Of a stretch of 64,000 nucleotides of DNA, positions 1 through 64,000 are shown piece after piece (position 1 is the first letter of the stretch; every line of letters starts with the position of its first letter). Below the pieces are notes generated by a model. That model was not told where the DNA came from. It did not search any database and saw nothing but the letters and a program-made list of their open reading frames with translations. This stretch comes from Candidatus Puniceispirillum sp. Lineage in GTDB: Bacteria; Pseudomonadota; Alphaproteobacteria; Puniceispirillales; Puniceispirillaceae. A program made the position numbers and the translations under genes. Location of the stretch: positions 1 through 64,000 of the forward strand of contig JADHOR010000002.1 in NCBI GenBank assembly GCA_016778895.1, written 5' to 3'.

Positions 1-807
1 GCCACAGGCCGCCATGCCCATGCCGCCAACAAGACCTCCGGCAAGATCTGACAAAATATCGCCAAACATATTCTCCATTACCAAAACATCGGCTGCCCAG
101 GGCTGGCGAATAAGATCGAGCGCTGCCGCATCGACATAACTATAAGTCTTGCTGATATCCGGATAATGGGCGCTAACCTCGTCAAAAATTTGCCGGAAAA
201 ACGCCATCGAGGTAAAGACATTCGCCTTATCAACGCAAGTCACCTGCCCCGCATGCCCTTTTGCTTTGCGCTTACCGGCAAAGCGAAAGGCAAAATCATG
301 CAGCTTCTCGGTTGTTGCTCGGGTGATACGCAAAGTCTCGTCACAGACTGCGTTATCAATGACCTTGCTACGCCCATGCACGGCGGCCGAATAAAACAGC
401 CCTTCGGTAGATTCGCGAATAATGACCAGATCAATCTTGCTGGTGCGGCTGTCGGCAAGTGGCATTGGTGTATTCGGATAGGCTTTGACTGGCCGGATAC
501 CGGCATAAAGCTGGTACCGGTCACGCAGCCGAAGATGTGGTGAAATTTCGGTGCCATCAGCGTGCCGGATCTGGGGAAGCCCGATGGCGCCGAGGAAAAT
601 CGCATCGGCGGCACCGGCACGCTTTTCACCATCTGGCTCGATATCAACACCAGTTTCCGCATAATATTTGGCACCTGCGGCAATCTCAATAATTTCTGGT
701 GCCGGAACTCCGGCCTTGCTCATGGCCTTTTGGGCGAGGAATATGGCGGCATCACTGACATCAACACCGATGCCATCACCTTTAACCAAGCTAATCGTCG
801 CGCGCAT
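1..807 (-). CDS. Isocitrate/isopropylmalate dehydrogenase-family protein (C-terminus beyond window)
   Basis: Decarboxylating NAD(P)-dependent 2-hydroxyacid dehydrogenase of the IDH/IMDH/tartrate dehydrogenase superfamily. 269 codons are visible, read from an ATG at 807 preceded by GGAGG six bases upstream; the frame runs off the left edge, so the last part is missing. Visible marks are the N-terminal VKGDGIG, the arginine-bearing substrate segment RLRDRYQLYAGIRPVKAYPN, the loop IIRESTEGLFY, the CVDKAN segment with the catalytic-type Lys, and ENMFGDILSDLAGG, where the Asp residues bind metal. The loop IRESTEGLFY is closer to isocitrate/tartrate types than to true LeuB (RELCGGSYF in the leuB of this window at 61004), so the substrate is probably not 3-isopropylmalate. 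Lies downstream of tRNA-Gln on the same strand. Exact substrate is unknown. Confidence 0.85.
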   Translation of the reverse strand, partial: MRATISLVKGDGIGVDVSDAAIFLAQKAMSKAGVPAPEIIEIAAGAKYYAETGVDIEPDGEKRAGAADAIFLGAIGLPQIRHADGTEISPHLRLRDRYQLYAGIRPVKAYPNTPMPLADSRTSKIDLVIIRESTEGLFYSAAVHGRSKVIDNAVCDETLRITRATTEKLHDFAFRFAGKRKAKGHAGQVTCVDKANVFTSMAFFRQIFDEVSAHYPDISKTYSYVDAAALDLIRQPWAADVLVMENMFGDILSDLAGGLVGGMGMAACG

Positions 808-926
808 ACCGTGCCTCCGGGTTATTTTAGCGAGCAATCGCACCGCACGATATGTGGTGGCAGGTTACTGGCCACAGGCTCTAGTTCAAAAATGGTGTGG
901 TAAATTCAGCGATGCGCAAGAACGGA

Positions 927-1001
927 TGGCTGGGGCGGTAGGATTCGAACCTACGGTACACGATACCAAAAACCGATGCCTTACCACTTGGCCACGCCCC
1001 A
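927..1001 (-). tRNA. tRNA-Gln (anticodon TTG)
   Basis: Read on the minus strand, a complete 75-nt cloverleaf. The acceptor stem is TGGGGCG/CGCCCCA with discriminator G and an encoded CCA end. The T-loop is GGTTCGAATCC and the anticodon loop is TTTTGGT, which reads TTG. The outermost anticodon-stem pair is a T-T mismatch and one pair is G-T, otherwise the stems pair normally. Matches the usual alphaproteobacterial tRNA-Gln by eye. Confidence 0.95.
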
Positions 1002-1017
1002 ATCCGTTGGACGCTGC

Positions 1018-1046
1018 AATTTAGCGACCAAGTTTCAAGCAATCAA
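1018..1046 (-). promoter_or_regulatory. Candidate sigma-70 promoter of tRNA-Gln
   Basis: On the minus strand TTGATT (1046-1041), a 17-base spacer, then TAAATT (1023-1018), about 16 bases before the mature tRNA 5' end. Spacing and position fit a tRNA promoter. Found by eye; not tested. Confidence 0.45.
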
Positions 1047-1120
1047 GTCCGTTCTTTGTCGAATATGCTTTAAAATCCACCAAACCATGTGATTATATCC
1101 TAATCGTCTGATTAAATGAT

Positions 1121-2008
1121 TTAATCGGCGTGATGAATCTGGCTTGTAATGGCCCAATATCCAGCTGTTTCAAGCTGGATTGCCGCCGCGCTGGCATCGT
1201 CGGGGTAATCGAATAGTGCAAAACAGCTTGCCCCGCTTCCCGACATCGCAGCGCATTTGACGCCAGGTGTGGCATTTATAATTTCAAGGCAGAATCTGAT
1301 CTCCGGCGCTAGTGCAAGCGCCGCTGGTGTCAAATCATTGCCGCGCGCTACAATGCCAGCCGCATCAAGCCCATCAAGCGATCCGGCAACACCGCTGTAG
1401 CGAACGCCTGAATGGGCAAATACGTCTTTGGTCGATAGCGGGATCCGTGGGTTAGCAAGTAATATCGCACCAGTCTTTGGCATCGTAAATGGCGTCATGG
1501 CCTCGCCAATTCCAGCGATGCGCTGGCACCCACCAGCAAGACAAACCGGCACATCCGCGCCAAGGCTGGCGGCAAGTTTAAACATGGCGGCAGCTTCTAG
1601 CGGCGCCGATGATAGTGTGTTTACTGCCCGCAATAATGCTGCTGCATCGGCTGATCCGCCGCCAAGCCCCGCTCCGACGGGAATGTTTTTTTCCAGCGTG
1701 ATTGAGAGCCCACCAATGACACCACCGGCTTGCCGGTATCCGTTCAAGGCGCGCATCACCAAATTATCAGCCCCAATATTATTTGGTGTTTGGCGATTAA
1801 ATCCGGGCCCGGCAATTGCGGAATCATCAAGTGCGGCACTGAACTCACCTTTCACCGACAGCGCATCATCGCCGGCCAGCTCAAGCGTCAGCCGGTCGCC
1901 AAATTTGGTAAAGACGATCAGCGAGTCTAGATGATGATAGCCGCGATCATCCTTGCCGCAAACACGCAGGAAAAGGTTAATTTTTGCCGGCGCTAGAACT
2001 GAAATCAT
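1121..2008 (-). CDS. ispE: 4-diphosphocytidyl-2-C-methyl-D-erythritol kinase
   Basis: GHMP-family kinase that phosphorylates CDP-methylerythritol in the MEP pathway to isoprenoid precursors (cytoplasmic). 295 aa, normal for the family. The N-terminus carries APAKINLFLRVCGKDDRGYH, the substrate-binding segment of IspE. The ATP-binding loop PVGAGLGGGSADAAALL lies near residue 112, and the C-terminal MSGSGASCFALF is the third GHMP motif. Its ATG overlaps the TGA of the TPR gene upstream (ATGA), so translation is probably coupled; the operon order etfD-TPR-ispE places it last. Confidence 0.96.
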   Translation of the reverse strand: MISVLAPAKINLFLRVCGKDDRGYHHLDSLIVFTKFGDRLTLELAGDDALSVKGEFSAALDDSAIAGPGFNRQTPNNIGADNLVMRALNGYRQAGGVIGGLSITLEKNIPVGAGLGGGSADAAALLRAVNTLSSAPLEAAAMFKLAASLGADVPVCLAGGCQRIAGIGEAMTPFTMPKTGAILLANPRIPLSTKDVFAHSGVRYSGVAGSLDGLDAAGIVARGNDLTPAALALAPEIRFCLEIINATPGVKCAAMSGSGASCFALFDYPDDASAAAIQLETAGYWAITSQIHHAD

Positions 2009-3720
2009 GGATTAAGTTTGGCGGTAAATTCGGCTTTTAAATCATCTTTGGTGGCAATTGACAGCGCATACTGCCATTTGAACCTTGCCTCTCTGTGGCG
2101 GCCGGCTTCCCAATAGGCATCGCCAAGATGACCGGTAATGACCGCGTCCATTGGCTCCAGAATGGTTGCCTGCTCAAGAAAGGCAACCGCCAGATCATAA
2201 TTGCGAAGCTTGAAATGTACCCATCCTAGCGAGTCGACAAAAAAGCCGCTTCTCGGTCGCAATCGAACGGCCTTTTCAATTAATTTAATTGCTTCGTCAA
2301 GATTACGCCCGTCATCAGCCCACCAATAACCAAGATAATTTAAGGTGAAGGGATCGTCTGGATTTTCCTTCAAAGCTGCTTTGAAACTGGTTTCGGCAAG
2401 TTCATCCTGTTCAAGCTGTTCGTAGCAAATGGCAAGATTCCGGTAGAGATCGCCAGACACGAAGCCAAGATCAATAGCAACGAGATAGGCATCACGCGCC
2501 TTATCAAACTGGCTTGCCATCCGATAAAGGTTACCAAGCTCTTGCTGCAAAAGCGCGTTCTCCTGATCTTTCGCGACTGCTGCCTTCATTTGGCTGATGG
2601 CGCCTTCCATATCATTGCGCCGTTCCAGATCGCTTCGCAGTAGCAAACTTGGTTGCCCCCAAATACTGGTCTCATCAATGGCATCAAGCTTGGCGATAGC
2701 GGCCAACGGTTGTTCCATTTCCTGTAATGCTTGGGCCAGCAGGAAACGGGCACTATCGTTGGCATCATCAAGATATAATGCCAGCCCAAGTCGTGCATTC
2801 AACGCGGTGCCATCTTGCGACTGCCTGTCTATCAAGCTGGCATCAATGATACCGTCGGCGATATGGCTGCTTATTGTCGGCGGTTTTTGTTGGCTGATCA
2901 GCTGGCTGCGCACAAGTTTGTGGTTAAACCCCAATGGCAGGCGGTGAATCATCTGATCCATTTTGTCCAACTCGTTGTTGCGGGCGTACAAGCTGGCAAG
3001 CTGAAGCATGGCTTGTGATGATAGATCTCTACGCGCAAACAATGTCTCGGCATGAAGCCGCATTTCGGCTTTATCACCGATATGCTCGGCCAGACGGGCG
3101 GCCTGAATGGTGTACATCGCCGGCATGATCTGACCAGAGGCGTTAGTGGTTTTGCCAATTTTCATCAAATGTGACAATCCAGCGGCGCCCCGCCCCTTGG
3201 CAGCAAATGCCCATGACTTGATCACGGCGGCCATCGGCTGGGCGTCAAGATTTTCCGCAATCGAGTCGGCAAGTACCAGAACCGCATCCCAATCTTTTTG
3301 CAGGATTGCCTGTGCGGTTGCAGGTTCGCGGGCAAATCTGATGGTCAGATTCTGCAGCTCAAATTCGCTGGCGAGCGTTGCTGCTGCATCAATATGTCCA
3401 AGTTGAAACTGGGTGTAAAAGGCCTGTTGCAACAGCTTGGCATTATCCCGATCAGAATTTAGCGCGTTGAGGTAGAACGCTGCCGAGGCACCAATATCGC
3501 GAAAATACACCGCCTGGCGTGCCGCAAGATAATTTGCCGCAGTAGTCTCCAGACGCTGGTTCGGGTTTGTCACGGAGAAGGCTCTTGAAGTTGGTGTAGA
3601 CACTGAGGCTATCAGCAGAATGACACCGGCAAGCATCAGCCGTGACCGGTTATGGCCGGCACGTCGTAGTGGTTTTTTCTGGCCCGTCATTTTGTCTAGA
3701 TTACCCAATTCCAACCTCAC
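2005..3720 (-). CDS. TPR-repeat protein, probably exported or membrane-anchored
   Basis: 571 aa from a GTG at 3720 that overlaps the etfD TGA (GTGA); an ATG at 3690 (residue 11) is an equally possible start. Residues about 28-45 form a hydrophobic segment after a basic stretch, ending in an Ala-x-Ala-poor region, so either a signal peptide or an N-terminal anchor. The middle is helical and degenerate. The last ~190 residues hold clear tetratricopeptide repeats, for example [20 protein letters not shown] and [23 protein letters not shown] proteins at this position between etfD and ispE are familiar in alphaproteobacteria, but their role is not established; a scaffolding function is inferred from the fold only. 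Confidence 0.85.
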
Positions 3721-5351
3721 ATATTGGGGTAATTAGGCCCGCCTCCACCTTCAGGACTGACCCATATGATATTCTGTGATGGGTCTTTGATATCACAAGT
3801 TTTGCAATGCACACAATTTTGTGCGTTGATCTGAAGTCGTGGGTCGGTGCCATCATCATTGTGGATAATTTCGTAAACACCTGCCGGGCAGTAGCGTTGT
3901 TCGGGCGCATCATAAAGCGCGAGATTGTGGCTGATCGGGATCGACGCATCTTTTAAGGTCAGATGCGCTGGCTGATTTTCTTCATGATTCGTCCCGGACA
4001 GGAACACCGATGAGTTCCGGTCAAAACTCACAATACCATCTGGTTTTGGATAGTCGATCTTTGGTGCTTCGCTAGCTCGTTTCAGACTTTCATGGTCAGC
4101 ATGATGGTGCAATGTCCACGGGGCTTTGCCAAAAAACACATAAGTGTCAATCGCCGCATGAACGAGGCCAAGCCATAGGCCTTTGGCAAAGCCCGGCCGA
4201 ATGTTGCGCACCTTATAGAGCTCGGCCCACAACCAGCTATCTTGCAGCCGGCTTGCATAGCTAGTTGGCTCATCACCGGCCTGCATGGTATCCAGCGCTT
4301 CAAAAATCGCTTCGGCGGCCAGCATCCCTGATTTCATCGCTGTGTGCGTACCCTTGATTTTTGGCACATTCAAGAACCCTGCGGTACAGCCGATAAGGCA
4401 ACCGCCCGGGAACGTCAATTTCGGCACTGACTGGAAGCCGCCTTCGTTCAGCGCGCGCGCGCCGTAGGAAACGCGGCGTCCACCAATAAAGGTATCACGC
4501 ACTGACGGATGATTTTTAAATCGCTGGAACTCCTCAAATGGCGACAGATGCGGGTTGCTGTAATCAAGCCCGACCACATAGCCAACGGCAACCTGATTAC
4601 CGTTCAGGTGATATAGGAATGAGCCGCCGTAAGTGTCGCTTGCCAGCGGCCAGCCAACCGAATGCCAGGCCAGACCGGGTTTGGCCTTTGCCGGTTCAAT
4701 ATCCCATAATTCTTTAATTCCGATGGCAAAGGTTTGCGGATCTTTGCCCTCACGCAGATCAAATTTCTCGAACAGGGTCTTGGTCAGATGTCCGCGGCAG
4801 CCTTCAGCAAAAACTGTCTGTTTGGCGTGCAGCTCCATGCCGCGCATATACTGATCGGTGGGCACCCCATCCTTGCCAATACCCATATCGCCAGTCGCAA
4901 CCCCTTTGACCCGGCCCTGATCATCATACAGTACTTCAGCGGCCGGAAAGCCCGGATAAATCTCAACGCCCAGGGCTTCGGCCTGTTCGCCAAGCCAGCG
5001 ACAGAAATTCCCAAGCGAGATGATATAATTGCCATGATTCTTCATGCTTGGCGGTGTTGGCATCCGAAAGCTGCTGGTCTCGGTCAGAAACATGAATTTA
5101 TCAGCTGTTACCGGCGTGTCGAGGGGCGCGCCGCGTTCTTGCCAATCGGGAATCAGCTCATTCAGGCTGCGCGGTTCAAGAACGGCGCCTGACAGGATAT
5201 GGGCGCCAACTTCGCTGCCCTTTTCAATCAGGCACACCTCGAAGTTTTTGCCAGCCTCATTTGCCAGCTGTTTCAGTCGGATCGCTGCGGACAGGCCAGA
5301 TGGGCCGCCTCCAACGATCACAACATCAAATTCCATCACTTCGCGTTCCAT
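3717..5351 (-). CDS. etfD: Electron-transferring flavoprotein-ubiquinone oxidoreductase (ETF-QO)
   Basis: Inner-membrane-associated FAD/[4Fe-4S] enzyme passing electrons from ETF (fed by acyl-CoA and methylated-amine dehydrogenases) to ubiquinone. The FAD-binding [19 protein letters not shown] is at the N-terminus. The C-terminal ferredoxin-like part has CPAGVYE, then [20 protein letters not shown], giving the four cluster cysteines. About 544 aa, standard length. Several in-frame ATGs exist (5363, 5354, 5351); GGGA ends six bases before 5351, so I prefer that one. First gene of an overlapping operon with the TPR protein and ispE. The etfAB genes are not in this window. Confidence 0.96.
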
Positions 5352-5363
5352 CATTATTCCCAT

Positions 5364-5551
5364 CTATATCGACATAGTTTCAAAATTTGGCCAGAAATAT
5401 GATACCAACCAAGACTATATTCCCTGTAGGCTGTTACCATAAGAAGCGTTCAATTCAGCTTCAAGCCAATTGATAAAATTCAGTGTCCATGCAAGAGTAA
5501 TATTGCGCATTTTTGCTGCGGTGAAACAACTAAAATTCGACAGATTCTGAT
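5364..5551. other. Divergent intergenic region etfD / udg
   Basis: About 190 bases between two divergently read genes, so promoters for both are expected here. I see AT-rich stretches but no pair of boxes convincing enough to call, and no strong hairpin or repeat. Confidence 0.4.
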
Positions 5552-6457
5552 ATGCCAGCACAAATCCATGATCGAAATGAGCTGATTGCGATGTTGGCAT
5601 GGCAACTGGATATGGGCGTTGACGAAGTCTTGTTGGATCATCCTGTGCCAGATGTCCCGCCATTGCGGCTTGAGCAGCTTTTGGCGGAAAATGATGGCAC
5701 ATCGGCATCTATGGCTGTAACACCGGCTATCCGTGGCGCTGCATCGCAGCAAGATATTATACGATCGTCATTGATGTTATCAGGTGATGCCGCGCCCGAT
5801 ACCATGTCCTTTGATCACCAGCCTGTTAGAGCAAATACGGGGGCTGATCTGGCAGCAGTTTCCAGCATCACCAGCCTGGCTGAGTTGCAGGCTGGCCTTG
5901 CCGGTCTTGATGCGTGCCCACTAAAGCACACCGCCAGCAACCTATGTTTTGCCGATGGTAATCCGGGGGCGCGGTTGATGATTATTGGCGAAGCGCCCGG
6001 CCGTGATGAAGACCGCATGGGTGTGCCTTTTGTTGGCGCTGATGGTCAGCTTCTCGACAAGATGCTTATGACGATTGGTGTCGATCGCGCATCGGCCTAT
6101 CTCACCAATCTTCTGCCATGGAGACCGCCGGGCAATCGCAGCCCTACCGATGAAGAAACGGCGATGTTGTTGCCATGGCTGTTTCGACATGTTCAACTGG
6201 CGAAACCGGATATCGTGCTGTTGCTGGGCGGTGCCGCGGCCAAGCTGATTTTAGGCAGTAATGATGGGATTATGAAGCTACGCGGCCAGTGGCATGAAAT
6301 TGATTTTGGTGATGGCGTATTGCGTCCGGCTTTGGCAAGCCTGCACCCGGCCTATCTGCTGCGCTCGCCCGCGCAAAAACGTCTGGCATTTGAAGATTTG
6401 CTGCGATTGGCCAAGCGGCTTACTGCAAACGGCAAAAAGGGTGCGCTGGGTGAGTAG
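5552..6457 (+). CDS. Uracil-DNA glycosylase, family 4-like
   Basis: Removes uracil from DNA in base-excision repair. 301 aa. After about 110 poorly conserved N-terminal residues the catalytic domain begins: motif A GEAPGRDED (146-154), the segment LPWRPPGNRSPT (188-199) and motif B HPAYLLRS (265-272), all in family-4 order. Family 4 normally binds a [4Fe-4S] cluster through four cysteines; aligned by eye, these positions are L119, C122, W190 and L206, so three are lost. The fold call is firm, cluster loss is inferred. The N-terminal extension (DVPPLRLEQLL...) is common in alphaproteobacterial versions. No good Shine-Dalgarno precedes the ATG at 5552. Confidence 0.9.
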   Translation: MPAQIHDRNELIAMLAWQLDMGVDEVLLDHPVPDVPPLRLEQLLAENDGTSASMAVTPAIRGAASQQDIIRSSLMLSGDAAPDTMSFDHQPVRANTGADLAAVSSITSLAELQAGLAGLDACPLKHTASNLCFADGNPGARLMIIGEAPGRDEDRMGVPFVGADGQLLDKMLMTIGVDRASAYLTNLLPWRPPGNRSPTDEETAMLLPWLFRHVQLAKPDIVLLLGGAAAKLILGSNDGIMKLRGQWHEIDFGDGVLRPALASLHPAYLLRSPAQKRLAFEDLLRLAKRLTANGKKGALGE

Positions 6458-6565
6458 CCTGACAACGAAACAGTTGATCCGCTCGTTGCCACAAGGTACG
6501 AATTAGCTGGTGGGTTTAATTGATTTTGCCGATCAGCAATCGCATCTAGACGTAAAGGTCGAAAA

Positions 6566-6694
6566 ATGAGTTTCAATTTATTCCCCGAATGCCGCAATCA
6601 TGGCCAAACGCCGATCCTGGTTCCAGCTGTGGCTCCAACTGTGGCTGTGATCTGTGATCAAGATCAGTTATTGCGACGTTTTTTGAAATGGTGA
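6566..6694 (+). CDS. Possible 42-residue small protein coupled to the lytic transglycosylase
   Basis: Short ORF: ATG at 6566 with AAAGG seven bases upstream, 42 codons, ending in TGA at 6692-6694 that overlaps an ATG of the transglycosylase (TGATG). The peptide begins MSFNLFPECRNHGQ and ends LLRRFLKW; its centre is Pro/Val/Ala-rich without a clear membrane segment. I do not recognise it. The ribosome-binding site and stop-start overlap argue for translation, perhaps as a coupling leader; chance cannot be excluded for so short a frame. Confidence 0.35.
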   Translation: MSFNLFPECRNHGQTPILVPAVAPTVAVICDQDQLLRRFLKW

Positions 6695-8463
6695 TGATGC
6701 CAGTAATCAATTTGCGAGTTGTTCTGGCATCAGCGCTTCGAGGGCTGTTTCTGGGCGTATTAATCGCCGTTGGCTTCACGGGTTTACCTGCGATGGCATC
6801 GTCTCCCCCTGAACCATTGAGCGCGTCTGATGCCACGCAGTATAAGCGCCTTATTGAACTGCAGAAGGCTGGCAATATGAAGCAGGCTATCCGCGAAATG
6901 GGGCGGATAAGGGACCCGATTTTAACCGGCCATCTGCTGGCGCAGCGCTATCTCCATCCGACGGCATGGCGATCAAGCTATAAGGAATTATCTAGCTGGC
7001 TTGCTGCTTATAATGATCATCCTGATGCCAGCCGAATCTACTGGCTCGCCAAGCGCCGTAAGCCGAGCAATGCGCGTAGTCCAAAGGCACCAAAACCCGG
7101 CTATTTGAACGGCTATGGTCAGGCTGGTGCCCATGGATACAGGCCGCGTATCCCGGCAAGCATTGCTGGCCGCGCCTCACCAACCCGCACCGCCTCTATT
7201 GCATGGTCGATCCGGCGCGCGATCCGGCGTGGCTGGCCGTCAGGTGCGCTGGAAATTGTCAATGACTCAGGGAATAAGCGTTATCTGACGGGGGCGGAAG
7301 AGGGTCAGCTTCGCAGCGAAATCGCACATGCATATTTTATCTTTGGGGTTGACCCAAAAGCCATTCGCCAGGCCCGCTATGCCATTGCCATCGGGCGTGA
7401 GCATGCTCAACTGGCCTATTGGGCTGGTGGTTTGGCCGCATGGCGAAGCGGTCAGATCGATCTCGCCGGGCAGTTTTTCCGTACCCTTGCCAATCTGCCC
7501 GAAGCGAGCCCCGGGCAACGTAGTGCCGCCGCCTTTTGGGCGCACCGCGTCGAGCTGCGGCAGGGGCGGCCAATAGAATCGGTTCGTTATCTTGAAGTAT
7601 CGGCGCGCGAAATTGACAGTTTTTATGGGGTCGTTGCACGCCATGCCCTTGGCCAGCAGATCAATATTTCGTTTGACCTTCCGGCAATTGAGCCCGGATT
7701 TTATGACTGGTTGGCAAAACGCCCGGGCGGCAAGCGCGTATTTGCCTTATTACAGATTGGCGAGACCCATGCTGCTGAGCGTGAACTGCGCTATCTTTGG
7801 ATGGAAATGCCCGACCAATACCGGCTTGGGGTGTTGCGGTTTGCGAATGACCATGGCATGGCCGGCATGGCCTTCCGGGTTGCCGAAATTATCCGCAAGG
7901 ATAGTGGCGTAAGTTGGTATGGTGCGCTATATCCGCACCCACAATTTAACGCCGAGTATGATATCGACGAAGCCTTGGTCTGGGCAATTTCACGGCAGGA
8001 ATCTGGTTTTAATCCGCGTGCCAAAAGCAGTGCCAAAGCCGCAGGTCTGATGCAGCTCATGCCCGCCACTGCGTCCTTTATTGCGCGTGACCGTGGCTAT
8101 CGCGGGGGCAAAAAGCATCAGCTATTTGAGCCGAAATTAAATCTTGAACTGGGGCAGGATTATATCAAGCATCTGCTTGACGAACCGCTGGTTGAGAGCT
8201 CGCTGATCCGGTTGCTTGCTGCGTATAATGGCGGGCCAGGTAATTTGCGAAAATGGCTTCGCACGGTTGACCATCAGGATGACCCGTTTTTACTCGTTGA
8301 ATCGATCCCGGCGCGCGAGACCCGATATTATGTAAAGAATGTTATCTCTAATCTTGGCATCTATCGTGAACGTTTCGGTGAAACCTCACCGGCCTTGTCT
8401 GGACTTGCCGCTGGCAATGGTGGCAGGTTTGTTCCAAGCGAAGCGGTTGATAGGGCGAATTGA
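6694..8463 (+). CDS. slt: Soluble lytic murein transglycosylase
   Basis: Periplasmic enzyme that cleaves peptidoglycan glycan strands to 1,6-anhydro products. About 589 aa. A hydrophobic stretch near residues 10-33 (GLFLGVLIAVGFTGLPAMA) is a signal peptide. A long helical U/L-type region follows, then the C-terminal SLT domain: AISRQESGFNPRA with the catalytic Glu near residue 436, AAGLMQLMPATA, and LAAYNGGPGNLRKWL. Starts at 6688, 6694 and 6697 are all possible; I chose 6694 because it overlaps the TGA of a small upstream ORF. Family call is firm. Confidence 0.94.
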   Translation: MMPVINLRVVLASALRGLFLGVLIAVGFTGLPAMASSPPEPLSASDATQYKRLIELQKAGNMKQAIREMGRIRDPILTGHLLAQRYLHPTAWRSSYKELSSWLAAYNDHPDASRIYWLAKRRKPSNARSPKAPKPGYLNGYGQAGAHGYRPRIPASIAGRASPTRTASIAWSIRRAIRRGWPSGALEIVNDSGNKRYLTGAEEGQLRSEIAHAYFIFGVDPKAIRQARYAIAIGREHAQLAYWAGGLAAWRSGQIDLAGQFFRTLANLPEASPGQRSAAAFWAHRVELRQGRPIESVRYLEVSAREIDSFYGVVARHALGQQINISFDLPAIEPGFYDWLAKRPGGKRVFALLQIGETHAAERELRYLWMEMPDQYRLGVLRFANDHGMAGMAFRVAEIIRKDSGVSWYGALYPHPQFNAEYDIDEALVWAISRQESGFNPRAKSSAKAAGLMQLMPATASFIARDRGYRGGKKHQLFEPKLNLELGQDYIKHLLDEPLVESSLIRLLAAYNGGPGNLRKWLRTVDHQDDPFLLVESIPARETRYYVKNVISNLGIYRERFGETSPALSGLAAGNGGRFVPSEAVDRAN

Positions 8464-8505
8464 CCCCGTCAGATCGTCCCCGTCAGATCGCCCTGTTAGA
8501 TTGCC
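8464..8505. repeat. Three tandem copies of a 14-bp unit
   Basis: Directly after the slt stop codon: CCCCGTCAGATCGT, CCCCGTCAGATCGC, then the diverged CCTGTTAGATTGCC. The first two differ at one base. It fills most of the short gap before moaB. No function is evident; a slippage-prone spacer is the simplest reading. Confidence 0.7.
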
Positions 8506-8529
8506 CCTGAGGATAGAAAGGTAAGAGCA

Positions 8530-9090
8530 ATGGATCATGATAAGCGGATCGATAAAACCATCCTGTTTGTGCCGGTAAATATCGCCATTTTAACCGTGTC
8601 TGACTCGCGCAAATCTGATGATGACCGATCGGGTGATTTATTGGCTGGGCGGGTAAATGATGATGGCCATAATCTGGCTGGCCGCGCCATTGTAACCGAT
8701 GATTTTGATGCGATTATTGAGCAGCTTGGCAGATGGATTGATGATGACGGGGTTGATGTGATTGTGTCGACGGGTGGCACCGGCCTTACTGGCCGGGATG
8801 GCACACCTGAGGCATTTCGGGCGATTTTCGACAAGGAAATTGAGGGTTTTGGCGAATTGTTCCGCTATATATCCTTTGCTAAAATTGGTACCTCAACGGT
8901 GCAATCACGGGCGGTTGCTGGTGTTGCAGGCGGCACTTACTTGTTCGCGCTGCCCGGCTCGCCATCGGCGTGCCGCGATGGATGGGACGAAATCCTGCGT
9001 TATCAGCTCGATATTCGTCACCGGCCATGCAACTTTGTTGAAATTATGCCGCGGCTCGCCGAATCGCCGACCCAGCGCCGCGGTGGGTAA
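8530..9090 (+). CDS. moaB: Molybdenum cofactor biosynthesis protein B (MoaB/MogA family)
   Basis: MPT-binding protein that adenylates molybdopterin during Mo-cofactor synthesis in MogA-type members. 186 aa, normal size. The domain starts with VNIAILTVSDSR, has the MPT-binding loop VSTGGTGLTGRD, then ALPGSPSACRDGWDEIL. AAAGG sits eight bases before the ATG at 8530. Its TAA shares a base with the rnhB ATG (TAATG), so the two are cotranslated. No other moa/moe genes are in the window. Confidence 0.92.
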   Translation: MDHDKRIDKTILFVPVNIAILTVSDSRKSDDDRSGDLLAGRVNDDGHNLAGRAIVTDDFDAIIEQLGRWIDDDGVDVIVSTGGTGLTGRDGTPEAFRAIFDKEIEGFGELFRYISFAKIGTSTVQSRAVAGVAGGTYLFALPGSPSACRDGWDEILRYQLDIRHRPCNFVEIMPRLAESPTQRRGG

Positions 9091-9731
9091 TGCCTGATCT
9101 TGAGCATGAGCAGCAATTTAACGGGCCGGTTATCGGAATTGACGAGGCTGGCCGCGGGCCATGGGCGGGCCCGGTTACGGTTACCGCGATCTGGCTTTGC
9201 CCATCAGCCTATGATGAATTGCCGGCGGACATTGATGACTCAAAAAAAATAAAGCCGTCGCGCCGAACCAGCCTTGCGGTATTGATGATGGCAGCGCCGC
9301 ATCTCCATCACACTATATCAATTGATGTTGCGCAAATTGACCGGCACGGAATTTTGAAAGCGACCTTTGCCGGCATGGTGGCGGCGGCATCCGCAGTGAC
9401 GGAAAAGCTGGAAAGGGCCGGTCTACCTGCACCGGTTCATGCGCTGGTTGATGGCAATTTATTGCCGCCTGATATGCCACTGCCAGCAACCGCGCTGGTC
9501 AGGGGTGACAGCCGGTCACTATCGATTGCGGCTGCCTCGATTATCGCCAAGGCAGCGCGCGACGAGATTATGCAGGCACTTGATACGATGCATCCGTGCT
9601 ATGGCTGGGCCAGCAATATGGGCTATGGCACAAAGGCGCATCAGGCCGGAATAGAACAATTTGGCCTTACTCCGCATCACCGCCGCAGTTTCAAGCCGAT
9701 CCGGCGCCATCTCAATGCGGATGCCGACTAG
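9090..9731 (+). CDS. rnhB: Ribonuclease HII
   Basis: Cleaves RNA in RNA-DNA hybrids and removes misincorporated ribonucleotides. 213 aa. The catalytic GIDEAGRGPWAGPV is at residues 13-26 (Asp and Glu), the third acid is in HALVDGN, and SLSIAAASIIAKAARDEIM followed by YGWASNMGYGTKAH completes the family pattern. Overlaps the moaB stop by one base. Followed by 248 non-coding bases and ccrM, a neighbourhood seen in other alphaproteobacteria. Confidence 0.95.
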   Translation: MPDLEHEQQFNGPVIGIDEAGRGPWAGPVTVTAIWLCPSAYDELPADIDDSKKIKPSRRTSLAVLMMAAPHLHHTISIDVAQIDRHGILKATFAGMVAAASAVTEKLERAGLPAPVHALVDGNLLPPDMPLPATALVRGDSRSLSIAAASIIAKAARDEIMQALDTMHPCYGWASNMGYGTKAHQAGIEQFGLTPHHRRSFKPIRRHLNADAD

Positions 9732-9862
9732 AGCGTGACCAGTAAAGCGCGACACAGGCCTAGTAACTTTGTTTTTTTGAAAAAAATCTGGTTTTGCCTA
9801 GATGGCTTCACATGGCGGCATCACAAGATAGGCGTGGTTGTGATCATTGCTGACACAATATA

Positions 9863-9891
9863 TTGATATGACTTTAAGAAAGCCCTATAAG
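9863..9891 (+). promoter_or_regulatory. Candidate sigma-70 promoter of ccrM
   Basis: TTGATA (9863-9868), exactly 17 bases, TATAAG (9886-9891): five of six consensus bases in each box. Predicted transcription start is near 9898, leaving a leader of about 80 nt before ccrM. It lies in the 248-base gap after rnhB. Box match by eye only. Confidence 0.55.
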
Positions 9892-9906
9892 CTATTGACT
9901 TATATT

Positions 9907-9919
9907 GATTCTATGATTC
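9907..9919 (+). promoter_or_regulatory. Two GANTC (CcrM) methylation sites in the ccrM leader
   Basis: GATTC at 9907-9911 and GATTC at 9915-9919, both just downstream of the predicted start site; a third site, GAATC at 9988-9992, lies within the first codons of ccrM. GANTC is the recognition sequence of CcrM. In Caulobacter, GANTC sites in the ccrM leader make expression depend on methylation state and replication; the same logic here is inference. Confidence 0.6.
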
Positions 9920-9964
9920 TTTTAGAGGAACAGCGCTGGCAAGTCGTCAGCATAGAATGAATAA

Positions 9965-11059
<1,095 letters not shown>

Positions 11060-11137
11060 TTCAGGGCGGTTTTCGAGAAGAAACAAGGCTATGATCCAAC
11101 GTGGACTAAAGCCCTGTTTTAGGTGGGTGTTAAAGTT

Positions 11138-13306
11138 TTATGCGGCGCGCGCTTCGGCCTTTTTTTCGAGTCGACGGGCGTGCAAAACTGGCTCTGTATA
11201 GCCTGATGGCTGTTCAATACCCGTAAAGACAAGGTCAAGCGCAGCTTGAAACGCGATGGATTTGTCAAACCGGCCACCCATCGGCTCATAAAGCGGATCA
11301 CCAGCATTCTGGGCGTCAACAACTGCGGCCATTTCCTGCATCACATCCATGACCAGATCACTGTCACAAATGCCATGATGTAGCCAATTGGCAATATGCT
11401 GCGACGAAATCCGCAAGGTTGCGCGATCTTCCATCAGGCCAACGTTATGAATATCTGGAACCTTCGAGCAGCCAACCCCCTGATCGATCCAGCGCACGAC
11501 ATAGCCTAGAATGCCTTGTGCGTTATTGCGCAGTTCAGCGCGGATATCCTCGGCCGACCAGTTTGGCCGGCTGGCTACCGGAATGGATAGAATATCTGAA
11601 CGGCTGGCGCGTGATGTTCCGGCCAGTTCCGCCTGCCGCTTGGCCACGTTCACCGCGTGATAATGCAAAGCGTGCAGTGTGGCCGCAGTTGGCGATGGTA
11701 CCCACGCGCAATTTGCCCCAGCGTTCGGATGGGCAATTTTCTGCGCAATCATATCGGCCATCATATCCGGCATGGCCCACATGCCTTTGCCGATCTGCGC
11801 TTTGCCAGAAAACCCGCAGGCAAGCCCGATATCGACATTCCAGTCTTCATAAGCCGAAATCCATGTTGCGGCTTTCATATCACCCTTGCGGATCATCGCG
11901 CCGGCATACATCGAGGTATGTATTTCATCGCCGGTACGGTCTAGGAACCCGGTATTAATAAAGGCGACGCGTGATTTTGCAGCACGGATACATTCTTTAA
12001 GATTCACCGTCGTGCGGCGTTCCTCATCCATGATGCCGATTTTGATGGTATTGGGTGGCAGTTGCAAAAGCTGTTCAACCATATCAAAGGTTTCAACCGC
12101 GAAGGCGACTTCATCCGGACCATGCATTTTTGGTTTGACGACATAAATCGAACCGGCCGGTGAGTTCTGCCTGCTGGCAAAATCTGGTAATGCGGCGGCA
12201 ACCGAAATAAAAGCATCAAGGATGCCCTCAGGAATCTCCTGGCCGTCGGATAAATGCACTGCCGGATTAGTCATCAGGTGACCGACATTGCGAACCAGCA
12301 TCAAGGCACGGGCGCGCAATGTTTTTGTACTGCCATCAGGCGCGGTGTAGTTTTTGTCCGGGTTCAACGACCGTGTCATGCTTTTACCATTCTTGGCAAA
12401 ATCTGCGGTTAAGGTACCACGCATGATCTGGTTCCAGTTGCGATAGGCCAGCACCTTATCTTCGGCGTCTACTGTCGCAATGGAATCTTCAAGATCAATG
12501 ATGCTGGTCAGTGCTGACTCGACAATTACATCATTGATATGCGCCGCGTCATCAGCGCCAATTCTGCCGTTGGCATCAATAATGATTTCGAGATGCAGGC
12601 CGTTCTTGACGACGATGACGCTTGTCGGGGTTTCAGGATTACCGGTATAGCCAACAAACTGATCCTCATTCAAAAGTGAGGTACTGCCAGCAGCATTGCT
12701 GATCTTGAGTGATCTGCCAGAAATCTTAAGGCCGTTTACATCGTGCCAGCTGCCATTTGCTAATGGCGCGGACTGGTCTAAAAGATTGCGGGCAAATGAA
12801 ATCACTTTTTTACCGCGAACAGGGTTGTAATCAGCGGTTCGCCCGGCTCCATCTGCATCTTCAATGGCATCAGTGCCGTAAAGCGCATCATAAAGGCTGC
12901 CCCAGCGGGCATTGGCGGCGTTCAGCGCATAACGCGCATTGGTGATTGGCACAACCAGCTGTGGGCCGGCGATGATTGCAATCTCCAGATCTACATTGCT
13001 GGTTTCAATCTCAAAATCACCACCATCATCATGAAGATAACCAATTTTGGCGAGAAATTTCTCATAGGTAGCGGCGTCAATGCCGCCGTCGCTATTCGCT
13101 TTTAGCCAGTCGTCAATCTGGCGTTGTAGCTTTGTCCGCGTCGCCAGGAGCGCCTGATTTTTTGGTGCTAGTTGATGTGCCGCCTTGTCAAATCCGTTCC
13201 AGAAAACATCTGGGGTGATGTTGGTGCCAGCTAGAATTTCATCATTCACCAAATCATATAGAACCTTGGCTATGGATAGACCACTATGGGTAATAACGTC
13301 TGACAT
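11138..13306 (-). CDS. glcB: Malate synthase G
   Basis: Condenses glyoxylate and acetyl-CoA to malate (glyoxylate or glycolate use, cytoplasm). 722 aa, standard for the large monomeric G isoform. Visible marks include [66 protein letters not shown] and the C-terminal [19 protein letters not shown] with the catalytic-type Asp. I start at the ATG at 13306 because GCGGAGC lies just upstream; an ATG eight codons earlier (13330) is less likely. Convergent with ccrM. No isocitrate lyase is present in the window. Confidence 0.97.
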
Positions 13307-13375
13307 TGTTTGCTCCGCTTTAGCAGGCAACCCGATGTAAATCAGGCAGGGGGGAATGGTTGAAAAAATTTTCTT

Positions 13376-13404
13376 TATCTAACTGAACTCGCATTGTCTT
13401 TCAA
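13376..13404 (-). promoter_or_regulatory. Candidate promoter of glcB
   Basis: Minus strand TTGAAA (13404-13399), 17-base spacer, TAGATA (13381-13376), followed by a leader of about 60 nt to the glcB ATG at 13306. By eye only. Confidence 0.45.
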
Positions 13405-13501
13405 GTTGCAACAGGTGGGATTCCATCGAATCACACATTTTTACGCTATCGCTAGCGCAAAAAACTCAATTATTGAGAATAAAGCTACTATCGGGGTGTG
13501 G

Positions 13502-14887
13502 TTATGGACGCCGCCATTGAAGACCAGCACCAGCCAACGCAGCTTCGATATCACCAACAAGGTTATCGAGAATCACCGGTGTTTTTCCTTCGGCACGCGC
13601 GACCAGCGCGGCCTCGGTATTAGAGGCGCGGACAAGCCACCAGCCGTCATTAGTTCGCACCCTAACGCCATCGATCAGGCTAAGATTCTCGGCTTTGATC
13701 TGGCGCTTTATATGTGCGGCCAGCCGGTCAATAACGCCAAATTTCTGATTATCTGGGCAATTAATCCGCAATTCAGGCGTCACGTACTGGGGCGCCAGCC
13801 CATCAATAAAATCGGTGATGGTCTGTCCAGTCTTGGCCATCTGGCACAAAACGCGGATACCGACATAAAGCGCATCATCAAAACCGTAGAAACCGTCTTT
13901 GATAAAAATATGACCTGACATTTCGCCAGCTAGCGGCGCCTTGACTGCCGCCATGCGCGTTTTCATATGGCTGTGGCCGGTTTTCCAGATTTGTGCATCG
14001 CCGCCCGCCTTAGCGATTAGATCCATTGCCATATCGGATGATTTCACATCAAGGATAACCGGCGCTCCTGGACTGCGTTCTAGAATGTCCTGTGCCAGAA
14101 AGGCTGTCAGAAAATCGCCTGGCACTTGCCGGCCTTTTGCGTCTACAATTCCAATCCGGTCACCATCGCCATCAAAGCCGATCCCGAGATCAGCCTGTGC
14201 CCCGGCAACAGCATCACGGAGAATGGCTAGGGTTTCCGGATCGACGGGATTGGGGTGATGGTTTGGAAAGGTTCCGTCAATGTCACCAAAAAGCACTTCA
14301 TGACGACCGCTCAGCCGTTTTGTTGCAGCGATCGTCGACGGCCCTGCCGCGCCGTTACCACAATCCCAGATAACAGTAAAATCACCAGTTTTTGCATCGG
14401 CGGCAAGCCGGTCGATGTAATTGTCAAAAATATCAACTTCGGTGTAACTGCCACCGCCAAGCTTGGCTGGTCCGGCGGCGCTAATCTCACCAAGTCCCTG
14501 AATGTCATCACCAAAAAACACCGTGCCATTCATGACCATTTTAAAACCATTATGGGTCGGCGGATTATGTGATCCGGTTACTTGAATCGCTGCATCAGCG
14601 TCGAGTGTTGCACCGGCATAATATAGCATCGGCGTTGAGCCGCAGCCGATGTCACTGACCCGCGTGCCGCCGGCCACCAGCCCGTCACAAAGTGCCGCTG
14701 CCAGCGCCGGTGATGACAAGCGCCCATCACGCCCGACCACAACATGATTGCCATGGCCGCGCTGGCGAAGACAGGCGGCAAAACCAAGACCGATGGCGTG
14801 CGCGTCGTCCCGCGTCACAGTTTCTTCGACAATGCCGCGGATGTCATAGGCACGTAAAATAGACGGATGAAAAACATGGTGAGTCAT
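13502..14887 (-). CDS. Phosphomannomutase/phosphoglucomutase
   Basis: Alpha-D-phosphohexomutase interconverting 6- and 1-phosphates of mannose or glucose for sugar-nucleotide synthesis. 461 aa, AlgC-like length. Domains in order: N-terminal FHPSILRAYDIRGIV, catalytic phosphoserine loop TGSHNPPTHNGFK (Ser106), metal loop GFDGDGDRIG near 245, sugar-binding GEMSGHIF, and the phosphate-binding RASNTEAALVARAEGKT near the C-terminus. AAAGG precedes the ATG by seven bases. Downstream of galU on the same strand, so likely supplies glucose-1-phosphate to GalU. Mannose versus glucose preference cannot be told. Confidence 0.94.
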   Translation of the reverse strand: MTHHVFHPSILRAYDIRGIVEETVTRDDAHAIGLGFAACLRQRGHGNHVVVGRDGRLSSPALAAALCDGLVAGGTRVSDIGCGSTPMLYYAGATLDADAAIQVTGSHNPPTHNGFKMVMNGTVFFGDDIQGLGEISAAGPAKLGGGSYTEVDIFDNYIDRLAADAKTGDFTVIWDCGNGAAGPSTIAATKRLSGRHEVLFGDIDGTFPNHHPNPVDPETLAILRDAVAGAQADLGIGFDGDGDRIGIVDAKGRQVPGDFLTAFLAQDILERSPGAPVILDVKSSDMAMDLIAKAGGDAQIWKTGHSHMKTRMAAVKAPLAGEMSGHIFIKDGFYGFDDALYVGIRVLCQMAKTGQTITDFIDGLAPQYVTPELRINCPDNQKFGVIDRLAAHIKRQIKAENLSLIDGVRVRTNDGWWLVRASNTEAALVARAEGKTPVILDNLVGDIEAALAGAGLQWRRP

Positions 14888-14934
14888 GAACTGGCCTTTA
14901 CCGAAAGTTTGGGGAACACTCCAAATTCTGTGGG

Positions 14935-15804
14935 TTATTCAACTTGGCCCGACAGCATCCTGCCCTTCACCCATTTCGCAAGGGGGGCAGCAAGATCATC
15001 GCGTGTCATCGCAATGGCGATATTAGCTTGCAGAAAACCGATCTTTGATCCGCAGTCAAACCGTTCACCTGAAAACCGCAAGCCGTGAAATGGCACTTTG
15101 CCAATTTGATGGGCAAGCGCGTCGGTTAGTTGCACCTCGTTACTGGCGCCGCGTTCTTGGCGATCAAGCTGCGAGAAAACGCCTGGTTCGATAATATAAC
15201 GACCAACTACACCCAAGGTCGATGGTGCGTCTTCTGGGTCCGGCTTTTCGATGAGACCAGCAACTTCAATTAGCTGGCCATCATCTTTGCCCGGCGTGAT
15301 GATACCGTAGGAACCAGTGTCTGATTTTGGCACATTCATCACCGCAATCAAATTGCCACCCTGATAGGCTGCGACCATTTCGGCCATGCAGCTCTTGCCA
15401 AGAATTAGGTCATCAGCAAGCAATATGGCAACCGGTTCGTCATGAACCAGATTACGGGCACACCACACTGCATGGCCAAGGCCGGCCGGCTCTTGCTGGC
15501 GAACATAAGCAACTGACCCCGGGGCGTGTATCATCCTGCGGACGGCATCAAGCGCCGACGTCTTGTCTTTGGCAAGAAGCGTTTTTTCAAGCTCGAATGA
15601 GTGATCAAAATGATCCTCAATCGCCGTCTTGTTTCGGCCGGTCACAAAGATAAATTCCTCGATACCAGCGGCAGCTGCCTCTTCAATCGCATATTGAATT
15701 AGCGGTTTATCAACAACTGGAAGCATTTCCTTTGGCAGCGCTTTGGTGGCTGGCAGAAACCTTGTCCCAAGCCCGCCAACTGGGAAAATCGCTTTTTTGA
15801 TCAT
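14935..15804 (-). CDS. galU: UTP--glucose-1-phosphate uridylyltransferase
   Basis: Makes UDP-glucose from UTP and glucose-1-phosphate (cytoplasm). About 289 aa. The nucleotide-binding PVGGLGTRFLPATKALPKEM is at the N-terminus, followed by DKPLIQYAIEEA, the UTP-site segment VRQQEPAGLGHAVWCA, LLADDLIL, and GLIEKPDPEDAPS. The ATG at 15804 has AAGGA nine bases upstream; the ATG at 15813 sits directly on that site and is less likely. Its product is the substrate of Ugd, encoded divergently. Confidence 0.96.
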   Translation of the reverse strand: MIKKAIFPVGGLGTRFLPATKALPKEMLPVVDKPLIQYAIEEAAAAGIEEFIFVTGRNKTAIEDHFDHSFELEKTLLAKDKTSALDAVRRMIHAPGSVAYVRQQEPAGLGHAVWCARNLVHDEPVAILLADDLILGKSCMAEMVAAYQGGNLIAVMNVPKSDTGSYGIITPGKDDGQLIEVAGLIEKPDPEDAPSTLGVVGRYIIEPGVFSQLDRQERGASNEVQLTDALAHQIGKVPFHGLRFSGERFDCGSKIGFLQANIAIAMTRDDLAAPLAKWVKGRMLSGQVE

Positions 15805-15907
15805 GCCGTACATTCCTTAAATTGCTGCAAACAGCAGCCCCACTGTAGCCGGTGCGAAAGGCTTACTATTTGACCATGAAATAGGTTAAGTCGCCGGATC
15901 AACAAAT

Positions 15908-15935
15908 TTGCCATAAAACAGCCGAAAACTCTAAT
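15908..15935 (+). promoter_or_regulatory. Candidate promoter of ugd
   Basis: TTGCCA (15908-15913), 16-base spacer, TCTAAT (15930-15935), about 90 bases before the ugd GTG. Each box matches consensus at five of six positions. The same 220-base gap must also serve galU on the other strand, for which I see no clear boxes. Confidence 0.4.
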
Positions 15936-16028
15936 CAGTTATCGATCTTTTGTGGTAATTACACTCTGTCATTGAACAAATTTAGCCCGCCTGGTATCAA
16001 ACCTTTGTACAATCAGGGAAGCAGTGTC

Positions 16029-17333
16029 GTGAAAATTGCAGTTATTGGCTCCGGATATGTTGGGCTTGTTTCGGGGGCTTGTTTCTCCGAATTTGGTTTT
16101 GATGTAACCTGTATTGACAAGGATCCGGCCAAAATCCAGAAAATCAATCGGGGCGAGATGCCTATCTATGAGCCGGGCCTGCCAGATTTGGTGGCGCGCA
16201 ACGTCGCGGCTGGCAGGCTGCATTTTGCGCTAGATCTGGCGGCAGCAGTGGCGGCAGCTGACGCGGTCTTCATCGCGGTCGGAACCCCGACACGGCGCGG
16301 TGATGGTCATGCTGATTTATCATTTGTCTATGCTGTGGCTGAAGAAATGGCGCCGCATTTATCTGGATATACGGTGGTTGTGACGAAATCGACCGTGCCG
16401 GTTGGCACTGGCCGCGAAGTCGAGTCAATTGTTGCTAGGGTCAACCCTGATGCGCAATTCGATGTTGTCTCAAACCCTGAGTTTCTGCGTGAAGGCGCGG
16501 CAATTTCCGACTTCATGCGGCCTGACCGTGTTGTTGTTGGCGCTGAAACTGACGCTGCACGTGAGGTGATGCGGGCATTATATCGCCCATTATTTTTGAT
16601 TGAAACGCCAATTCTTTTCACAAATCTGGAAACGTCAGAGCTGATCAAATATGCCAGCAATGCATTTCTGGCGGTTAAAATTTCCTATATCAACCAGATG
16701 GCTGATCTTTGTGAAATGGTTGGCGCTGATGTGCATGATGTCGCCAAGGGTATGGGTCTTGATAAGAGGATTGGTAATAAATTTTTGCATCCGGGGCCTG
16801 GCTATGGTGGGTCTTGTTTTCCAAAAGATACTATTGCGCTTGTTAAAACTGCCGAAAAACATGGCAGTGATGTCAGCATTGTCGATGCGGTTGTGGCGTT
16901 CAATCAGGCTCGCAAAATGGCGATGGCAAAGCGTGTAATTACCGCGATGGGCGGGTCAGTTACTGGCGCCCAAATTGCCATTCTGGGGCTTGCTTTTAAG
17001 CCGGAGACCGATGATATGCGGGACAGTCCGGCATTGGACATTATTCACGCCCTGGTCAAGGCTGGTGCAGATTTGCGCGTTTATGATCCAAAAGCGATGG
17101 ATGAGGCGCGACCGCTTTTGCCGCCAGCTGTCAGATTTTGCGAAAGTGCAACCGATTGTCTGGCCGGTGCCGCTGGCGCCGTGCTAGTTACGGAATGGAA
17201 TGAATTTCGCGCCCTGAATCCGGCACAGTTTGCCGCGACCATGACCGGACGTGTGGTTGTTGATTTACGGAATGTCTACGAACCAGAGGTGATGCAGCGC
17301 GCCGGCTTCAAATATTCGTCGATTGGCCGTTAG
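16029..17333 (+). CDS. ugd: UDP-glucose 6-dehydrogenase
   Basis: Oxidises UDP-glucose twice with NAD to UDP-glucuronate, a precursor of acidic surface polysaccharides. 434 aa, the usual length, when started at the GTG at 16029 with AGGGAAG upstream; the frame extends 19 codons further 5' but without family similarity. The NAD motif KIAVIGSGYVGLVSGACFSE opens the protein, followed by VGTPTRRGDGHADLS, KSTVPVGTGREVE, and the catalytic Cys263 in GPGYGGSCFPKDT. C-terminal LGLAFKPETDDMRDSPAL is the UDP-binding domain start. Works with GalU and the hexomutase encoded next door. Confidence 0.96.
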   Translation: MKIAVIGSGYVGLVSGACFSEFGFDVTCIDKDPAKIQKINRGEMPIYEPGLPDLVARNVAAGRLHFALDLAAAVAAADAVFIAVGTPTRRGDGHADLSFVYAVAEEMAPHLSGYTVVVTKSTVPVGTGREVESIVARVNPDAQFDVVSNPEFLREGAAISDFMRPDRVVVGAETDAAREVMRALYRPLFLIETPILFTNLETSELIKYASNAFLAVKISYINQMADLCEMVGADVHDVAKGMGLDKRIGNKFLHPGPGYGGSCFPKDTIALVKTAEKHGSDVSIVDAVVAFNQARKMAMAKRVITAMGGSVTGAQIAILGLAFKPETDDMRDSPALDIIHALVKAGADLRVYDPKAMDEARPLLPPAVRFCESATDCLAGAAGAVLVTEWNEFRALNPAQFAATMTGRVVVDLRNVYEPEVMQRAGFKYSSIGR

Positions 17334-17429
17334 GCGATCACGCCCAACATAGATTTATCACGTATATCCGGTGCCTCAATGTGCTGTCCGGATCGGATTC
17401 TCCAATGCTTAGATTCAGAGGAATGCAAA

Positions 17430-17834
17430 ATGGAAAAGCCCAAAATTCAGTCGATTGACCATATTGTTATGCAGGCGGCAGACGTCGCTGCTACAGTGGC
17501 ATTCTATACCGAAATCATCGGTATGGAGCATAGTGAATTTCAGCCACCAACAGGTGGGCCGGTCCGCCAGTCATTGCATTTTGGGAACCAGAAAATCAAC
17601 CTTCACGATGCGTCATCACCCTATGTACCGCATGCCAAAAACCCAGTGGCCGGCAGCGTTGATCTCTGTTTTATCACTGATCAGCCGCTGGCTGACTGGC
17701 AGCAGCATCTTGCTAATCATGGCGTCAAAATTGAGGATGGTCCGGTTCGTAAAACGGGGGCTAAAGGCGCGCTTTTATCAGTTTATATCCGTGATCCTGA
17801 CGATAATCTCATCGAGATTTCAAACTATATTTAA
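17430..17834 (+). CDS. VOC-family (glyoxalase/bleomycin-resistance fold) protein
   Basis: 134 aa from the ATG at 17430, with AGAGGA seven bases upstream. One vicinal-oxygen-chelate domain: IDHIVMQAADVAATVAFYTE near the N-terminus supplies a metal-ligand His, FGNQKINLHD a middle His, and YIRDPDDNLIEISNY the C-terminal Glu, a full ligand set. Resembles small stand-alone VOC proteins annotated as virulence or glyoxalase-like; the substrate is not predictable. It stands alone between ugd and the convergent indolepyruvate oxidoreductase gene. Confidence 0.85.
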   Translation: MEKPKIQSIDHIVMQAADVAATVAFYTEIIGMEHSEFQPPTGGPVRQSLHFGNQKINLHDASSPYVPHAKNPVAGSVDLCFITDQPLADWQQHLANHGVKIEDGPVRKTGAKGALLSVYIRDPDDNLIEISNYI

Positions 17835-17847
17835 TGGCTCAACCCGC

Positions 17848-20800
17848 CTATTCGGCAGCGATATCAAATGGCGGTGGCTGCGTAGACAGCGTCGATATAA
17901 TGGCGCTAATCTCTTGCTCATACCGGGTCATGTTTGCGGCTTTTACATGACCATAGCCGCGTATCTTCAGCATTAGCTCAAGTGCCGTTTCAATCTTTTC
18001 AGACTGGCCTGACGACGCGTTAGTGCCAAGCTGGTCAAGCCAGTTGATTACCGTTTCACGGTGGGCGCGCTCGCTTTTTCGCTCAGCCGTAAAGCCAAAT
18101 GGATCAATCCAGCTATCACGTAGCCAGGATAGGCGTGCAATCATCCTTAAAACCGGTGTCAGCCAAGGCCCAAAGCGGATTTTACGGGGGGTTCCATCAC
18201 GATTTTTTCGCCAGTTCAGTAATGGCGGGGCAAGATGGTAATTAACGGTCATATCCTCGCCGCCGATCATATTTATCTTGGCGATGAAATCAGCACTGGT
18301 TAACTGGCGTGCAACCTCGTATTCATCTTTGATTGCCATCGCACGGAATAGAACCCGGGTGGCGTTGATGGCAATTGCGTCTGTTGGAATTTTGGCGGCG
18401 GTAAGACGATCAATAAAGCTATTTATCACTGTTTTAAAACGGGTCGCATAGGCGGCGTTTTGATAGGCTGTCAATTGTGCCGCAAAATATCCAATCGCTG
18501 CGGCCGGCTCGCGCATTGCATCCTGGTTTTCCGGGGCGGTGTCGGCGGCTAGTAAGGCCAATAACTGATCTGGTGCATGGGCCAGTAATCGGCCCCATCT
18601 CAAAGCGGCAAGATTATCATCAACTGATGTGCCATTAAGCCTTAAGGCTGTCTCGACCGCCGCAACGCGAAGCGGGATCAAACCCTTCTGAACTGCCCAG
18701 CCAAGCATGATAATGGTGCTTGATGTGGTGCTTCCAAAAATCTGGTTAGCCAGTGATGAAATGGCAAATTTTGTGATACGCGCCGGATCCATTACCGCCC
18801 CAAGGCGGGTCATCACAATCGGCATATCCACTACACTGCCAATACCTACATCGGCAACGCCAACCGGATCAATATCGTCATTGATGATGGCGCGACTTGC
18901 GGTCTTATTCAGCAGGCCAAGAACCATATCATTTGCTGCCACCACCGCATCACAGCCAATCAGTAAATCGGCCTCATGAGTTGGTAGTCGCACCATATGT
19001 CCGGCAAGTGATGCATCCTTGGCAAGCCTGATCTGACTGGTTACACCGCCATTTTTCTGTGATAGGCCGGTTTGATTAACGGCAGTTCCGCCAATGCCGT
19101 CGATGCGCGCGGCCATAATCAATATACCCGCCAATGTTGAAACGCCGGTACCGCCAATACCGGCGACAAAGATGTTAAAGATTCCATCGCGCGCCGGTGT
19201 CGGAGCCGGCAATTTAATGTTAGCAGGAAATGCTGGCCTTGTGGCGTCCGGGGTGCTGGATGCTGTGTTACCGCCTTGCAGCGTCACAAAGCTGGGGCAA
19301 AACCCGTTGAGACAGGACATATCTTTATTGCACAGGCTTTGATCAACCATGCGTTTTTCGCCTTCGGGGCGCATTATCGGTTTAACGGCCACACAATTTG
19401 ATTTAACCGCGCAATCACCACAGCCCTCGCAAACCGCTTCATTAATCACGATGGTTTTGGGCTTCTCAGCAATCAGCCCGCGTTTGCGTTTGCGGCGTAA
19501 TTCGGTGGCGCAATCCTGCACATAAATGATTGCCGTGACACCGGATATTGATTTTAGCTCCTGCTGCACATTAACGATATCGTCGCGGTGATAGAATTGG
19601 CAATTGCTTGCCCATTTGGCTCCGGTCATTAGGGTCTCTGGGGCATCGCTGACAATCGCAATCTTGACAATGCCTTCAGCCGCCAACTGGCGGGAAATGA
19701 CCCAAGGCGGTTGCCCCCCTTCAATCGGTTGGCCGCCAGTCATGGCAACCGCACCATTATAAAGAATCTTGAAGGTCATATTGACCCCGGCAGCAACCGC
19801 CGCCCTAATGCCAAGATAGCCCGAATGCGCATAGGTACCATCGCCAATATTCTGGAAACTATGGGTTTGGCTGGAAAATGGCGCACGGCCAATCCAGAAC
19901 GCACCTTCACCGCCCATTTGGGTGAAATTGGTGATTTCGTCAGGCGTAAGAAACCCGCTGATCGAGTGACAGCCGATACCCATCCCGACAATTTCCCCAT
20001 CGGGAAGCTTTGTGCTGGAATTATGCGGGCAACCTGCACAATACCATGGGGTGCGCGCCGCAATCTGCGGCAGCGGAGGTGCGGCGCTTGCGGCTGCTGC
20101 GGCGTGTATCGCAATGTTATGTGCGCTGGCACGTTGGGCAAGTGCCGTCATTAAAATCGCATGGGTTATCTCGCCGGTTTCGGGTAAAAGCGGCGATCCA
20201 TCAGGTGCCATTTTACCGGTGATTACAGCGCGCCCCGATAAATTGACGACGGCACGCGCTAATTGTTCTTCGACGATGGGGCGTTTTTCCTCTACCACCA
20301 TCACTTCGGCATAATTCTTGGCAAAATTGGCAAGGCTATCGACATCAACCGGCCATGGCATCACCACAGAAAAAAGCCCAATGCCTGCCGCCGCCGTATT
20401 ATCAATGCCAAGACTAATCAAGGCGTCATTTACCTCATAGAGAGCCTTGCCGACAGCGATGATCCCAAGCTTGCCGTCGACCGGTTGTGGCAGAACTGGC
20501 GCGTTGACCTGCTGGGCGCGCTGAAAGGCGCGCACGGCGGGAAGGCGCAAATTAAACAGCCGATCTTCACGCAGTGATGCTGGATCATGCCGGCCGATAT
20601 GAACCGGACCGGCTTCATCACCCGCGATGATATCGGGGCGAATATTGTCAAGATCAACAATACCGCTGGTATCGGCGGTATCGACAACAATCTTCATCCC
20701 AACACAACAGCCCGCCTTGCGTGACAAGGCAAAAGCCATAAGCCCCATTGGAATAATGTCATGCAGTGACCGTGGATAGAAAAAGGGAACACCTGCGGCA

Positions 20801-21285
20801 ATCAGGGTCTGTTCCGACTGATAGGCAAGCGTCGATGATTTGCCGGTGGCATCATCGCCAACGGCTAGTACCATCCCGCCAAATTTTGAAACCCCGCCCA
20901 TATTGGCATGGCGGATAGCGTCTAGTGCACGGTCCAGTCCCGGACCTTTGCCATACCAAAGGCCAAACACGCCATCAATTTCTGGCTGGTCATACAGATG
21001 GATATGCTGCGCACCCCAGATTGCAGTTGCTGCCAGCTCTTCATTTATTGCAGGTTGGAAAATTACCCCCTCAGCGGCGAGAAGATCAAGGTTGCGGTTT
21101 AATTCAAGATCAAGCCCGCCAAGTGGCGATCCCGGATAACCGCTAACCAGACCACGGCTGTTGATGCCTTGCTCGCGGTCAAGACGCGCTTGCTCGAGAA
21201 GCAGCCGCATCAATGCCTGCGTCCCGGTCATGTAGGCCGGCCCATGACGCTTTTGATAGCAGTCGCGTAGCTGTATCTTATCCAT
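17848..21285 (-). CDS. iorA: Indolepyruvate ferredoxin oxidoreductase, fused alpha and beta subunits
   Basis: TPP-dependent oxidative decarboxylation of aryl-2-oxoacids (indolepyruvate, phenylpyruvate) to aryl-acetyl-CoA, passing electrons to ferredoxin. About 1145 aa from the ATG at 21285; the frame is open 56 codons further upstream without family sequence. N-terminal pyruvate:ferredoxin-type domain with SGYPGSPLGGLDLEL, then the TPP domain with CAGCPHNSSTKLP and GGEGAFWIGRAPF, then two cysteine clusters (CEGCGDCAVKSNC and LCNKDMSCLNGFCPSF), and from about residue 720 the gamma/IorB-like domain with VAGIGGTGVSTLAGIL. The fused form is typical of aerobic proteobacteria. Divergent from the GMC gene; points to aromatic amino acid breakdown. 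Confidence 0.93.
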   Translation of the reverse strand: MDKIQLRDCYQKRHGPAYMTGTQALMRLLLEQARLDREQGINSRGLVSGYPGSPLGGLDLELNRNLDLLAAEGVIFQPAINEELAATAIWGAQHIHLYDQPEIDGVFGLWYGKGPGLDRALDAIRHANMGGVSKFGGMVLAVGDDATGKSSTLAYQSEQTLIAAGVPFFYPRSLHDIIPMGLMAFALSRKAGCCVGMKIVVDTADTSGIVDLDNIRPDIIAGDEAGPVHIGRHDPASLREDRLFNLRLPAVRAFQRAQQVNAPVLPQPVDGKLGIIAVGKALYEVNDALISLGIDNTAAAGIGLFSVVMPWPVDVDSLANFAKNYAEVMVVEEKRPIVEEQLARAVVNLSGRAVITGKMAPDGSPLLPETGEITHAILMTALAQRASAHNIAIHAAAAASAAPPLPQIAARTPWYCAGCPHNSSTKLPDGEIVGMGIGCHSISGFLTPDEITNFTQMGGEGAFWIGRAPFSSQTHSFQNIGDGTYAHSGYLGIRAAVAAGVNMTFKILYNGAVAMTGGQPIEGGQPPWVISRQLAAEGIVKIAIVSDAPETLMTGAKWASNCQFYHRDDIVNVQQELKSISGVTAIIYVQDCATELRRKRKRGLIAEKPKTIVINEAVCEGCGDCAVKSNCVAVKPIMRPEGEKRMVDQSLCNKDMSCLNGFCPSFVTLQGGNTASSTPDATRPAFPANIKLPAPTPARDGIFNIFVAGIGGTGVSTLAGILIMAARIDGIGGTAVNQTGLSQKNGGVTSQIRLAKDASLAGHMVRLPTHEADLLIGCDAVVAANDMVLGLLNKTASRAIINDDIDPVGVADVGIGSVVDMPIVMTRLGAVMDPARITKFAISSLANQIFGSTTSSTIIMLGWAVQKGLIPLRVAAVETALRLNGTSVDDNLAALRWGRLLAHAPDQLLALLAADTAPENQDAMREPAAAIGYFAAQLTAYQNAAYATRFKTVINSFIDRLTAAKIPTDAIAINATRVLFRAMAIKDEYEVARQLTSADFIAKINMIGGEDMTVNYHLAPPLLNWRKNRDGTPRKIRFGPWLTPVLRMIARLSWLRDSWIDPFGFTAERKSERAHRETVINWLDQLGTNASSGQSEKIETALELMLKIRGYGHVKAANMTRYEQEISAIISTLSTQPPPFDIAAE

Positions 21286-21518
21286 CAAACACTCTTTGGT
21301 CAGCATGTTGACTGATATATTCCTCGCCTTAGTTAACCACAGAAATCTCGCTGGTAAAAAGATGTTCTTGTAACAGTCTGATTTTTGTTGGCGTACCCGG
21401 TCAGCGTATATGACCATTTCCAAATTTTCTTGGCCTACGGATCTGCTTGGCAATTCGTTCCAGATTGGCCAATATGGTCGGCGGTAACTAAAGGGTTATA
21501 AACGCAAAGAGGCAAAAG

Positions 21519-23147
21519 ATGGCAGACCGGTTTGACTACGTGATTGTTGGCGCTGGCACCGCCGGATGTGTTTTGGCCAATCGACTTACCGCGTGTGGTA
21601 CCTATTCGGTTTGCCTGCTTGAGGCTGGCCCGCCGGACTGGAGCCCGATGATCCATATACCAGCGGGCTTTATCAAAACGCTGGTCAATCCTTCGGTTAA
21701 TTGGATGTATCAAAGCGAAGCGAGCACAGGCACTAATGGTCGTGCCATTCCAATGCCTCGTGGCAAGGTTCTTGGTGGGTCAAGCTCGATCAACGGGTTG
21801 ATTTTCAATCGTGGTCAGAAAATGGATTTTGACGTCTGGGCGCAAAAGGGTAACCGTGGCTGGTCATATGATGATGTGCTTCCTTATTTCCGCCGTTATG
21901 AGCGGCATGAAGATAGTGTTGATGCCCGTTATCGCGGCCAAAATGGTGAAATGACCATCACAAATCTGGCATGGCGTGATCCGCTATGTGAGGCCTTTAT
22001 TGAGGGCGCTGAGAGCATCGGCATTCCGCGCAACCCCGATTATAATGGTGCCTATCAAGAAGGAACATCTTACGTCCAGCGCACTTCGACCGGTAAATTA
22101 CGGATGAGCGCCGCACGCGCATTTCTGAAACCGGCGCGCAAACGTTCAAACCTCCGCATCATCACCAACGCCCATGCGACTAAAATTCTACTTGATGGCA
22201 AGCGCGCCACTGGTGTTGCCTTTCGTCGAGGTGGTGTAAATGGTCGTCTGCAAGAAGTGCAAGCGGCGCGCGAGGTTATTGTCGCAGGCGGCACGATCAA
22301 TTCACCGCAATTGCTGCAATTATCGGGGATTGGCCCGGCCAGGCTATTGCAGGATCTTGGTATTGAGGTAAAGCATGATCTACCCGGTGTTGGCGAAAAT
22401 CTGCGTGATCATTATGGCACCCGCCTGACCGCACGGGCAAAGAATGTTAGGACTATTAACGAGCTCGCCCGTGGGCCAAAACTGGTTGGTGAAATTGCCA
22501 AATATTTCCTGGGGCGTCGTTCGATTCTCGAGCTGGGGCCAACGCTTGTCTATTGTTTCTGGCACTCTGACGAGACAGTGCGCAACGCCGACCTTCAGGT
22601 TAGCTTTACGCCTGCTAGCTATAAAGAAGGGTTGCAGGCATGGCTTGAAGATGAGCCCGGATTCACCCTTGCAACCTGGCAGCAACGGCCCGAAAGCCTC
22701 GGTTATGTAAGGGCAAAAACTAGTGACCCGTTCGACAAGCCGCTCATTCAGCCTAATTATTTGGCGAATGAAGAAGATCGGCGGGTGCTTCTTGCCGGCA
22801 TAAAACTTAGCCGCCGTCTGATGAACACAACACCGCTTGCGCCCTATTTTGATTATGAGGGATACCCGGGTGCGCATGTCCAAAGCGACGATGAATTGCT
22901 GGATGTTGCGCGCCAACGCAGCACGACGGTCTATCACCTGATGGGCACTTGCCGCATGGCACCCGCAACCGATCCAACGGCCGTTGTTGATGATCAATTG
23001 CGGGTTCATGGGATGCAGAATCTGCGTGTAATTGATGCCTCGATCATGCCAACGATGCTGTCGGCAAATCTCAATGCAGGTGTTTTGATGATTGCCGAAA
23101 AAGGTGCCGACCTTGTGCTTGGCAAGCCGCCGCTTTCCAGCGCTTAA
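21519..23147 (+). CDS. GMC-family oxidoreductase (choline dehydrogenase-like)
   Basis: FAD-dependent alcohol or polyol dehydrogenase, 542 aa. FAD-binding DYVIVGAGTAGCVLANRL is at residues 6-23, the GMC signature PRGKVLGGSSSINGLIFNRG near 82-101 and AGGTINSPQLLQLSGIGP near 250. The C-terminal YHLMGTCRMA holds the active-site His region, followed by VIDASIMPTMLSANLNAG with the second catalytic residue. Sequence class is shared by choline dehydrogenase, AlkJ-type alcohol dehydrogenases and others, and no betB or betaine gene is adjacent, so I leave the substrate open. AAAGAGGC precedes the ATG. Confidence 0.9.
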   Translation: MADRFDYVIVGAGTAGCVLANRLTACGTYSVCLLEAGPPDWSPMIHIPAGFIKTLVNPSVNWMYQSEASTGTNGRAIPMPRGKVLGGSSSINGLIFNRGQKMDFDVWAQKGNRGWSYDDVLPYFRRYERHEDSVDARYRGQNGEMTITNLAWRDPLCEAFIEGAESIGIPRNPDYNGAYQEGTSYVQRTSTGKLRMSAARAFLKPARKRSNLRIITNAHATKILLDGKRATGVAFRRGGVNGRLQEVQAAREVIVAGGTINSPQLLQLSGIGPARLLQDLGIEVKHDLPGVGENLRDHYGTRLTARAKNVRTINELARGPKLVGEIAKYFLGRRSILELGPTLVYCFWHSDETVRNADLQVSFTPASYKEGLQAWLEDEPGFTLATWQQRPESLGYVRAKTSDPFDKPLIQPNYLANEEDRRVLLAGIKLSRRLMNTTPLAPYFDYEGYPGAHVQSDDELLDVARQRSTTVYHLMGTCRMAPATDPTAVVDDQLRVHGMQNLRVIDASIMPTMLSANLNAGVLMIAEKGADLVLGKPPLSSA

Positions 23148-23210
23148 TATGACAGGTTTGCGGTGTCCTTGAGCGCCGAAGATTAGGTTGCGCGGATTGT
23201 TCATGTTGCG

Positions 23211-23221
23211 TTATGTCATAA
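23211..23221. repeat. Short inverted repeat upstream of the GGT-family gene
   Basis: TTATG-T-CATAA, a perfect 5-bp inverted repeat about 60 bases before the start at 23279. It may be an operator half-size site or chance; a matching TATGACA lies at 23149. Confidence 0.25.
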
Positions 23222-23278
23222 GGTGCGGCTAAATTCACACTTATTTCATTGTCTTCAATCCAGTCAGAGAGATTTCTT

Positions 23279-24874
23279 ATGCGCAGCTTACAACGTCCGG
23301 GCCGGTCACCGGTTCTTGCCCCTGAAGGTATGGCAAGCACATCACATCCACTGTCAACACAGGCCGCGGTTAATGTTTTGCAAAATGGCGGTAACGCGAT
23401 GGATGCGGCGCTTGCTGCTTGCGCCGTTCAGGCCGTTGTCGAGCCTGAGTCAACCGGCATTGGCGGCGATTGCTTTTGTCTTTACTCGCAAGGCGGTAGT
23501 GATAAGGTGATTGCGCTGAACGGGTCTGGCCGTGCCCCAGCAGGGCTAAGCGCCGAATGGCTGATCAGTCAGGGCATCCATGAAATCCCGCAGCAATCGC
23601 CCCATGCGGTTACCGTGCCAACCGCGGTCGATGCCTGGGTTCAGCTAAGTCGTGATTATGGCTCATGCCCGCTTGGCGATCTGTTACAGCCGGCGATTAA
23701 ATATGCGCGCGATGGATTTGCCATTGGTTCGCGTGTTGCGGCTGATTTCAAGGCTAGTGCTAACCTGATCAAAGGAGACCCCGATTGCAGCGCGCTTTAT
23801 CTCCGTGATGGTGAAAATTATAAAATGGGTGACCGGTTCGCTAATCCGAATCTGGCCAAGGCATTGGAAGAAATTGCAAAAAATGGACGTGACGGATTTT
23901 ACAAGGGTTGGGTTGCCGAGGATATTCTTGGCAAATTGCAATCTCTTGGTGGCGTGCATTGCGCGGCTGATTTTGATGCGGCCATTGCCGAATATGTCAC
24001 CCCGATCAAAACAAATTTCAGAGGCTATGATATTTGGGAATGCCCGCCAAATGGTCAGGGGGTAATTGCGCTATTGTTGCTGAACATCATGTCAGAAGTT
24101 GAAAAGTTTGGTGATCATCCGATTTCGCTTGAGCGGATCCACCATGAGATCGAAGCGGGGCGTCTTGCTTATCGCGATCGCTCGCTCTATCTGGCTGATC
24201 CAGCTTTTGCCGAGGTGCCGGTTGATGATTTATTGAGCGCCGAACATGCGGCGGCGATCCGGGCGCAGATTAATCCGCAAAAAGCGCTGAAAGATTTGCC
24301 GGAAACCACGCTGCCACGGCACAAAAGCACCGTCTATATCTCGGTCATTGATAAGGACCGTAACGCGTGCAGCCTGATCAACACTGTATTTCATAATTTC
24401 GGCGCTGGATATATCGCGCCAAAATCCGGAATTATTCTGCAAAACCGTGGTCAGGGATTTGTTGTAAAGCCCGGCCATCCGAACTGTATCGAGCCCGGCA
24501 AGCGGCCACTTCACACGATCATCCCGGGCATGGCGACCAAGGATGGCAAGACTGTTATGTCGTTTGGTGTGATGGGCGGCGAATATCAGGCCTTTGGACA
24601 TATGCAGTTCCTCACCCGCCTCTTTGATTATGGCATGGATATTCAAGAAGCACAGGATATGCCGCGCTTTATGCCGGATCCGTTTAGCGATGTTGTCGAA
24701 GTTGAAGAGCCGATCAGTGATGAGTTGCGTGACGGTTTACGGGCGCTTGGTCATAATATCCAGCCGGCGGCAAAGCCAATTGGCGGGTCACAGGCAATCT
24801 TTATTGACTGGGAAACCAATCTGCTTCATGCCGGGTCTGATCCGCGCAAAGATGGCTGTGCAATCGGCTATTAA
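23279..24874 (+). CDS. Gamma-glutamyltransferase-family protein, apparently cytoplasmic
   Basis: N-terminal-nucleophile hydrolase that self-cleaves before a Thr to form the active enzyme. 531 aa from the ATG at 23279 (AGAGAG seven bases upstream). The large-subunit part has STQAAVNVLQNGGNAMDAAL and PESTGIGGDCFCL; the cleavage and nucleophile region is RHKSTVYISVID, with Thr351 aligning by eye to the catalytic Thr of E. coli Ggt; GGEYQAFGHMQFLT and GGSQAIF follow. Unlike E. coli Ggt there is no signal peptide, so it likely acts on imported compounds. Family members include gamma-glutamyl hydrolases and oxamate-type amidohydrolases; substrate unknown. Lies among amidohydrolases and near an importer. 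Confidence 0.88.
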   Translation: MRSLQRPGRSPVLAPEGMASTSHPLSTQAAVNVLQNGGNAMDAALAACAVQAVVEPESTGIGGDCFCLYSQGGSDKVIALNGSGRAPAGLSAEWLISQGIHEIPQQSPHAVTVPTAVDAWVQLSRDYGSCPLGDLLQPAIKYARDGFAIGSRVAADFKASANLIKGDPDCSALYLRDGENYKMGDRFANPNLAKALEEIAKNGRDGFYKGWVAEDILGKLQSLGGVHCAADFDAAIAEYVTPIKTNFRGYDIWECPPNGQGVIALLLLNIMSEVEKFGDHPISLERIHHEIEAGRLAYRDRSLYLADPAFAEVPVDDLLSAEHAAAIRAQINPQKALKDLPETTLPRHKSTVYISVIDKDRNACSLINTVFHNFGAGYIAPKSGIILQNRGQGFVVKPGHPNCIEPGKRPLHTIIPGMATKDGKTVMSFGVMGGEYQAFGHMQFLTRLFDYGMDIQEAQDMPRFMPDPFSDVVEVEEPISDELRDGLRALGHNIQPAAKPIGGSQAIFIDWETNLLHAGSDPRKDGCAIGY

Positions 24875-25189
24875 TGGCAGTGATGCTAAAGGCAATGATC
24901 GCCGGTCTTGGCTGGGTGTCCCAATTCACTAGTCTGCATCCTGGTAATGCTTGGTGTATCACCAGTAAGCAGATGCCGGTCTGGCGTGTTTCTTGAATAA
25001 ACCCTGGGCTAAATAAACCTCTGATTGCGGCTTTGAAGTCGGCCGTCTTCCATTGCCATATCTTCTGCCATAAAATCTTACCTTGCGTTGTTTTAGGTTT
25101 GTCACCGGCATTATTTTAACATTTAATCTACGTTGTTAACCGGCGCTGCCACATCATTTGGATGACGCTAAATTAAGGGGAAATTCACC
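24875..25189. other. 315-base intergenic region with a small hairpin
   Basis: No supported gene. TGGTG-TAT-CACCA at 24952-24964 forms a short stem-loop after the GGT-family gene, but no T-run follows, so it is a poor terminator. The region from about 25080 is AT-rich and must hold the promoter of the AbgB-like gene; AAGGGGAAA lies before its ATG. Confidence 0.4.
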
Positions 25190-26611
25190 ATGCTGAATGA
25201 AGAGCAAATTTGGAATTTTGTCGATATGAAGAAAGCAGATTTTATTGCTCTTTCTGACCGTGTTTTTGAGACACCTGAAACACTTTACAATGAATATGCA
25301 TCAGTGGCCGAACATGTGGCGGCGCTGAATGCTGAAGGGTTTACCGTTACAGAAGGCATTTGTGGAATGCCAACCGCGGTAATGGGCGAGGCTGGAACCG
25401 AAGGCCCGGTAATTGCGATCCTTGGCGAATTTGACGCATTGCCCGGATTAAGCCAGCAGCCCGGTGTTGCCGAACATAGCCCGTTAGAGGCTGGCGGTAA
25501 TGGCCATGGATGTGGCCATAATCTTTTGGGGGCAGCGGCGTTATTGGCAGCAACCGCGGTCAAAGACTGGCTTGCCAAAAATAATATTAAAGCGCGGGTT
25601 CGCTATTATGGCTGTCCGGCCGAAGAAGGCGGTGCGGCCAAAGCCTATATGGTGCGTGATGGATTGTTTGATGATGTTGCTGCGGCAATTTCATGGCACC
25701 CCTCAACCTTTAATGCGGTTCAGCATGGACATTCACTGGCAAATTCACGGATAGATTTCACCTTCCACGGCAAGGCGGCGCACGCTGCCGCTGCACCGCA
25801 TCTTGGCCGCAGTGCGCTTGATGCCTGCGAGTTGATGAATATTGGGGTTAATTACATGCGTGAGCATATGCCGGATTCAGCCCGAGTGCATTATGCCTAC
25901 CTCGATGTTGGTGGCGCTGCGCCCAATGTTGTTCAGGCAAAGGCAACGGTTCGCCAGCTCGTTCGCGCCGGTGATCTTGAAACATTGCGCGATCTGGTTG
26001 CGCGGGTTCGTAAAATTGCTGATGGTGCCGCGCTGATGACTGGTACATCGGTCGAGGCCAAGGTCTATTCAGGGGTGTCTAATCTGGTTGGTAATCGCCC
26101 GTTGGAAGAGGTGATGCAGCGCGAATTTGACAAGCTTGGCCCGGTGCCGTTTGATAGCGATGACGATAAGTTTGCCAATGAAATCCGCAAAAGCCTAACA
26201 AGTGCAGATATTGCTGCCAGCTTTCAGCGCATTGGCCGCGAAACGCCTCCTGATCTGGTGATGTGTGATTTTGTGGCGCCACTTGATCGGTCAAACAGCG
26301 GCGGTGAGGGGTCAACTGATGTTGGTGATGTAAGTTGGGTCGTTCCAACGGTTCAGGCGCGGGTGGCAACCTGTGCAGTTGGAACCCCGTTCCATACATG
26401 GCAAACCGTTGCCCAAGGGAAAATGCCAGCCGCGCACAAAGGCATGGTTCATGCGGCAAAGGTGATGGCATCAACGGCAACAGCCCTGATGCAGGCCCCC
26501 GATGTTCTAGTGGCAGCCCGTGCAGTTCATGATGAACGTCAGGCGAGAACGCCGTATCAATGCCCTATTCCGCAGGATGTAAAACCGCCGATTTTACCGC
26601 GACCTGAATAG
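25190..26611 (+). CDS. AbgB-like M20 amidohydrolase
   Basis: Zinc-dependent amidohydrolase of the aminobenzoyl-glutamate utilisation protein B type, 473 aa (E. coli AbgB is 481). ILGEFDALPGLSQQPG carries a metal Asp, GNGHGCGHNLLG a metal His, YGCPAEEGGAAKAYMV the catalytic and metal Glu pair; the dimerisation domain begins near DFTFHGKAAHAAAAPH. STDVGDVSW and GTPFHTWQ follow, and the C-terminal YQCPIPQDVKP is the AbgB signature tail. In E. coli AbgB pairs with AbgA, another M20 protein, to split p-aminobenzoyl-glutamate. A HipO/AbgA-class M20 gene lies immediately downstream on the opposite strand. Actual substrate is uncertain. Confidence 0.9.
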   Translation: MLNEEQIWNFVDMKKADFIALSDRVFETPETLYNEYASVAEHVAALNAEGFTVTEGICGMPTAVMGEAGTEGPVIAILGEFDALPGLSQQPGVAEHSPLEAGGNGHGCGHNLLGAAALLAATAVKDWLAKNNIKARVRYYGCPAEEGGAAKAYMVRDGLFDDVAAAISWHPSTFNAVQHGHSLANSRIDFTFHGKAAHAAAAPHLGRSALDACELMNIGVNYMREHMPDSARVHYAYLDVGGAAPNVVQAKATVRQLVRAGDLETLRDLVARVRKIADGAALMTGTSVEAKVYSGVSNLVGNRPLEEVMQREFDKLGPVPFDSDDDKFANEIRKSLTSADIAASFQRIGRETPPDLVMCDFVAPLDRSNSGGEGSTDVGDVSWVVPTVQARVATCAVGTPFHTWQTVAQGKMPAAHKGMVHAAKVMASTATALMQAPDVLVAARAVHDERQARTPYQCPIPQDVKPPILPRPE

Positions 26612-26640
26612 AGATCCTTGAGCTGTGTGGCTAATCTTTG

Positions 26641-27801
26641 TTAGGCGAGTTTCTGCTCGGCAAGATTTACCCAGAGACTCGCACCGATTGGCAGCAGATC
26701 ATCGTTAAAATCGAAATGTGGACTATGCAGATTGAAACTATTAAGGCCGGCGCCAAGCCAGACATAGGCGCCGGACTTTTGTGCCAGCATGAATGAAAAA
26801 TCCTCGGCGCCCATTACTGGGGTCATGTCGGTTTCCAGACCGTCAGCGCCCAGCATATCGGTGATAATATCACGCACATAGAGCGCATCAGCCTCATGGT
26901 TCACTGTTGGTGGATAGCCCGGCCTTAGCTCCATTGAAATGTCACAGCCAAGCGTTGCTACGGCGTGCCGCGCAACATTTTCAATGTCGGCAATCATACG
27001 TTCGCGGGTTGCTGTTTTCATTGTCCGAAGGGTGCCGCCAATCGTGGCGGTACCAGGAATTACATTATATGCGCTTCCGGCATCCAGTCTGGTCAGCGAA
27101 ATCACGGCCTGATCAAACGGGTCGAGCTGCCGCGATATAAGGGTCTGCAATGCGGTTATGCAAACACCAGCGGCGACAATTGGATCATGGGTAAGATGCG
27201 GCATCGCCGCATGGCCACCATCGCCGGTGATGGTCAGCACAAAAATGTCAGCACCAGCCATTGCTTGGCCACAATGCGCAACCGCGCGGCCAACCTCTAG
27301 CCCTGGCCAGTTATGCATACCCCAGACCGAATCCATTGCAAATTTCTCAAACAGACCATCATTGATCATGGCGCGGGCGCCAGCGTTGCCGCCTTCTTCG
27401 GCGGGCTGGAAAATACAATGAACCGTGCCGTTGAAATTAAGCGTTTTCGCAAGATGCTGCGCCGCACCCAAAAGCATCGTTGTATGGCCGTCATGACCAC
27501 AAGCGTGCATCGCACCCGGGCGCTTAGAGGCATGGGGGAGATTGGTTTCCTCAGACATTGGCAGGGCATCCATATCAGCCCGAAGACCGATTGATTTGCC
27601 ATCGCTTTTGCCCTTGATAACACCAACAAGACCAGTGCCGCCAAGCCCACGATGCACCTCGATACCAAAGCTTTCCAGCTTGGCCGCAACAAAGTTGGAA
27701 GTGTCATTTTCCTGATAGGCAATTTCGGGATTTTGATGCAAATGATGCCGCCATGTAATCATCTCATCATGCGCTGCGGCCAGCTCCTTTATCACTTTCA
27801 T
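26641..27801 (-). CDS. M20D amidohydrolase (hippurate hydrolase/IAA-amino acid hydrolase type)
   Basis: Zinc peptidase of the HipO/AbgA/ILR1 class that removes an acyl group from N-acyl amino acids. 386 aa from the ATG at 27801, which has GGGAG six bases upstream; the ATG at 27807 touches that site. Metal residues: ACGHDGHTTMLLGAA, FQPAEEGGNAGARAMI, WGMHNWPGLEVG, and C-terminal MGAEDFSFMLAQ. The dimerisation domain (DGGHAAMPHLTHDP) is intact. Convergent with the AbgB-like gene (29-base gap) and divergent from an AllC/HyuC-like gene. Confidence 0.92.
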   Translation of the reverse strand: MKVIKELAAAHDEMITWRHHLHQNPEIAYQENDTSNFVAAKLESFGIEVHRGLGGTGLVGVIKGKSDGKSIGLRADMDALPMSEETNLPHASKRPGAMHACGHDGHTTMLLGAAQHLAKTLNFNGTVHCIFQPAEEGGNAGARAMINDGLFEKFAMDSVWGMHNWPGLEVGRAVAHCGQAMAGADIFVLTITGDGGHAAMPHLTHDPIVAAGVCITALQTLISRQLDPFDQAVISLTRLDAGSAYNVIPGTATIGGTLRTMKTATRERMIADIENVARHAVATLGCDISMELRPGYPPTVNHEADALYVRDIITDMLGADGLETDMTPVMGAEDFSFMLAQKSGAYVWLGAGLNSFNLHSPHFDFNDDLLPIGASLWVNLAEQKLA

Positions 27802-28004
27802 ACCCATCTCCCAAAACTCTTGTTGATGACCTAAAACCTATGCCATGTTTGACTATAGACGGCGATCAGCGCCAAACTCAAGTACCGGTTTCAAGCTGTG
27901 TGAAAGGCGGGTTTGACCAGTCGTTGCAGGGCGCGTGATATGCGGGTGATATTCGCTTTGGGGATAGTTTAATATTGGCCAGGCATAAACAGGATAGAGC
28001 CGAG

Positions 28005-29285
28005 ATGGATGATTATTTAACCTATACCAAGCCTGATCGCATTGCGGCGGGGGTGGACCAGCTGGCTGCATTTACTGAACCTGATCGGCCTTATACAAGG
28101 CTGGTGTTCAGTGCAGAGTTTGATGCTGGACGGCGCTGGCTTGAGGATCAATTTAGTGCCGCCGGACTTGTCTGCAACATTGATGCTGGTGGCAGTTTGA
28201 TCGGAATACGCGCTGGTGCCGGGGCAGAACCCCGGGCAAAGCTGATCATTGGCTCGCATATTGATACGGTGCCTGCAGGTGGCCGGTTCGACGGTATTGC
28301 TGGTGTGTTGGCTGCGCTGGAAATCGTGCATTATCTGAACGAGCATGACATTACTCTGCCGTTTGATCTGGAAATAGTCGATTTTCTTGGTGAAGAGCTG
28401 AATGTCTGGGGCACGTCTTGCCTCGGTAGCCGTCATATGGCCGGTTTGATCACCGCTGAAATGCTGGGGCGGAAGGATCAAGATGGCCGTTGCTTGGGTG
28501 CTGAAATCGCGCGCATTGGTGGCAGTGGCAAGCCCAGTGCCGGTGTGCGCGGGGATGCTGATCGTATTTTAGGCTGTTTTGAGCTTCATATTGAGCAGGC
28601 AAAAACCTTACAATCAATGTTGGTCGATATTGGTTTGGTTACCGAAATCCCCAGCATTTACCGTTATGGCATTACCGTAACCGGACAGGCTGGCCATAGC
28701 GGTACGACGGTGATGGACGGACGGCGCGATGCCGCTGTTGCCGCTGCCGATATTATCACGGCGGTGAGTGACCTTGCTGGTAGAATTGAAGCCGAGGATA
28801 ATCGCCATTTTGTCGCGACCATTGGCAAGATTGATATCTTTCCGAATGGTGCGGCGATCGTTCCCGGACGTGCCGAGATGACGCTGGATTTGCGCGCTGC
28901 TAGTGATCGTTCACGGCTACGGTTTGAAGCGGCTCTCGATAAGCTGATCAAACAGACAAGCATGACAAGAAATTGCCAAATCAGCCGTGATCAACTTGCC
29001 GGTGCCGCGGTCGCGCCAATGGATAAGAAACTGATCTCGATCTTGGCGGACCAATCAGCCCGGCTTGGCCTTGGCACAATGCCGATCTCCAGCGGTGCTG
29101 GTCATGATACGGCGCATCTCTCGCGCTTTGCGCGGGCAGCGATGCTTTTTATCCCCTGCCAAGACGGTTTAAGCCACTGTCCGGAAGAATTTACTAGTGC
29201 AGACTCAATCGCTCGTGGCGCGGCGGTTTTGGTGCGGTCAGTTTTGGCGCTCGCCGAGCAATCTGCCCCGAAGGGCTTGATCTAA
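28005..29285 (+). CDS. M20-family hydantoinase/carbamoylase (N-carbamoyl-L-amino acid hydrolase or allantoate amidohydrolase type)
   Basis: Binuclear metal amidohydrolase, 426 aa from the ATG at 28005 (AGGATAGAG upstream); a TTG at 27975 in frame is less likely. IGSHIDTVPAGGRFDGIAG has the first metal His/Asp, DFLGEELNVWGTSCLGSR the Glu pair, FELHIEQAKTLQ and GQAGHSGTTVMDGRRDA the dimer-domain substrate residues, and GAGHDTAHLSRF the last His. These fit the HyuC/AllC/ureidoglycolate group; the exact acyl-urea substrate cannot be read. No hydantoinase or purine-degradation gene is adjacent. Confidence 0.88.
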   Translation: MDDYLTYTKPDRIAAGVDQLAAFTEPDRPYTRLVFSAEFDAGRRWLEDQFSAAGLVCNIDAGGSLIGIRAGAGAEPRAKLIIGSHIDTVPAGGRFDGIAGVLAALEIVHYLNEHDITLPFDLEIVDFLGEELNVWGTSCLGSRHMAGLITAEMLGRKDQDGRCLGAEIARIGGSGKPSAGVRGDADRILGCFELHIEQAKTLQSMLVDIGLVTEIPSIYRYGITVTGQAGHSGTTVMDGRRDAAVAAADIITAVSDLAGRIEAEDNRHFVATIGKIDIFPNGAAIVPGRAEMTLDLRAASDRSRLRFEAALDKLIKQTSMTRNCQISRDQLAGAAVAPMDKKLISILADQSARLGLGTMPISSGAGHDTAHLSRFARAAMLFIPCQDGLSHCPEEFTSADSIARGAAVLVRSVLALAEQSAPKGLI

Positions 29286-29306
29286 ACATACGGTAAGTGG
29301 TTTTTA

Positions 29307-30290
29307 TTAGGCCTCGTCATTCAGATGACAGGCAGAAAAATGCTGTGGCGCAATCTCGCGTAATGCCGGCTTTTCTGTCTTGCAACGCGGCGTTGCAAAT
29401 TTGCACCTTGGATGAAAATGGCACCCCGTTGGTGGTGACAGGGGCGACGGAATTTCGCCGCTAATTGGCTCATACTGACGTTTACCAACTTCAAGGCGCG
29501 GCACCCCCTCAAGCAGCGCTTGGGTATAGGGATGGTTTGGTTTCTTGACAAAGGCCTGGATCGGCGCGGTTTCGACAATGCGCCCAAGATACATCACAAT
29601 TACCCGATCTGAGATATGTTCAATTACGCTTATATCATGGCTAATAAATAGGTAGGTCAGATCCAACTGGTCTTTTAGCGCCACAAATAGATTTAGGATC
29701 TGCGCTTGGATTGAGACATCCAGCGCGGCGATGGATTCGTCGCAAACTAAAAACTCGGGTGAGACAGCAAGTGCTCTGGCAATGCCGATGCGCTGGCGCT
29801 GGCCACCAGAAAACTGATGTGGATAGCGCCGCATCGCCTCAGTATCCAAACCAACTCGGTGCATAACTTCGGCGGCAAATTCATGCTTTTGCGCTGGTGT
29901 AATCAATTGGTGGTATAGTGGCGCTTCGGTAACAATATCAATCACACGTTTGCGAGGATTCAAAGATGAAAAAGGATCTTGAAAAATCATCTGCGTACGC
30001 AAAGCATCAGGGATCGACTGGTTTTGCGACTGGCTGCTATCAAATTGAACGTTACCCTTCGTTGGCGGTAGGATGCCGGCGACCATTCTGCCAAGGGTTG
30101 ACTTACCACAGCCCGACTCGCCAACAACACCGACAATTTCGCCCCTAAACACCTCAAAAGACACGTCATCAACTGCGTGGACAATTTCCTCCCGGTAGTC
30201 CTGCCCTAATTTGTTCAATAGCTTTGCGACCATATCGAGTGATTTAACAAAATCGCGTGACAGGTTTGATACCGTCAATAGTGGTTTCAT
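29307..30290 (-). CDS. dppF: Peptide-type ABC importer ATP-binding protein (DppF/OppF type)
   Basis: One of two ATPases of a dipeptide/oligopeptide-type importer. 327 aa. Walker [16 protein letters not shown] near residue 57, signature [14 protein letters not shown], Walker [15 protein letters not shown] (the common Pro after DE is Ser here), switch [10 protein letters not shown], then the oligopeptide-transporter C-terminal domain with [14 protein letters not shown]. An N-terminal segment mentioning a coiled region ([15 protein letters not shown]) extends the usual start. ATG overlaps the dppD stop (ATGA). Last gene of the five-gene operon. Confidence 0.93.
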
Positions 30291-31267
30291 GCGGTATCTC
30301 CTTGTGTGACGTTAAAACATCGTACAAGTCGCCCATCATCGGTTTTGGTGACGTCTGGCGGTGTTAAGCTGCAGCGCTCAGTCAACAAAGAACAACGATT
30401 TTGGAATGCACAGCCTTCCGGGAGATTTAGTAAGGACGGAACCATACCTTCAATCTGCTGCAGCGGTTCACCGCGCCGATTTTGTGCAGGTACACTGCCA
30501 AGAAGGCCGCGCGTATACGGGTGTATTGGGTTAGAAATTACTTTGGTATTTAACCCCTGTTCAACGATACGCCCTGCGTACATTACGCATATTCGCTCGG
30601 CAATACCTGCGACCACAGCAAGGTCATGGGTAATCCAAAGCAGCGCCGTTTTTGTTTCACGGCAAAGGCGTTGCATTTCGTGAATAACCTGCCCTTGGAT
30701 TGTTACATCAAGAGCAGTAGTTGGCTCGTCGGCAATAATCAGGTCAGGCTTATTTAGCATGGCAATGGCAATCGATACTCGCTGGCGCATACCACCAGAA
30801 AACTGGTGTGGATAGGCACGCATCCTCTCTTCAGGTGACGAAATCCCAACAAGCCCAAGGGTGTCTCGTGATCGCGCATGGGCATCGGTCCGGCTAATCG
30901 AAGGGTCATGTGCCTGAATAGCCTCGATCATCTGGGTTTCAATACGCAGAACCGGATTTAGTGTCATCATTGGGTCTTGAAAAATCATCGCAACACGATT
31001 GCCACGAAACTGCTGCATCTCTTGAGGTGACAAATTAGTCAGATTTTGACCCTTAAAAAGTATTTCCCCACCGACAATACGGCCAGGCGCATCGACAAGT
31101 CCAATTATAGAAAAGCCAGTTATTGATTTACCTGAACCAGATTCACCAACAAGGCCAACGATTTCACCAGCGCCGATTTCAAGGCTAACACCATCAACTG
31201 CTTTCAGAACACCTGCCTTGGTAAAGAAATGCGTTTTTAAATCGTTGATTTGAAGGATGGGTGTCAT
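30287..31267 (-). CDS. dppD: Peptide-type ABC importer ATP-binding protein (DppD/OppD type)
   Basis: 326 aa. Walker [16 protein letters not shown] near residue 38, signature [14 protein letters not shown], Walker [15 protein letters not shown], switch [10 protein letters not shown], and the C-terminal oligopeptide domain with Cys-rich [14 protein letters not shown]. Forms a heterodimer with DppF on the cytoplasmic side of the permease. Starts six bases after the dppC stop, overlaps dppF by four bases. Confidence 0.93.
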
Positions 31268-31273
31268 CGAACT

Positions 31274-32185
31274 TTATCTCTGAAGGCGAGGGTTGAAAAT
31301 ATCTCGTAACTGGTCGCCAACAAGATTGATCGAAACAATCGTAATCAACAATGCAACGCCTGGGAAAATACTGATCCAATAGTCTCCGGAGTACATGAAT
31401 TCAAAGCCATTGCCGATCAAAAGCCCAAGTGATGGTTCAGTAATTGGCAGGCCAAGGCCCAGAAAGCTGAGGGTGGCTTCGAGCGAAATTGCATGGGCAG
31501 TTTGCAAAGTGCCAACGACAATTAATGGTGCCATACAGTTAGGAGTTATATGACTAAGGATGATGCGCCTGTCACTTAGAGCTAAACATTTTGCAGCTTC
31601 TACGTACTCTTTGTTCTTTTCAACAAGTGCGCTTGCCCTCGCTGCGCGAGCGTAATAAGCCCACTGCACCAGAATTAGAGCTATTATAGTCTTCTCAACG
31701 CCCTTACCAAAAATTGCCAAAATCACTAGCGCCATAAGGATCGATGGAAAGCTGAGCTGGATGTCAACCACTCTCATTACCAGTGTTTCATATCGACCTC
31801 CAAAATAGGCTGCCGAAAGGCCCATTATCGCACCAAAAACCAGCGCGACTAAACCAGAGAATGCGCCAACGCCAAGACTAACCCTTAGTCCATAAAATAT
31901 AGATGACAGCATATCTCTCCCAGCGCCATCAGTGCCAAGGATAAATAAGTTACCAGAAAAGTCCTCCGACCCCGGCGGCAAACGGCTGTTCATGATATCA
32001 ACGGTAGCGAGGTCATATGGATTTGTTGGTGAGATGAAAGGTGCAAAAATAGCAATGAATAGAATGGTCAGAAAGACAATCAACGCAGCAACTGCAAGCG
32101 GGCTTTCTGAATAGTCTGCCCAGAATTTCTTGAATCCGGAAGCAGGCATTTGCTCACTCAGGTTGCGGGGATTAGTTGTCGCCAT
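31274..32185 (-). CDS. dppC: Peptide-type ABC importer permease (DppC/OppC type)
   Basis: Inner-membrane permease, 303 aa. Cytoplasmic N-terminus with a first membrane helix around residues 31-53, a periplasmic domain with LFILGTDGAGRDMLS (the conserved OppC segment), and about five further helices. The cytoplasmic coupling loop is VEAAKCLALSDRRIILSHITPN. The ATG shares a base with the dppB stop (TAATG). Its codons and base composition look more AT-rich than flanking housekeeping genes, partly expected for a membrane protein. Confidence 0.92.
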   Translation of the reverse strand: MATTNPRNLSEQMPASGFKKFWADYSESPLAVAALIVFLTILFIAIFAPFISPTNPYDLATVDIMNSRLPPGSEDFSGNLFILGTDGAGRDMLSSIFYGLRVSLGVGAFSGLVALVFGAIMGLSAAYFGGRYETLVMRVVDIQLSFPSILMALVILAIFGKGVEKTIIALILVQWAYYARAARASALVEKNKEYVEAAKCLALSDRRIILSHITPNCMAPLIVVGTLQTAHAISLEATLSFLGLGLPITEPSLGLLIGNGFEFMYSGDYWISIFPGVALLITIVSINLVGDQLRDIFNPRLQR

Positions 32186-33159
32186 TAGGCCTCTCCCTTA
32201 ATACGGACGCGCGGGTCCAAGAATGAGTATGTGATATCGACGACAAGGTTTAGGGTGACAAAAATGAATACGATTATCATTAAGTATGCGACGACGATTG
32301 GCCGATCGAGATTATAGATTGCTTCAATAATCAACTTGCCCATTCCAGGCCAGGCAAACACTGTTTCAGTGACTGTTGAAAAGGCAATGAGAGAACCGAA
32401 TTCAAGACCTATGACAGTTACAATCGGTATCAAGATATTTTTTAAAAGGTGAACATTAATCACCCGGCTTTCTGATAGGCCCTTTGCTCTGGCGAATTTA
32501 ATATAGTCCTGAAGTATGATTTCTCGAGTGCCAGCGCGAGCCAGCCTGATGACGGAAGAAAGTTTGAAGAGCGCTAAATTGAAAGCGGGTAAAAATATAT
32601 GCGATAGACCGTCAAGTGTGAAGATTGAGCTCGTAACTCCCAGAAATGTGCCTAGCTCTCCACGCCCGGTGGATGGCAACCAGCCCAAATGCACAGCAAA
32701 AAACATAATCAGGATTATGCCAACCCAAAAGGTTGGCATTGAGAAGCCCAAAATAGAGCCTGCCATTATTGTCTTGCTAATCTTGCTATTAGGCTTAAGG
32801 CCGGCATAGATCCCAAGGGGAATTCCAAAAACAATAGCGATCAACAGCGAAAAAAGAGCCAACTCAAATGTTGCAGGCATTCGCTGAATAATTAGCTTAA
32901 GTGCAGGCTCACCAAAAACAAATGATTTACCGAGGTCACCCTGAAATGCGTTAACTAAAAAATACCAGTATTGTTCTGTAACAGGTCGATCCAACCCAAG
33001 ATCTCGGATTACTCTCTCAATCTCAGCCTGGTCAGCTTCTGGATTGATGAGCATGTCGACTGGGTTTCCGACTAGATTTACTCCAATGAAAACCAGTAAA
33101 GACATTACAAAGAGGACAAAAACACTTTGCAGGGAACGCCTTAGTATAAACGCTGTCAT
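32185..33159 (-). CDS. dppB: Peptide-type ABC importer permease (DppB/OppB type)
   Basis: Inner-membrane permease, 324 aa. First helix SVFVLFVMSLLVFIGVNLV, then the DppB-specific linker with IERVIRDLGLDRPVTEQYW and GDLGKSFVF, five further helices, and the coupling loop YIKFARAKGLSESRVINVHL. TETVFAWPGMGKL is the conserved segment before the last helix. Follows the substrate-binding protein gene after an 85-base gap that contains a strong stem-loop. Confidence 0.92.
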   Translation of the reverse strand: MTAFILRRSLQSVFVLFVMSLLVFIGVNLVGNPVDMLINPEADQAEIERVIRDLGLDRPVTEQYWYFLVNAFQGDLGKSFVFGEPALKLIIQRMPATFELALFSLLIAIVFGIPLGIYAGLKPNSKISKTIMAGSILGFSMPTFWVGIILIMFFAVHLGWLPSTGRGELGTFLGVTSSIFTLDGLSHIFLPAFNLALFKLSSVIRLARAGTREIILQDYIKFARAKGLSESRVINVHLLKNILIPIVTVIGLEFGSLIAFSTVTETVFAWPGMGKLIIEAIYNLDRPIVVAYLMIIVFIFVTLNLVVDITYSFLDPRVRIKGEA

Positions 33160-33182
33160 TTAAGTTCTCCGGAGCAGATGTT

Positions 33183-33219
33183 TTGACCCATGCCGGTCTA
33201 TCAAACCGGCATGGGTCAA
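33183..33219 (-). terminator. 15-bp perfect stem-loop between binding-protein and permease genes
   Basis: Arms TTGACCCATGCCGGT (33183-33197) and ACCGGCATGGGTCAA (33205-33219) pair without mismatch around a 7-base loop. On the transcribed strand it follows the binding-protein stop codon by about 25 bases and is followed by AAAACATC, not by T residues, so it is not a classical intrinsic terminator. Such intercistronic hairpins commonly protect the upstream message and lower downstream expression; that role is inferred. Confidence 0.75.
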
Positions 33220-33244
33220 TTTATAGAGGCCTCTGTGGCAAGCC

Positions 33245-34819
33245 CTAGTTGAGGCCCATCACGATTGTCCGCTCATCGGTACGAGGTTGGTAACTTGAGC
33301 CTTTCTTGGAAGCCCAAGTATTCACCTGATAATGCAGTGGGATTACGCCAAAGTTTTCACCAACTGCGATTTCAGTTGCTTCGGCAAGAAGCTTTCCTCT
33401 CGCGTCCGAGTCAACGGTTGCCAGCGCCTTTTGCACTAGAGCGTCTACCTTTGGGTCTGAGTGACGCCCACGGTTTGCAGCACCCATACCTTTTGACTTG
33501 TCGTATGTATGCAAAAGCGCTTTCAATGGTGATGAGGCCTCGCCAGAACCAGCGCCCCAACCAAGAAGCATAAAGCTAAACTCTGGTGATTTGTTGGGAC
33601 CGCCCCGCGACGCACGCCCAAAATAGACAGCTTTAGTCATTGTTTCAACGCTTGCTTCAATGCCAATCCGGTTCATCATCTGTGCGATTGCCTCAGCGAT
33701 CTTCGCATCATTGATATAACGGTCATTTGGTCCATGAATTGTCATTTTAAAACCATCCCCATAACCGGCATCTGCTAGTAGTTTCTTTGCACCGTCAGGA
33801 TCGTATTTCATGGGCTTCATTTTGTTTGAAACACCGTGGAAACCAGCCGGCAACAACTGGCCAGCAGGAACGGCAACACCTTCCATTACACGTGCTACAA
33901 TAGCATCACGGTTGATTGCCATTGAGATTGCCTTCCTAACACGAACATCCATCAACGGGTTCTTGATCGGACTTCCATCCTTAGCAGTGATATGAGGTGA
34001 GTTCTCGCGAAATTGATCCATGTGAAGATAGATCACTCGGTTTGAGGGGCCACTGCTAAGTGTAACTCCGTCCTCTTGTTTCAGCCGAGCAACATCAAGT
34101 GGTGGCACACTGTCAATGAGATCAACATCTCCGGCTAGTAATGCTGAAATGCGAGCTGGGCCTGCCTTGATCGGTTTAAAAGTTACCCTGTCATATTTTG
34201 CCTGTGTTCCAAAGTAGTCTGGGTTCCTCTCCAGAACAATTCTATCGCCTGGCACCCACTCAACAAATTTGTAAGGGCCAGTACCAATTGCGGCTTTGCC
34301 ACTGTTGTAGTCTTCAGTGGATGCGCCTTTGGCGGCTTTAGCGGATACTATCTTGACTGTTGTCATATCGTTTGGCATCAGCGGATATGGCTTTGACGTT
34401 TTGATATGAATTGTATGGCTATCGACCTTTTCGAAGGTTTTGCCTTTCAAGTAAGTAACAAAACTTGAGGGTGAGTTCGGAACATTTTGTGCTCGCTCGA
34501 CTGTGAACATCACATCATCAGCAGTAAATGGACTACCATCGTGCCATTTAACATTTTTTCTGAGCTTGAACTCCCATGTTGTGTCGTTGATTGGCTTCCA
34601 TGACTCGGCAAGGTCTGGGTAATGCTGTTGATTCTCATCACTTCCAACTAGATGGCTGAAAATATGGGTTCCAAAGGCATTATTTGGGCCAAGATTATGA
34701 TAATGCGGATCGATTGAACTTGGCTCTGAGTGCAGACCAACACGTAATTCGGCGGCATTTGCCGCAAAGGATATACCAATTGCTGCAATGCTACTTGTTA
34801 CAAGATGTCTAAGTTTCAT
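33245..34819 (-). CDS. dppA: Peptide-type ABC importer periplasmic substrate-binding protein
   Basis: Solute-binding protein of family 5 (dipeptide/oligopeptide/nickel/glutathione group), 524 aa. Signal peptide at residues 1-23 (SSIAAIGISFAANA then AELRVG). Mature protein opens with LRVGLHSEPSSIDPHYHNLG, then DLAESWKPINDTTWEFKLRK and WHDGSPFTADDVMFT, the SBP_bac_5 signature, and IGTGPYKFVEWVPGDRIVLE. First gene of the operon dppA-B-C-D-F. The substrate could be peptides, glutathione or opine-like compounds; nearby amidohydrolases favour amide-linked amino acids. The gene symbol is given by class only. Confidence 0.92.
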   Translation of the reverse strand: MKLRHLVTSSIAAIGISFAANAAELRVGLHSEPSSIDPHYHNLGPNNAFGTHIFSHLVGSDENQQHYPDLAESWKPINDTTWEFKLRKNVKWHDGSPFTADDVMFTVERAQNVPNSPSSFVTYLKGKTFEKVDSHTIHIKTSKPYPLMPNDMTTVKIVSAKAAKGASTEDYNSGKAAIGTGPYKFVEWVPGDRIVLERNPDYFGTQAKYDRVTFKPIKAGPARISALLAGDVDLIDSVPPLDVARLKQEDGVTLSSGPSNRVIYLHMDQFRENSPHITAKDGSPIKNPLMDVRVRKAISMAINRDAIVARVMEGVAVPAGQLLPAGFHGVSNKMKPMKYDPDGAKKLLADAGYGDGFKMTIHGPNDRYINDAKIAEAIAQMMNRIGIEASVETMTKAVYFGRASRGGPNKSPEFSFMLLGWGAGSGEASSPLKALLHTYDKSKGMGAANRGRHSDPKVDALVQKALATVDSDARGKLLAEATEIAVGENFGVIPLHYQVNTWASKKGSSYQPRTDERTIVMGLN

Positions 34820-34893
34820 ACGCCCCTCCCTTTCGGTGATATTTTTTGGCTTTGTTTCAACGCTGTTTGGATTATTCTGTTACATTAATAAAT

Positions 34894-34907
34894 ATTTGTC
34901 TACAAAT
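34894..34907. promoter_or_regulatory. Perfect inverted repeat, possible GntR-type operator
   Basis: ATTTGT-CT-ACAAAT, 14 bp, in the gap between the divergent binding-protein and alpha/beta-hydrolase genes. The core TTGTCTACAA matches the TNGTNNACNA pattern known for FadR-subfamily GntR regulators. No regulator gene is adjacent, so the assignment is inference. Confidence 0.45.
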
Positions 34908-34939
34908 GATTGGTGAAGTTAAAACTAGGTGTGCGTTTA

Positions 34940-35800
34940 ATGTCTATTACACAAAATCAGACACTTATTGATTGTTTGCCGCCTATCTCAATTTTTTATA
35001 ATCAAAAAACTGGCATCGTAACCTCTTACCGTCGCCAACAGCCGGAATTTCTGGATCGACCGCGTCCGACGCTGGTGTTTTTGCACGGCTTTAATGGCAG
35101 TAGCAAAAGCTGGGCCTGTCAATTCGCGCATTTTACAGACCATGAGGTGATTGCTGTCGATGCGCCCGGCTTTGGCCAGTCGCAGGCCTATGATGGTGAT
35201 ATGGCGACGATTGCGGGAGAAGTTGCGGCTTTAATTAGCAGCCTTGTTACCGATAAGGTGGTCATTATTGGGCATTCAATGGGCGGTATGCTGGCACAGG
35301 TGCTAGGCGCCCTGCACCCGGAGTTATGTGCAGCGATCATTCTGTCATGTACACATAAAGGGCGGGCGCAACCGACGGGAACGCCACTTGGGCCGGCGGT
35401 GATTGAACGGATTGAGCAGCGCAAAATAATGGACGATGCGGCCTATGGGGCGCTTCGGGTTGGCAAGATGCTGGCTGGTGAGATTGACCCCAAGATTGTG
35501 CAGTTTTTGGCTATGGTTGCCGGTGAAATTAGGGTTGAGGGCATTCGCTCTGGTGGTCTGGCAATGCATCATCTGGACACCACTGACCTGCTGGCAAAGA
35601 TTGTTGCACCAGTGGCGATTTTTACAGGATCTGAAGATATTGTTGTTACGCCCGAAGCCATTACCGCACTGAAGATGTGCCTTCCTCAAGCCCGCTATTT
35701 TCCTATAGCTGGAGTTGGTCATGCGCCTTATTGTGAAGATGCAACCAGTTTCAATGTGGCAATCAAACAATTTCTCGCCGAAGTTTTGAAGGGTCAGTAG
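34940..35800 (+). CDS. Alpha/beta-fold hydrolase
   Basis: 286 aa from the ATG at 34940 with AGGTG eight bases upstream; TTG/GTG codons further 5' are in frame but less likely. Oxyanion segment VFLHGFNGSSKSW, nucleophile elbow GHSMGGM, acid FTGSEDIVV and GVGHAPYCED with the catalytic His complete the triad. A cap region lies between about residues 145 and 200. Resembles esterases and C-C hydrolases of the MhpC/RutD kind; substrate unknown. Divergent from the importer and 20 bases before the MFS gene. Confidence 0.88.
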   Translation: MSITQNQTLIDCLPPISIFYNQKTGIVTSYRRQQPEFLDRPRPTLVFLHGFNGSSKSWACQFAHFTDHEVIAVDAPGFGQSQAYDGDMATIAGEVAALISSLVTDKVVIIGHSMGGMLAQVLGALHPELCAAIILSCTHKGRAQPTGTPLGPAVIERIEQRKIMDDAAYGALRVGKMLAGEIDPKIVQFLAMVAGEIRVEGIRSGGLAMHHLDTTDLLAKIVAPVAIFTGSEDIVVTPEAITALKMCLPQARYFPIAGVGHAPYCEDATSFNVAIKQFLAEVLKGQ

Positions 35801-35819
35801 TGCCAGTTTGGAAAAGCAG

Positions 35820-37034
35820 ATGAATGCGTTGACGGTAAAGTCATTTCTTTATTATTTTCTGACGAATACATTGTCTTTGCTTGGCACATGGATTCAAAAA
35901 GTAGGTCTTGGCTGGCTGACATGGCAAATTACCGAATCGACATTTTGGACTAGCTTTGTATCGATTGCGCTAATGGCGCCAGTGGGCATTATTGGGCCAT
36001 TCATCGCTGTCTATGCCGAAAGCTGGGATATGCGACGAGCCTTTTTGATTACAAAAATCCTGATGATGCTGGTCAGTTTTCTGATCTTTGGCCTGCAATT
36101 CTTTGAGATGCATAATTTGCAGACGCTGATCGTAACATCTCTGGCGCTTGGCCTTCTGAGCGCGGTGCATCATCCCATTCGGCTGGTATTCATCTCGATT
36201 GTGGTACCGCGTCCATATCTGGCCAGCGCTATCGGACTGAATTCGGTATCGTGGAATATGTCGCGTGTCGTGGGGCCGGGCTTGGCAGGTTTTGCGATTG
36301 TGTTCTTGGGGGTTGCAAATACATTTGGTCTGGCGGTAATCCTTTATGCGCCATTGATTATTGCGTTGGCGTTATTGCCGCTTGAGCCGCGCGTCAAAGC
36401 CAAGCCCAATGCAGATCGGTTTTTTCAAAAGATGCGCGATGGCGGCAAGGTGGCCTTGCAAACGCCACTTATTTTCACCGCATTATGTATCGTTGCGTTA
36501 AACAGCTTTTTTGTGAGGGGTGTGCTGGAAATTCAACCAGCGATTGTAGGTCAAATTTTGGGTGGTGATAGTCAGGCACTGGCGATCGCAACCGCAGCAG
36601 CCGGTGTTGGCTCGCTCTTGGCTTCGAGTTGGATTGGGCTTGGCAAGCTGGCGCCTGATTTTATTCAGCGATGCTTATGGCCGATGCTTGCTGTGGGCCT
36701 AATCGGTACAGCCGGACTGCACTTTACTAGCGGTATCGCCGCAATGAGCCTGGCCTTCGTTTTGACAGGCTTTACCGCAACAGTGACCGGCATTGGCGCC
36801 CAAACCCTTATTCAGCTTGAAGTTGACGAGTCATATCGGGCGCGGGTGATGACATGGTGGTCAAGTGTGTCGTTTGGCAGTTTAACACTTGGCGGCATAC
36901 TTATCGGCTTTTTTGGTGATTTCATTCCGATCAGTGATGCCATATTCATGGTGATGATCCCGGGCGGAATGTTGGCTATCTTTGCTCTGGTGAAACTGCC
37001 TATGACCCGGCGTAAGGTTACAAAAATAATATAA
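35820..37034 (+). CDS. Major facilitator superfamily transporter
   Basis: 404 aa, about 12 predicted membrane helices, from the ATG at 35820 (GGA seven bases upstream; a TTG four codons earlier is also in frame). Cytoplasmic loop after helix 2 includes AESWDMRRAFLITK; the N-terminal half ends near LPLEPRVKAKPNADRF. Looks like the MFS_3/enterobactin-exporter-like group, mostly effluxers. Probably cotranscribed with the alpha/beta hydrolase. Substrate unknown. Confidence 0.85.
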   Translation: MNALTVKSFLYYFLTNTLSLLGTWIQKVGLGWLTWQITESTFWTSFVSIALMAPVGIIGPFIAVYAESWDMRRAFLITKILMMLVSFLIFGLQFFEMHNLQTLIVTSLALGLLSAVHHPIRLVFISIVVPRPYLASAIGLNSVSWNMSRVVGPGLAGFAIVFLGVANTFGLAVILYAPLIIALALLPLEPRVKAKPNADRFFQKMRDGGKVALQTPLIFTALCIVALNSFFVRGVLEIQPAIVGQILGGDSQALAIATAAAGVGSLLASSWIGLGKLAPDFIQRCLWPMLAVGLIGTAGLHFTSGIAAMSLAFVLTGFTATVTGIGAQTLIQLEVDESYRARVMTWWSSVSFGSLTLGGILIGFFGDFIPISDAIFMVMIPGGMLAIFALVKLPMTRRKVTKII

Positions 37035-37076
37035 CTCCGGCTAAACCTGCTATCAGGCTTTCATGGAGCTTTCAAA

Positions 37077-37676
37077 ATGTCCACATTCGCGCTAGCGGTT
37101 TTTTTGCTAATCATCACACCCGGGCCGGGTGTGTTGTCGTTAGCAGGTGTCGGTGCTGCATTTGGATGGCGCAAAGGCATAGAATATCTTGCCGGTTTGT
37201 TCATCGGTACCAATGTTGTTTGTCTTGCGGTTATTTCTGGTCTTGCCGCGATTGTGTTGGCAGATCTGGTGATCCGTACGATTCTGCTCATCATCTCGAC
37301 GGCGTATCTCGCTTTTCTTGCTTTCAGAATCGCCTTTGCCGGTGCCAAAATTGCCTTCATTTCATTGTCGACGCCCGGTTTAATGGCGGGACTAGCACTG
37401 CAGTTTATTAACCCAAAAGCCTATGCGGTTAACACCACGCTGTTTAGTGGTTTTGCGTTTTATCCGGAAAGTCTGGTTGTTGAAATCGGATTAAAGCTGT
37501 TTATTGCCAATGTAATCTGGTTACTGCTCCATGGTCTGTGGCTGTATGCAGGGGTCAAAATCAACCGATTGGAACTGGCGGCTGGAACGCAGCGAGCAAT
37601 AAATTTCGGAATGGCTACTTGTCTTTTCGCCGTCGTTATCCTGTCGGTTTGGTCGATGTTGCGTCAGACCGGCTAA
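37077..37676 (+). CDS. LysE-family amino-acid exporter
   Basis: 199 aa, about six membrane helices. The N-terminal ALAVFLLIITPGPGVLSLAG and FGWRKGIEYLAGLFIGTN are the RhtB/LysE signature. GGAG stands eight bases before the ATG. Members export lysine, threonine, homoserine or similar metabolites; here it may relieve amino-acid excess from the nearby peptide/amide catabolic genes, which is inference from position. Confidence 0.87.
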   Translation: MSTFALAVFLLIITPGPGVLSLAGVGAAFGWRKGIEYLAGLFIGTNVVCLAVISGLAAIVLADLVIRTILLIISTAYLAFLAFRIAFAGAKIAFISLSTPGLMAGLALQFINPKAYAVNTTLFSGFAFYPESLVVEIGLKLFIANVIWLLLHGLWLYAGVKINRLELAAGTQRAINFGMATCLFAVVILSVWSMLRQTG

Positions 37677-37730
37677 ACCGTCTGACCTTGCGACCCAAAC
37701 ATAAAACTGGCGCTATAATTAGGAGAAAAT

Positions 37731-37805
37731 TGGAGCGGGTGAAGGGATTCGAACCCTCGACCCCAACCTTGGCAAGGTTGTGCTCTACCACTGAGCTACA
37801 CCCGC
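37731..37805 (-). tRNA. tRNA-Gly (anticodon GCC)
   Basis: 75-nt cloverleaf on the minus strand: acceptor GCGGGTG/CACCCGC, discriminator T with encoded CCA, D-arm AGCTCAGTGGTAGAGCA, anticodon stem CAACC/GGTTG with loop TTGCCAA (GCC), T-arm GGTTCGAATCC. Convergent with the LysE-type gene. Confidence 0.96.
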
Positions 37806-37856
37806 GTCGCATTCACCAGGTCAGGTGGATACGTTTACCGCGAACCGCTGAGGGGT

Positions 37857-37885
37857 GGTATAATCCAAGCGTCGTTCCCGCGCAA
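37857..37885 (-). promoter_or_regulatory. Weak candidate promoter of tRNA-Gly
   Basis: Minus strand TTGCGC (37885-37880), 17-base spacer, TATACC (37862-37857), about 50 bases upstream of the tRNA. Four of six matches in each box. Confidence 0.25.
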
Positions 37886-37983
37886 GAGGCAAATTACCCG
37901 ATTGGACAGCGATATTTGCGGTTTTTTAGTCATTCAAAAGGCGATGGCAAAAAGTTTCCAGCCCACCCGCAGCGTCAATGGTG

Positions 37984-39129
37984 CTAACCCTTTGCCAGCG
38001 CGCCTTTCAAGCTTTCGGCAATATGGACTTGCTGGGCCGCGGTAAGATACGGGTGCATTGGCAATGCCAGCACATGATTGCACAGATCTTTTGTTATCGG
38101 CAGTGCACAAGAGCTGACCGGATAATGCGCATAGGGCGGCTGGCTATGCATTGGGATTGGGTAATAAATTGCGGTTGGCACGCCGGCGTCGCCGAGCAAT
38201 TTGCTGACCGCTGCCCGATCACTGCCACGCGGAAGTCTGATCACATATTGTGCCCAGCTAGACGTTGCGCCAGCTGCAAGTGAGGGCGGTGTAACCACCC
38301 CGTCCAGCAATTCAGCATAGCGGTTGGCAACAGTCTGGCGATGCACCAGCTCATCTGCAAAAATATCCAGCTTTGCGTCCAGAACCACGGCCTGCATACT
38401 ATCAAGCCGCGCGGTCATGCCAATGCGGATATTTTCATATTTATCACGTCCCATGCCATGAACCCGACAGGATCGAATGATCTCGGCACAGCGCGCATCA
38501 TTGGTAAAAATAGCGCCGCCATCACCGTAGGCGCCGAGCGGTTTTGCCGGAAAAAAGCTAGTACAGGTAATATCAGCAAGCTGGCCGACGGGTTTGCCTT
38601 GCCAGCTGGCACCAAAGCTCTGGGCGGCATCATCAATCAGCCACAGTCCTTCCTCTCGGGCAAAGTGTCCGATTGCATCATAATTGGCTGGCTGGCCAAA
38701 CAACCCGACCCCGATGATCCCGACAACCTCAATGCCTTTACTGCGCGCCGCGGCCAGTGCATCAGGTAATTTTGCTGGATCAAGGTTAAAGCTGGTTTGG
38801 TCTATTTCGGCAAAAACCGGAATGGCGCCCATCATTGGCATGACTTCAGCGCTGGCGGCAAAGGTGAAAGACGGCACAATCACGCCCTGACCCGGTCGTA
38901 TCTCCAGACCCAAAAGCGCCAGCAATAGAGCATCAGTTCCGGACGAGCAGGAAATATTGTGCTCAACCCCGGTCCAGTCGCCAAGCCGCGCCTCCAATGC
39001 CGTGATCTCTGGCCCCATAATGTAAGCGCCGTGATCAAGTAGTTTCTGAAACCCTGCCTCTATTTTGCCGCGAATACGCGCCTGTTGGGCTTGCAGATCA
39101 ATAAACGCAATATTTATGTTTGGGTTCAT
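37984..39129 (-). CDS. DegT/DnrJ/EryC1/StrS aminotransferase, WbpE/WlbC-like
   Basis: PLP-dependent sugar-nucleotide aminotransferase, 381 aa. FIDLQAQQARIRGKIEAGFQ, GAYIMGPEI and SSGTDALLLALLG open the protein; DDAAQSFGAS precedes the PLP-lysine segment SFFPAKPLGAYGDGG. By eye it resembles Pseudomonas WbpE, which aminates UDP-3-keto-GlcNAcA, including the end YPIPMHSQPPY and LALPMHPYL. Start at the ATG at 39129; a TTG at 39147 is in frame. Follows the Gfo/Idh gene by 25 bases, the expected partner oxidising the sugar C3. The acetyltransferase (WbpD type) is not here. Confidence 0.88.
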   Translation of the reverse strand: MNPNINIAFIDLQAQQARIRGKIEAGFQKLLDHGAYIMGPEITALEARLGDWTGVEHNISCSSGTDALLLALLGLEIRPGQGVIVPSFTFAASAEVMPMMGAIPVFAEIDQTSFNLDPAKLPDALAAARSKGIEVVGIIGVGLFGQPANYDAIGHFAREEGLWLIDDAAQSFGASWQGKPVGQLADITCTSFFPAKPLGAYGDGGAIFTNDARCAEIIRSCRVHGMGRDKYENIRIGMTARLDSMQAVVLDAKLDIFADELVHRQTVANRYAELLDGVVTPPSLAAGATSSWAQYVIRLPRGSDRAAVSKLLGDAGVPTAIYYPIPMHSQPPYAHYPVSSCALPITKDLCNHVLALPMHPYLTAAQQVHIAESLKGALAKG

Positions 39130-39154
39130 TTCAATGGTATCTCGCAAAATAGGG

Positions 39155-40126
39155 TCAGGGTTTGGCAGTCATGTCGATCAATGATGATTGCATAGTGTCA
39201 AGAACTTGCTGAACGGTCATCGCTTTGGCAATATCGGTTGGCGCTGCAGACCCGGTTTCACAACAGCGGATAAAGGCGCGCATTTCATCTTTCAGCGGTT
39301 CAGCTTCGGCAATTGGTAGGGCAACTGGGCTGGCACGGTTGATCAAGAAATGTTCGCCATCAAGGCGTATCTGATCTTGATAGAGTGTCAGTTTTTCCGG
39401 CCATGGCTTAGTATCGTCAAACACCAGTGATCCGGCACTGCCGATAACGGTCAGGCGATGTTCCTTGAACGGGCTTAGCCAGCTGGTCTGCATGCCAGCT
39501 GAAACGCCATTTTCGAACCCCAGATAACTGCTAAGAAAATCGACCACACCAGCCGTCATATGGCTTGCACCGGCACAGTGTATTTTCTTTGGAACAGTGC
39601 CGACCAGCGCCAGTATCAATGATAAATCATGCGGGCACAGGTCAAACAATACTGACTCGGTGTTACGAATACGCCCCATTGCCAGCCGGTTTGCCTGTAT
39701 ATGACGCAGGCTGCCAATCGCACCACCAGCAACCTGTTTTTGTAATTCGATAAAGGCCGCGTGATAGCGGATCAAATGCCCGACCATAACCTGTTTTTTG
39801 GCAGCGATGGCGGCGTCTTGGATTGACCTTGCTCCAGCCAAGGTCAGCGATAATGGCTTTTCGACATAGATATGCTTGCCAGCTGCCAGGCCGTCTATTG
39901 CCAACGCATCATGACTGGGTGCAGCCGTGGCAATAACAATCCCATCAATGGTTTCATCATTGATCAGCGCGTCAACTGCCATTGGTGTGACGGCAAAGGC
40001 TGACGCAAAATCGATGGAAGAGTCAGTATTTTGGTCGGCGACCGCTGCCAGAACGTCTAGCTGGGCAAGGTTGCGGGCTAAATTCCGGCCCCACATTCCG
40101 CATCCGATAAGACCTATTTTTGTCAT
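39155..40126 (-). CDS. Gfo/Idh/MocA-family oxidoreductase, probable WbpB-like partner
   Basis: NAD(P)-dependent sugar dehydrogenase, about 323 aa from the ATG at 40126 (a GTG at 40144 is an alternative start with AAGG upstream). N-terminal TKIGLIGCGMWGRNLARNLA is the dinucleotide fold, AAPSHDALAIDGLAAGKHIYVEKPLSL the family signature with the EKP Lys, and LFDLCPHDLSLIL has the catalytic-type Asp/His. Probably an operon with the aminotransferase downstream, together converting a UDP-sugar to a 3-amino form for surface glycans. The substrate is inferred. Confidence 0.87.
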   Translation of the reverse strand: MTKIGLIGCGMWGRNLARNLAQLDVLAAVADQNTDSSIDFASAFAVTPMAVDALINDETIDGIVIATAAPSHDALAIDGLAAGKHIYVEKPLSLTLAGARSIQDAAIAAKKQVMVGHLIRYHAAFIELQKQVAGGAIGSLRHIQANRLAMGRIRNTESVLFDLCPHDLSLILALVGTVPKKIHCAGASHMTAGVVDFLSSYLGFENGVSAGMQTSWLSPFKEHRLTVIGSAGSLVFDDTKPWPEKLTLYQDQIRLDGEHFLINRASPVALPIAEAEPLKDEMRAFIRCCETGSAAPTDIAKAMTVQQVLDTMQSSLIDMTAKP

Positions 40127-40390
40127 CGCTTGATTTTCAATCACCTTGATGCGTATTAATTGCGTTAATTTGTGTCTTAATATGAGCGACGATTCGCGTC
40201 AATCGTTGCATTTCGTTACATTTTTCACAAAGCAGGTGCAGATTATGCTGGCCTAATCCGACATCGCTATGGGTACGGTGAGGTAATGGCCTTGCAGTGC
40301 GGCGGTCATCCCGCTAGAAAGAGGCGTGGTCAGAGAGTGGCCAGACCCGGTTATTTCAGTCGGCTTTATCTAGTTCATCAGGGCCTTAAA

Positions 40391-40909
40391 ATGGACGCAT
40401 CATCACAATTCAAAGACAGTTTACCAACAACACCAAAATCGCTCCTGGCGGTTCTTGATAGTCTGGCGATTGACTATGTTACGCATCATCACCCTCCATT
40501 ACGAACGGTTGAAGACGCGAAGGCGCATCGCGGTGATATGCCCGGCACCCACATCAAGAATCTTTTCCTCCGCGATCGAAAAAAGCGGAATTTTCTCCTT
40601 GTTGCGCAAGAGGACCGGATAATTGATCTGAAAACGCTTGAGCACAGCATTGGCTGTGACCGGTTGTCATTTGGTAGCGCTGACCGTTTATTTGAAATGC
40701 TGGGAGTGCGACCGGGCGCGGTCAGTCCGTTAACGCTGATCAATGATTCTGATCACAAGGTTGCGCTGCTTCTCGACACGGCGCTTCGGGATGGCGGGAG
40801 GGTTTACGCACACCCTCTGGTTAACGACATGACGGTTGGAATCACCGGGCCTGCACTTTTAACGTTTTTTGCCCATACCGGTCATCAGCCGCAATGGCTT
40901 GACCTATAA
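40391..40909 (+). CDS. Prolyl-tRNA editing (ProX/YbaK-type) deacylase
   Basis: Free-standing editing domain that hydrolyses mischarged tRNA-Pro (Ala- or other aminoacyl). 172 aa from the ATG at 40391 with AGGG seven bases upstream; the open frame extends 35 codons further but without similarity. Marks are HHPPLRTVEDAKAHRGDMPG, HIKNLFLRDRKKRNFLLVAQ with the conserved Lys, LSFGSADRLFEMLGVRPGAV and VYAHPLVNDMTVGI. Matches the PrdX/ProXp group; which amino acid it edits is not certain. Divergent from the Gfo/Idh gene. Confidence 0.9.
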   Translation: MDASSQFKDSLPTTPKSLLAVLDSLAIDYVTHHHPPLRTVEDAKAHRGDMPGTHIKNLFLRDRKKRNFLLVAQEDRIIDLKTLEHSIGCDRLSFGSADRLFEMLGVRPGAVSPLTLINDSDHKVALLLDTALRDGGRVYAHPLVNDMTVGITGPALLTFFAHTGHQPQWLDL

Positions 40910-41007
40910 TCATGCATAACTATTGGTGTCCAAAGCACCTCTTGTTTCGGTATATTTTATGATTACATCAAGACGGTGAAAACTGGGTCTGCCAACCGAC
41001 TGGCCAC

Positions 41008-41079
41008 CAGACTGTGATCATTTCGGGTTTTGTATAAATTCTGGTTCTGGTCATTTAGGGTCAGAGTGATCACTGTCTG
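41008..41079 (+). promoter_or_regulatory. Long-range inverted repeat around a possible -10 box upstream of cnoX
   Basis: CAGACTGTGATCA (41008-41020) and TGATCACTGTCTG (41067-41079) are complementary at 12 of 13 positions with 46 bases between. The second arm contains a perfect palindrome AGTGATCACT (41065-41074). TATAAA at 41033-41038 between the arms could be a -10 box. Could be two operator sites or an RNA structure in the leader. Confidence 0.45.
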
Positions 41080-41111
41080 ACACCGGCAATTTAAAAAGGT
41101 TTAGAAAGAAG

Positions 41112-42014
41112 ATGGAACAGCTTATTGTGGCGGGCGCTGATACAGCGCCAATTGATGTTGATATGAAGAACTTCATGGCTGAGGTCATTGATGGATCAGC
41201 GACGGTTCCGATCATTGTGCAATTCTGGGCACCGTGGTGCGGGCCATGCAAGCAGCTTGGCCCAATATTGGAAAAAACCGTTGCCGCCGCAAAGGGCAAA
41301 GTCAAGATGGTGCGAATCAATATTGATGAAAACCAGCAGATTGCCCAACAGATGCGGGTCCAGTCAGTGCCGACAGTATATGGGTTTTTTAACGGGCAAC
41401 CAGTTGACGGATTTGCCGGTGCGCAGCCTGAATCAACGGTTAAACAATTCATTGACAAGCTGGCCGCCACAGGCGGCAGCGGGCCAGATATTGCGGCCAT
41501 GATCGAGACCGCAAGCAAGCTTTTTGAAACGCAGGATTATGATGCGGCAATGGCGCAATATCAGGAAATCATGGCGGCTGATCCGGAGTCGCCGGACGGG
41601 CTGGCAGGTATGATCCGCTGTATGGTCGGGATGAAGGATATTGATGGCGCGCGTGAAATTGTCGACCAGCTGGACGAAGATTTTCGCAACAAGCCGTCAA
41701 TGGTGATTGCCATCGAGACCTTGGAGCTTGCGGAAAAGGCAGCGGGTGCGGTCGGCGGTTTAGCCGAAGCCAAGGCGGCAGTTGATGCTAATCCAAACGA
41801 TCTTGCCGCGCGGCAGGATCTGGCGATGGCGTTATTTGCGGTTGGTGAGCAGGCGGCATCAATGAATCAGCTTTTGGAGTCAATCCGCATTGACCGAAGC
41901 TGGAACGACGAGGCGGCGCGGACACAGCTATTAGAATTTTTCAAAACACTTGGTCCGGCAAACCCTGATGTGATGACGGCGCGGCGCCAGTTATCGACGA
42001 TCTTGTTTGCATAG
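41112..42014 (+). CDS. cnoX: Thioredoxin-TPR chaperedoxin CnoX
   Basis: Cytoplasmic holdase that guards proteins under oxidative stress and hands them to chaperones. 300 aa: an N-terminal thioredoxin domain with WCGPC at 42-46 (VQFWAPWCGPCKQLGP) and VQSVPTVYGFFNGQPVDG, then TPR-like helices from about residue 130 (QDYDAAMAQYQEIMAADPES) and the CnoX-specific C-terminus. E. coli CnoX has SQHC in place of the Cys pair; this one keeps both cysteines, like Caulobacter CnoX, so it should be redox-active. Starts the cluster cnoX, Lon-N protein, Trm112-like, DUF971. Confidence 0.93.
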   Translation: MEQLIVAGADTAPIDVDMKNFMAEVIDGSATVPIIVQFWAPWCGPCKQLGPILEKTVAAAKGKVKMVRINIDENQQIAQQMRVQSVPTVYGFFNGQPVDGFAGAQPESTVKQFIDKLAATGGSGPDIAAMIETASKLFETQDYDAAMAQYQEIMAADPESPDGLAGMIRCMVGMKDIDGAREIVDQLDEDFRNKPSMVIAIETLELAEKAAGAVGGLAEAKAAVDANPNDLAARQDLAMALFAVGEQAASMNQLLESIRIDRSWNDEAARTQLLEFFKTLGPANPDVMTARRQLSTILFA

Positions 42015-42131
42015 AAAGGCTTTCAAAGCGGGCTGGCAAACTTCAAAAAACGTTAACGGCAGTCATATTGTGATCGTCAGGGCATCATGCCAAAAAGAGA
42101 CTGGCCCGATAGATTTTTGTAAGGAGTGATT

Positions 42132-42800
42132 ATGGCAGGTGGTATTTTTGATCCGGAATTTGACCAGCTTCCGATGCGCATTCCCATTTTTCCGTTACCA
42201 AGCGCATTGCTGCTTCCAGGGGGGCAATTACCGTTGAATATTTTCGAGTCGCGCTATTTGGCGATGGTAAAACACGCAATGGCAACCCCGACCAGGTTAA
42301 TCGGCATGGTGCAACCGCGCGACCATGCAGACGATGCATCGGCTGAAGAGCCGACGCTGTTTGAGACTGGCTGTGCCGGACGCGTGTCGTTTTTTCAGGA
42401 AAGCGATGATGGCCGTTTTGTCATTGCGCTAAATGGTGTTTGTCGGTTTCACTGGCTTGATCAGCAACTCGATCCAAACGGTTTTCTGGTTGCCGATGTT
42501 GATTGGCGGCCTTTTGCCAATGATTTGCGTATTGATGTTAGCGCGCTTGATCGCGACCCGCTGATGGATGTGCTACGGCGCTATTTCGATCTGAAGGGGT
42601 TCGAGACGGACTGGACGCAGATTGAAAACTCGGATAATCATCAGCTATTGGCGACCTTATCCATGGTCTGTCCGTTTGAAGTTGCCGAAAAACAGGCGCT
42701 TTTAGAGGCGGATTCAATGGCATCTCGCGCCGATTTATTGATCGCCATGATGGAAATGGCAATCCATGATGAAACCGGAGGAAATGATGCAAGACACTGA
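42132..42800 (+). CDS. Lon N-terminal (LON substrate-binding) domain protein
   Basis: 222 aa from the ATG at 42132, AAGGAG five bases upstream. Only the Lon substrate-recognition domain is present, starting [20 protein letters not shown], then [11 protein letters not shown] and GVCRFHWLD; there is no AAA+ or protease part, and this is the normal form of the stand-alone family. Function is unknown; peptide binding is inferred from Lon. Conserved beside cnoX in alphaproteobacteria. Overlaps the next gene by 14 bases. Confidence 0.9.
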
Positions 42801-42990
42801 TCGGGCGGCTAGCTATGAGGTCGATCCGCGCCTTTTGGAAGTGTTGGTTTGTCCTTTGACGCGTGGCCCTCTGGTTTATGATCGCGCCAATAACGAATTA
42901 ATCAGCCATCAGGCGCGTAAGGCTTATCCGGTGCGCGCCGGTGTGCCGATCATGCTTGCTGATGAGGCCCGCGACCTTTGCGATGACTAG
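42787..42990 (+). CDS. Trm112/UPF0434-family small protein
   Basis: 67 aa. Start at the ATG at 42787 because GGAGG lies five bases upstream, inside the end of the preceding gene; ATGs at 42766, 42769 and 42784 are too far from or too close to it. [34 protein letters not shown] and LADEAR are the whole family signature (YcaR). Eukaryotic Trm112 activates methyltransferases; the bacterial role is less clear. Confidence 0.92.
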
Positions 42991-43053
42991 GCCAACTGCC
43001 CGCTTTATCGTGAACCAACTCTCTTGTGACCCAACTCTTGGATTTTGATCGCT

Positions 43054-43443
43054 ATGAATGATTCGACCGAGCCGCCGACAGCCCAAGCGCAAGATGTTTG
43101 GCCGGAAGAAATCCGCCTGTCCAAAGCCAAGGATAGTCTTGAAATCCGCTTTGATGATGGGGCTCAATTTTCCTTGTCGGCTGAATTATTACGGGTCGAG
43201 TCGCCTTCGGCTGAAGTGCAGGGGCATGGTGCCGGCCAGAAAACCACACCTTCGGGAAAGCAGAGTGTTTTAATAAGCAGCATTGAGCCTGTTGGTAATT
43301 ATGCCATCCGGATTGGTTTTAGCGATGGCCATAATACCGGCCTGTTCAGCTGGCCTCTGCTGTATGATTATGCGCTTCGACAAGATCAGCTGATGGGTGA
43401 TTATCTGTCGCGGCTTGAGGCGGCGGGTGTGCGCCGCAATTAG
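43054..43443 (+). CDS. DUF971-domain protein
   Basis: 129 aa from the ATG at 43054. One domain shared with the N-terminus of gamma-butyrobetaine hydroxylase and with the C-terminus of some Mrp/HCF101 Fe-S carrier proteins: PEEIRLSKAKDSLEIRFDDG, FSLSAELLRVESPSAEVQGH, ISSIEPVGNYAIRIGFSDGH and FSWPLLYDYA. Stand-alone bacterial versions are uncharacterised; a link to iron-sulfur proteins is only suggested by the fusions. Convergent with the UbiH-family gene. Confidence 0.88.
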   Translation: MNDSTEPPTAQAQDVWPEEIRLSKAKDSLEIRFDDGAQFSLSAELLRVESPSAEVQGHGAGQKTTPSGKQSVLISSIEPVGNYAIRIGFSDGHNTGLFSWPLLYDYALRQDQLMGDYLSRLEAAGVRRN

Positions 43444-43457
43444 CACCCAGTGGCCGA

Positions 43458-44708
43458 TCAGGGCAGACGCCCCTCCAGCAGATTTGCCCGCGCCAAATGA
43501 CCGCCCATGGCACTCTTCTGAAACAAGGTTTTTACCGGACTGTTATTCACCAGACCCATACCAGCGCCAGCGACTTTGGCGAGTGCTGGCTGGAATGACA
43601 TCAGCTGGTTTAACCCACTGGTCATTGCCGCCATTGCCGTAACTTCGAGTTTGCGCCCCGCAAGGTAATCACTTTCAACCGAGCGGTGAGCGGCGCTAAG
43701 ACCGCGTGAACTGGCCCGCGCCAGACAATCGGCAAGCACCGCTGCATCGCCAAGCGCAAGGTTATATCCCTGACCGGCAAGCGGGTGGATCGCGTGGCTG
43801 GCATCACCGGCCAGTACCAGATGATTGCTCGTCATCTGACGTGTGATGGTTGGCCTTAGCGGCCAGCAAAGGCGGGCGCTATCAAGTTGTAATCCGCCAA
43901 GCGCGTCACCGAACGCAGCCAGTAAAAGACTGGCAAATTCGGTTTCATCAACCGCCAAAATTCGGCTTGCCTGTTCTTTCGGCAAGGTCCAGACCAGCGA
44001 TGCCCGATGCGGGCCATAAGGCATCAACGCCAATGGCCCAGTTGGCAAAAACCGCTGATAGGCAGTATCACCATGACCGCGTTCTAGCGTTACATTCGCA
44101 ACGATTGCGCTCTGGCGATGTGCCTCGGCAAAGGTTCGGATACCAGCATAATCGCGCAATTTACTGGCCACCCCATCACAAGCAACAATCAGTTGCGCGG
44201 TAAGCTCCGGCCGATTGGCAAATTGCAGCCTGGCAAGATCGCCTGCCCCGTCAAAATTACTGACCTCGGCATTATATATCGGCGTGATGGGGCGCGTTTC
44301 CATAACTCGATAAAGCGCGTCAAGAAGCTGCTCATTGCCCACAACATAGGCCATTGGCTGGTGTGCATGATGCCAATCAAGGGTAAATTCAAGACGGCGG
44401 CGACGTCCCAGACCGACGGTGCTGGGCAGGCCATTGGCAATCTTGATGCGGGTGATTGGCGTTGCGTGCTCCGCAAGATACTGCCAGACGCCTAGCGCCT
44501 CGAACATTGCTTTGCCAGCGGCGTGAATTGTCGTTGTCCGAAGGTCAGGACTGGCGGTTTTGGTGCGGCCTAGGTGGGCGCGATCAATTAGCGCAATTGC
44601 TGGTAGATCTGCCGTTCCATAGCCGCCATGAGACAGCGCGATCGCCATCATGACACCGGTTAGTCCGCCGCCAACCACAATGATCTCATAATGCTGCGTT
44701 GCGGTCAT
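43458..44708 (-). CDS. UbiH/UbiF/COQ6-family FAD hydroxylase (ubiquinone biosynthesis)
   Basis: FAD monooxygenase hydroxylating the ubiquinone ring, 416 aa. N-terminal IIVVGGGLTGVMMAIALSHG binds FAD, IVACDGVASKLRDYAG is the DG motif, and LVLAGDASHAIHPLAGQGYNL the GD motif, all in family order. Which ring position it oxidises (UbiH, UbiI, UbiL, UbiM types) cannot be told by eye. Its ATG shares a base with the gmhB stop (TAATG), so it is cotranslated after gmhB. Confidence 0.92.
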   Translation of the reverse strand: MTATQHYEIIVVGGGLTGVMMAIALSHGGYGTADLPAIALIDRAHLGRTKTASPDLRTTTIHAAGKAMFEALGVWQYLAEHATPITRIKIANGLPSTVGLGRRRRLEFTLDWHHAHQPMAYVVGNEQLLDALYRVMETRPITPIYNAEVSNFDGAGDLARLQFANRPELTAQLIVACDGVASKLRDYAGIRTFAEAHRQSAIVANVTLERGHGDTAYQRFLPTGPLALMPYGPHRASLVWTLPKEQASRILAVDETEFASLLLAAFGDALGGLQLDSARLCWPLRPTITRQMTSNHLVLAGDASHAIHPLAGQGYNLALGDAAVLADCLARASSRGLSAAHRSVESDYLAGRKLEVTAMAAMTSGLNQLMSFQPALAKVAGAGMGLVNNSPVKTLFQKSAMGGHLARANLLEGRLP

Positions 44709-45241
44709 TATTGGCTCCTAGTTGGCGCGGCAAAATGCTGGGACAGCACTTCTTTTGCAAGCTGATCTAGATCGTCACCGGTAAAAAGATAAGCATTCAT
44801 GCCGGCGCGTTTCCCGGCTTCGACATCGCTGTCACGATCACCGATCATTACCGATGCAGCGAGATCAATCGCCCATTTTTCTGCCAGATCAAATAACAGG
44901 CCCGGCTCAGGTTTGCGGCAGCGGCAATGCGCCGCCATTGCCGGATCCGGAGCTAGCGGGTGATGTGGGCAAAAGGCGATATCAGTTATGGCGCCGCCCA
45001 CCTTGCTGGCCGCGTCAATCAGGTGATTATTGAATGCGTGCATATCAGCTTCGGTAAAAATACCGCGGCCGATGCCGCCCTGATTGGTTACAATGAATAC
45101 ATGCAATCCGGCCTGATGAAACCTTTTTAGCGCCGCCGCCGCCCCGGTTATCCAAGCAAATTTTTCAATCTCGTAAATATAGCCATCATCGCGGATCAGC
45201 GTATCGTCACGATCAAGAAAGATAGCTGGCTTTAGCGACAT
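44708..45241 (-). CDS. gmhB: D-glycero-D-manno-heptose-1,7-bisphosphate 7-phosphatase (GmhB type)
   Basis: HAD-family phosphatase of the ADP-heptose (LPS core) pathway or the related histidinol-phosphatase class. 177 aa from the ATG at 45241; a GTG at 45283 is in frame. HAD motif I FLDRDDTLIRDDGYI, motif II VTNQGGIGRG, the zinc loop CPHHPLAP...HCRCRKPEP with its Cys/His ligands, and motif IV MIGDRDSDVEAG. The other heptose genes are absent from the window. Oddly paired with a ubiquinone-type hydroxylase. Confidence 0.9.
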   Translation of the reverse strand: MSLKPAIFLDRDDTLIRDDGYIYEIEKFAWITGAAAALKRFHQAGLHVFIVTNQGGIGRGIFTEADMHAFNNHLIDAASKVGGAITDIAFCPHHPLAPDPAMAAHCRCRKPEPGLLFDLAEKWAIDLAASVMIGDRDSDVEAGKRAGMNAYLFTGDDLDQLAKEVLSQHFAAPTRSQ

Positions 45242-45483
45242 CGAAAGATGATCCCTTTTATGATGATTTGGCGCGGCGTTCACAGCCCAGCTTTGGGTAT
45301 TAACCTGGGTCGTCTATCGAGCTTTCCGCAGTTTACTAGAATTGGCCCAATTTGCTAGTGAGTAACATCATCGCAGCCATTGCCCCGACGCATAGCATGC
45401 GCTACCAATGACTGCGAAATAATTGAATTGGCGGAAATGTCCGATTTCTGATATCCCAATTTTTAATATGGTGAAGAAAACCC

Positions 45484-46689
45484 ATGAAACTTAATCCAGC
45501 GCACGCCATTTTTGATGGCAATATGTTTGTCCAGCTTCGTGGGTTACTCGATCCGATAACTCCGCCCGCCGGTCTGCGCATCTTGGATATGTCAATCGGT
45601 GAGCCACAGCAGCCGCCTGCCAAATTGCTGATCGAGAGTGTCGCGCGGCATAATGACGAATGGCAATTCTATCCAAAGGCGACGGGCAGTCAGCGCTATA
45701 CCGCGGCGGTTGAGGGCTATATTGCGCGGCGCTGGCCGGAGGCTGCCGGCCTTGCTGATGCCAGCCAGATTATTCCGGTTCCAGGAACGCGCGAACCCTT
45801 GCATTTTCTTGGTCACCTTGTGCATGGCAGCAAACCCAATGCCGCAGCGCTTGTGACCAATCCGTTCTATCATGCGTGGCGTGCGGGTGCGCTGGCTAGT
45901 GGCGGTGAAACCATTTGGCTAAACAGTGGTGCGAACCATAATTTTCTGCCTGATCTTGAGGCAATTAGCGCCGCTGATCTTGATCGGGCCTGTATTTTGT
46001 ATCTTTGCAGCCCGACAAATCCGCAAGGTAGCGTCATGGATATGGATTATCTTGTTGCGGCGCTGCGTCTTGCCCGCAAGCATGATTTTCTGTTGGTGAT
46101 GGATGAGTGTTATGCCGATATCTGGCGCGGCAATCCGCCTATTGGCTTGATGCAGGCTGCCGCATTTGTGGCAAAAACGGATGGGATTAGTGGTGATGCT
46201 GATCCGCTAGCAAACATGGTGGCGCTGAATTCCCTCTCGAAACGCTCTGGCGCGGCTGGTCTTCGTGCTGGCTTTATGGTTGGTGACAGGCAGGTGGTGG
46301 CACAATATCTGAAACTTGTTGGCAATGGTGGCTCACTGGTACCATCGCCGCTTTTGGCGGTGGCAGCAGACCTATATAATGATGATGCGCACGTCGCCGA
46401 AATCCGGGCTTATTATGATGAAAACTTCGCGCTAGTCGAAAAGCATCTTGGCATTGCCCCGCCAGCGGGCGGCTTTTTTCTCTGGCTAAAAGTTGATGAT
46501 GATATTGGATTTGTCAAAAGGCTGATGGGTGAACAGGCAGTGCGCGCCGTGCCCGGGTCGTTCATGGGGTTGGCATCAGAAGATGGTAATCCGGGGGCGG
46601 GCTATGTGAGGCTGGCGCTGGTGCATGATTCGCATAGCACCGACGAGGCGTTGGCGCGTGTGGCAAAAATTTATAAACGCCACGCATGA
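45484..46689 (+). CDS. dapC: Class I/II aminotransferase, succinyldiaminopimelate transaminase (DapC) type
   Basis: PLP enzyme of the lysine/DAP pathway, 401 aa. LDMSIGEPQQPPAKLLIESV near the N-terminus, PVPGTREPLHFLGHL, ILYLCSPTNPQGSVM, LLVMDECYADIWRG with the PLP Asp/Tyr, and the Schiff-base lysine in LNSLSKRSGAAGLRAGFM. Fits the alphaproteobacterial DapC group. Heads the plus-strand run that also includes dapF, another DAP-pathway gene, about 5 kb away. No good boxes seen upstream in the ~240-base gap. Confidence 0.88.
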   Translation: MKLNPAHAIFDGNMFVQLRGLLDPITPPAGLRILDMSIGEPQQPPAKLLIESVARHNDEWQFYPKATGSQRYTAAVEGYIARRWPEAAGLADASQIIPVPGTREPLHFLGHLVHGSKPNAAALVTNPFYHAWRAGALASGGETIWLNSGANHNFLPDLEAISAADLDRACILYLCSPTNPQGSVMDMDYLVAALRLARKHDFLLVMDECYADIWRGNPPIGLMQAAAFVAKTDGISGDADPLANMVALNSLSKRSGAAGLRAGFMVGDRQVVAQYLKLVGNGGSLVPSPLLAVAADLYNDDAHVAEIRAYYDENFALVEKHLGIAPPAGGFFLWLKVDDDIGFVKRLMGEQAVRAVPGSFMGLASEDGNPGAGYVRLALVHDSHSTDEALARVAKIYKRHA

Positions 46690-46799
46690 GCGTAATCGTC
46701 CCGCGGTGACGATAATCTGTGAGCCATGATTTATGAAGAAACATCATCACCTGGCCAATGCCTAGATTGCCGGACCAATTTACCCTATAAAGGACAATG

Positions 46800-49160
46800 A
46801 TGGCCAGTAGCGACGATAAGAAACCTATTTTCTCCAATGCGATGATGCAGTTTCTGCAAAATCGGCTGATGGAAATCTTTGGCCTTGTGTTGTTTTTCAT
46901 TGGGGTTTTGCTGCTAATCGCGCTTGTCACCGCTGGCAAGAACGATCCGTCCTTCACGCAAATTTCAAATGCTCCAGTATCAAACTGGCTTGGCGTACTT
47001 GGTGCCAATTTCTCGGCGGGGATTTATGCCGTTATCGGGCTTGCAGGGTTTTTTCTGGCGTTGGCGCCGCTGTGTTGGAGCGCATATTATTTTCGCAAGC
47101 AGCCAGTGCCGTTGCTTCGCTTTCGTACTGCTTTACTGCCGATCAGTCTGGTGTTTCTTGCTGGCGGTTTGTTTGCAGTTGATGGTGGCGGGGTCAGTGA
47201 TAATGGCGGCGCTGCTGGTGCGGTAATTATTGGCGTTATCATGCGGGTCATGCAGCCAATGCCATCAGTTTTGGGGCTACAGACAATCCATTATGTTGGC
47301 GGTGCTGCCCTGTTTTTGGGTTTTTTGGCATGGTTGTGGGTGGCAGCGATTTCGCCCCAGCAATGGCTTCAGCTTGGCGGCCAGACCAGTAGAATCGGAC
47401 GCTTTTTTAAGGGCATTGCTGGCGTTGGTCATGGGTTGAATGGTGCTTTCAAAAAAATGCAAATAAATGTTGCGGCAAAACCGGCGCGAAAGTCAAAATC
47501 CCAAAAGCAGCGTCAGGAACCCGTCCTTGTTGCCGAGGTAGCCGACCTTGTCGCTGGTGAAAATGCAAATCAGGCGGCCAGCGCAAAGCCGCGTTCATCG
47601 CGCACTGCAAAAAAGAACAGCAAACAGGAAATTCTGGATTTTGGCAGTGATTCTGGATTCCAGCTGCCGCCTGCCCGCCTGTTAAATCCGCCTGCCAAGG
47701 CGCAGTCTGGCCCGTCCAAGGCATCGTTACTGGAACATGCCAGCCAGCTGGAAAATGTGTTATCCGATTTCAGCGTAAATGGCACTATTGCCGATGTGAG
47801 TTATGGGCCGGTTGTAACCCGTTATGATCTGAATCCAGCGCCGGGCACAAAATCGCAACGGGTGATCTCGCTTGCCGATGATATCGCGCGTTCGATGAGC
47901 GCTATCTCAGTTCGTGTGGCGGTGGTGCCGGGGCAAAATGTGATTGGCATCGAATTGCCGAATCAGGATCGGCAGGTGGTTATGCTGCGCGATATTCTTG
48001 ATCATCATGTCTGGATTAGCGATCGATCTAGCCTGCCGATGGCGCTTGGTAAAGATATTGCCGGTGCACCTGTGGTGGTCGATCTGGCAAAATTTCCGCA
48101 TTTGCTGGTTGCGGGAACTACCGGATCGGGTAAATCGGTCGGGATTAATGCGATGATTCTGTCATTGCTTTATCGGCATACGCCGGAAACCTGTCGGATG
48201 ATTATGATTGACCCAAAAATGCTGGAACTGTCAGTTTATGACGGTATCCCGCACCTGCTTAGTCCGGTTGTCACAGATCCGTCAAAGGCGGTGACCGCGT
48301 TGAAATGGGCAGTTCGTGAAATGGAAAACCGCTATCGCAATATGGCCAAAATGGGTGTGCGAAATATTGGCGGTTATAATGATCGCCTTGCTGAAGCCAG
48401 AGCAAAGGGTGAAGTGCTGACCCGGCGTGTTCAAACTGGCTTTGATCCGGAAACTGGCAAACCAATCCATGAAGAGGAAATTCTTGATCTTGCCCCTTTG
48501 CCTTTCATTGTCGTGGTGATTGATGAAGTTGCCGACCTGATGCTTGTTGCTGGCAAGGAAATTGAAGGGGCGGTGCAGCGTTTGGCACAAATGGCACGGG
48601 CAGCGGGGATTCATGTCATCATGGCGACCCAGCGCCCCTCGGTTGATGTCATCACTGGCACGATTAAGGCAAATTTCCCGACACGGATTAGTTTTCAGGT
48701 TACGTCACGGATCGACAGCCGCACGATCCTTGGTGAACAGGGCGCCGAACAATTGCTGGGTCGGGGTGATATGCTGTTCATGGAAGGTGGTGGCCGCGTT
48801 GTGCGTGTCCACGGACCATTTGTCGAGGATGGCGAGGTTGAATCGGTTGCCAATTTCTTGCGCCAGCAGGGCGAGCCGGAATATGATGATCGTGTTGTCG
48901 AAGAGGCTGAAATTGGCGGTGATGCCGCCGGTGATGCCATTATCGCAGGTACTGGCGGCAGCCTTTATGAGCAGGCGGTGGCGCTGGTCGTGCGCGAACA
49001 GAAAGCTTCAACCAGCTTTGTGCAACGGCATTTGAAAATTGGTTATAACCGGGCGGCAACGATCATTGAAGAAATGGAAAGTAACGGCATTATTTCAGCG
49101 GCAAACCATGTCGGTAAACGTGATGTGCTGATCACTGACAATGAAAATGGTGGTTCTTGA
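46800..49160 (+). CDS. ftsK: DNA translocase FtsK
   Basis: Divisome-anchored ATPase that pumps chromosome dimers toward dif for XerCD. 786 aa. Four membrane helices lie in the first ~190 residues (for example IFGLVLFFIGVLLLIALV), then a short basic/Ala-rich linker, the FtsK beta/alpha motor with Walker A GTTGSGKS at 439-446 and Walker B FIVVVIDEVADLM, QRPSVDVITGTIKANFP, and the C-terminal winged-helix gamma domain (STSFVQRHLKIGYNRAATII). Start at 46800: AAGGA is five bases upstream, versus two for the ATG at 46797. Overlaps lolA (TGATG). Confidence 0.96.
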   Translation: MASSDDKKPIFSNAMMQFLQNRLMEIFGLVLFFIGVLLLIALVTAGKNDPSFTQISNAPVSNWLGVLGANFSAGIYAVIGLAGFFLALAPLCWSAYYFRKQPVPLLRFRTALLPISLVFLAGGLFAVDGGGVSDNGGAAGAVIIGVIMRVMQPMPSVLGLQTIHYVGGAALFLGFLAWLWVAAISPQQWLQLGGQTSRIGRFFKGIAGVGHGLNGAFKKMQINVAAKPARKSKSQKQRQEPVLVAEVADLVAGENANQAASAKPRSSRTAKKNSKQEILDFGSDSGFQLPPARLLNPPAKAQSGPSKASLLEHASQLENVLSDFSVNGTIADVSYGPVVTRYDLNPAPGTKSQRVISLADDIARSMSAISVRVAVVPGQNVIGIELPNQDRQVVMLRDILDHHVWISDRSSLPMALGKDIAGAPVVVDLAKFPHLLVAGTTGSGKSVGINAMILSLLYRHTPETCRMIMIDPKMLELSVYDGIPHLLSPVVTDPSKAVTALKWAVREMENRYRNMAKMGVRNIGGYNDRLAEARAKGEVLTRRVQTGFDPETGKPIHEEEILDLAPLPFIVVVIDEVADLMLVAGKEIEGAVQRLAQMARAAGIHVIMATQRPSVDVITGTIKANFPTRISFQVTSRIDSRTILGEQGAEQLLGRGDMLFMEGGGRVVRVHGPFVEDGEVESVANFLRQQGEPEYDDRVVEEAEIGGDAAGDAIIAGTGGSLYEQAVALVVREQKASTSFVQRHLKIGYNRAATIIEEMESNGIISAANHVGKRDVLITDNENGGS

Positions 49161-49849
49161 TGATGGTTGCCAACTGGCACATGACCCTAATCTCTGGCGC
49201 GATTATCGGCCCGATTTTGGGGCTGAGAGGCGGGCCTGCGACGGGCTGTTGCGGACGCGGCCGGTTTAGATCTGCCGGGATGGGGCTGTTGCTATTTTGT
49301 GTACTTCCTACCCTTCCCGCTTTCGCTAATGACATAGCCCGCGCTGAGGCCTGGTTTAACAAGATTCAAACCCTTTCGGCTGATTTTGTGCAGGTGGCGT
49401 CGGACGGGACTGCCGCCGAGGGCAAGCTGGTATTTCGCCGTCCATCGCAAATGAAACTGACCTATGGCAAAGGCGAGACGCTACAGCTGATCACCAGCAG
49501 TACCTGGCTGCATGTCGATCGGCCGGATGAGCGGTTGTTGACCAGCTATCCGGTTTCTGAGACGCCGCTGTCACTGATTCTTGCCGATAAGGTTCGGTTG
49601 CAGCCAGATGGATATGAAACCCGTGGCTTGCCATCATCTGCTGGCATCATCCGGATCGAGATCACTAAGAATGATGGTGAAGGCGCAGGTCGTTTGACGC
49701 TGGAATTTTCTGACAAGCCATTTCAGTTCCGGCGCTGGATTATTCTTGATGCGGCAGGAATTGAAACTAGCGTCACTTTACAGAATATGGTTTTTGATCA
49801 GCCTGTCGCAAATAACGTCTTTCGGTTACCGCAATATAATGACCAATAA
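49160..49849 (+). CDS. lolA: Outer-membrane lipoprotein carrier protein LolA
   Basis: Periplasmic chaperone taking lipoproteins from LolCDE to the outer membrane. About 229 aa if started at the ATG at 49160 that overlaps the ftsK TGA; an ATG at 49280 begins a more compact signal peptide, MGLLLFCVLPTLPAFA, so the true start may be there. Mature domain: ARAEAWFNKIQTLSADFVQV, GKLVFRRPSQMKLTYGKGE and FDQPVANNVFRLP. Typical neighbour of ftsK and xthA in alphaproteobacteria. Confidence 0.92.
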   Translation: MMVANWHMTLISGAIIGPILGLRGGPATGCCGRGRFRSAGMGLLLFCVLPTLPAFANDIARAEAWFNKIQTLSADFVQVASDGTAAEGKLVFRRPSQMKLTYGKGETLQLITSSTWLHVDRPDERLLTSYPVSETPLSLILADKVRLQPDGYETRGLPSSAGIIRIEITKNDGEGAGRLTLEFSDKPFQFRRWIILDAAGIETSVTLQNMVFDQPVANNVFRLPQYNDQ

Positions 49850-49906
49850 CCTACCTCTATTATGCTGGCTGGCTGATGCAACCAAAGCTCCCCGGAGTGA
49901 CAGGAA

Positions 49907-50686
49907 ATGAAAATCGCAACCTGGAATATCAACAGCGTTCGCTTGCGGCTTGATCTTTTGCTGGGCTTCCTGAAGGAGGCCGATATTGATGTCTTATGCC
50001 TTCAAGAAACGAAAACACAGGATATGTATTTTCCGGCCGGAGAACTGGCCGCCGCAGGGTGGCCGCATCAGGTGTTTCGCGGCGAGAAAAGCTATAACGG
50101 GGTTGCCATTATCGCGCGGCGGCCATTGGTTAAAACGAATCACATGGAATGGACGGGTAAATCTGATTGCCGCCATATCTGGGCGATGACCGAAGATGGC
50201 ATTGGCGTCCATAATTTCTATGTTCCGGCTGGCGGCGATATTCCCGATGTCGTGGAAAACCCAAAATTTGCCCATAAGCTGCAATTTATTGACGAGATGA
50301 CCAGCCATTTTCAGGCCTATAAGCCACAGTCTGAAATTCTGGTTGGTGATCTTAATATCGCGCCATTGGCGAATGATGTCTGGTCAACCAAGCAATTGCT
50401 AAAAATCATCAGCCATACGCCGGTGGAAACCGACGGACTAAAGCGGCTGATTGCCGATGGTGGCTGGCATGACGCGGTGCGCGCCTATTTTGGTGACGGG
50501 CAGAAGATCTATTCATGGTGGTCATATCGGGCGCGTGATTGGGCGGCAAGTGACCGGGGGCGCCGGTTGGACCATATCTGGGTAAGCCATGATCTTGCCG
50601 ATCGGGTTGTTCAGGCCGAAATCCATCGCGATTTGCGCAGCGCCGACAAGCCATCCGATCATGTGCCGATCAGCCTGACACTCTAG
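49907..50686 (+). CDS. xthA: Exodeoxyribonuclease III
   Basis: AP endonuclease/3'-5' exonuclease of base-excision repair. 259 aa. ATWNINSVRLRLDLLLGFL with the metal Asn, CLQETKTQD with the metal Glu, NFYVPAGGDIPD, LVGDLNIAPLANDVW with the catalytic Asp, RLDHIWVSHDL and the final SDHVPI with the catalytic His are all in place. Short gap after lolA. Confidence 0.96.
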   Translation: MKIATWNINSVRLRLDLLLGFLKEADIDVLCLQETKTQDMYFPAGELAAAGWPHQVFRGEKSYNGVAIIARRPLVKTNHMEWTGKSDCRHIWAMTEDGIGVHNFYVPAGGDIPDVVENPKFAHKLQFIDEMTSHFQAYKPQSEILVGDLNIAPLANDVWSTKQLLKIISHTPVETDGLKRLIADGGWHDAVRAYFGDGQKIYSWWSYRARDWAASDRGRRLDHIWVSHDLADRVVQAEIHRDLRSADKPSDHVPISLTL

Positions 50687-50709
50687 GCTGTTTAAAACGC
50701 CATGGTGAC

Positions 50710-50726
50710 CCCCTTTCGCGAAGGGG
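50710..50726 (+). repeat. Short stem-loop between xthA and dapF
   Basis: CCCCTT-TCGCG-AAGGGG, six pairs with a five-base loop, followed by AAAAA. There is no T-run on either side in the right place for an intrinsic terminator. It would lie in the leader if dapF begins at 50750, or in coding sequence if it begins at 50702. Confidence 0.4.
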
Positions 50727-50749
50727 AAAAACCGGCTATACGCTTTGCT

Positions 50750-51628
50750 ATGACAGCTTTTTTAAAGATGCACGGCCTTGGCAATGATTTCATTGTCCTT
50801 GATGCGCGTAATCCGGCTAATGGTATTCCCGATAAAATTGGGCGCGTTGCAGCAACGCGTCTGGCCGACCGCCATTTTGGCATCGGCTGTGATCAGATTC
50901 TGGTGATCAGACCGTCGACAAAGGCCGACATTTTTATGCAGATACTCAATTGCGACGGCAGCGATGCGGCCGCTTGTGGCAATGGAACAAGATGTGTTGC
51001 CGATCTGGTGATGCGTGATCTTGGGCTAGCGGAATTATCGATTGAAACCCGTTCGGGTGTCCTGCAAAGCTGGCGCGAAGCTGAAAATAAGGATCATATC
51101 GCGGTTGATATGGGGCCGGCACGGCTGGCTTGGGATGAGGTGCCGTTGGCAAGTGATGGTGAGATGCGTGACCAAGACACGCTTGGCGTTGATCTTGGCG
51201 CGATGGTACCGGCGGTCTGTCATTCGATCGGCAATCCTCATGCGGTATTGTTTGTTGATGATGCCGAAGTGGTTGATCTTGGGTCAATTGGCCCAAAGCT
51301 AGAGCATCATCCGCTATTTCCGGATCGGGCGAATATTTCCTTTGTGCATCAGATCGGTCCAGACCGCTTCCGGATGCGGGTGTGGGAACGTGGCGGCGGC
51401 ATCACATTTGCCTGTGGCAGCGGTGCTTGTGCGGTTGGGGTTGCGGTGCATCGTTCCGGGCGCGGGTCACGGCGTAATGAAATTATCATGGATGGTGGCA
51501 GCGTCTTTATCGATTGGCAGGATGATGGCACGCTGGGCGGACGGGTGATAATGCGTGGGCCGGTCAGCTATGCTTTTGACGGGGTGTTGCAGGGTGATTT
51601 GGCGGCCCTAATGAGGGCGGGCGCATGA
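50750..51628 (+). CDS. dapF: Diaminopimelate epimerase
   Basis: Converts LL- to meso-diaminopimelate for lysine and peptidoglycan. 292 aa from the ATG at 50750, where family sequence begins (AFLKMHGLGNDFIVLD); an ATG at 50702 is in frame and possible, and neither has a good Shine-Dalgarno. Both catalytic cysteines are present: NCDGSDAAACGNGTRC and ITFACGSGACAVGVA, with SIGNPHAVLF between. Its TGA overlaps the mtaB ATG (ATGA). Confidence 0.95.
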   Translation: MTAFLKMHGLGNDFIVLDARNPANGIPDKIGRVAATRLADRHFGIGCDQILVIRPSTKADIFMQILNCDGSDAAACGNGTRCVADLVMRDLGLAELSIETRSGVLQSWREAENKDHIAVDMGPARLAWDEVPLASDGEMRDQDTLGVDLGAMVPAVCHSIGNPHAVLFVDDAEVVDLGSIGPKLEHHPLFPDRANISFVHQIGPDRFRMRVWERGGGITFACGSGACAVGVAVHRSGRGSRRNEIIMDGGSVFIDWQDDGTLGGRVIMRGPVSYAFDGVLQGDLAALMRAGA

Positions 51629-52911
51629 CCAAACGCAACACGCCCGATGTGCAGACTTTTGGATGCCGCCTGAATATCTGGGAATCGGAAGTGATCCGTG
51701 ATCAGGCCGGAGCTGCCGGACTTTCCGATGCGATTATTTTCAATACTTGCGCGGTAACGGCCGAGGCCGAAAAACATGCGCGCCAGGCGATTCGTAAAGC
51801 CCGCCGTGATCACCCTGATGCGAAGATTATTGTGACAGGATGTGCCGCGCAGATTGCCCCGGAAACATGGGCGGCGATGCCCGAGGTTACGCAGGTTGTT
51901 GGCAACCATGACAAGCTTCAGGCGGCAAGCTGGGCAAAGCTGGCGACCGATGATGCACCATCGCTGTTGGTGAGTGATGTGATGGAGGTTCGAGAAACCG
52001 CTGCGCATATGGTGGATAGCTTCCATGAACATACCCGCGCTTTTTTGCAAGTTCAGCAAGGTTGTGATCACCGCTGTACCTTTTGCATTATCCCTTATGG
52101 CCGCGGTAACAACCGGTCTGCACCAGCGGATGATCTAATTGACGCAGCACGCCGGCTGGTGGCGAATGGTTGCAAGGAATTGGTTCTAACCGGCGTTGAT
52201 ATCACCTCATGGGGCAGTGACCTTGCCGGCCGGCCGCGACTGGGCCATCTGGTGCGCCGTCTTCTGGCCGAGGTGAGGGATTTGCCAAGACTGCGGTTAT
52301 CATCGATTGATCCGGCCGAGCCTGATGCTGAATTGATGGATGTGCTAGCGGATGATCACCGGCTTTTGCCGCACCTGCACTTGTCGGCGCAGCACGGCGA
52401 TGATTTGATTTTAAAGCGGATGAAGCGTCGTCATCTTGGACGCGATATTCTGCGGTTCTGTGAGGAGGCGCGCCGCCGCCGGCCGGATGTTGTTTTCGGC
52501 GCTGATGTGATTGCTGGATTTCCAACCGAAACCGATCAGGCGCACGTGGCCAGCCTGGCGATGATCGCCGCTGCCGATATTACCCATCTTCATGTCTTTC
52601 CCTATTCCCCGCGCCCCGGAACACCGGCCGCCGATATGCCCCAGTTGGCACCAATGATAATTAAAGAGCGGGCGTTTGAATTGCGCCAATTAGGTGCCGC
52701 GCGTCTTGGCGCACTTCTTGACTCGTTAGTTGGCCAGCCGGATGAGCTTCTGGTTGAGGCAGGCAACCGTGGGCATGGGCGTAATTTTGTCAAGATCCGG
52801 CTTGATGGCGGATTCATTCCATCAGGTCAGATCGTTGATGTTGAATTGACCGGCCGCACGGCGGATTGTTTGATTGGCCGCGCAGTTGCAAAGGGAGTGC
52901 AAAGCGCATGA
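51625..52911 (+). CDS. mtaB: tRNA t6A37 methylthiotransferase MtaB
   Basis: Radical-SAM enzyme making ms2t6A at position 37 of ANN-decoding tRNAs. 428 aa. N-terminal UPF0004 domain with three cluster cysteines (TFGCRLN, FNTCAVTAEAE, VTGCAAQ), the radical-SAM CDHRCTFC in QQGCDHRCTFCIIPYGRG, LVLTGVDITSWGSD, and HLHLSAQHGDDLILKRMKR. Overlaps dapF upstream and ftsY downstream by four bases each, so all three are cotranslated. Confidence 0.95.
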   Translation: MTKRNTPDVQTFGCRLNIWESEVIRDQAGAAGLSDAIIFNTCAVTAEAEKHARQAIRKARRDHPDAKIIVTGCAAQIAPETWAAMPEVTQVVGNHDKLQAASWAKLATDDAPSLLVSDVMEVRETAAHMVDSFHEHTRAFLQVQQGCDHRCTFCIIPYGRGNNRSAPADDLIDAARRLVANGCKELVLTGVDITSWGSDLAGRPRLGHLVRRLLAEVRDLPRLRLSSIDPAEPDAELMDVLADDHRLLPHLHLSAQHGDDLILKRMKRRHLGRDILRFCEEARRRRPDVVFGADVIAGFPTETDQAHVASLAMIAAADITHLHVFPYSPRPGTPAADMPQLAPMIIKERAFELRQLGAARLGALLDSLVGQPDELLVEAGNRGHGRNFVKIRLDGGFIPSGQIVDVELTGRTADCLIGRAVAKGVQSA

Positions 52912-53864
52912 ACTGGTTCAAAAAGCTCAAAGACGGCCTGAGCAAATCAAGTAAGAAAGTCAGCGAGTCACTGGCTAGCCTGCCGTCATTATCGGCTTTG
53001 ATTGGCAAATCAAAATTAGATGCAGCCTCATTGGAAGAGGTCGAGGATGCGTTGATTGCCGCCGATCTGGGCACGGCGTCGGCGATCCGGCTGGCAACCG
53101 CCTTAAAATCACATAAATTCGACGGGCCGGTTGATGCGGACTCGATTGCCTTGGCGCTGGCAGACGGGCTTGAAGGTATCTTAAAACCGGTTGCCAAACC
53201 GCTAGAGATTGACCTGGCAAACCGGCCGCATGTTGTTCTGCTGGTTGGGGTGAATGGATCGGGAAAAACCACTACCGCGGGCAAGCTTGCGCAGAATTGG
53301 ACGGCTGCCGGCAAGACGGTTTTGCTGGCTGCTGGCGATACATTTCGGGCGGCTGCGGTTGAACAGCTGCAAATCTGGGGGGACCGGACTGGCACAAAGG
53401 TCATTGCCGATGCGACTGGCGGGGATGCGGCGGCGCTGGCGTATCGGGCGATGACACGAGCGATCGAAGAGCAGGCGGATGTGTTGATTATCGATACGGC
53501 TGGCCGGTTGCAGAATCGCAGTGAGCTGATGGAAGAGCTGGCGAAAATTGTTCGCGTGATCCGCAAGCTGGATGATACGGCGCCGCATGATTCGGTCATT
53601 GTTCTTGACGGAACTGTTGGTCAGAATGCCCTATCGCAGGTAAAGGCATTTTCCGCTGTTGCCGATGTGTCTGGGATGATTGTTACCAAACTTGATGGGT
53701 CGGCAAAGGGCGGTGTTGTCGTCGCGCTTGCCGAGGAATTCGGCCTACCCGTGCATGCGGTTGGCGTTGGCGAAGGGGCAGATGATCTGCAGCCGTTTGC
53801 GGCTGATGAATTTGCCAAGGCATTGGCCGGGGTCGACCGCGATGATAGCGGCTGGGCTGGTTAA
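52908..53864 (+). CDS. ftsY: Signal recognition particle receptor FtsY
   Basis: SRP GTPase receptor at the inner membrane. 318 aa from the ATG at 52908, overlapping the mtaB stop (ATGA). Basic amphipathic start NWFKKLKDGLSKSSKKVSE without the long acidic A-domain of E. coli, as usual in alphaproteobacteria. NG domain: [15 protein letters not shown] (P-loop 114-121), AAGDTFRAAAVEQL, LIIDTAGRLQN, TKLDGSAKGG and AVGVGEGADDLQPF. Confidence 0.96.
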   Translation: MNWFKKLKDGLSKSSKKVSESLASLPSLSALIGKSKLDAASLEEVEDALIAADLGTASAIRLATALKSHKFDGPVDADSIALALADGLEGILKPVAKPLEIDLANRPHVVLLVGVNGSGKTTTAGKLAQNWTAAGKTVLLAAGDTFRAAAVEQLQIWGDRTGTKVIADATGGDAAALAYRAMTRAIEEQADVLIIDTAGRLQNRSELMEELAKIVRVIRKLDDTAPHDSVIVLDGTVGQNALSQVKAFSAVADVSGMIVTKLDGSAKGGVVVALAEEFGLPVHAVGVGEGADDLQPFAADEFAKALAGVDRDDSGWAG

Positions 53865-53891
53865 TTGCGCCGCATCGCCCGAGCTTGGCAA

Positions 53892-54683
53892 TCAGTTTGG
53901 TAAAAGTGCACTGCTACGCCCGGATAGGTAATAAACCAGTAAACCGGCATATTCATGCAGGCTGTTGCGTATGATCGAAACGCCGGTTCTTATATCCCAT
54001 ATTTTGCTATAGCCGCTTTTTGGTGTTTGATAATCCACCGGATAGGGAATAATCCCACTCCAGCCGGCGGCAGTAAAACTGCCGATGGCGCGTGGCATAT
54101 GACTGGCGGAGGTCACTAATATCCAGCTCGTACCGGGCTCAAATGCCATAATCAGTTTACTGTTAACTGCATTTTCATATGTGTTTCGGCTGGCCTCTTC
54201 ATAAAGAACAGTTGTATTCAAGCCGCCAATCTGTTCGATAAGGTCGCGGATATTATCACTTTCACGCCACCCCCTTGGTACCAGATCGCCAGAAAATCCA
54301 CTAAAGAGAACCGGTGTGTTGGGGAGTTTGCGCGCCAGCGTCACCGCTGCGGTAAACCGTTCGGCGGCATCCCCTAATGTATATAGATTGCGGCTTTCGG
54401 CAGTGATCCCATTTCCGGCGAAGCCGCCAAGAACAATGATCCCGTCAATATGGCGCTGGCCGATATTCCCGCGCGCAATGTGGTTTTCAAGATATTGCTG
54501 CGGCAGGCTTGAAACCGGAAGAAATCCATAGCCGAGCGGCAGAAAAAGCGCGGTTAAAAATGATAGGCGCATGATCCAGCGCCAGCGACGCCAGCGGGCA
54601 AAAATCGCCAGCAGAAGAAATAGATACGGGATCAAAAGCGGTTCAAGCAGCAGGCCAAGCGTTTTCGACAAGATAAAGAACAT
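53892..54683 (-). CDS. YdcF/ElyC/SanA-family membrane protein (DUF218)
   Basis: 263 aa with two N-terminal membrane helices (LLEPLLIPYLFLLLAIFA and LSFLTALFLPLGYGFLPV) and a DUF218 domain: DGIIVLGGFAGNGIT, FSGFSGDLVPRGWRE, EEASRNTYENAVNS and LVTSASHMPRAIGSF. The ElyC branch affects envelope/peptidoglycan lipid-carrier metabolism in E. coli; the role here is inferred. Reads against its neighbours, between ftsY and ffh. Confidence 0.87.
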   Translation of the reverse strand: MFFILSKTLGLLLEPLLIPYLFLLLAIFARWRRWRWIMRLSFLTALFLPLGYGFLPVSSLPQQYLENHIARGNIGQRHIDGIIVLGGFAGNGITAESRNLYTLGDAAERFTAAVTLARKLPNTPVLFSGFSGDLVPRGWRESDNIRDLIEQIGGLNTTVLYEEASRNTYENAVNSKLIMAFEPGTSWILVTSASHMPRAIGSFTAAGWSGIIPYPVDYQTPKSGYSKIWDIRTGVSIIRNSLHEYAGLLVYYLSGRSSALLPN

Positions 54684-54880
54684 TAGTTATTCTTGACAAT
54701 TCGCAGCAAAAAGCGCAATAGCTAGGGTCAAATCAGGCCATCGCCGACTAAAACGACCTTAACGGGTTCCACACGTCCTTGAAGTTTTCGAGCACGGGTG
54801 ACATCTGGTTTTTGTAATTTGGATGAAGGCCTGAGCGGCTGCGCAGTTGTGATTAAAGAGGGGCAAGCGGGTTAAATACC

Positions 54881-56395
54881 ATGTTTGATGAGCTAAAAAA
54901 TAAATTAGCTGATGTCTTTGACGGGCTGGCGCGCCGTGGTGCGCTTAGCGAGTCAGACGTTGACGCTGCGCTTCGTGAGGTGCGGCTGGCGTTGCTTGAT
55001 GCTGATGTTGCGTTGCCCGCGGTAAAAGCCTTTACCGAAAAAGTGCGTGAAAAGGCTGTTGGTGTTGCCAGCATGCGGTCGGTGCGTCCTGATCAGCAAG
55101 TGATCAAAATCGTCAATGATGCGCTGATCGAAATGCTTGGTGGTGATTCGGCGCCTTTGAATATCGCCACCAACCCGCCTTCCGTTATTCTTATGGCAGG
55201 TTTGCAAGGTTCCGGCAAAACCACCACAGCAGGTAAATTAGCTTTACGATTTCGTAGCCGTGAGCGGAAAAAAGTCATGCTTGCCTCGCTTGACGTGACG
55301 CGTCCGGCTGCGCGTGAACAATTGCGTATGCTTGGTAATCAGGCCGAGGTTGGGGTGCTGAACGAGGTCGATGGTGAAAGCCCGACACAGATTGCCAAAC
55401 GCGCATTGCAAGCAGCCAAACTACAAGCCTATGACGTGCTGATCCTTGATACAGCTGGCCGGCTTAGTATTGATGAAGCGCTTATGGCCGAGCTGCGCGC
55501 CATCAAAGAGGCAACCAACCCGCATGAAATTCTGTTGGTTGCCGATTCGATGACTGGTCAGGATGCGGTGAATACGGCCGAGGCATTCCACAAGGCTGTT
55601 GGTGTAACCGGCATTGCGCTGACCCGTCTGGATGGCGATGCGCGTGGCGGTGCGGCCTTGTCGATGCGTCATGTTACCGGCTGTCCGATCAAACTTGCGG
55701 GTGTTGGTGAAAAACAGGACGCTCTTGAAGAGTTTGATCCGGCGCGGCTTGCTGGACGCATTCTGGATATGGGCGATGTTGTCGCGCTGGTCGAAAAGGC
55801 GGCGGAGAGCATCAAGCTTGAAGAGGCTGAGCGTCTGGCAAAACGCATGGCCAAAGGTCAATTCGACATGAATGACTTTCTGGCACAAATTCGTCAATTG
55901 CAGAAAATGGGCGGACTTGGCGGGCTGATGGCAATGTTGCCTGGCATTGGTAAAATGCAGAAACAGATTGCCGCCGCCGGTATTGACGACCGGATGATCA
56001 AACGGCAGGAAGCGATCATTCTTTCGATGACAAAAAAAGAGCGCGTTTCGGTTGGCTTGTTGAACGCATCACGGCGCAAACGGATTGCAGCTGGATCTGG
56101 TACCACGGTTCAAGATGTAAACCGGCTGGTTAAACAATATCAGGATATGGCCCGCATGATGAAAAAGTTGGGCGGTAAAACTGGCGCGGCGGCAATGAAG
56201 GCAATGCTTGGTGGCGGAATGGGCGGCGCTAGTGGCGGCGCTGGCGGCATGCCGGATTTAAGCGCGCTATCCCGTGGGTTTGGCTCTGGCGGGTTTGGAA
56301 AGGGATTGGGCGGCGGTCTTGCCAAAGGATTGGGAAGCAGCCTCGCCAATGGATTGCCGGGATTGGGTGGCAAACCCTCCGGTAAGAAGAAATAG
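54881..56395 (+). CDS. ffh: Signal recognition particle protein Ffh
   Basis: GTPase that with 4.5S RNA targets nascent membrane proteins to FtsY. 504 aa. N domain [20 protein letters not shown] domain with [61 protein letters not shown] and [12 protein letters not shown], then the Met-rich M domain ([20 protein letters not shown]) and a Gly-rich tail. The 4.5S RNA gene is not visible here. TTGACA at 54690-54695 is a possible -35 box but lacks a fitting -10. Confidence 0.96.
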
Positions 56396-56433
56396 ATTTA
56401 TCGACGACTAACGCCAATGAAAGGGATAAATTC

Positions 56434-57024
56434 ATGGCTTTGAAAATCAGACTGGCACGCGGCGGTGCAAAAAAACGCCCATTTTACCGGATTGTTGTTG
56501 CCGAGGCGTCATCGCCCCGCGATGGCCGGTATGTTGAGCGTGTTGGTACCTATAATCCAATGGTGCCAAAAGAGCATGAGCAGCGCATGACCTTGAACAG
56601 CGAGCGGATCACATTCTGGCTCGGTCAAGGTGCCAAGCCAACCGACCGCGTTCACAAGATGCTGGCCGCTGCTGGGCTAACCGAAGCGCCGGTCATTCGG
56701 GACCAGCCGAAGAAATCAGCACCGGGTAAAAAGCGCGCTGATCGCGAAGCACAGGCTGCTGAAGCTGCCGCTGCTGCCGCTGCTGCCGCTGCTGCCGAGG
56801 AGGCCGCCGCTGCCGCTGCTGCCGAGGAGGCCGCCGCTGCCGCTGCAGCTGAAGCTGAAGTCGCTGTAGAAGAAGCACCTGCCGAGGCCGCTGTAGAAGA
56901 AGCACCTGCCGAGGCCGCTGTAGAAGAAGCGCCTGCCGAGCCCGCTGTAGAAGACGCGCCTGCTGAAGAAGCTGTAGAAGACGCGCCTGCTGAAGAAGCC
57001 GCTGAGGAAAAGGCGGGTAGCTAG
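56434..57024 (+). CDS. rpsP: 30S ribosomal protein S16 with long Ala/Glu-rich C-terminal repeat tail
   Basis: 196 aa, about twice the usual ~80-90. The first ~85 residues are a normal S16 ([56 protein letters not shown]). A basic linker with [15 protein letters not shown] follows, then two AEEAAAAAA-type and five AVEEAPAEA-type 9-residue repeats ending in EEKAGS. The tail is low-complexity and strongly acidic. GGGATAAATTC precedes the ATG. Its TAG shares a base with the rimM GTG. The core call is firm; the tail may be disordered and solvent-exposed. Confidence 0.95.
56794..56997 (+). repeat. 27-bp minisatellite inside rpsP
   Basis: Two 27-bp units (56794-56820, 56821-56847, differing at the last base), a 15-bp junction, then five 27-bp units from 56863 to 56997 beginning GCTGTAGAAGA. 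Units at 56863 and 56890 are identical, as are those at 56944 and 56971; the middle one is intermediate. Each unit is nine codons, so gain or loss keeps the frame. Confidence 0.9.
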
Positions 57025-57602
57025 TGGCGACTGGCGACCGGCCTGCTGGCAATATCAAGGCGGGTCAATATTCGGTTAAACAAAGCCTCACCGGCCATTT
57101 GTCGGTTGGTGCGATTGTTGGCCCGCAAGGCATTAAGGGGCAGTTCAAGGTAAAGCCTTTTACCGCGACCCCCGATGCGCTGGCGGCATATGGGCCGGTC
57201 ACTTTGGATGATGGCCGGCAAATGTGGTTGCAGGTAACATCAGTTAACGCCAACGGTCTGGCGATTGTGCGGGCCAGCGGCGTTGATACACGGGATGGGG
57301 CCGAGGCTTTGCGCGGTACAACGCTTTATGTGACGCGTGAGCAGCTGCCGGATCTGGATAATGGTGAAATCTACCATGCTGATCTTTTAGGCATGATGGT
57401 TTCAGCCGCGGATGGTAAGCCGCTTGGCAAGATCGTTGCGATCCATGATTTTGGCGCCGGCGAGATTGCAGAGCTGGCACCGGATAAAGGGCCAACCATC
57501 ATGGTGCCATTTGGCGGTGAAAACCTAATTACGGTCGATATCAAAGCGGGTAAAATTGGTCTTTTAGTGCCGGATGGCTTGTTGGATGATCAGCCGGAAT
57601 AA
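57024..57602 (+). CDS. rimM: 16S rRNA processing protein RimM
   Basis: Ribosome maturation factor binding S19 in the 30S head. 192 aa from a GTG at 57024 that overlaps the rpsP TAG. SVGAIVGPQGIKGQFKVKPF opens the RimM N-domain, LRGTTLYVTREQLPDL follows, and GEIYHADLLGMMVSAADGKP starts the PRC-barrel ending in IMVPFGGENLITVDI. Standard operon position between rpsP and trmD. Confidence 0.94.
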   Translation: MATGDRPAGNIKAGQYSVKQSLTGHLSVGAIVGPQGIKGQFKVKPFTATPDALAAYGPVTLDDGRQMWLQVTSVNANGLAIVRASGVDTRDGAEALRGTTLYVTREQLPDLDNGEIYHADLLGMMVSAADGKPLGKIVAIHDFGAGEIAELAPDKGPTIMVPFGGENLITVDIKAGKIGLLVPDGLLDDQPE

Positions 57603-57654
57603 TCGGTTTCACTGAGCACAGCTGGTCGGTCTTGATGGTAAAAAAGGGGGTAAG

Positions 57655-58422
57655 ATGACAAAAGCCGAGTCTCATCCTTGCCAGCAAACCGGTACAAGCC
57701 AGATGACGCCGCATTGGCAGGCAACCGTGTTAACGCTGTTCCCGGAGATGTTTCCGGGACCGCTGGCCCGTTCATTAGCAGGAAAATCGCTAAATGAAGG
57801 GATTTGGTCGCTGAAAACACTGGACATTCGTGACTTTGCGCGCGATAAGCACCGGACTGTGGATGATACCCCCCTTGGCGGTGGTGTCGGTATGGTGCTA
57901 AAACCGGATGTCGTTGCGGCGGCATTGGATGCGGCGGCAGATTGCCCGGGCCCACGACTTTACCTGTCACCGCGTGGCAGGGTGCTTGATCAGGCGCTAG
58001 TGCGCGATCTGGTAGCTGCCAAAGGGGCGGTGTTTTTGTGTGGGCGGTATGAGGGGGTCGATCAACGGGTGATTGATCAGGCTGGTATGATGGAAGTCAG
58101 TATCGGCGACTATATATTGTCAGGTGGTGAAACAGCCGCGTTGACAGTGATGGATGCGGTGATCCGCTTGTTGCCCGGGGTAATGGGTAAAGAAGCTAGC
58201 CACCGCGAAGAAAGTTTTGAGACCGGGTTGTTGGAGCATTCGCACTATACCCAACCCCGCGTCTGGAATGGCATCGAAGCGCCAGAAATTTTGGCATCGG
58301 GCCACCACCGCAAGATTGCCGAATGGCGTCAGGCGGAGGCAGAAAAAGAGACGCAGCGTCGGCGTCCGGATTTGTGGCAACAATATCTGGACAGGCAGGC
58401 ACTGCAAAAAGGCAAAGGTTAA
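57655..58422 (+). CDS. trmD: tRNA (guanine-N1)-methyltransferase
   Basis: SPOUT methyltransferase making m1G37 in tRNA. 255 aa from the ATG at 57655, GGGGG four bases upstream; residue 17 is another Met. [48 protein letters not shown], the knot [12 protein letters not shown] and [19 protein letters not shown] are all present. Confidence 0.96.
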
Positions 58423-58430
58423 GTGACCCA

Positions 58431-58465
58431 CCAGCACGGGGCTGGCGGTCGGTAGAAGGCCGACC
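58431..58465 (+). promoter_or_regulatory. Two adjacent stem-loops in the trmD-rplS gap
   Basis: CCAGC-ACGGG-GCTGG (58431-58445) and GGTCGG-TAGAAGG-CCGACC (58447-58465), one base apart, 35 bases before rplS. No T-run follows. Could be an mRNA processing or L19 autoregulatory element; this is inference from position. Confidence 0.45.
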
Positions 58466-58499
58466 CGGGTGACACGGAATTTATGAAGGGAATCGGGCG

Positions 58500-58880
58500 A
58501 TGAACATCATTGACCGCATAGGCAATAAACAGATCGAGAAAGTGCTTGGCCAACGGCAGTTGCCAGAATTTGCACCAGGTGACACCGTGCGTGTTGACGT
58601 TAAGGTGATCGAAGGAACGCGTGAGCGGATCCAGGCTTTTGAAGGGGTGTGTATTGCGCGCAAAAGCGGTGGTATTAATTCTTCATTCACCGTCCGTAAA
58701 ATTTCTTATGGTGAAGGCGTGGAGCGCGTGTTCCCAACCCATGCCCCGCAAGTTGCCGGTGTAACGGTAATGCGTCGTGGTCGTGTGCGTCGTGCAAAGC
58801 TGTATTATTTGCGCGGCCGAACCGGTAAAGCAGCACGTATCGCTGAAAAGACAACCTATCGCGAGGCGTCATCTTCTTAG
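58500..58880 (+). CDS. rplS: 50S ribosomal protein L19
   Basis: 126 aa, normal length. [55 protein letters not shown] and the basic end [20 protein letters not shown] identify it. GAAGGGAAT precedes the ATG. Last gene of the rpsP operon; leuC follows after 55 bases. Confidence 0.97.
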
Positions 58881-58935
58881 ATTGCCAGACCGGCTCTGAG
58901 ATGAACTCCTCGCCGGCAGCAATCAGGAGAATGAT

Positions 58936-60339
58936 ATGTCGGCTCCAAAAACTCTATTTGATAAAATTTGGAATGCACATGTTGTGCATCAACAGGAAGA
59001 CGGCACTTGCCTGATTTATATTGACCGGCACTTGGTTCACGAAGTGACCAGTCCGCAGGCTTTTGAAGGGCTGCGTAACGCTGGCCGTTCAGTGCGGGCC
59101 CCGAACCGCACCCTTGCTGTCGCCGACCACAATATTCCGACAACTGACCGCTCAGTTGGTATCGAGGATGAAGAGAGCCGTATTCAGGTTGAAGCCCTTG
59201 AGAAAAATGCGGCTGATTTCGGCGTGCCTTATTTTGCAATGGATGACATCCGTCAAGGTATCGTTCATGTCATTGGCCCTGAACAGGGATTTACGCTTCC
59301 CGGCATGACTATTGTTTGTGGGGATTCGCACACCGCAACCCATGGTGCGTTTGGAGCGCTGGCCTTTGGAATTGGCACATCTGAAGTTGAACACGTGCTG
59401 GCAACCCAGACACTTATTCAAAAGCCGGCCAAAAATATGCGTATCACCGTTGACGGTACACTTGCTGATGGTGTGACAGCCAAGGATGTGATTTTGGCAA
59501 TCATTGGCAAGATCGGCACTGCTGGTGGTACTGGTCATGTGATTGAATTCGCCGGATCAGTGATTCGCAGTCTAAGCATGGAAGGCCGGATGACGGTCTG
59601 TAACATGGCAATCGAAGCTGGTGCGCGTGCCGGCATGATTGCACCTGACCAAACAACCTATGATTACCTGGCAGATCGCCCAATGACACCAAAGGGTGAA
59701 AATTGGGATCGTGCTGTCGCCTATTGGAAAACCCTGCCGTCGGACGCAAATGCGCGTTACGACGTCGAGATCGCACTTGCGGCCGAAGATATCGCGCCAA
59801 CCGTGACCTGGGGCACCAGCCCTGAAGATGCGCTAGCGATTACCGGTTCAGTGCCGTTGCCGAGTGAGGAAAAAGATGCCAGCAAGCGCGCTAAAATGGA
59901 ACGGGCGATTGCCTATATGGGGCTGACACCGGGACAAAAGCTTACTGACATCAAGGTTGACACCGTCTTTATTGGCTCGTGCACCAATAGCCGGATTGAG
60001 GATCTGCGTGCCGCGGCTGCACTGGCTGCGGGGCGGAAAGTGGCTGATGGAATGCGCGCGCTTGTGGTACCGGGTTCAGGCCTCGTTAAAGAGCAGGCTG
60101 AGGCTGAAGGTCTTGATAAGGTTTTTATTGATGCAGGATTTGAATGGCGCGAACCGGGCTGTTCAATGTGTCTTGCAATGAATGCTGACAGGCTTGCCGA
60201 GGGTGAGCGGTGCGCGTCGACGTCAAACCGTAACTTTGAGGGCCGTCAGGGTCGCGGTGGTCGCACGCATCTTGTAAGCCCGCAAATGGCGGTCGCAGCA
60301 GCGTTGACCGGCCATCTTGCTGATGTGCGAAACATCTAA
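58936..60339 (+). CDS. leuC: 3-isopropylmalate dehydratase large subunit
   Basis: Aconitase-family [4Fe-4S] subunit isomerising 2- to 3-isopropylmalate in leucine synthesis. 467 aa. [36 protein letters not shown], cluster cysteines in [12 protein letters not shown] and [11 protein letters not shown], and [20 protein letters not shown] are all seen. AGGAGA before the ATG. Followed 17 bases later by leuD. Confidence 0.97.
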
Positions 60340-60356
60340 GGAAACGGAGCGATATT

Positions 60357-60962
60357 ATGCAGAAATTTGACACGCTGACCGGTGTTGCCGCGCCGATGAA
60401 TATTTTGAACATCGATACGGATATGATGATTCCGAAGCAGTTTTTGAAAACGATCAAACGGTCTGGTCTTGGTAAGAATTTGTTTGATGAGATGCGCTAT
60501 CTTCAGGATGGTAGTGAAGTTGACGATTTCGTCTTGAACCTTGCGCCTTATCGCGATGCTAAAATTCTTGTGGCTGGTGATAATTTTGGTTGTGGGTCGA
60601 GCCGTGAGCATGCGCCATGGGCGCTGCTTGATTTTGGCATTCGCTGCGTTATTTCAACCAGCTTTGCTGACATCTTCTACAATAACTGCTTCAAGAATGG
60701 CATTTTGCCAATCGTGGTTAGTGCGGATGATCGCGATGCGCTGATTGACGATGCGTCTGACACGGAAAACCCTGAATTATCGATTGATCTCGTGAACCAG
60801 ACAATCCGGCGTCCAAACGGTCCGATCGTGTCATTTGAAATTGATCCTTTCCGAAAGAAATGTCTGCTCGAAGGGCTTGATGATATTGGTCTTACGCTTG
60901 AAAAAGCTGATAATATCGACATTTTTGAAGCCAAGCGGGACAAGGATCAGCCCTGGCTCTAA
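60357..60962 (+). CDS. leuD: 3-isopropylmalate dehydratase small subunit
   Basis: Swivelling subunit completing the LeuCD enzyme. 201 aa. [20 protein letters not shown] at the start, [20 protein letters not shown] and [20 protein letters not shown] are signatures. GGAAACGGAG stands before the ATG. Confidence 0.97.
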
Positions 60963-61003
60963 ACGCTGACCCCGATCAAAGCTCTGAAGTGAAGGAAAAG
61001 ATT

Positions 61004-62116
61004 ATGGCGTCTAATCGCAAAGTAATGGTGTTGCCCGGTGACGGTATTGGCAATGAGGTCATGCAAGCCAATCTGAAGCTGATTGACTGGCTGGCAAAAC
61101 ACCGCAGTCTGGGGTTTGATCTGTCGGAAGGACTTGTCGGCGGCGCTGCTTATGATGTGTATGGAACGCCATTGACTGATGAGACTCTTGCCGACTCAAT
61201 AGCCAGTGATGCGGTGCTTTTTGGCGCTGTTGGCACGCCAAAATATGACGGCGTTCCTTTTGATGTGCGACCCGAGGCTGGGCTATTGCGACTGCGTAAG
61301 GAAATGGATCTGTTTGCTAATTTACGTCCGGCAATGGTGTTTCCAACATTGGTTGATGCGTCGACTTTAAAGCCTGAAGTTGTTTCCGGCCTTGATATCA
61401 TGATCCTTCGCGAATTGTGCGGCGGGTCATATTTTGCCGAACCACGTGGTATCGATGATCTGGGTGACGGCATCAAAAGAGGTTATGACACTAACGCTTA
61501 TACAACCCCTGAAATTGAGCGGATTGGCCGTGTTGGTATGGATCTGGCGCGCAAACGCGACGGCCGTCTTACCTCGGTTGAAAAGGCCAATGTAATGCAT
61601 TCTGGTGTGTTGTGGCGGCAGGTGATGACTGCGCTTCATGCGGCAGAGGGCGACGGCGTTGAACTTAGCCATATGTATGCAGATAACTGCGCCATGCAGC
61701 TGGTCCGCAACCCTAAGCAGTTTGACGTGATTGTTACGGATAACCTGTTTGGTGATCTTTTATCAGATTGCGCGGCAATGTTGACGGGCTCGTTGGGGAT
61801 GTTGCCATCAGCATCGCTGGGCACGCCCGATCCCGAGACAGGTCTGCCAAAGGCGATGTATGAGCCGGTGCATGGTTCCGCCCCTGATATTGCGGGCAAG
61901 GGCCTTGCTAATCCTTTAGCGCAGTTTCTCAGCTTTGCGATGATGCTGCGCTACAGCTTTGATCAGGCCGAAGAGGCTGATCTGGTCGAAAAGGCTGTCA
62001 ATATTGCCCTAGAAACGAAACGCACCGGTGACATTATGGCGCCGGGATACGAGCAGACCGGTACCGAAGGCATGACCAAAGCCGTGCTTGACGCGATGGA
62101 TTTTCTGGCACGTTGA
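61004..62116 (+). CDS. leuB: 3-isopropylmalate dehydrogenase
   Basis: Oxidative decarboxylation of 3-isopropylmalate. 370 aa from the ATG at 61004 with AAGGA seven bases upstream; a GTG five codons earlier is possible. [56 protein letters not shown] (the LeuB-specific loop), [16 protein letters not shown] and [20 protein letters not shown] are present. Third of the leuCDB run. Confidence 0.97.
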
Positions 62117-62203
62117 ATCAAATCACCATATCCGTTATCGGTGGAAGCTTAGCCACCCAATCAAACGGACATGGATCTTGGGCCTCTACTGGAGGGTTTT
62201 AGA

Positions 62204-63238
62204 ATGGGTTATAAAGTCGCCGTCGTTGGCGCAACCGGTGCGGTTGGCCGTGAAATGCTGCAAACTCTGGCCGAGCGGAATTTTCCGGCCGATAAAATAT
62301 ATGCGCTGGCCTCGTCAAAATCAGTTGGCAAGGAAGTTTCATATGGCGAAGATCAGATCGTCACGATTGAGGCGCTTGATAAGTTTGATTTTGCCACTGC
62401 AGATATTGCCCTGTTTTCAGCAGGCGGCGTTACGGCCAAAGCCTATGCGCCAAAAGCTGGTGCGGCCGGATGTGTGGTCATTGATAATTCATCTGCCTTC
62501 CGAATGGATAGCGACGTGCCATTGATCGTTCCCGAGGTTAATCCCGACACGATCGAAGCTTGTTTGATCAAGAATAAGGGTCGCAACATAATTGCCAATC
62601 CAAACTGCTCGACAGCCCAGCTTGTGGTGGCGTTAAAGCCATTGCATAACGAGTTTTCGGTCAAACGGGTTGTGGTATCAACCTATCAGGCTGTTTCAGG
62701 TGCCGGACGTCCCGCTATGGATGAGCTGTTTAACCAGACTCGTGGCATTTTTGTGAATGATGCGGTGCAGCCAGAAATCTTTACCAAACAGATTGCCTTT
62801 AATGCGATCCCGCATATTGATGTGTTCCTTGATGACGGCTTTACCAAGGAAGAATGGAAGATGAGTGCCGAGACCAAGAAAATTCTTGATCCGGCGATAG
62901 AGCTTGTTGCGCATTGTGTACGCATCCCGGTTTTTGTTGGTCACAGCGAGGCGGTTTTCATCGAAACCGAAAAACCCATGACAGAAAAGGCGGTGCGGTC
63001 ATTATTAGAAAATGCGCCGGGGGTAATTGTTGTCGACCATCGGGCAAATGAAGGCTATGTCACCCCGCATGAGGCAGCTGGTGAGGACGCAGTTTATATC
63101 AGTCGGATTCGCAAAGACCCGACTGTGCCGAATGGTATGGTGTTCTGGTGCGTTTCAGACAATCTAAGAAAAGGAGCTGCCCTAAATTCAGTGCAGATTG
63201 CCGAATTATTTGCGGCGCGTAACCTCAGCGGACGCTAG
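62204..63238 (+). CDS. asd: Aspartate-semialdehyde dehydrogenase
   Basis: Reduces aspartyl phosphate to the semialdehyde, feeding lysine/DAP, threonine and methionine. 344 aa from the ATG at 62204 with GGAGG eight bases upstream. KVAVVGATGAVGREMLQTL binds NADP, NPNCSTAQLVVALKPL holds the catalytic Cys, VVSTYQAVSGAGRPAMDEL follows, and VGHSEAVFIETE has the catalytic-side His. Ends four bases before the convergent pyridoxal-kinase stop. Complements dapC and dapF in this window. Confidence 0.97.
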   Translation: MGYKVAVVGATGAVGREMLQTLAERNFPADKIYALASSKSVGKEVSYGEDQIVTIEALDKFDFATADIALFSAGGVTAKAYAPKAGAAGCVVIDNSSAFRMDSDVPLIVPEVNPDTIEACLIKNKGRNIIANPNCSTAQLVVALKPLHNEFSVKRVVVSTYQAVSGAGRPAMDELFNQTRGIFVNDAVQPEIFTKQIAFNAIPHIDVFLDDGFTKEEWKMSAETKKILDPAIELVAHCVRIPVFVGHSEAVFIETEKPMTEKAVRSLLENAPGVIVVDHRANEGYVTPHEAAGEDAVYISRIRKDPTVPNGMVFWCVSDNLRKGAALNSVQIAELFAARNLSGR

Positions 63239-63242
63239 GTAT

Positions 63243-64000
63243 TTACGCTAGATCATCCGGTTGAGAGGGTCGCTTCCCGATTGCTGTCAGGTGATGTAGA
63301 TTTTTCAGAAGCGCGATTTCCAGATGGTTCACGCTTTCGTCGATAATGGCATGAGCTTGGGTGCTGGCTGCAGAAAAGCTGGCCTCAAACGACTGCCCCG
63401 CGGCAAGCCAGCTGGTAAAAATAACAGTCAGCAAATCACCGCCACCGGCAATTCCGGTAGGGCGTTTCTCATAGGCAACATCAATCGCTTTGTCGCGGCT
63501 GACAAAACAATCATGTACCCGGCCATCAGGCCCGTTGATACCGGTGGCAACAACCCCTCGTAACGCTGGATTTTGAGTCATTAATTGCCGCGCTGCCGCG
63601 GTTGCGCTGGCGACATCAGTGACAGCCTGCTTGGCGAGAAGTTCCAGCTCAAACTGGTTGGGCGTCGCAAAGCTGGCAAGCGGTAAAAGTTGGTCGCGCA
63701 TTTCGGTAACAAGCTGGTTGTCAACATAGATCCGGCCGTTATCGCCAAGCACTGGATCCAGTACATAATACCCGTTTTGCCGAGCTGCCTGCCATTGCAT
63801 AATCAAAGCCGTAATGGCTTCAATTTGCGATGGGGCGCCAAGATAGCCGGTAATCACCGCGCCAATATCGGCCAGCGCATCGAGGGCCGTCAGTGCGGCT
63901 AAAATTGCCGTAAATGTCGGCTCGGGCGTTGGTCCGCCAGCGATCACCCCATGGCCCGGATGTGCCGCCAGCATGACACTATTGACCAATAATGGCTGAT
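63243..64000 (-). CDS. Pyridoxal/pyridoxine kinase (N-terminus beyond window)
   Basis: Ribokinase-superfamily PdxK/PdxY-type kinase phosphorylating vitamin B6 vamers for PLP salvage. 251 codons are visible and the frame is open to the right edge, so the first residues are missing. DIGAVITGYLGAPSQIEAI, YYVLDPVLGDNGRIYVD, ATPNQFELELLAKQAV and the phosphoryl-transfer loop PTGIAGGGDLLTVIF with its Asp identify it. The middle (VATGINGPDGRVHDCFV) fits PdxY-like lid regions. Convergent with asd. Confidence 0.9.
   Translation of the reverse strand, partial: QPLLVNSVMLAAHPGHGVIAGGPTPEPTFTAILAALTALDALADIGAVITGYLGAPSQIEAITALIMQWQAARQNGYYVLDPVLGDNGRIYVDNQLVTEMRDQLLPLASFATPNQFELELLAKQAVTDVASATAAARQLMTQNPALRGVVATGINGPDGRVHDCFVSRDKAIDVAYEKRPTGIAGGGDLLTVIFTSWLAAGQSFEASFSAASTQAHAIIDESVNHLEIALLKNLHHLTAIGKRPSQPDDLA

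Follow-up and report, generated by a model that had tools for sequence, protein, structure and literature searches.

The closest described counterparts of the protein considered here are the bS16 proteins of Mycobacterium smegmatis and Cutibacterium acnes, which carry a long extension past the normal core. According to the published reports, this extension contacts uS4 on the body of the 30S subunit, part of it is unresolved, and helix 17 (h17) is short in both species (PMC10085706, PMC6133939, PMC5876184). A bS16 that likewise continues far beyond its core is encoded in the 64,000-nucleotide stretch of DNA from Candidatus Puniceispirillum sp. that was analysed here (assembly GCA_016778895.1, positions 1 to 64,000 of contig JADHOR010000002.1; henceforth, the window). 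The window is a part of a 173-kb contig of a genome that is 99.6% complete. Gene content and 16S letters suggest the Alphaproteobacteria as the class and would place the lineage in the marine SAR116 group. In what follows, genomes and loci are referred to, where necessary, by our own G and L numbers, G000 being the genome of the window.

The rpsP Gene and Its Product

The rpsP gene occupies positions 56434..57024 of the forward strand, stop codon included, and encodes a bS16 of 196 amino acids. It begins with ATG, its frame is intact, and it lies between ffh and rimM, both assigned by Pfam/NCBIfam. The open reading frames that follow encode, to judge from our reading of their translations, what we take to be TrmD and RplS, which would give the gene order ffh-rpsP-rimM-trmD-rplS of the trmD operon. 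The GTG start codon of rimM (57024..57602, forward strand) overlaps the stop codon of rpsP by its G, and the resulting TAGTG is present in all nine complete, unshifted loci of the genus (12 loci with S16). The protein scores above the curated cut-offs of both S16 families, with 104.2 bits against 45.3 for TIGR00002 and 93.3 bits against 27 for PF00886, and the Pfam Ribosomal_S16 match (residues 9-70, E 8.4e-27) bears out the normal S16 core assumed in the original prediction, which was made from the DNA letters. The S16 profile has only one match in the genome, and rpsP is thus a single-copy gene.

Four parts, all on the forward strand, can be distinguished in the protein. The conserved core, residues 1-82 (56434..56679), is supported by the Pfam match and the alignment and is modelled by AlphaFold2 with pLDDT of 80-95 in the 10-residue blocks 1-80. 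It is followed by a basic proximal segment, residues 83-108 (56680..56757), supported by the alignment and by column conservation over 123 sequences; its pattern is K94 P97 K100 E/D103 R104, that is, K-x-x-P-x-x-K-x-x-E/D-R, with D at position 103 in the protein of the window. A long Ala-rich helix is predicted for residues 97-146 (56722..56871), with pLDDT of 92-96 in blocks 101-140, and a disordered acidic end rich in Pro, Glu and Ala is predicted for residues 147-196 (56872..57021), with pLDDT of 50-59 in blocks from 151 on. The model thus consists of the core, a linker, a helix mostly of high confidence and a low-confidence end; the alignment that fed it spans the core only, so the helix of the tail is to be taken as a prediction. 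Ala-rich helices are easily over-predicted. The net charge is +9 for the core, +3 for residues 83-108 and -25 for residues 109-196.

Tandem Repeats in the Coding Sequence

The DNA encoding the distal part of the protein contains two tandem arrays with a 27-bp unit, both on the forward strand. Array 1 (56785..56846), found by Tandem Repeats Finder, consists of 2.3 copies of an Ala-rich unit with 100% match. Array 2 (56862..56990), found by the same program and by lag-27 analysis, consists of 4.8 copies, with 92% match, of a unit of the AVEEAPAEA type and scores highest of the eight rows that Tandem Repeats Finder returned for the window. Seven in-frame 27-bp repeats had been predicted; the repeats are indeed in frame, and what had been read as a single series of seven is made of two different units in about 2.3 and 4.8 copies. 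The other rows include two overlapping 24-bp arrays (56288-56356) in the part of ffh that encodes its Gly-rich C-terminus, just upstream of rpsP, and short arrays at 8464-8507 (13 bp x 3.3) and at 61960-61997 (18 bp x 2.1), the latter within the open reading frame 60989-62116.

Exact repeats at a lag of 27 extend over 42 bp (56862/56889), 38 bp (56782/56809) and 29 bp (56944/56971), and the first and the last of these confirm the predicted pairs of identical adjacent units at 56863/56890 and 56944/56971. A repetitive protein may by itself impose similarity on its DNA, and the synonymous codons of the tail were therefore shuffled 500 times with the protein held constant. The observed lag-27 identity, 195 of 255 positions against 172.7 +/- 4.0 in the shuffled sequences, was reached in none of the 500 shuffles, and an exact repeat as long as 42 bp in one of the 500. 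The DNA copies are thus closer to each other than the protein repeat demands, and the repeats look like recent duplications at the DNA level, as had been supposed. With tandem copies in excess of the demand of the protein and a unit length that is a multiple of three, the feature is a real, recently duplicated coding minisatellite, and the bS16 extension in which it lies is of a widespread kind.

Distribution and Conservation of S16 Tails

In the genus, 12 of the 16 genomes gave an S16 match, in the family 46 of 61, in the sample of the order 48 of 55 and in that of the class 235 of 241. For the genomes with at least 90% completeness and no more than 5% contamination, the corresponding numbers are 8/8, 26/28, 40/43 and 229/234. 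We read 135 loci of the class, of which 46 belong to the family, 18 to the rest of the order and 71 to the rest of the class, these last being the 30 best-scoring ones and 41 picked by hand from the rows listed. A partial second match (L047) and a locus in the same place as L032 (L058) are not among the 135. Of these loci 126 are complete. The analysis covered 123, since nine loci running off their contigs, L034 and L036 with runs of N, and the shifted L010 had been dropped. An extra set was taken from 79 low-scoring genomes of the class, 50 of which were read (30 top-scoring and 20 picked), yielding 49 complete sequences.

All 54 complete S16 sequences of the family and the order have a tail. 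The core is followed by 58-149 residues in the family (n=37), 49-140 in the rest of the order (n=17) and 28-235 in the rest of the class (n=69), and by 16-155 residues in the 49 sequences of the low-scoring genomes. At least 27 residues follow the core in 169 of 172 complete sequences of the class, and only 16-20 in three genomes (G262, G195 and G278). The description of an acidic tail as unusual therefore does not hold for this class. The longest tail, 235 residues, belongs to L075, and that of L062 is acidic and then turns into a Lys-rich repeat. A literature search, most subscription papers being outside its reach, found no paper on an alphaproteobacterial S16 tail.

Outside the class, S16 is 79-89 amino acids long in 39 of the 41 sequences read, the other two being those of G370 (148 aa) and G372 (156 aa). 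These two proteins (L206 and L208) have Ala/Lys/Glu tails, and their genomes a long V3; in their family, the five other S16 sequences read are 79-82 aa long. A scan with a Lactococcus query had 546 confirmed places, and in 76 of the 80 best of these S16 is 90-91 aa long; by title the 80 are all Bacilli, with no alphaproteobacteria among them. Within the Bacilli, S16 of the Leuconostoc type (Convivina, Leuconostoc, Fructobacillus) ends, beyond a Lys/Ala linker, in a HeH/LEM domain; PF12949 scores at or above its cut-off in the three proteins scanned (L191, L194, L179), and L196 was recognized by its sequence.

The charge of the tails of the class is distributed in a regular way. Over its first 25 residues, the tail has a positive net charge in 36/37 sequences of the family, 14/17 of the rest of the order and 69/69 of the rest of the class, and the charge of the distal tail is negative in 37/37, 17/17 and 64/69, respectively. 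Over the 123 rows, the basic segment is conserved at K94 (87%), P97 (87%), K100 (94%), E103 (86%) and R104 (91%). Several of the shortest tails of the class consist of little beyond this segment, and the net charge of the whole tail is zero or positive in 24 of the 69 class sequences outside the order. The original prediction, that the acidic tail could bind basic factors or simply be tolerated, may hold in either form; the basic stretch beside the core, not set apart in that prediction, is the better candidate for a binding part. In L013, which comes from a fragmented assembly (G051), the tail adjoins the core directly and lacks the basic segment seen in its relative L014, through either a deletion or mis-assembly.

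Turnover of Tail Length

The length of the tail turns over rapidly, and length variation, which had been predicted as likely between strains, is found between close relatives. In the sister genomes with L003 and L007 the S16 core is the same at the DNA level, and the tails comprise 89 and 104 codons including the stop, the difference being one 45-bp in-frame block; the tails of L043 and L044 differ by 45 bp, and those of L022 and L024 by 51 and 75 bp. The comparison covered 40 of 55 pairs, namely those listed: 13 pairs whose core identity is 0.95 or higher, the duplicate L032/L058, which is left out of the count, and 26 less similar pairs. In 11 of the 13 pairs the length of every tail gap is a multiple of three, and the frame is thus kept open while the length changes. 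The two exceptions are L009/L010, which involves the shifted assembly of L010, and L049/L054, where gaps of 4 and 41 add up to 45. Of the 26 less similar pairs (core identity 0.878-0.947) only 12 show such gaps throughout; L010 takes part in five of the remaining 14, and the placement of gaps inside repeats is uncertain at this distance. The best DNA repeat lag is a multiple of three in 49 of 49 sequences (a count that includes L010 and the duplicate L058), most often 15 (16 sequences) or 45 (11), then 30 (5) and 27 (4). This pattern of turnover is what would be expected of slippage if selection maintained the frame and the composition.

Interpretation

We consider it likely that the bS16 of the window is an ordinary small-subunit protein whose C-terminal extension, of the kind usual in its class, is composed of a docked basic part and a flexible acidic tail lengthened by slippage. 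The basic part, about residues 83-108, would lie on the body of the 30S subunit in the manner of the actinobacterial bS16 extension that reaches uS4. The distal part would be helical at first and then continue as a disordered Ala/Glu/Pro tail out in the solvent. Selection would hold the composition and the frame of this tail and hardly act on its length or order, so that replication slippage of in-frame units, here of 27 bp, could quickly lengthen or shorten it. The parts of this reading are not equally firm. That the distal tail is flexible is quite probable, and we also think it rather probable that the length of the tail is nearly neutral. The docking of the basic segment on the 30S body, for which the actinobacterial ribosomes provide the analogy, is favored only slightly over its absence. 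No bacterial ribosome of this class was recognized among the 60 PDB sequences listed of 68 matched, for which organisms were not listed, and docking is hence something that we infer. The whole tail is presumably translated.

The alternative readings differ in which part of the tail they address. It is possible, albeit doubtful, that the extension makes up for a short helix 17 (the V3 region) of 16S rRNA by serving as a protein brace to uS4, as is proposed for Cutibacterium in two reports (PMC10085706, PMC5876184). The V3 span is indeed 81 nt in all 13 class genomes that were matched and 105-106 nt in 39 of the 40 matched from outside the class, with a pattern that allows spans of 79-109 nt only and matched 53 of 159 genomes; a separate class pattern, restricted to short spans, matched 57 of 241 class genomes, and the V3 of the window's own genome was found with neither of the two patterns. 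Among the 38 long-span genomes in which S16 was matched, 36 have a protein of 79-89 aa. This association is strong but amounts mostly to a contrast of one clade with the rest, and it has exceptions: G370 and G372 combine a long span with S16 of 148 and 156 aa, and G344, a genome placed outside the class, pairs a short span with an 81-aa S16. The 16S gene of G344 (L215) lies at a contig end, is 85% identical to three of four class sequences against 78-81% to four sequences of gammaproteobacterial type, and may be a contaminant. Because of G370, G372 and the one-clade design, we reject compensation for a short h17 as the full explanation and retain it as a partial rival, which would at most account for the basic segment. 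The acidic part is addressed by another reading, in which the distal S16 tail and an acidic end of uS2 would cover the solvent side of the 30S subunit with a polyanionic brush and so repel RNA and basic proteins or recruit basic factors. Of 27 genomes of the family and the order, 25 yielded the ribosomal protein uS2, and in all 25 it extends 37-119 residues beyond its conserved core (loci L313 and L312-L336); its end is net negative in 24 of them and neutral in L317, is often built of repeats, and in the genome of the window comprises 46 residues with a net charge of -10. A degenerate codon pattern for APAEEA occurs in G000 only in rpsP (both of two sites) and in G030 only in rpsP (three) and rpsB (two), five sites in all, and the negative distal charge is retained in every one of the 54 complete S16 sequences of the family and the order. 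We nevertheless regard the brush as unlikely, since the sequence of the S16 tail is not conserved and has no known partner, its length differs by tens of residues between sisters, and many members of the class have short or neutral S16 tails. The uS2 ends, moreover, were measured from a chosen start point and within the order only, and those of L312, L317 and L333 are of a different make-up. A more elaborate version, with the fast-changing in-frame acidic repeats of bS16 and uS2 as a selected, slippage-tuned polyanionic brush of the 30S subunit to which the S16 tail is anchored by its basic segment, is a speculation to which we give still less credence.

Two further readings deny the tail a place on the mature ribosome or question its repeat number. 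The tail could be made and then clipped and so be absent from mature ribosomes, in line with the fact that neither the PDB matches listed nor the literature search gave a record of a tail of this class on a ribosome; we hold this to be very improbable, given that long bS16 proteins of other phyla have been deposited for ribosomes and are partly resolved there. That the repeat number is an artefact of assembly is the least credible reading of all. It draws on nine of the 135 loci of the class whose contigs stop within the S16 tail (L004, L008, L016, L019, L039, L040, L051, L073 and L263), so that the repeat seems to break assemblies, and on the assembly of L010 (G014), which has frameshifts both in the rpsP tail and in ffh. 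The double frameshift of L010 suggests indel errors, and we rejected it as a case of natural shortening because the frame of ffh is disturbed there as well. Against an artefact in the window stand the intact frame within a 173-kb contig of a nearly complete genome, where the copy number comes from the assembly alone, and two family genomes, each assembled in a single contig (L007 and L026), with tails of the same kind. The assemblies that break or shift inside rpsP are a warning in their own right.

As to the reading that we prefer, a basic segment that is docked and an acidic tail that is free, separating a conserved and probably ribosome-bound segment from a freely evolving tail makes function testable by truncation. 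The turnover of the tail also shows that, within a ribosomal protein of the conserved set, the length of a region can differ by tens of residues from one sister species to the next.

Comparison with Known Ribosomes

Long bS16 proteins are also found in the PDB (188, 192, 162, 156 and 147 aa), and this too speaks against a tail on S16 being unusual. The 147-aa protein is among the long chains that enter the comparison with M. smegmatis and C. acnes, and the 156-aa chain 32nj is presumably that of M. smegmatis. Taking the Foldseek target length as the number of modelled residues, we find 85 of 188 residues present in 7jil, 118 and 97 of 192 in 9i5v and 9i5x, 85 and 113 of 162 in 5v93 and 7msc, and 128 of 147 in 8cwo. 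The S16 of Flavobacterium johnsoniae (7jil) and Porphyromonas gingivalis (9i5v) are close in length to that of the window and have a largely unmodelled tail; they belong to another phylum, and although a phmmer match reaches into the tail, a match of such composition is no evidence of homology. The NCBIfam models of long S16, PRK14521 (186 aa) and PRK14520 (156 aa), match residues 1-192 and 1-153 of the protein, with scores far below their cut-offs (97.5 against 209 and 89.2 against 165), and the S16 of the window is a member of neither family.

The mammalian mitochondrial bS16m resembles the class proteins in another way. Positions 3-117 of the class profile match residues 17-131 of the chain (3jd5), with equal lengths through the basic segment in an alignment that is not displayed, and a fold search aligned 109-112 columns against about 80 in most of the bacteria listed. 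The mammalian chains, of 135-137 aa, do not have an expansion as large as that of the window's S16. Homology of the basic segment to bS16m was considered and is kept as no more than a lead, since only the core match is extended and a profile made from the tail of the class alone, the sensitivity of which is uncalibrated, matched no PDB chain at E 10, the actinobacterial extension included. The resemblance to the actinobacterial proteins accordingly lies in a long extension past a normal core, for which contact with uS4 has been reported in actinobacteria and, in the bS16 of the window, is what we infer from position.
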